Below, one piece after another: positions 1-20,265 of a stretch of DNA of 20,265 nucleotides (position 1 is the first letter of the stretch; every line of letters begins with the position of its first letter). A program made the translations under genes and the position numbers. A model generated the notes under the pieces. The model was given only the letters and a program-made list of their open reading frames with translations. It was not told the DNA's origin and ran no database searches. Source of the stretch: a virus; IMG/VR virus record IMGVR_UViG_3300008259_000993, positions 1-20,265 of that record. One strand, written 5' to 3'.

Positions 1-445
1 AAGATATGCTTGTTGGGAATACTTCGTAGAATTTAAATCGGTACAATGGAATATTTGATGATGACAATATGGTAATTGTTGCATCAGAATATTGGGGACC
101 TGTAGTTTTACCTAAAGTTGAATATCGATTCAAGTTTGCCAAGTTTTGATACTCAGAGTAATCTTTAGGGAATGTCATGGCACGAATCCAATCGTGTACT
201 TCTTTCCATGCCTGTAGTTCTTCGTCAACCATAAAGGTTACGTTTAACAAGTCATAGATGGCTTTCTCACCTGGAATGTACATGTCAACAAAAGGTGTTG
301 GCTTTGGTATTTCCGACAATGAAACTCCAGGTACCGTTACCGTTTGGCAAAAGTACTGCATGTTTGGTAGTCGACCAAAATTTAACTCAAATTTATTTGG
401 ATGAATTAAATTTGGATTTGATGGGTTTCTTGTTAGTGCTGTCAT
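1..445 (-). CDS. gp19-like tail tube paralogue (3' end cut by window edge)
   Basis: An open frame starts at ATG 445-443 and runs without a stop for 148 codons to the left edge, so the C-terminus lies outside the window. The N-terminus reads MTALTRNPSNPNLIHPNKFE and is followed by motifs such as FCQTVTVPGV and EVHDWIRAMTF. These align in order with the gp19 tube protein of this window (RPNLFEV, FMCKTAQLPG, NAFERWMNGM), so it is probably a tube-fold paralogue. T4 phages use this fold in gp19, gp48 and gp54; which role applies here is not clear. It lies just after the gp23 terminator. No strong SD is visible; an AT-rich stretch containing CTAAATA sits just before the ATG. Confidence is high that it is coding and moderate for the role. 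Confidence 0.85.
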   Translation of the reverse strand, partial: MTALTRNPSNPNLIHPNKFELNFGRLPNMQYFCQTVTVPGVSLSEIPKPTPFVDMYIPGEKAIYDLLNVTFMVDEELQAWKEVHDWIRAMTFPKDYSEYQNLANLNRYSTLGKTTGPQYSDATITILSSSNIPLYRFKFYEVFPTSIS

Positions 446-460
446 ACGTATATTTAGGCG

Positions 461-494
461 AAAAAAAAGAGAAGGTCTTTCGACCCTCTCTTTT
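461..494 (-). terminator. Rho-independent terminator after gp23
   Basis: On the minus strand a 13-bp stem (482-494 pairing with 465-477, one G-T wobble) closes a GAAA tetraloop and runs straight into a tract of eight T residues (468-461). It begins 27 nt past the gp23 stop and ends 16 nt before the next start, so it should end the head-gene transcript. A weaker 5-bp hairpin (499-503 with 512-516) lies just upstream. Confidence 0.9.
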
Positions 495-520
495 AAGTAA
501 CCCTCTTAACGGGGTTTTTA

Positions 521-1258
521 TTACATCAAGTTAGAAATCTTGAATGCACGATAGTACAAGTTAGCTCTAGCGGTCAATGCGCCAACGCCTTGTGTAGCAC
601 CTTCTGCAAATGGGTTAGCAACTAGACCATAACGTGTCTTGAAGCCAATCTTTGGTTGGAAGTTGTTTGTATCAACTGCACGAACCATTTGTAGAGGAAC
701 GTATGGGCAGTAGAAAATACCTGCGTCATATGCGTTAGAACCCTTATAACCCATAACGGCAAACTCGGATGTGGAGTTAGCAGCAAAATATGGATCGATG
801 TACACTTTGATACGACCGAACAATGTACCAGCAAATGTATTGCCAGTATCGTCAACTGTCAAGTTAACTTGGCTGTTCAAAGCAGATTGGTAGTCCAAAA
901 GACCAGCCATTGCCAAAGCAGAAGCAACGTCAGATGAACAGATCATCACGTTACCTTTACCACGACGGGTTGTCTTAGCGATTGTATTGGCTTCACGTTC
1001 CAATTGGAATGCCAAACCTTTAATCTTTTCAACCATCCAGCGACCGTTGGAGTCTGTATCCAAGTCAAATGTACCTGCAGTAGTAGTACCAACTTGAGCA
1101 CCAACTTTAGCAACAGAGTAAATTGTACGGATAACTTCACGGTTAATTTCAGCAAGAATTTCAGTTGACAAGATGTTTGCCAATTCTGTTTCTGCGTCTA
1201 GACCATGAACTGCCTTCAAGTCTTGTGCCAATTCCATTGAGTAAGAAGCCCATTTCAT
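521..1258 (-). CDS. gp23: Major capsid protein gp23, C-terminal part (frame-broken)
   Basis: This frame encodes the C-terminal two thirds of the T4-like major capsid protein, which forms the hexamers of the head shell. Family hallmarks are YSMELAQDLKAVHG, ANILSTEILAEINREVIRTI, the segment VRAVDTNNFQPKIGFKTRYG and the closing ISNLM. The apparent ATG at 1258 is not a natural start: the first codons (MKWAS) are the out-of-frame reading of the end of the upstream fragment, and real homology begins at SYSMEL. It overlaps the N-terminal fragment (1161-1682) in another frame. About 17 residues usually found between 'NEMGF' and 'YSMEL' are absent. As written no single polypeptide can be made. Identity is very secure; functional status is not. 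Confidence 0.93.
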   Translation of the reverse strand: MKWASYSMELAQDLKAVHGLDAETELANILSTEILAEINREVIRTIYSVAKVGAQVGTTTAGTFDLDTDSNGRWMVEKIKGLAFQLEREANTIAKTTRRGKGNVMICSSDVASALAMAGLLDYQSALNSQVNLTVDDTGNTFAGTLFGRIKVYIDPYFAANSTSEFAVMGYKGSNAYDAGIFYCPYVPLQMVRAVDTNNFQPKIGFKTRYGLVANPFAEGATQGVGALTARANLYYRAFKISNLM

Positions 1259-1682
1259 TGAATGTCAAATCTTCAGCAACAGAAGTTGCCATTGCACCGC
1301 CAGTTGTAACTGTAGAAGCAAAAACGTTTTGGTTACCCAAAGCAGTATTAGCAGCCATAGAAATAGCTGTTTGTGTAGCTTTATCACCAGAGAAACCAGT
1401 GTTGGCTTCATTGTAGAAAGCTTCGACAGCACCGCCATTCACATCACGGTTAGTACCGTAAGTAGAACGCATTGCAAAGATCAATCCTGTTGGGCCTGTC
1501 ATTGGTTGAACGCCAGCGATATCATAAGCGATAAGGTTAGGCAAAGAACGGCGAACCAAGCTGATTAGGATTGGATCGAAACCGGCAACAGGGCCTGTTG
1601 CAGTAGAACCACCGGAATAACCTGTGCCACCCAAAGAATTGGTTGGTGCAGTTTCCATCATCATACCAGATTGCTTCTGCAT
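1161..1682 (-). CDS. gp23: Major capsid protein gp23, N-terminal part (frame-broken)
   Basis: This is the N-terminal third of gp23, recognised by TAPTNSLGGTGYSGG, DPILISLVRRSLPNLIAYDI, GVQPMTGPTGLIFAMRS and FYNEANTGFSGD. Homology stops at AEDLTFNEMGF; the remaining residues (LLNGIGTRLEG...) are a shifted reading of the gp23 body and end at 1161. MMMETAPTN may contain the gp21 processing site after Glu. The ATG at 1682 has no SD. A strong SD (AAGGAG, 1714-1709) is 7 nt before another ATG at 1701, but that ATG is out of frame with the body. Deleting one T after it would give M-Y-L-A-Q-E-M-Q in frame. So this gene appears to carry two frame lesions. Confidence 0.93.
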   Translation of the reverse strand: MQKQSGMMMETAPTNSLGGTGYSGGSTATGPVAGFDPILISLVRRSLPNLIAYDIAGVQPMTGPTGLIFAMRSTYGTNRDVNGGAVEAFYNEANTGFSGDKATQTAISMAANTALGNQNVFASTVTTGGAMATSVAEDLTFNEMGFLLNGIGTRLEGSSWSRRRNRIGKHLVN

Positions 1683-1718
1683 TTCTTGAGCTAAGTAACA
1701 TATTTAATCTCCTTGATT

Positions 1719-1726
1719 AATTTATA
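1719..1726 (-). promoter_or_regulatory. T4-type late promoter before gp23
   Basis: TATAAATT on the minus strand matches the T4 late -10 element TATAAATA at 7 of 8 positions. It overlaps the gp22 stop codon and lies just before the strong gp23 SD (1714-1709). The position before the most highly expressed head gene fits a late promoter. The call rests on motif and location only. Confidence 0.6.
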
Positions 1727-2444
1727 GTTTGGTTTTAGAAATAGCGTTAGCAACAGATGACACATATGGGTCGGCACTTACTTGTTTCTTAGTTTCGCCT
1801 GCGTCTTCTGCAGATACCTGTTCGTGTAGTTGCTCTTCGTCTGCCTTTTTAACACCAGATGGGAAGTAGTTTTCACGGATTGTCTCAAGTTTGTTTTGGT
1901 ATTCTTCCTCTGTGGAGAATTCAACGCTCTCTGCAAGCGATTTGATTTTTTCAACTTGAGTTTCTGTTAGGCCTTCGCAAACAGAACGGGTAACTTCTTG
2001 TTTTGTGGCTTCGATTAAAGACTTCTTGTAACCGATGCTCTTTTCAATTTCTTCATTTAATTTGGACTCTAACTGTTCCACTTTAGTTGCCAACTCATCA
2101 ACCAATTCTACCTTGTCTTCAGGTACATTGATGTAGTTCTCAGCAAACAATTTGTGTAGACCAGAAATAAAGTCTTCGGCCAATTCAGCACGCAAACCGG
2201 ATTCGATAGCGATTGCGTTTTCTTCTAGCCATTGTTCAACTACGTAGTTAACATAGTCGTCTACTTTTTCTTCTAACTGAGTGCGTACAGACTCGATAGC
2301 TTCTTCAAGCATATCAGCATACTTAGCTTCAGTTTGTTCTTCGATTTGTTGAATACGGTCAATAACACGTGCTTCAAAAATTAGAGACTTTAGATTTGAA
2401 TTCTTCTGAGATGGTATTATCGTCAGCAAAAAGAGCGTCAACAT
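1722..2444 (-). CDS. gp22: Prohead scaffold gp22, C-terminal part (frame-broken)
   Basis: This is the C-terminal part of the scaffold that fills the prohead and is later degraded by gp21. It is strongly acidic and heptad-like (IQQIEEQTEAKYADMLEEAI, VDDYVNYVVEQWLEENAIAI), as in cyanophage-type gp22. Real homology begins at about IFEARVIDRIQ near 2378; the residues before that (from the ATG at 2444) are a shadow of the N-terminal fragment. It joins that fragment by a +1 shift at the UUU UGA at 2379-2374. The stop at 1722 overlaps the gp23 late promoter. Identity is secure from sequence character and its place between gp21 and gp23. Confidence 0.88.
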   Translation of the reverse strand: MLTLFLLTIIPSQKNSNLKSLIFEARVIDRIQQIEEQTEAKYADMLEEAIESVRTQLEEKVDDYVNYVVEQWLEENAIAIESGLRAELAEDFISGLHKLFAENYINVPEDKVELVDELATKVEQLESKLNEEIEKSIGYKKSLIEATKQEVTRSVCEGLTETQVEKIKSLAESVEFSTEEEYQNKLETIRENYFPSGVKKADEEQLHEQVSAEDAGETKKQVSADPYVSSVANAISKTKL

Positions 2445-2808
2445 CCTCTTTCATCTTTTCTTTCATCTTCATTTTCTCCATCATTGCTTTGTCTTCGGCT
2501 TCATCACCATGCATTTCAGTTATTTTTTTAACTGCTTTACTAATACCAGTTAGACGTTTTTTTTCTCTCGCTTCTTCTTCATTGGAATATTGAGCCGCAG
2601 CAATTTTTACACGAGGATTTCTTGCTCTGTCGCTTGTGCGAGCCCAATTTGTTGAAGCACTAGAACTTTTAACTGCATCTTTACTGGCTTTATTTACATA
2701 AGAACCAAGAGTTGATTTTGACAATTCATCAAGTTGTTCGAATTCTTCAGAGACCATAAATTCTTGTAGTTCTTCTAAAGAATAATTTTCAAGCTCTGTT
2801 TCTTCCAT
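2374..2808 (-). CDS. gp22: Prohead scaffold gp22, N-terminal part (frame-broken; true start lost)
   Basis: This is the N-terminal part of the scaffold, highly charged, with VDALFADDNTISEEFKSKVS near its end; related gp22 proteins continue directly into an 'IFEA' segment. Here the frame stops at TGA (2376-2374) in a run of five T residues, and the continuation lies in the +1 frame. The frame is also open upstream of ATG 2808 for 49 more codons to 2955, encoding KLPGEEVDLGGPTPQNAKP and a Pro/Ala/Lys-rich stretch, but has no ATG, GTG or TTG there. The SD AAGGAG (2962-2957) and a perfect late promoter lie just before this extension, so the original protein probably began with M-KLPGEE. ATG 2808 is a fallback start without an SD. 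Confidence 0.82.
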   Translation of the reverse strand: MEETELENYSLEELQEFMVSEEFEQLDELSKSTLGSYVNKASKDAVKSSSASTNWARTSDRARNPRVKIAAAQYSNEEEAREKKRLTGISKAVKKITEMHGDEAEDKAMMEKMKMKEKMKEDVDALFADDNTISEEFKSKVSNF

Positions 2809-2955
2809 TTTAGAAGAAGCAGCAGAAGGCTTTGTTGTTGGAGCGGTTGCGCTCTTAGCTGCCTTAGTAGCATCGATCTTGTGCGAGTCATCATCTGGCT
2901 TCGCATTCTGGGGTGTTGGTCCGCCTAGGTCGACCTCCTCACCAGGTAATTTTAT
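2809..2955 (-). other. gp22: 5' coding extension of gp22 lacking a start codon
   Basis: Forty-nine open codons in frame with the gp22 N-terminal part follow the late promoter and the SD AAGGAG. The codon reached at normal spacing is TTA or AAA, not a start. The encoded sequence (KLPGEEVDLGG...) looks like a genuine protein N-terminus. Loss of about five bases between short AAAT repeats would explain a missing ATG; this is inference. Confidence 0.6.
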
Positions 2956-2971
2956 TCTCCTTATGATATCT

Positions 2972-2979
2972 TATTTATA
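2972..2979 (-). promoter_or_regulatory. T4-type late promoter before gp22
   Basis: TATAAATA on the minus strand is a perfect match to the T4 late consensus. It sits in the short gap after the gp21 stop (2983), 9 nt before the SD AAGGAG of gp22. It is the best match in the window. Confidence 0.8.
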
Positions 2980-2982
2980 AAA

Positions 2983-3633
2983 TTAAAGTTTTCTGATGAA
3001 ATTTTCAAACAGCTGCAATGCAACTGCTTCTAATTGTTTTTGTGGAGCATTTCGTATGGCTCTCTTAGCATTATCTATGTCTACTTCCACGAATCGTCCC
3101 TCAACGAATAGCCATTCTTTACCCTCCATAATTCCGTTAACAAATGCACCTGGAGCTGATGGATCCGCAACGATATCGGCAGCCGTAGCCAAACGCAAAT
3201 CGTCTTGTACCAAGTTGTAACCTTCTCTAGTCATGGTTACAGAACCCATAGCTCTAGAAGATACACCCAAGTTAACATCATTCTCAATAAAATTCTTAAC
3301 AATATTTCCGTATGGAGTATCTAGGATCAATGCCTTACCATAAAATGAATTGCCATCTTCAGTCAAAGATACAATCTTATGTGATACTCGTTCCAAGTTG
3401 AGAGTCGGTGTGTCTGGATGACCAAGTTCTCCCAATGCACGGTTTGTTTTAACAAATTCTTCGTTATAACGTTTAACTTCTTTACGCAATGTATCCATCT
3501 TGTACATGCGGTTATTACGATTAACTTTTTCAGCAACAAGGAAAGTACCTTCAATATAAAGGTTCTTTTTACCTTTTTCTGTTGCTTCAGTGAGATACTT
3601 TACGCTCTCAATTCTTTCTGTAATTAGTTTCAT
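2983..3633 (-). CDS. gp21: Prohead core protease gp21
   Basis: This is the prohead maturation protease, which cleaves gp22, the core proteins and the gp23 N-terminus during head maturation. It is 216 residues, close to T4 gp21 (212). The serine-protease signature is visible: His in GELGHPDTP (H72), Ser in NLGVSSRAMGS (S125/S126), and Asp in the conserved ADIVADPSAPGAF segment (D153/D157). The N-terminal LITERIESVKYLTEA and the YIEGTFLVAEKVNRNNRMY segment are typical. It begins two bases after the upstream gene ends. The frame is intact, in contrast with its substrates gp22 and gp23. Confidence 0.95.
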   Translation of the reverse strand: MKLITERIESVKYLTEATEKGKKNLYIEGTFLVAEKVNRNNRMYKMDTLRKEVKRYNEEFVKTNRALGELGHPDTPTLNLERVSHKIVSLTEDGNSFYGKALILDTPYGNIVKNFIENDVNLGVSSRAMGSVTMTREGYNLVQDDLRLATAADIVADPSAPGAFVNGIMEGKEWLFVEGRFVEVDIDNAKRAIRNAPQKQLEAVALQLFENFIRKL

Positions 3634-3634
3634 T

Positions 3635-4000
3635 TTAGATACCTACTAATGGTGTTGCATAAGTTGCAGATTTAGTAACTGATAGAATCACAGTACCATC
3701 AGTACCACTGTTGGTGATATGTAAATTGGCAGAAGGTGTATTTGCCAAAGAGATATCATACTGTGTCAATGGTAAGTCATTTGACTGATACATTGCAACA
3801 ACCAATGGTGCAGATGTATTATCACCACGATAGATGCGAATCCATCCATCAGAAGAGGTAATAATGTGTGCAATCGATGCAGCTGTGATAACTTCATTGG
3901 CATCTATTGCAAGTGAAGTCAACGGAATAGTTGTTGCTGTGTTACCAGTAATTCTGATAATCGAGCGGGATCTTTTTGTGTTAATAATTTCGTATGCCAT
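3635..4000 (-). CDS. Small beta-rich head-region protein, function unknown
   Basis: A 121-residue protein that I do not recognise by name. It is rich in Thr, Ser, Ile and Val with alternating polar and nonpolar residues (RSIIRITGNTATTIPLTSL, IAHIITSSDGWIRIYRGDN), which suggests an all-beta fold. There is no signal peptide or membrane segment. It is packed between a basic core-like protein and gp21 with one- to two-base gaps, so it is probably co-expressed with the head genes. A capsid decoration or minor virion protein is plausible from size, fold and context, but this is inference. Confidence 0.8.
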   Translation of the reverse strand: MAYEIINTKRSRSIIRITGNTATTIPLTSLAIDANEVITAASIAHIITSSDGWIRIYRGDNTSAPLVVAMYQSNDLPLTQYDISLANTPSANLHITNSGTDGTVILSVTKSATYATPLVGI

Positions 4001-4001
4001 A

Positions 4002-4433
4002 TTATTTTATTCCCATTGATTTGCGGCGGCGCATAGACATTTTTCTTTTTAATAAAACTCTATTCATCTTTGAACGGCCTTTAGTTTTCCAATATCTTTT
4101 TAACATTCTGGCTTTGTGTAATCTTTGTGCAGCAGGTATTCTTTTTACCGTATTTCCAGAAAGTCTATATCCTTTGATTGCTGACCTACGTACATTGCGT
4201 TGAAGAATGATTCGGCCTTGTTTGTTTCTTCTGATACGTCTTTTGATTCTCTGTACTCTACCAGTTTTAACAATGTTGCCTTCATCCAAGTCTTCTACTT
4301 CTTCATATACGATATGAGCAATATGACCTTTTGCTTCTGTTAATTTCTCAGAAGCAACCTCATTTAACCGTGCAAATAATTTATCTTTTGCCTCGGTTAG
4401 TTTGTTATTTAATATACTTTCAATAAATGTCAT
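4002..4433 (-). CDS. Basic prohead core protein, gp68-like by position
   Basis: A 143-residue protein with two parts. Residues 1-50 are an amphipathic helix-forming region with an internal echo (NNKLTEAKDKLFARLNEV, then SEKLTEAKGHIAHIV). Residues 55-143 are extremely Arg/Lys-rich (RIKRRIRRNKQGR, KRKMSMRRRKSMGIK). The size and the place between gp67 and gp21 match T4 gp68, a prohead core protein, but I cannot show sequence homology. The basic tail may contact the acidic scaffold or DNA. Its start overlaps the stop of the upstream gene by 4 bases (ATGA), indicating translational coupling. Confidence 0.78.
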   Translation of the reverse strand: MTFIESILNNKLTEAKDKLFARLNEVASEKLTEAKGHIAHIVYEEVEDLDEGNIVKTGRVQRIKRRIRRNKQGRIILQRNVRRSAIKGYRLSGNTVKRIPAAQRLHKARMLKRYWKTKGRSKMNRVLLKRKMSMRRRKSMGIK

Positions 4434-5266
4434 TTTGATTTACTGAAAGCAAAATCTGCAGCCTTTGTAAAATGACCAGGTGACTTATGCACCATATCTG
4501 CAAACTTCTTCTTATTATTATCATTCAAAGCACCATGAACTTGTGTGAGTGCTGATGCTGTGAAATGGTCAACTGTTCTCGTTTCACCAGAAGCAAACTT
4601 AACTTTTTGTGCCGACTTGTTGGATACAATCTTATGTAGAGTATCCATGACAGCCTCTTCCAACACCTCTCCTTGTTCGTCCATGCCTTCGGCCTGAATG
4701 ACTGGTGCCATTGAGTTGTAACCCATGTATTGTGAGTTGAATGGCACTGAGAATACTTTTTTAAGTTTGTCGTTGTAATACAAGGCAACCTTAGTACCAT
4801 CAGGAAACAATCTGACTGCTCTACGTTTTAACAATAAAACAAATGGAGGATCCGATGGTGGAACTACATTGTCTTCAACTGCTTCAACCACTTGGTCTTT
4901 TGCCTTTTCAGTACCCGATTTAATTTCGATACGATGCGCTTTAATTTTCTTGCCAGATGGTCCAATCTTATAATCGGAACTATCAATTAAACTTTCTTCA
5001 AGTTCTTCTGATACCGCACGGCGAGCTTGACGATTGATGTTTGGATTACTGGTAATCAAATCAACCATCTTGTTAAAAATATTACGTATGATTTCTTTAT
5101 CTGCGTTATTAAAGTTAGGCTTTTCTTCACCCATCTTGTCAAGAATATTATGCAAACGTTGAATCTGTGCTTTGTTACCTAAACCAGCACGCACAAGAGC
5201 ATCGAACTTTGAATAGTCCTTCTTCTCTTCCTCAACAATGTTTCTTAATTCTTGTAACGATTTCAT
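4430..5266 (-). CDS. Conserved T4-like head-region protein, function unknown
   Basis: A 278-residue protein of a type common next to gp67 in T4-like marine phages; its role is unknown. The N-terminal third is helical and charged (MKSLQELRNIVEEEKKDYSK, DKEIIRNIFNKMVDLI). A central part has FVLLLKRRAVRLFPDGTKVA and a YYNDKLKKVFSVPF strand-like stretch. The C-terminus has VDHFTASALTQVHGALND and a GHFTKAADFAFSKSK end. It overlaps the genes on both sides by 4 bases (ATGA), so translation of gp67, this protein and the basic core protein is coupled. A prohead core or assembly role is inferred from context. Confidence 0.82.
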   Translation of the reverse strand: MKSLQELRNIVEEEKKDYSKFDALVRAGLGNKAQIQRLHNILDKMGEEKPNFNNADKEIIRNIFNKMVDLITSNPNINRQARRAVSEELEESLIDSSDYKIGPSGKKIKAHRIEIKSGTEKAKDQVVEAVEDNVVPPSDPPFVLLLKRRAVRLFPDGTKVALYYNDKLKKVFSVPFNSQYMGYNSMAPVIQAEGMDEQGEVLEEAVMDTLHKIVSNKSAQKVKFASGETRTVDHFTASALTQVHGALNDNNKKKFADMVHKSPGHFTKAADFAFSKSK

Positions 5267-5445
5267 ACTTCTTGTTGTTCTTCGGTTGATTCTGTTTCTC
5301 TGCCGTTATACAAATTTTGTGCGATCTCAGTTTTACGAGATGCCAAGGCTTCCATGGCACGTGCTGAGATTACATCGTTCAATGCTTGTTGTGCTTCGAC
5401 TGCATTACCTTCAATTGAAGCATCAATAAAGTTTTTAATATCCAT
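5263..5445 (-). CDS. gp67: Prohead core protein gp67-like
   Basis: A 60-residue protein in the gene 67 position, immediately after the portal gene. It has the expected form: a short helical protein (MDIKNFIDASIEGNAVEAQQ, VISARAMEALASRKTEIAQN) with a Glu/Gln-rich tail. In T4, gp67 is an internal core protein that controls head shape and is cleaved by gp21. The start follows a GGAG SD and a late-promoter-like motif, and the stop overlaps the next start as ATGA. Similarity to cyanophage gp67 is judged by eye, so the symbol is given with moderate confidence. Confidence 0.78.
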   Translation of the reverse strand: MDIKNFIDASIEGNAVEAQQALNDVISARAMEALASRKTEIAQNLYNGRETESTEEQQEV

Positions 5446-5457
5446 AATTATTCTCCA

Positions 5458-7116
5458 TTATTTCTTATTTATCATACTTGATGAGTATTTATCTAACTCG
5501 GCATCCAACATTGGCGTCATAGATTCTGTTGCGGCTTCATCAGCAGTATTGTCAACTGGTGGGTATTCATCTGGTGATACAGGTGGTTCTCCACCTTGTT
5601 GTAACACTGAACCTCCAGTACCATCGTCATCTTCTTTTTTAATCTCTTTATCCATCTCTTCAATTTGTTCTTTAGTCAATTGCAAGATATGACGTTTAAC
5701 CCAATCGGCAGAATAATAACGGCCAACAAATGGGTCAACTTGAGTTAACAAATTAATTCTTTCACGTAACAATTCAGCATCACGCAACTCAACAAAGTTA
5801 TTATCTTTTTGGAAGTCGTAGTAAATGTCTTCTTTGAATTCTTCCCATTCTTCACGGGTACAAATACCTTTAAGTGTCAACTGTACACTCAATGCTTCAT
5901 CAAAGATGTGTGTGAATTTATTACGTAGTCTCTGTACAAACTTTGCAAACTTGGCTTCATCACGTGTTACTTCAGTGCTTCTACCAATGCCAATCATACC
6001 ACCAGATTGTTGTGGTTCTAAACGTGCAATTGGAACGTTCAATGCATTCAACAGTTTGTTTCTGAAATACTTAACGTCTTCTAACTCACCAAGGTTTTGA
6101 CCAGCTGGCAATGTTGTAATTTCTGTACCTTTACCACCTTCACGGCGAGGTAACCAAAAGTCTTCTAACATCGACATGTGTTTGCGGTCATCACGCAGTT
6201 CACCAGTCGTAGCATCATAAACCATCTTGTTACGATACTTAACCATAACGTCACGTAAATATTGTTCAGCCTTACCTTTTGGTAAGTTACCAACGTCAAT
6301 ATAGAAAATGCGGCGTTCTGGTGCTCTAGACAAACGATAGATAACTACCGCATCTTCAATCATACGCAACTGATTAAGTGGCTTGATTGCTTTATGAATA
6401 TAAGAAATAACAAATGTATTCTTTGCATCCATCAAACCAGAATTGATATTGATAACTGCATCAGAAGAAATTCTCAATCCCTGATTAACTTGGGCAGTAT
6501 ATGTTTGTGTTGTGGTACCACGGTCATTATAGACATAGTACTCAGCAATAGATTTAATAACCGATGCACCAGTTTTTGGATCACGGTCTTTTTGTACTTC
6601 TCGAACCTTACGAATTTTACGTGGGTCGATGTAACGTAATTCTTTAATGCCTTCTTTAGGATTCTTTTCGTTAACGATAATGTGATAGTAAATTCTACCA
6701 TCAATATACCATCGTTTGAATAAATCATCGGCAAGGTTTGCAAAGTTCAACATACGCATAACGTTGTTGAATTCTTCACGTATTTTTTTCTTAATCGATT
6801 CTGGTTGTTTCAGATTATCCATAACGATATCAAGAATCTTGCCCTCTTCGGAACGAGTAATAGCTTCATTGACAATTTCGTCAATAGCCATTTCAAGCTC
6901 AGGGTGATTCGACATTTCACGGTAACGTGTGATTAGTTCCAACTCATTACGAATTGAACCCTCTAAATCAACATACGTACCATAGTGTGCGTTACCTGTA
7001 ATAGTAACTGCACCATCATCTATTGCATTTGTCGGTAGAGCAAAAGAAGATTCGTTCGGGTTTTGAACCTGAACGACTTCTTTGTCACCAAAAGTAAAAC
7101 CAAAAAGTTTAATCAT
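5458..7116 (-). CDS. gp20: Portal vertex protein gp20
   Basis: The portal is a dodecameric ring at one vertex through which DNA is packaged and to which the neck attaches. The length of 552 residues is close to T4 gp20 (524). Landmarks include ITRYREMSNHPELEMAIDEI near residue 80, the RWYIDGRIYYHIIV and ELRYIDPRKIRKVREV strands, SRAPERRIFYIDVGNLPKGK and YRNKMVYDATTGELRDDRKH in the clip/stem region, and EDFWLPRREGGKGTEITTLP. The C-terminus is acidic and Gly/Pro-rich. ATG 7116 directly follows the stop of the homing-endonuclease gene. Its SD (GGAGA, 7130-7126, 9-nt spacing) lies inside the last codons of that gene. Confidence 0.97.
   Translation of the reverse strand: MIKLFGFTFGDKEVVQVQNPNESSFALPTNAIDDGAVTITGNAHYGTYVDLEGSIRNELELITRYREMSNHPELEMAIDEIVNEAITRSEEGKILDIVMDNLKQPESIKKKIREEFNNVMRMLNFANLADDLFKRWYIDGRIYYHIIVNEKNPKEGIKELRYIDPRKIRKVREVQKDRDPKTGASVIKSIAEYYVYNDRGTTTQTYTAQVNQGLRISSDAVININSGLMDAKNTFVISYIHKAIKPLNQLRMIEDAVVIYRLSRAPERRIFYIDVGNLPKGKAEQYLRDVMVKYRNKMVYDATTGELRDDRKHMSMLEDFWLPRREGGKGTEITTLPAGQNLGELEDVKYFRNKLLNALNVPIARLEPQQSGGMIGIGRSTEVTRDEAKFAKFVQRLRNKFTHIFDEALSVQLTLKGICTREEWEEFKEDIYYDFQKDNNFVELRDAELLRERINLLTQVDPFVGRYYSADWVKRHILQLTKEQIEEMDKEIKKEDDDGTGGSVLQQGGEPPVSPDEYPPVDNTADEAATESMTPMLDAELDKYSSSMINKK
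5466..5473 (-). promoter_or_regulatory. Late-promoter-like motif before gp67
   Basis: GATAAATA on the minus strand matches the T4 late element at 7 of 8 positions. It lies within the last codons of gp20, about 20 nt before the gp67 start. Confidence 0.5.
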
Positions 7117-7761
7117 TTAGATATATCTCCATCCCGAAACATTATTTAATCTAGACCAAATCATTTTATAAGTATATCCTTGTATATTTTTTGATGCTTC
7201 ACTTATACTATAAAAAATGCCAAACGGTGTTTGTATTTTTTTAGCATTATTATTTTTACTACCAGTTTGATTAACATGAGGTCTTTCACCACACATATTA
7301 TATCTATGCTGTTCGGACTTTTTAACACCTGTCAATTTTTCTTTGGCTGCTTTTGCCGCTAATGGTTGAATTATTTTTATGTGTTCTGATAAATGTTTTA
7401 AATGTTTTTGTTTAACAATTGGTTTATTTAACCCAAAACTCGTTTTTTTACCATGTTCTATTTTATCAAACACAGTATTTCCACCTTGACCTTCTTCTAG
7501 TGTTAAATTTGCCCATTTATCAGAATTCACAATATCAAACTCCAATGAATATTTGATAGCAATTTTTCTAAAAACATCTTTATCTTCTGTAACAAATAAA
7601 CATTTTGTGTTTACTATATTACCATTTTGTTTTAAATGTCTTTTCCAATATGTTCCGGAACCACGATACAAAACACAATCTTTTAAAGATTGTGCTTCAT
7701 GTTTACAGAGATATTTTAATCCTGTAACTTTGTGTTCTTTTACCAACAAATATAAAGACAT
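7117..7761 (-). CDS. Putative GIY-YIG-type homing endonuclease
   Basis: A 214-residue protein inserted between gp19 and gp20, which are usually adjacent in T4-like phages. The N-terminus (LYLLVKEHKVTGLKYLCK) resembles a divergent GIY-YIG motif and is followed by LYRGSGTYWKRHLKQNGN, LEFDIVNSDKWANLTLEEG and GQGGNT, a pattern seen in free-standing phage endonucleases. The middle is Lys/His-rich. The C-terminus (FGIFYSISEASKNIQGYTYK ... GWRYI) resembles a NUMOD-like DNA-binding module. The DNA is more AT-rich than its neighbours. It starts 6 nt after a terminator and has no SD next to its ATG; it ends directly against the gp20 ATG. The family call is inference from motifs. Confidence 0.75.
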   Translation of the reverse strand: MSLYLLVKEHKVTGLKYLCKHEAQSLKDCVLYRGSGTYWKRHLKQNGNIVNTKCLFVTEDKDVFRKIAIKYSLEFDIVNSDKWANLTLEEGQGGNTVFDKIEHGKKTSFGLNKPIVKQKHLKHLSEHIKIIQPLAAKAAKEKLTGVKKSEQHRYNMCGERPHVNQTGSKNNNAKKIQTPFGIFYSISEASKNIQGYTYKMIWSRLNNVSGWRYI

Positions 7762-7767
7762 ATATCT

Positions 7768-7794
7768 AAAAAGGTGGAGTTTTTACACTCCACC
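7768..7794 (-). terminator. Rho-independent terminator after gp19
   Basis: On the minus strand perfect 8-bp arms GGTGGAGT and ACTCCACC enclose a GTAAAA loop and are followed by five T residues. It begins 8 nt past the gp19 stop and ends 6 nt before the homing-endonuclease ATG. Transcription of gp20 and later head genes must read through it or start within the endonuclease gene. Confidence 0.88.
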
Positions 7795-7802
7795 CTCTTT
7801 CG

Positions 7803-8348
7803 TCAAACCACGTTATCTTCTACGGATTCCCACCATTGATATGATAGAGTCACCGTGAATTCTTCAATCGAGTCGTTAGAACCCCAGTCAACATCAATTG
7901 GAGAAACGTCTGTTGGGAATAAACCAATAAACTTATATTTCTTCAACGTGTCACCGTTCTTGGCGAATTGTTTAACTTCTCCGTCAACAGTATAACTGCC
8001 TGGAGTTTGTGCCAATGGGTTGCGAACGTTTAAACTATGGCTGTTCATGCCATTCATCCATCTTTCAAATGCATTACGCACAACAAAGTCTTCATCATTG
8101 ATGATTGAGAGTGTCCAATCAGTGAAGGTTCTGTTGCCCACAAACTTCAACTCACGGCCGAAGTATTGAACAGGCACAGTACCAACAGTAGAACCTGGAA
8201 GTTGTGCGGTCTTACACATGAATGATAATTTCGTTTGTGCATTACCAGGTAAAGCAAATGCCGGAAAAGGCATGGTTACCTCAAAGAGGTTTGGTCTCGC
8301 ACCATCACCCTGCATTTGAGAGCGGAATTCGTTAATATTAAATGCCAT
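7803..8348 (-). CDS. gp19: Tail tube protein gp19
   Basis: This protein forms the inner tube of the contractile tail through which DNA passes. It is 181 residues, against 163 for T4 gp19. Typical segments are MAFNINEFRSQMQGDGARPN, FMCKTAQLPGSTVGTVPVQY, FTDWTLSIINDEDFVVRNAF and the C-terminal FTVTLSYQWWE. A clear SD (AGGAGA, 8361-8356) precedes the ATG. A late-promoter-like motif overlaps the gp18 stop, so gp19 can be made separately in large amounts. It is followed by a strong terminator. Confidence 0.96.
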   Translation of the reverse strand: MAFNINEFRSQMQGDGARPNLFEVTMPFPAFALPGNAQTKLSFMCKTAQLPGSTVGTVPVQYFGRELKFVGNRTFTDWTLSIINDEDFVVRNAFERWMNGMNSHSLNVRNPLAQTPGSYTVDGEVKQFAKNGDTLKKYKFIGLFPTDVSPIDVDWGSNDSIEEFTVTLSYQWWESVEDNVV

Positions 8349-8368
8349 TTAATTTTCTCCTATCTCTC

Positions 8369-8376
8369 TATTTATT
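8369..8376 (-). promoter_or_regulatory. Late-promoter-like motif before gp19
   Basis: AATAAATA on the minus strand matches TATAAATA at 7 of 8 positions. It overlaps the gp18 stop codon and lies upstream of the gp19 SD. Confidence 0.5.
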
Positions 8377-9937
8377 AGAATCGTCCAACGATTTCATTGA
8401 ATGCAACACCAGTACGGACTGCAACAAAGTTTAGTTGGATGAAGTTGATGGAACGGGCTGGTTTAACATAAATGTCACCAACAAACTCATTGCGGTCTAT
8501 GACCTCTGGTGTGTTATTTGTAGTATCACAAACAACACGGAAGTCATAGATACCACGGCGGCCTTGGATTTCACGCAAATACGGTTCAACCAAGTTAACA
8601 AACTGAGCACGTGTGAATTCATCGTTAAATTCAAACAATGAAGAACGAGATGCACGAGCAACTGTTTTCTCTAGTACAATAAACAATCTACGAACGTTAA
8701 TTCTGTCCATTGCTTCTGGTCTGTTCAATAGAGTCTTATCACCGAACAATACAGTACCTTCACCTGGGAAGGTTACAACAGGATTAATACCTGAGTTGTA
8801 CAATGTGTCTCTTTCAGACTTAGTTGGATTCCATGCCAATTTAACAACGTTCTTAACTTGACCTCTGTTCAAACCAGCTGGTGAAAACCATGGGTCACGG
8901 TCAACGTCAGTTCTAACCAATAGACCGGCAATATCACCGTTCAATGGCAACCAACGATAAATGTCATTGTATTTGTCGTATTGATATTTCCATCCACAAT
9001 CCATAACTGCGTATGAAGAAGATGTAATGGTATCACGATAAGTTTTAACAGTTGATGCTTCTAAACCTGAGTTGTTCAACACAGAAGTTAATGGTGGAGA
9101 AATAAACACCATACAATCTTTACGTGACTCGGCAATAGAAATTAGTCGGTCAGGCACCACATCGTCTGTAGTTTCACCGGCCATTAATAGAGAAACATCA
9201 ACAGAATCAACATTGTTAAACAAATCGTAAGATGTGTTTCTGTTACCTGCAGTTGGTGCAGTATCTTTACCTGCAGACAAGTCAAAGTTGTTAACTGCCA
9301 AACCATTATAAGCACCAGTTGTTGCTACTTGAATAGCAGTTTGACCCCAGTTTGCACCAGTGTCTGGGTGACCCATCCACCAGATGTACTTAGATTTGCT
9401 GTTAATAACGTCTTTGTAGTAGTTTGAAGAACCGTCTGTATTCTTAGCATCTCCTGCTTTAGAAACGAAACCAAATTTTTCAACAACTGTGTTTGCTGTA
9501 CCCGTAATAGCACCTGTCATATCAACAACAACAATATGAATTTCATCATTTGAAGCTGCTGCTCTGGATGCATATGTGGAAGTAGTAGGTGTTGTACTAA
9601 ATTCACCTGAGTATGTCCAACCTGTTGATACGTTGGCGTCAGCCATCGAAACACGTAGTGCATTACCTAGTGAACCTGGATACTTTGCCGCCCACTGAAT
9701 TGAATTACTTCCTGCTGCAAAGTTTTGTTCGTAATTTGTCTTGTTGAGTACTCTTACAGGTGTTCCAGCGTTTGTTGCATTATTTGCTGTAGAACCTACT
9801 GAGCGAATAACTCTCAAATCTGAACCATATTGTAAAAAGTTTGCTGCTGTGAAGAATGATGTTGCGGTGTTGCTGTCTGGTTTACCGAATTTTTCTACTA
9901 ATTGGACTTCATTACTAATTGTGATAATCTCATTCAC
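8375..9937 (-). CDS. gp18: Tail sheath protein gp18 (N-terminus missing)
   Basis: This is the contractile sheath protein. Recognisable regions are FGKPDSNTATSFFTAANFLQ near the N-terminus, GSDLRVIRSVG, the conserved C-terminal block NRPEAMDRINVRRLFIVLEK, and FTRAQFVNLVEPYLREIQGR with VCDTTNNTPEVIDRN. It is 520 residues against 659 in T4, with fewer outer-domain insertions. The start at 9937 is a GTG inside the conserved WGPVNEI motif, not a natural start: upstream the frame continues with NAGNFNWGP, matching T4 AGKFQWGP, but meets a stop before any start codon. About 30 N-terminal residues normally present are absent. An ATG at 9963 lies downstream of a late promoter but is out of frame. Confidence 0.93.
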   Translation of the reverse strand: MNEIITISNEVQLVEKFGKPDSNTATSFFTAANFLQYGSDLRVIRSVGSTANNATNAGTPVRVLNKTNYEQNFAAGSNSIQWAAKYPGSLGNALRVSMADANVSTGWTYSGEFSTTPTTSTYASRAAASNDEIHIVVVDMTGAITGTANTVVEKFGFVSKAGDAKNTDGSSNYYKDVINSKSKYIWWMGHPDTGANWGQTAIQVATTGAYNGLAVNNFDLSAGKDTAPTAGNRNTSYDLFNNVDSVDVSLLMAGETTDDVVPDRLISIAESRKDCMVFISPPLTSVLNNSGLEASTVKTYRDTITSSSYAVMDCGWKYQYDKYNDIYRWLPLNGDIAGLLVRTDVDRDPWFSPAGLNRGQVKNVVKLAWNPTKSERDTLYNSGINPVVTFPGEGTVLFGDKTLLNRPEAMDRINVRRLFIVLEKTVARASRSSLFEFNDEFTRAQFVNLVEPYLREIQGRRGIYDFRVVCDTTNNTPEVIDRNEFVGDIYVKPARSINFIQLNFVAVRTGVAFNEIVGRF

Positions 9938-9979
9938 TGGTCCCCAGTTAAAATTTCCGGCATTTTTTAATGTATGTTG

Positions 9980-9987
9980 TATTTATG
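9980..9987 (-). promoter_or_regulatory. Late-promoter-like motif before gp18
   Basis: CATAAATA on the minus strand matches T4 late TATAAATA at 7 of 8 positions and lies in the 53-nt gap between gp17 and gp18. The same CATAAATA variant occurs before gp13 and before the helical protein at 19060. Confidence 0.6.
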
Positions 9988-9990
9988 TTT

Positions 9991-11631
9991 TTAAAAATTT
10001 GAGGATATATAACCTCGGCTTCTAACATCATCTTGCCATACTGTACCACCAGAATCAATTACTGGCTCTGGTCTGCCATCGTCAATAATACCTACTGGTG
10101 CCAAATCTTCGTCACCTAACATATTTTGTTCCTCTAACATCATCTTACGGATGTCAATATTGGTATCTTCTTTAAAATAACTTTGTGCAGTTAACCAAGA
10201 GAATAACACCAGACCCATAACTAAGTCATCGTTGTTACCTTCTTCTGCCTCATAACTGTCTCGAACTCGCACAAACGTATTAAGTTCGGCAATTGTGTCA
10301 AAGTCATTGATAATTAACTTGTCATTTTCAATCAAGGTCTTCAAGTTGGCACAACCAATCTTTTTGACTGATTTTGTGGTCTTGATACCGAATGATGTAG
10401 AACGCTTGAAACCACCTGAAATTGATTGTCCTTTAATATGATGGTGTTCTAGCTTATATATGTTCTCATATTCCAGATCATAGTGAAGAATGTCCACAAC
10501 CTGTTGGCCAATGTTATTAGTCTCAATCAACGCAAATGCTGTATTGTATCTTTTACATAATGCATAAACAACTGTAGGTAAAAATAACAATGGTAGTTTA
10601 TTGTTTCGGTACTTTGCAACTTGTCGGTATGGAACTTGAGATACATCAAGTATATTAATCGTTGAGTAATCTTGTGCAACACCTTCAGAACAATCCACAC
10701 AACCGATGTATAGGTGTCCTGGAATTGGGTCTTGGTAGATATCTAAACAATCTTCTTGTTTCAATGGGTCAAAGAATGCCAATGACCTCAATTTAGAACC
10801 AGAGATTAATGTTGCCGATGAACCAATAAATTCTGTCTCAAACTCTTGTCGGAACTGTTCTTCTGATGTGTTACGTATGGTCTCTTCTTTCCATGCGGCA
10901 TCACGTCCTGGCACTTGTGACCAATGAACCTCCAATGGTTTATAGGTCGAACGTTTCTCTGTTGCATCAACCCACATCTTATAGAAGTGGTTTAGTCCAT
11001 ATGGGGTAGAAACAATAATAACTTTGGTAGTCTTACCAGATGAGATAACCGGATAGGTTGACGTAAAGAATTCGTCAGCCATATTCTTTGGAACGAACGC
11101 AAATTCGTCCAAGAAAATTAAGTTATAAGAACCACCTCGAACACCAGATGCCGATGTTGCAAAGGCCGCAATCTTTGATTTGTTTTCTAATTCAATATTA
11201 CCTTTGTTCCAAGTAATGATACCTTGTTGCAACCAGAGTGGTAAGTATTCATATGCATACTGAACACGACCTAAGATTTCACGTGCAAGTGAACCTTTGT
11301 TAGCCAGAATGGCAATACTATAATCGTCTTGAAATAGAATAGACCATAACATGAAACCCACAGTCGTAGTTGTTTTACCAACCTGACGAGGCATCTTTGC
11401 GATACAGAATCGATTTTCATGGAATGTTCGTACCATGTCCTCTTGGAATGGCCACATTTCGAATGGCACAAGACCACGGTCAACGTTAACAATCTTAACG
11501 TATGTCTTAATGAAGTAAACTGGATCTTCAGTACATTTTATAATCTCGGCAACTTGTTCTTCGGTGTAAGATAACTCTACACCAATACGTTTGAGGTTGG
11601 CATTTCCTAGATACCCACCAGCATCAATCAT
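9991..11631 (-). CDS. gp17: Terminase large subunit gp17
   Basis: This is the ATPase and nuclease that drives DNA into the head and cuts concatemers. It is 546 residues (T4 gp17 610). The ATPase domain shows Walker A MPRQVGKT (80-87), Walker B LIFLDE (171-176) and the coupling motif STP (208-210). The RNase H-like nuclease domain shows Asp313 in GCVDCSEG, Glu370 in ALIETNN and Asp469 in NNDDLVMG, the usual metal-binding triad. The frame is intact and full length. It follows the Dps-like gene closely and ends 53 nt before the sheath gene. Confidence 0.98.
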   Translation of the reverse strand: MIDAGGYLGNANLKRIGVELSYTEEQVAEIIKCTEDPVYFIKTYVKIVNVDRGLVPFEMWPFQEDMVRTFHENRFCIAKMPRQVGKTTTTVGFMLWSILFQDDYSIAILANKGSLAREILGRVQYAYEYLPLWLQQGIITWNKGNIELENKSKIAAFATSASGVRGGSYNLIFLDEFAFVPKNMADEFFTSTYPVISSGKTTKVIIVSTPYGLNHFYKMWVDATEKRSTYKPLEVHWSQVPGRDAAWKEETIRNTSEEQFRQEFETEFIGSSATLISGSKLRSLAFFDPLKQEDCLDIYQDPIPGHLYIGCVDCSEGVAQDYSTINILDVSQVPYRQVAKYRNNKLPLLFLPTVVYALCKRYNTAFALIETNNIGQQVVDILHYDLEYENIYKLEHHHIKGQSISGGFKRSTSFGIKTTKSVKKIGCANLKTLIENDKLIINDFDTIAELNTFVRVRDSYEAEEGNNDDLVMGLVLFSWLTAQSYFKEDTNIDIRKMMLEEQNMLGDEDLAPVGIIDDGRPEPVIDSGGTVWQDDVRSRGYISSNF

Positions 11632-11643
11632 TTACAACACCCA

Positions 11644-12078
11644 TTATTTAATAAAACTTCTTAACATCCATGCATGTTTTTGGTGTTGGTCTAACAAGTC
11701 TTGCAAGAAATTACCAATAGCTGGTTCTCCTGCTTGGTCAGCAGCAACAATACCTGCACGGAGATGAACCATCATTCTATCATTATCTCTTTTCAATTCT
11801 GCCATCATAGAAATTGGAGAAGGAATGATTGCTGATTCTTCTACGTCTGCCAACTCCAACATTCTCAATAACGAACCTGGTGCATATGCATCCAACATAC
11901 GAATTTTTTCGGCAATTAAATCAGTATTATTAAATATTGATGTATATAACTCAGCAAAAAAATCATGATACTGTTGAAAGTTTACACCTTCTACATTCCA
12001 GTGGAATCCGTGTGCCTTAAAATACAAGGCAAAGTTTGTGCCTAGTATAACTTTCAATTGTTGAATTAATTGTTCCAT
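11644..12078 (-). CDS. dps: Dps-like ferritin (DNA-protection/iron-storage family)
   Basis: A 144-residue Dps/ferritin-like four-helix protein. Dps proteins form 12-subunit shells that oxidise and store iron and limit peroxide damage. The signature AHGFHWNVEGVNFQQYHDFF ... TDLIAEKIRMLD supplies H26, H38, D53 and E57 at the spacing of the inter-subunit ferroxidase site. The position usually Asp or Glu four residues after the second His is Ala42, with Glu43 next to it, so one ligand may be altered. The C-terminal helix HQKHAWMLRSFIK is typical. It sits between gp16 and gp17, an unusual place for a non-structural gene, and is probably transcribed late. Confidence 0.93.
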   Translation of the reverse strand: MEQLIQQLKVILGTNFALYFKAHGFHWNVEGVNFQQYHDFFAELYTSIFNNTDLIAEKIRMLDAYAPGSLLRMLELADVEESAIIPSPISMMAELKRDNDRMMVHLRAGIVAADQAGEPAIGNFLQDLLDQHQKHAWMLRSFIK

Positions 12079-12079
12079 A

Positions 12080-12367
12080 TTATTTCTCTTTATTTGACTT
12101 TAAAAACTTTACCAATTCTGTGGTTGAACCAACAAACACAGCCTTATCTATATTCATTGATTTATCACTCATGGATTTTGGTGCTAAATCTTTTTTGCGT
12201 TTTTGAATTTCCATTAGGTCTTTATTTAGGTCAGACATATTCTTAAGCATTGTGGCCACAACCTCGAATGCTCTTGGGTGATGAGTGTCTTTAGCAACGT
12301 GTATCAAAGTGTCCATTGCAGATTTATAAATTTGCAATTGCGGTTTGAAAATCAGCATAAGTTGCAC
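12080..12367 (-). CDS. gp16: Terminase small subunit gp16 (short, N-terminus missing)
   Basis: This is the DNA-recognition partner of gp17. The core HHPRAFEVVATMLKNMSDLN ... LMEIQKRKKDL and the C-terminal AVFVGSTTELVKFLKSN match T4-like gp16. It is only 92-95 residues, against roughly 130-165 in relatives; the usual acidic N-terminal region is absent. Possible starts are GTG 12367, ATG 12358 or ATG 12316, none with an SD; an in-frame TAG closes the frame not far upstream. The first two starts lie inside the 3' end of the cupredoxin-like gene, giving an overlap of about 44 nt. The N-terminus may have been lost when that gene was acquired. Confidence 0.82.
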   Translation of the reverse strand: MQLMLIFKPQLQIYKSAMDTLIHVAKDTHHPRAFEVVATMLKNMSDLNKDLMEIQKRKKDLAPKSMSDKSMNIDKAVFVGSTTELVKFLKSNKEK

Positions 12368-12974
12368 TGTTTGCAGCTAAACTTTTTAGGCTTGTTATAG
12401 TAATGGTTGTATTACTTGTTGTATTTGCTTTATTAAATGCTGCTTGTGTTTGAGTTAGAGCTAATGCCGCATTAGCTGCAACAAAAGAAGCAGGCTGCTG
12501 AATAACAACATTACCAACCATACCGGCATGGTTTTGGCATTGGTAGACATAAGTTGAACCTACTAGACTAAAAGGAACTTTCCAATAAAGAGTGCCGTTT
12601 ATCTGAGCTTGTGCGTTAGAACTTGTTGAGACTGTACCAGTATTGCTAATGTGTGTTAGTCCTATATTGAAACTAGAACCACCTGATTCAGTCCGTATCA
12701 TAAACGGATGACCATCCAAATTATTTAAAACAAATGCTATGGTTTCACCACCAGAAACATACACTGTAGGATTGTTTCCTGAATATTGATCGATTAGATA
12801 AGCACTTGATCCAGAAGCTGTTACAGATAATCCAGTAACAGCACTCGTATAATTAGAGTTAGTTGTGTTATAAACTTCTGTAAAATTTTCATTGAGTTTG
12901 GTGAAAGCCGTTCGCAGAGGATCACCTGTGCCAGTATTTGGTCCTGTTCCTATATCAATTGTTTGTTGTGTCAT
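12324..12974 (-). CDS. Virion protein with cupredoxin-like (blue copper) domain
   Basis: A 216-residue protein in three parts. Residues 1-36 (TGTGDPLRTAFTKLNENFTE) form a motif seen at the N-terminus of many T4-like phage virion proteins. Residues about 45-160 look like a cupredoxin: beta-rich, with GGETIAFVLNNLDGHPF and TYVYQCQNHAGMVGNVVI. His89, Cys146, His149 and Met152 are placed as in a type 1 copper site. Residues 165-216 are Ala/Thr-rich with an FNKANTTSNT stretch typical of tail or fibre proteins. The start overlaps the gp15 stop by one base (TAATG). Related YQC..H..M domains occur in cyanophage structural proteins; metal binding is inference. Confidence 0.85.
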   Translation of the reverse strand: MTQQTIDIGTGPNTGTGDPLRTAFTKLNENFTEVYNTTNSNYTSAVTGLSVTASGSSAYLIDQYSGNNPTVYVSGGETIAFVLNNLDGHPFMIRTESGGSSFNIGLTHISNTGTVSTSSNAQAQINGTLYWKVPFSLVGSTYVYQCQNHAGMVGNVVIQQPASFVAANAALALTQTQAAFNKANTTSNTTITITSLKSLAANSATYADFQTAIANL

Positions 12975-13861
12975 TATAGTTTATCCGTTTTAATTAATGT
13001 TGAGTCAGTAAATACCAAAGTAGTATCTGAAGTAGTAAAAATAACTTGAGGTTCATATATAGAACCAAATGATGTAAATGTTTCTGCAAATCCATATTCA
13101 TCATCTGGACCAGCAGTGTTTGGATTTGGCCTAGTTTGCACAGAAGATATAATTGAATTTTGTGTGAATGTATTTGATGTGATAATGTCACCATTTGCAG
13201 AGTTGGCAAAATTCAAATATGTGTTTGCAGTAGATGTAGTAATCATCTCACTTGTTTTAACTGGTGGCCAGATGAATGCTTTGGCAGTGAATGTCAAGTC
13301 CCATAGAATCAAACGGGTACTCATCATGTCACCTTCATAGTCTGTAGTCGTAGAAACAGAATTTAATATGATTGGCATGTCATACTTTTGATCCATACCA
13401 GGAATAAAATCCATCGTTACAGTAAAATCTGGTGTAAAGAATGGAAGTATTTGTTCCATAATCTGAGCACCATCTTCTGTATTACGAACATATACTGATA
13501 AGTTAAAATCAAAGTTATATGGTATTGGTCCGTATTGTGACTTCAATGAACTGTTATTTGTACCAAGAGAGAAATTTCGGTTGGTTGTAACACCTTTGCG
13601 ACTAGAATCATATGACATACCTACCATATCAAATGAGATTCTAGGTACAGTTATTGCAATAGATTTTGTTAGGTCTGGATCGGAAGCCAAACGAGTTAAG
13701 TATTTTTCTTTGGCACCATAAGACAGAGGCACTTTAAATCTTTCGACCTCTGTTGCCATATCTCTGGTGTAACGAATCAACTGAATGTCGTTAAATAGTG
13801 TGCCAAAACCAACGACAACTTTTCGTATGGTTCTGTTATAGAAATGTGCATTACCTAACAT
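12974..13861 (-). CDS. gp15: Tail sheath stabiliser/completion protein gp15
   Basis: gp15 caps the tail tube and sheath and forms the contact with the neck. It is 295 residues (T4 272). The N-terminus HFYNRTIRKVVVGFGTLFND and VPLSYGAKEKYLTRL are typical of the family, as are YDSSRKGVTTNRNFS and the PYNFDFNLSVYVRNTEDGAQ and MEQILPFFTPDF segments. It follows gp14 with a one-base TAATG overlap, so translation is coupled. The C-terminal 70 residues are Thr/Ser/Asn-rich and less conserved. Confidence 0.92.
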   Translation of the reverse strand: MLGNAHFYNRTIRKVVVGFGTLFNDIQLIRYTRDMATEVERFKVPLSYGAKEKYLTRLASDPDLTKSIAITVPRISFDMVGMSYDSSRKGVTTNRNFSLGTNNSSLKSQYGPIPYNFDFNLSVYVRNTEDGAQIMEQILPFFTPDFTVTMDFIPGMDQKYDMPIILNSVSTTTDYEGDMMSTRLILWDLTFTAKAFIWPPVKTSEMITTSTANTYLNFANSANGDIITSNTFTQNSIISSVQTRPNPNTAGPDDEYGFAETFTSFGSIYEPQVIFTTSDTTLVFTDSTLIKTDKL

Positions 13862-14805
13862 TAAGGTTCACCAAATGGGTTGTGTTCAGTGAAGTCGAGT
13901 ATGTCGCCAGCTTCATCTTGAATAATATTATTATCGGCAACATCTTCAAATACACTGTCAGTTGGCATATCGTCAGCTGCAGTTTCTAATGCCCATGTTG
14001 CACCACTTGTTGCACCAACAATAGTTACACCAACTGTAAACTGACCCTTGACATTAACCACATCTAAGTGTCTACCAGGAACTGTTGTATGCACCGTGGC
14101 CACCGCATTGGCAGTTGCCAAAGAATTGCCTTGATAAACAAATTCACCAACTGTAAATTTGCCTGTGCCATTGATAGGTACATCCAAACGTGTTCTTTTG
14201 TATGAATCAAATGCTTGTTCATCTATCTCTGTGTGACCAGTTTGAATCAACTCATCAGATAATACAAATTGTTTAAGTTTCAGTGCATAAACATAAACAT
14301 TACCACCACGTCCACGACCTAATGTATAAAACATTGCTTGGTCATTTTCATGTTCAACAAAAGTTACTTCAAAAAAGTTTTGCATCAATGGAATGTAAAT
14401 TAAATCACCTTCCATTGGTCGTTTTGGTCCAGAGTTAATAACTAAGTCACCAAGTCTAGGTATACTATAGTTTGTGGCACCTGAGGCATACTTAAATCTG
14501 CGGCGAGAAATTAGTAATGTTAATTCATCTCGAATCTCAAGTCCAAATTTAGAGATGAAATCTTGTTCACCATCCATACCAGTAACATTCTCCAAATATA
14601 CTTCAATTGGAAATGCAACTCTATATTGTTTGAGTGTATCTTCACCATACAATGTGTCAGGACCATTAGGGTCTGCACTAGAACGTGGTAGGTAAAACAC
14701 GTCCATACCATACTGTTGCATGGCCTCAATCACCAAGTCTTCAACAAGTAGTTGTTCTTGGGTAATTCCTGTTGGAAATGGTTGAAAGTAAAAATTTGTA
14801 GGCAT
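13861..14805 (-). CDS. gp14: Neck protein gp14
   Basis: gp14 forms the head-tail connector with gp13. It is 314 residues, longer than T4 gp14 (256). Family segments are FQPFPTGITQEQLLVEDLVI, MQQYGMDVFYLPRSSADPNG, EDTLKQYRVAFPIEVYLENV and EGDLIYIPLMQNFFEVTFVE. The extra length is C-terminal (about 210-295): a beta-rich segment (KFTVGEFVYQGNSLATANAV, GATSGATWALE) followed by an acidic tail. This kind of extension is also seen in cyanophage gp14. It starts 3 nt after gp13 ends. Confidence 0.93.
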   Translation of the reverse strand: MPTNFYFQPFPTGITQEQLLVEDLVIEAMQQYGMDVFYLPRSSADPNGPDTLYGEDTLKQYRVAFPIEVYLENVTGMDGEQDFISKFGLEIRDELTLLISRRRFKYASGATNYSIPRLGDLVINSGPKRPMEGDLIYIPLMQNFFEVTFVEHENDQAMFYTLGRGRGGNVYVYALKLKQFVLSDELIQTGHTEIDEQAFDSYKRTRLDVPINGTGKFTVGEFVYQGNSLATANAVATVHTTVPGRHLDVVNVKGQFTVGVTIVGATSGATWALETAADDMPTDSVFEDVADNNIIQDEAGDILDFTEHNPFGEP

Positions 14806-14808
14806 TCA

Positions 14809-15762
14809 TTAACCAGTCAAAATTTCTGGAGGTAGAACGTTATAAGCTTGCATCTCAGTTTCAATCTTATCGATTTCTACTTGTGCTTCAGCCATAATTC
14901 GAGGACCATCTAACGTGACTCCACCTGGCATCTGTACACCAGCAAATTTTGACAAGTTAGTACCCCACTGGTATTTAATCAACGCCGTGGCATACTGTTT
15001 TAAAAATCTATCATCCCAAACATCAGACACACCAGTCTTTGTGGCTGTCGCATCAGTCACACTTGTCGTTAAGTTTGTGGTTAGATATGCTTGTGTTGGT
15101 GAAATGATGCGATTAACTTGTACATCTTGGCCACCAACTGTAATGATATCACCTTCAAGAATTTGTTGGTCGAATGTTGTACCTGTTCCAGTCATTACGT
15201 TTGATGTGTTTGTTGCCGTAACTGTGCCTGTTAGTATCACTGTATCTGGCGCTAACTTACGATAACATTCAATAACCACATATTCACCTAAAGTCGCATC
15301 ACGTGACCAATCAATGTCTAAAAAGATTTTGTTTTGATGACGATTGAATCGGTGTTGTGGGTAACCAGAGAACAACATGTTTAGTGTTGTGATGTGTTGC
15401 ATAGTGATTTCATATGACACATAAGATACCGATGTGAAGTCATACAAATCATGTAGACGCAATTGATAACGAAGGTCAAACATATTGATTGATGAATTGG
15501 AATCATCAAACGGAAATATTTTAGTTACAAAAATAACTGGATCAGGACAGTAAATGAATTTACGGTCAATATCATCTTGTGTAATTCTGTGCTTCATGTA
15601 AATCTTTTCAACACCATCAAAATGATAGTCGTGAAAAAACTGTAAAGCATCATCAATACGGTCGTCAACTTGGTCATCATCCACGTTAATTTGAATAACG
15701 GGAAACCCTAGTCTACGCAGACAATAGTCTTTAAATTCTGTTCTTGTTGAAGGTGCAGCCAT
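14809..15762 (-). CDS. gp13: Neck protein gp13 with inserted beta domain
   Basis: gp13 forms the head-completion/neck ring. It is 317 residues (T4 309). Conserved parts are FKDYCLRRLGFPVIQINVDD, RIDDALQFFHDYHFDGVEKI, the LNMLFSGYPQHRFNRHQNKI strand and RFLKQYATALIKYQWGTNLS with GVQMPGGVTLDG. Between CYRKLAPDTV (ending near residue 175) and WDDRF (near 250) lies about 70 residues of Thr/Val-rich sequence (VTATNTSNVMTGTGTTFDQQ, EGDIITVGGQDVQVNRI) that looks like a small beta-barrel insertion. A CATAAATA late motif precedes the gene. Confidence 0.93.
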   Translation of the reverse strand: MAAPSTRTEFKDYCLRRLGFPVIQINVDDDQVDDRIDDALQFFHDYHFDGVEKIYMKHRITQDDIDRKFIYCPDPVIFVTKIFPFDDSNSSINMFDLRYQLRLHDLYDFTSVSYVSYEITMQHITTLNMLFSGYPQHRFNRHQNKIFLDIDWSRDATLGEYVVIECYRKLAPDTVILTGTVTATNTSNVMTGTGTTFDQQILEGDIITVGGQDVQVNRIISPTQAYLTTNLTTSVTDATATKTGVSDVWDDRFLKQYATALIKYQWGTNLSKFAGVQMPGGVTLDGPRIMAEAQVEIDKIETEMQAYNVLPPEILTG

Positions 15763-15788
15763 TTTTTATATTCTTAACTTATGAGGTA

Positions 15789-15796
15789 TATTTATG
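15789..15796 (-). promoter_or_regulatory. Late-promoter-like motif before gp13
   Basis: CATAAATA on the minus strand lies in the 43-nt gap between the small protein gene (stop 15806) and gp13 (start 15762). It matches the T4 late element at 7 of 8 positions. Confidence 0.6.
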
Positions 15797-15805
15797 TGTT
15801 AAAAA

Positions 15806-16021
15806 TTAACCTCTAGGATAATCTGGAAATGGTACCCAATTAGTTGTAGCTTCATCCCACAAGTATGGATAACCATCAGTTGGAATAGCTACGGGTGCAA
15901 CATATGATACTAGTTCTTCATCCCATGTCCATGATGCTGGATGTGTTGCATTAAATGCATTTTCTCTTGCTTCTGCAATTTGCTCTGCTGTTGGAGCAGG
16001 CATGTTTTCTAAGTCTATCAT
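15806..16021 (-). CDS. Small W/D/E-rich phage protein, function unknown
   Basis: A 71-residue acidic protein with a possible repeat of a short Trp motif: SWTWDEELVSYV and YLWDEATTNWVPFP. The N-terminus (MPAPTAEQIAEARENAF) looks helical. I cannot assign a function; similar short W-D-E motifs occur in small virion or tail-associated proteins of T4-like phages. A good SD (AAGGAAAAA) precedes the ATG. It lies between the fibre locus and gp13, and its promoter region overlaps the end of a decayed repeat fragment. Confidence 0.78.
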   Translation of the reverse strand: MIDLENMPAPTAEQIAEARENAFNATHPASWTWDEELVSYVAPVAIPTDGYPYLWDEATTNWVPFPDYPRG

Positions 16022-16057
16022 TTTATTTTTCCTTTATAGTGAATGTATTCAACTCTT

Positions 16058-16138
16058 TTAAGAACCGTAGCTTGCGCCTGCTGGTGAGTACCTAGCAGTT
16101 CCTACGCCTGCGGTATCTGTGGCAACTACACCTGTGTT
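16058..16138 (-). pseudogene. Orphan 3' fragment of an AIFGYG-repeat fibre gene
   Basis: Just past the stop of the repeat protein at 16148, the same reading frame encodes NTGVVATDTAGVGTARYSPA followed by GASYGS and a TAA at 16058. This is the second half of one repeat unit with its own end. The first half (AIFGYG...) is missing and there is no start codon. It is best read as the leftover tail of an earlier fibre gene or of a longer version of the present one. Confidence 0.75.
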
Positions 16139-16147
16139 TATACAATT

Positions 16148-17020
16148 TTATGTCAACGAATATCCTGCGGCTGCTAATGTGGATCTAGCAGTACCAACAC
16201 CTGCTGTATCAGATGATACTACACCTGTGTTTGATACTAGATTGGTTATTGCTGTAACACCAACACCTGATGGGTTGATGCCATATCCAAATATAGCTTT
16301 ATCACCACCATAACCTGCGGCTGCTAATTGAGTTCTAGGAGTACCAACACCTGCTGTATCAGATGATACTACACCTGTGTTTGATACTTTGGTGGTTATT
16401 GAATTAAATGTACCATTAGGACCTTCTCCATATCCAAATATGGCTTTATCACCACCATAACCTGCAGCCGCAAGGCCTTGTCTAGCAGTACCAACACCAG
16501 CGGTATTAGTAGCAACTACACCAGTGTTTGATACTAGATTGGTTATTGATTGATATGTACCAGGAGGACCTTCTCCATATCCAAAAATAGCTTGTCCTGT
16601 ACTACCATAACCTGCGGCTGCTAATCCATATCTACCAGTTCCTACTCCAGCAGTATCACTAGCAACAACACCAGTGTTTGAAACTTTGTTGGTCATTGAT
16701 ACAGTAGTACTAGAATATCCATATCCAAATATAGCTTTATCTGTGCCATACCCTGCGGCTGCTAATCCCCATCTAGCAGTACCAACACCTGTAACATCAT
16801 TACCAACAACGCCTGTGTTTGATACTAGATTAGTTATCGCTGTATTACTACCAGTACTTCCATATCCAAAAATGGCCTGGCCAGAACTACCATAACCTGC
16901 GGCTGCTGGTCCATATCTAGCAGTACCAACTCCTGCAGTATCAGTAGCTACAACACCTGTATTACTAACTAGATTAGTCATTGATAATGGTGGATTACCA
17001 TATCCATATCCAAATATAGC
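16148..17020 (-). repeat. Six tandem ~145-bp fibre repeats
   Basis: Six in-frame direct repeats of about 140-150 bp encode the AIFGYG...LAAAGY units. The most constant DNA words are those for IFGYG, NTGVV and AAAGY; the loops after AIFGYG differ in length and sequence. Confidence 0.85.
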
Positions 17021-17131
17021 TTTCTGTGTGCCGGTAAGTGCTACATAAAAACTAGTCGGCCACAAGCCAGCAAGTCTTCTGCTTCGTTGTTCGTAACCCC
17101 AAAGTGGGCCTGTAATATTTGTTTCTGCCAT
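16148..17131 (-). CDS. Tail fibre-like protein with six AIFGYG repeats
   Basis: A 327-residue protein. Residues 1-26 (MAETNITGPLWGYEQRSRRL, then AGLWPT) are probably a virion anchor. The rest is six complete units of about 48 residues, each running AIFGYG - variable loop - ITNLVSNTGVV - D-T-GVGTAR - LAAAGYG, to a final GYSLT. The pattern suggests a kelch-like beta-propeller, one unit per blade, with variable loops after AIFGYG as candidate receptor contacts; this is inference. The units are also similar in DNA sequence, favouring recombination. Its 5' end is repeated almost exactly at 19120-19205, and a half repeat lies after its stop. No promoter was seen. Confidence 0.87.
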   Translation of the reverse strand: MAETNITGPLWGYEQRSRRLAGLWPTSFYVALTGTQKAIFGYGYGNPPLSMTNLVSNTGVVATDTAGVGTARYGPAAAGYGSSGQAIFGYGSTGSNTAITNLVSNTGVVGNDVTGVGTARWGLAAAGYGTDKAIFGYGYSSTTVSMTNKVSNTGVVASDTAGVGTGRYGLAAAGYGSTGQAIFGYGEGPPGTYQSITNLVSNTGVVATNTAGVGTARQGLAAAGYGGDKAIFGYGEGPNGTFNSITTKVSNTGVVSSDTAGVGTPRTQLAAAGYGGDKAIFGYGINPSGVGVTAITNLVSNTGVVSSDTAGVGTARSTLAAAGYSLT

Positions 17132-17137
17132 TTTTTA
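17052..17137 (-). repeat. 86-bp direct repeat, copy 1 (fibre anchor 5' end)
   Basis: Identical to 19120-19205 except for one base (C/T in the Pro-Thr part of WPT). It covers the ATG, the first codons and the last 6 bases before the ATG. In this copy the frame continues into a full repeat protein. Confidence 0.95.
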
Positions 17138-17142
17138 CTCTT

Positions 17143-17931
17143 TTAACTTAATGAATAACCTGCGGCTGCTAGGTAAGTCCTAGCAGTACCAACACCTGTA
17201 GTATCCGTTGCTACTATACCGGTGTTTGATACTAGATTTGTAATATTGGTAATAGAAGCTGCCCATCCATAACCAAATATAGCTTTATCACCTCCATATC
17301 CGGCCGCCGCTAGTGCATACCTAGCAGTACCTACTCCGGTTGTATCAGTAGCAACTACACCTGTATTAGAAACTAGATTGGTTAGTGAATAGTTGGTAGC
17401 GCCGGTACCATATCCAAATATAGCTTTATCTGTGCCATAACCTGCGGCTGCTAATGCATATCTAGCTGTACCGACACCTGTTGTATCAGTAGCAACTACA
17501 CCGGTGTTTGATACTTTGTTAGTCAATGATACGTAGCCGCCGGAGGAAGGATCATAGCCATATCCAAATATAGCCTTATCAGTACCATAACCTGCGGCTG
17601 CTAATGCATATCTAGCTGTACCGACACCTGTTGTATCAGTAGCAACAACTCCAGTACTACTGACTAGGTTAGTTAATGATACGTTTGTGCCAGCGGCATT
17701 TTGTCCATATCCAAAAATAGCTTTATCAGTACCGTAGCCGGCGGCTGCTGGTCCATTTCTACCTGTACCAACTCCAGTAGTATCACTAGAAACAACACCT
17801 GTATTGGACACTAGGTTGGTCATTGATACATTAGCATTACTATATCCATATCCAAATATAGCCTTATCAGTTGTGTTTGATACTAGATTGGTTATTGAAG
17901 TTGTAGGATTGCTGCCATATCCAAATATAGC
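17143..17931 (-). repeat. Tandem fibre repeats, first unit truncated
   Basis: Six AIFGYG-starting units, five of them complete. In the first unit (around 17863-17875) NTGVV...AAAGYG is missing, so LVSNT joins TDKAIFGYG directly, a clean in-frame loss of 23 codons (69 bp) against the other units. Confidence 0.83.
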
Positions 17932-18354
17932 TCTCTGAGTGCTGATAGGAGTCGTACTAGTATCATTAATCGTCACTGTACTACTTGTTGCAACTATAAC
18001 ACCACTAACACTACCGGTTCTCAATGACACTGTAAATGTTTGAGCACCTTCTGTTGTTGAATCGGCAACCGCAGTTACTGTAAATGAACCGGCATTAGAG
18101 GTTATTGTAAATGAACCAGAAGTTACTGAGCCAGAAAAATCAGCTGCCGCAGTTGTAGAATTATTAACCGACCAGTAATATGTTCCATTGGTAATATTTT
18201 GTCCAGTAACATTAAATGTTAAAGAACTACCTTCATTGACACTTGAAGATGCCGGTGTTATGGTATAAGTGGGTGTAGGACTAGTTGGCCACAACCCATC
18301 TGCTCTCAGGTCATTCATCTGGCGCAGCGAAAAAATATCGTTTAAAAGACTCAT
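17143..18354 (-). CDS. Tail fibre-like protein: Calx-beta-like domain plus AIFGYG repeats
   Basis: A 403-residue protein in three parts. Residues 1-26 are an anchor ending GLWPTS. Residues about 30-135 resemble a Calx-beta domain (SSSVNEGSSLTFNVTG, DSTTEGAQTFTVSLRTGSVS, STVTINDTS). Residues about 142-403 are AIFGYG repeats like those of the next gene: six unit starts, of which the first lacks its second half. The Calx-beta part is nearly the same, in DNA and protein, as that of the gene at the right edge. The repeats suggest a beta-propeller for receptor binding, by inference. The stop is 12 nt before the next start, so the two fibre genes are likely co-translated. Confidence 0.87.
   Translation of the reverse strand: MSLLNDIFSLRQMNDLRADGLWPTSPTPTYTITPASSSVNEGSSLTFNVTGQNITNGTYYWSVNNSTTAAADFSGSVTSGSFTITSNAGSFTVTAVADSTTEGAQTFTVSLRTGSVSGVIVATSSTVTINDTSTTPISTQRAIFGYGSNPTTSITNLVSNTTDKAIFGYGYSNANVSMTNLVSNTGVVSSDTTGVGTGRNGPAAAGYGTDKAIFGYGQNAAGTNVSLTNLVSSTGVVATDTTGVGTARYALAAAGYGTDKAIFGYGYDPSSGGYVSLTNKVSNTGVVATDTTGVGTARYALAAAGYGTDKAIFGYGTGATNYSLTNLVSNTGVVATDTTGVGTARYALAAAGYGGDKAIFGYGWAASITNITNLVSNTGIVATDTTGVGTARTYLAAAGYSLS
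17954..18226 (-). repeat. Calx-beta-encoding direct repeat, copy 1
   Basis: About 270 bp is similar to 19999-20265 in the gene at the right edge, with one short in-frame indel (about 6 bp) and scattered substitutions. Long blocks are identical, for example those encoding TNITNGTYYWS and SLRTGSVSG. Confidence 0.85.
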
Positions 18355-18391
18355 TTGTTTTACTCTGTTGTGTTGTTACTGATTAGTCCAA

Positions 18392-19060
18392 CTACATCTT
18401 TTTCTTTGTTTTCTTTTTAGGAACAGATGTACCTAATTCTTTTGGTGGTTCCATTGTAGCAGTTCGTTGATTAGTTAATTGTAACATAATATCTTTCTGC
18501 TCTAGTAACATAGTACCTTGTGGTACAAGACCAATTTGCATCAATGATTCTAATGTCTGTGGATTACTCATTGCATTTAATAGTTTAGCTGGACTAGGTC
18601 TTCCCAAAGCAATAATTTCTGATTGAATCTCACGACCAATAGTTACCGTGAATTCATAGTTAGCATTAGCTTCAAACATTTCGTCATCAGTGTATGGTGT
18701 ACCGTCTTCATGCTTAAGTCTTGTTGGTTCGACTTCAGCATAGAGTTCAGCCATTAGTTTTTCTAATATTTTAATTTCTTTACGGTTCAATTCAAAAGCA
18801 TGTTTTTGGTCATCTAAGTGTGATTCTAGTTCAATAATTTCTGCTTGTAAGTTAAGAATAATATGTGGTAATGCAGGTACTTCTTTTAAGTGTTTTAGTT
18901 CTTCAAGTTTAGCTTGATATTTAAGTTCGCCACATTCTTCTAGTACCGCTGCACGTTTTCTACCGACTAAGAAGCCTTGTAGAGTTTTAATTTTTTCCCA
19001 TGGTGTGCTACCAATAACTTGATAACGATAGTTGAATTCAGAGTTTAGATTTGATGCCAT
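18392..19060 (-). CDS. Helical phage protein, function unknown
   Basis: A 222-residue protein I cannot name. After MASNLNSEFNYRYQVIGSTP it has GFLVGRKRAAVLEECGELKY and a long charged, helix-forming region (about 45-115) likely to form a coiled coil (LQAEIIELESHLDDQKHAFE, LNRKEIKILEKLMAELYAEV). Residues 150-185 contain ALGRPSPAKLLNAMSNPQTL. The C-terminus is Lys-rich (PKKKTKKKM). There is no signal peptide or membrane segment. Similar proteins occur beside fibre genes of marine T4-like phages; a fibre-assembly role is only a guess from context. A CATAAATA late motif and a GAGGA SD precede the start. Confidence 0.82.
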   Translation of the reverse strand: MASNLNSEFNYRYQVIGSTPWEKIKTLQGFLVGRKRAAVLEECGELKYQAKLEELKHLKEVPALPHIILNLQAEIIELESHLDDQKHAFELNRKEIKILEKLMAELYAEVEPTRLKHEDGTPYTDDEMFEANANYEFTVTIGREIQSEIIALGRPSPAKLLNAMSNPQTLESLMQIGLVPQGTMLLEQKDIMLQLTNQRTATMEPPKELGTSVPKKKTKKKM

Positions 19061-19199
19061 AATGATTCCTCATAATAATGTTTAAATATGTATTTATGTG
19101 TTTATGGCCAAGAGTTCTTCTAGTTGGCCACAAGCCAGCAAGTCTTCTGCTTCGTTGTTCGTAACCCCAAAGTGGGCCTGTAATATTTGTTTCTGCCAT
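19038..19199 (-). pseudogene. Orphan 5' anchor fragment of a fibre gene
   Basis: An ATG at 19199 opens a 53-codon frame whose first 26 residues are the same as the anchor of the repeat protein at 17131 (MAETNITGPLWGYEQRSRRL, then AGLWPT). The match ends at WPT; unrelated residues (RRTLGHKHINTYLNII) follow until TGA at 19038, inside the start of the helical gene. It begins 6 nt after the stop of the Gly-rich adhesin, as the anchor of a following fibre gene would. The receptor-binding part is gone. Confidence 0.8.
19091..19098 (-). promoter_or_regulatory. Late-promoter-like motif before the helical protein
   Basis: CATAAATA on the minus strand lies about 30 nt before the ATG at 19060, in the same sequence context as the gp13 copy (ACACATAAATA). 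The match to T4 late is 7 of 8. Confidence 0.58.
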
Positions 19200-19205
19200 T
19201 TTTTA
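19120..19205 (-). repeat. 86-bp direct repeat, copy 2 (orphan anchor)
   Basis: Copy of 17052-17137 with one mismatch, 2068 bp away. Similarity ends sharply at 19120 on one side and at 19205 on the other. Confidence 0.95.
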
Positions 19206-20265
19206 TTATTGATCTGTAGTGAGTGTAGATGGGAATGCTCGACCCGGTCCCCAGATAATACGAACTGCACCACCTGCACCGTAATTATTCATTGCACTAG
19301 TAGCGTGTCCAGCACTGCCGCCACCGTAGTTACCACCATTTCGACTTCTAGTAGTTGATGTTCCGCCACCGCCGGAGCCACCGCCGCCTTGATATCCGGT
19401 TAAGCTACCATTATCGTATCCTGCTGCATTTGCTACACCATTAGAGCCTTGCCCTAATATACCAACGCCACCACCACCACCACCACCGGGAACAGGAGAT
19501 CCCAATGCACCACCTGCGCCACCACCTCCTGATCCGGCGACGCCAGCATATGGAGAGCTATCATTACTTCCTGCACCTTTACCTCCGGCGCCGGCATATC
19601 CGCCTGCACCGCCACCACCAGAAGCACTGCCGCCTGTACTGGTTCCACCAGCTCCTCCGTTGCCACCACCAGTTCCTGTATATGTTCCGCCTGCACCACC
19701 AGTAGTGGCTGTACCATCACCGCCTGCTCCACCTCTAACAGTAGCCGTTGATATAAAGTAAGAATGTGTTCCAGATCCAGCAGCACCAACTACTACGGTA
19801 TAACTATTACCGGGAGTTACTGCGATATTATTTTTCCAGCCTAGTCCACCACCACCACCACCTTCATTTGGCATGGTAACCCCGTACCCCTGGCCACCAG
19901 GCCCAACAGCAACAACTGAGACACTAGTTACACCTGCGGGTGCTGTCCACGAGAACGTGCCTGCTGTGGTATATGCTGCTTGTCCTACAGGAGGAGCTGT
20001 ACTTGTATCATTAATTGTTACAGTACTACTTGTAGCAACTATGGTACCACTAACACTACCGGTTCGTAATGACACCGTAAATGTTTGAGCTCCTTCAGTT
20101 GTTTCATCAGCCGTTGGTGTTATAGTAAATGAACCAGCATTTGATGTAATTGTAAATGAACCAGTACTGGCTGAAAAATCACCAGCCGCAGTTGAGATAT
20201 TATTAATCGACCAGTAATATGTTCCATTGGTAATATTTGTTCCACCAGCATTAAATGTTAAAGAA
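19206..20265 (-). CDS. Gly-rich tail adhesin with Calx-beta-like domain (5' end cut by window edge)
   Basis: The frame is open from the right edge (first full codon 20264-20262) to TAA at 19206; the start lies outside the window. The N-terminal visible part (SLTFNAGGTNITNGTYYWSI ... STVTINDTS) is a Calx-beta-like segment close to that of the gene at 18354. It is followed by AAYTTAGTFSWTAPAGVTSV, a beta-strand region, and then about 170 residues that are mainly Gly, Ala and Ser with runs of 4-8 Gly. The end, GGAVRIIWGPGRAFPSTLTT, is typical of marine phage adhesins. Poly-Gly regions in such adhesins can form a Gly-II sandwich, as in phage S16 gp38; here this is by analogy. It probably serves as a receptor-binding tail protein. 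Confidence 0.88.
   Translation of the reverse strand, partial: SLTFNAGGTNITNGTYYWSINNISTAAGDFSASTGSFTITSNAGSFTITPTADETTEGAQTFTVSLRTGSVSGTIVATSSTVTINDTSTAPPVGQAAYTTAGTFSWTAPAGVTSVSVVAVGPGGQGYGVTMPNEGGGGGGLGWKNNIAVTPGNSYTVVVGAAGSGTHSYFISTATVRGGAGGDGTATTGGAGGTYTGTGGGNGGAGGTSTGGSASGGGGAGGYAGAGGKGAGSNDSSPYAGVAGSGGGGAGGALGSPVPGGGGGGGVGILGQGSNGVANAAGYDNGSLTGYQGGGGSGGGGTSTTRSRNGGNYGGGSAGHATSAMNNYGAGGAVRIIWGPGRAFPSTLTTDQ
19999..20265 (-). repeat. Calx-beta-encoding direct repeat, copy 2 (runs to edge)
   Basis: Counterpart of 17954-18226. It probably continues past the right edge, since copy 1 remains coding for the same domain beyond the matching point. Confidence 0.83.

Follow-up and report, generated by a model that had tools for sequence, protein, structure and literature searches.

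Putative exchangeable receptor-binding tips with a predicted six-bladed, Kelch-like propeller fold in an uncultured T4-like phage

The propeller genes and their surroundings

The window analysed here is a viral record of 20,265 bp (IMGVR_UViG_3300008259_000993), whose minus strand carries a block of T4-like structural genes (portal, protease, major head protein, tube, sheath, terminase, sheath stabilizer and neck). These neighbours confirm the T4-like phage proposed in the first-pass annotation, which had been made from the letters of the window. The phages of this group probably live in fresh water, which we take to be the usual source of such IMG/VR contigs. Directly upstream of the gp13/gp14-like genes lies a cluster with two adjacent propeller genes, here called A and B, a companion gene and a glycine-rich tip gene (Table 1).

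The two adjacent genes with units of about 48 residues that the annotation had described are both present, and their full units span 47–49 aa in A and 46–50 aa in B. Its count of six units per gene holds for A, whereas B has six AIFGYG starts and only five full units, the first unit being a stub of 23 aa in which NLVSNT is joined directly to TDK. It had also ended the feature at 17931, where B has its first AIFGYG; the gene itself continues to 18354. Tandem Repeats Finder reported arrays with a period of 147–150 bp and with the double period at scores of 512–782, and a chance origin of the repeats is therefore excluded. The N-terminal anchor of A is common to the A-type genes of seven related loci (L013, L014, L017, L027, L028, L029 and L079). 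The anchor of B consists of 25 aa (MSLLNDIFSLRQMNDLRADGLWPTS) and is followed by an Ig/Calx-beta-like stalk, recognised by Pfam at E values of about 1e-3 to 1e-4, under the curated cut-offs; this stalk has matches among proteins of P-SSM2 and of Synechococcus phages.

Table 1. Coordinates of the propeller genes, their parts and the neighbouring elements in the window
Feature	Position	Strand	Description
Gene A	16148..17131	(-)	327 aa; short N-terminal anchor and predicted six-bladed propeller
Propeller of A	16151..17020	(-)	aa 38-327; six complete units, 47-49 aa each
Units of A	17020-16877, 16876-16736, 16735-16592, 16591-16445, 16444-16298, 16297-16151	(-)	
N-terminal anchor of A	17021..17131	(-)	MAETNITGPLWGYEQRSRRLAGLWPTS...
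Leftover in-frame half unit	16058..16147 (about)	(-)	CINTGVVATDTAGVGTARYSPAGASYGS, then stop; lies past the stop of A
Gene B	17143..18354	(-)	403 aa; anchor, Ig/Calx-beta-like stalk and propeller
Propeller of B	17146..17931	(-)	truncated first unit (17931-17863) and five full units
Junction of 69-bp gap in unit 1 of B	17871..17872	(-)	gap relative to L001, L002, L004 and L008
Companion gene	18392..19060	(-)	222 aa; no known family; guessed role given in text
Orphan copy of the 27-aa anchor of A	19119..19199	(-)	96% identity to residues 1-27 of A; without propeller
Glycine-rich tip gene with Calx-beta-like stalk	19206..20264, open at window edge	(-)	phrog_4474, E 1.6e-59; phrog_863 tail fiber assembly, E 5e-5

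The short first unit of B probably results from a deletion error in the window record. Locus L004 is 100% identical to the window over 2225 bp and 5549 bp and carries 69 extra bases exactly at 17871/17872; these bases, also present in L001, L002 and L008, give B a sixth full unit. At 12323–12326 the window lacks about 160 bp found in L002, L003, L004 and L010, with loss of the N-terminus of the small terminase. In addition, the major head protein gene (521–1682, minus strand) is broken up into two ORFs that overlap each other and match different regions of phrog_138, which points to a frameshift or to bases lost from the record. Because both of these damaged genes are essential, errors in the window record are suggested, and B is therefore most likely a normal six-unit gene.

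Three further ORFs of the window, all on the minus strand, are of note. Between the two terminase genes, small and large, lies a Dps-like DNA-protection ferritin gene (11644–12078), recognised from phrog_3636 and from NCBIfam DpsA-type models, under the cut-offs of those models; at L188 and L178, proteins resembling its product are encoded close to fibre genes. A baseplate-type protein (12324–12974) with the N-terminus of T4 gp9/10 shows a weak match to a plastocyanin/azurin-like copper-binding domain. Finally, an ORF at 7117–7761, located between the genes for tube and portal, resembles a homing-endonuclease-type insertion, and family searches gave no significant match for it.

Predicted fold and variable positions

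With 79 relatives as input, AlphaFold2 produced a model of A with a pLDDT of 86.7, a pTM of 0.81 and a repeating strand pattern; only the best of five models was confident, the remaining ones having mean pLDDT values of 48–61. Prediction from the single sequence was weak yet already all-beta and periodic, and this poor model was kept out of the fold searches. Kelch domains were the best matches in the PDB: Foldseek retrieved those of KLHL12 and KEAP1 (E 1e-13, TM 0.70–0.75). Similarly, VIA retrieved KEAP1, KLHL12, KLHL17, KLHL20 and the designed SAKe6 proteins with Z of about 33–34 and rmsd of 2.2–2.5 Å over about 270–280 residues. In the model, each blade is an antiparallel meander of strands a (LAAAGYG), b (KAIFGYG), c (S-TNLVS) and d. 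The strands of the model begin with KAIFGYG and end with AAAGY, so that the ring would be closed by one C-terminal strand (a) together with three N-terminal strands (b–d).

Searched against the sequences of the PDB, the family profile matched the PHL/PLL propeller lectins at E 1.4e-6 when built from seven rows and at E 1.1e-4 when built from 79 rows. A composition effect was considered as the cause of the lectin match, but a control profile from reversed sequences gave nothing below E 1, its best match being unrelated. Pfam and NCBIfam contain no family match for A, and no Kelch model occurs among the 25 Pfam families shown for 79 members; relatives have scattered Pfam matches, Peripla_BP_4 among them, which resemble composition matches. 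Among the PHROGs, the propeller reached only phrog_27227, at E 0.027.

The number of units bears directly on ring closure. A unit HMM was run over the ORFs of related loci; of 121 complete ORFs, 110 have exactly six units, one has 12 and another has 18, the latter two arranged as six-unit blocks with linkers of about 25 aa between them; the other nine have two to five units, and several of these are fragments or gene remnants. Because unit counts are locked to multiples of six, a closed ring is favoured over an open solenoid. Although fibrous tail-fibre repeats, too, typically consist of short, very regular units rich in Gly, Ala and Thr, a non-closed or fibrous arrangement is thus highly improbable in view of these counts, the confident ring that matches Kelch domains (Z about 34) and the independent profile match to propeller lectins. 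The ORFs with 18 and 12 units (L041:5248-8001 and L036:1702-4269) are single genes with three and two complete propellers in tandem. Collectively, the predictions indicate that the family is almost certainly a six-bladed, Kelch-like propeller, the fold that the first-pass annotation had suggested.

Within each unit, variation is concentrated at two places, the b–c loop of 8–11 aa after AIFGYG and the two residues (d–a) after GTAR. Over 690 distinct units, the entropy of the loop and dipeptide columns averages 3.14 bits per column, compared with 0.61 for the remaining 39 columns, and each of the eight most variable columns belongs to the loop or the dipeptide. Across the family, the loop can be as short as 2 aa or as long as 16 aa. 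The c–d turn (NTGVVATD, mean 0.59 bits) and the a–b turn (GTDK) are mostly conserved, with one a–b position reaching 2.38 bits. Between units, the framework differs at about 8% of residues and the loops at 65–74%, figures that depend on a parsing rule favouring regular units, whereas the entropy figures are independent of that rule. Furthermore, the codons of identical framework residues differ synonymously in 39–50% of cases; as only about 8% of residues differ despite this, the protein framework is under purifying selection. The greater variability of the loops is consequently borne out, as is the location of one variable loop just after AIFGYG, but that loop is not the single variable place per unit that had been described.

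Because the blade is an antiparallel four-strand meander, the b–c loops and d–a links share one face, and the a–b and c–d turns lie on the opposite one. By strand order, then, the six b–c loops and six d–a dipeptides of the predicted propeller must form a variable surface on one face, in agreement with the one-sided placement proposed earlier. The variable residues coincide exactly with the positions of the BC and DA loops of Kelch domains.

Loop exchange, the companion gene and distribution

Loops with identical DNA recur at different unit positions of different genes. The loop QNAAGTNVSL occupies unit 3 of B in the window and unit 6 of a gene at L013, with 30 of 30 bases identical. YTSSNQSI is found in unit 1 and unit 5 of two L013 genes, where the whole unit is only 82% identical, and RTTVNVSI and NGGSNTSV likewise stand at differing unit positions. 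Such shifted loops indicate recombination. Exchange also extends to whole propellers and tip types: at L009, a gene nearly identical to A is accompanied by an upstream propeller that differs from that of the window in all six loops, and at L001 a propeller gene occupies the slot of the glycine-rich gene, the alignment to the window ending at 19205 with the propeller upstream. The framework provides homologous DNA at every unit and in every copy, which would permit swaps of single loops, whole propellers and tip types, and new specificities probably arise mainly through such recombination. A diversity-generating retroelement, which usually targets hypervariable loops on constant scaffolds in phage tip proteins, is a most improbable source, since none of 20 related records, most of them probably incomplete, has a reverse transcriptase above the RVT_1 cut-off, loops of 2 to 16 aa are not produced by template mutagenesis at adenines, and identical loops at shifted positions fit recombination.

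The companion gene is closely linked to the propellers. Among loci found with the companion as the query, 71 of 80 have a propeller within 6 kb (34 of 39 once near-identical copies are set aside), and over all loci the nearest propeller lies at most 100 bp from the companion in 122 of 148 cases. The companion is present in 41 of 80 loci found with the propeller as the query and is therefore not obligatory. Where it occurs without a propeller (L175, L188, L230 and L231), other fibre or tip genes are nearby, some of them glycine-rich and with the same anchors. Our guess is that it acts as a chaperone or adaptor of the tip genes. The anchors of the propellers are short, differ between phages and are often common to neighbouring tip genes of one phage; at L022, L044, L057 and L188 this sharing extends to glycine-rich and fn3 tip genes. 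The N-terminal anchors resemble no known attachment domain.

A first scan returned 536 matching stretches in viral contigs and one relative among 84,980 prokaryote genomes. No propeller match was found by tblastn or blastn in 50,697 named phage records, where the low-complexity filter may hide weak ones; the matches of B in named phages stem from its stalk and not from its propeller. In BFVD, members of the family are filed as uncharacterized proteins of uncultured phages. One giant-phage contig of 524,565 bp (IMGVR_UViG_3300027749_002876, including L040, L050 and L072) carries 16 full propeller genes and one partial gene; its propeller clusters are located at about seven separate places. Because nearly all relatives are metagenomic, the repeats may be mis-assembled in places. 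In a MAG of Oligoflexia (L155:4803-6549), a propeller with a twin-arginine-like N-terminal signal is followed by the companion gene, and the pair adjoins a transport operon (permease and ABC ATPase) and an S30AE gene; the arrangement reflects either capture of the pair from a phage or a chimeric assembly.

Receptor binding and relation to known systems

We consider A and B to be exchangeable receptor-binding tips, that is, putative adhesins, of a T4-like phage, with a probability of about 75%. As judged from sequence, three features point to receptor binding: the genes lie in the host recognition region, they interchange with glycine-rich tips, and their loops are variable. In pelagimyophages, the neck gene gp14 bounds the host recognition cluster (PMC7029224). 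In each tip, a closed six-bladed Kelch-like propeller would follow a short anchor, either directly or after an Ig/Calx-like stalk, and the variable face, with its six b–c loops and six d–a dipeptides, would contact host surface molecules. The place of the propellers on the virion is likewise one that we infer.

Alternatively, the propellers could be decoration or glycan-binding proteins of the head, collar or fibre shaft that give a loose hold on cells, mucus or particles and have no part in host choice. This is unlikely, although several observations would suit it. Many copies are present per phage, as in the 524-kb contig, and the profile resembles the sugar-binding PLL/PHL propellers. Moreover, the window genes lie just upstream of gp13/gp14; in T4, the collar fibritin and the short fibres are encoded near these two genes. 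In contrast, the interchange with glycine-rich tips and the restriction of hypervariability to one face fit specific recognition better, and the family lacks the sugar site that PLL builds from Trp (only 0.2% of loop residues are Trp). Considerably less likely is neutral drift of an exposed surface that has no recognition function: surface loops of any protein drift faster than cores, but only two of the four types of blade turn vary strongly here, both on the same face, and loop cassettes pass intact between genes.

If A and B are receptor-binding tips, a single scaffold would give one phage as many as 16 variable binding faces through recombination without a retroelement, and the host recognition of uncultured phages could become readable from loop sequences. 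More tentatively, and at somewhat less than even odds, the family may represent a system of adhesin diversification that is widespread in uncultured T4-like and giant phages. In such a system, a near-invariant six-blade scaffold would be kept homologous at the DNA level, and loop cassettes, propellers and tip types would be shuffled among many copies per genome; partial genes might serve as donors, and all tip types would share a dedicated companion protein.

Phage adhesins with a constant scaffold and variable loops are already known, as are receptor-binding proteins with a propeller. To our knowledge, within the literature searched, the scaffold, its multiplicity, the pattern of loop cassettes and the companion are undescribed. 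Propellers have been found in proven or putative receptor-binding proteins of phages, namely phi11 gp45 (five blades), PRD1 P2 (a distorted five-bladed one) and phiKZ gp131C (seven blades) (PMC4901313). To call the fold uncommon for receptor binding, as the first-pass annotation had done for a T4-like fibre, is fair, but it has precedents. These proteins share the propeller domain with the window family and differ from it in blade number; they have no sequence match to it, and uniform blade repeats or loop cassettes are not described for them in PMC4901313. Propellers are rare among described receptor-binding proteins of phages, whereas the window family is common in viral metagenomes. Two comparable Kelch-like phage proteins have no assigned function: A0A6J7XFV6 of an uncultured Caudovirales phage is 61% identical and clearly of the same family, and the Kelch-motif protein of the cultured phage BcepSaruman has the fold in common but is only 23% identical.

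Similar to the Kelch domains of KEAP1, KLHL12 and KLHL20 and to the designed SAKe6 proteins, the family is predicted to have six blades of about 48 aa. In Kelch domains, the ligand surface is shaped by the BC and DA loops (PMC6720452), and the window family varies at the corresponding loops. However, sequence identity is only 11–18%, Pfam finds no Kelch match in the family, and the double glycine that ends strand b in Kelch is replaced by FGYG, with G-Y-G at 95% or more. The units of human Kelch domains are also far less uniform than those described here, and the family would give designed Kelch scaffolds a counterpart from nature. The PLL/PHL lectins of Photorhabdus are the only known structures reached from the sequence profile (E 1e-6 to 1e-4), and their repeat registers align with ours; in contrast, they have seven blades instead of six, and their Trp sugar sites have no equivalent in this family.

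Finally, the adhesins of the T-even gp38 type also combine conserved scaffold motifs with hypervariable segments. Their scaffold is glycine-rich and not a propeller, and they form one tip gene instead of a family of tips; in the window, A and B show no glycine-rich motifs, family searches gave no glycine-rich match for them, and the glycine-rich gene is a separate one (19206–20264). In T-even gp38, recombination between conserved motifs is reported to swap specificity (Tetart 1998, cited in PMC12529663). The pattern of loop exchange in the window family resembles that of these adhesins.
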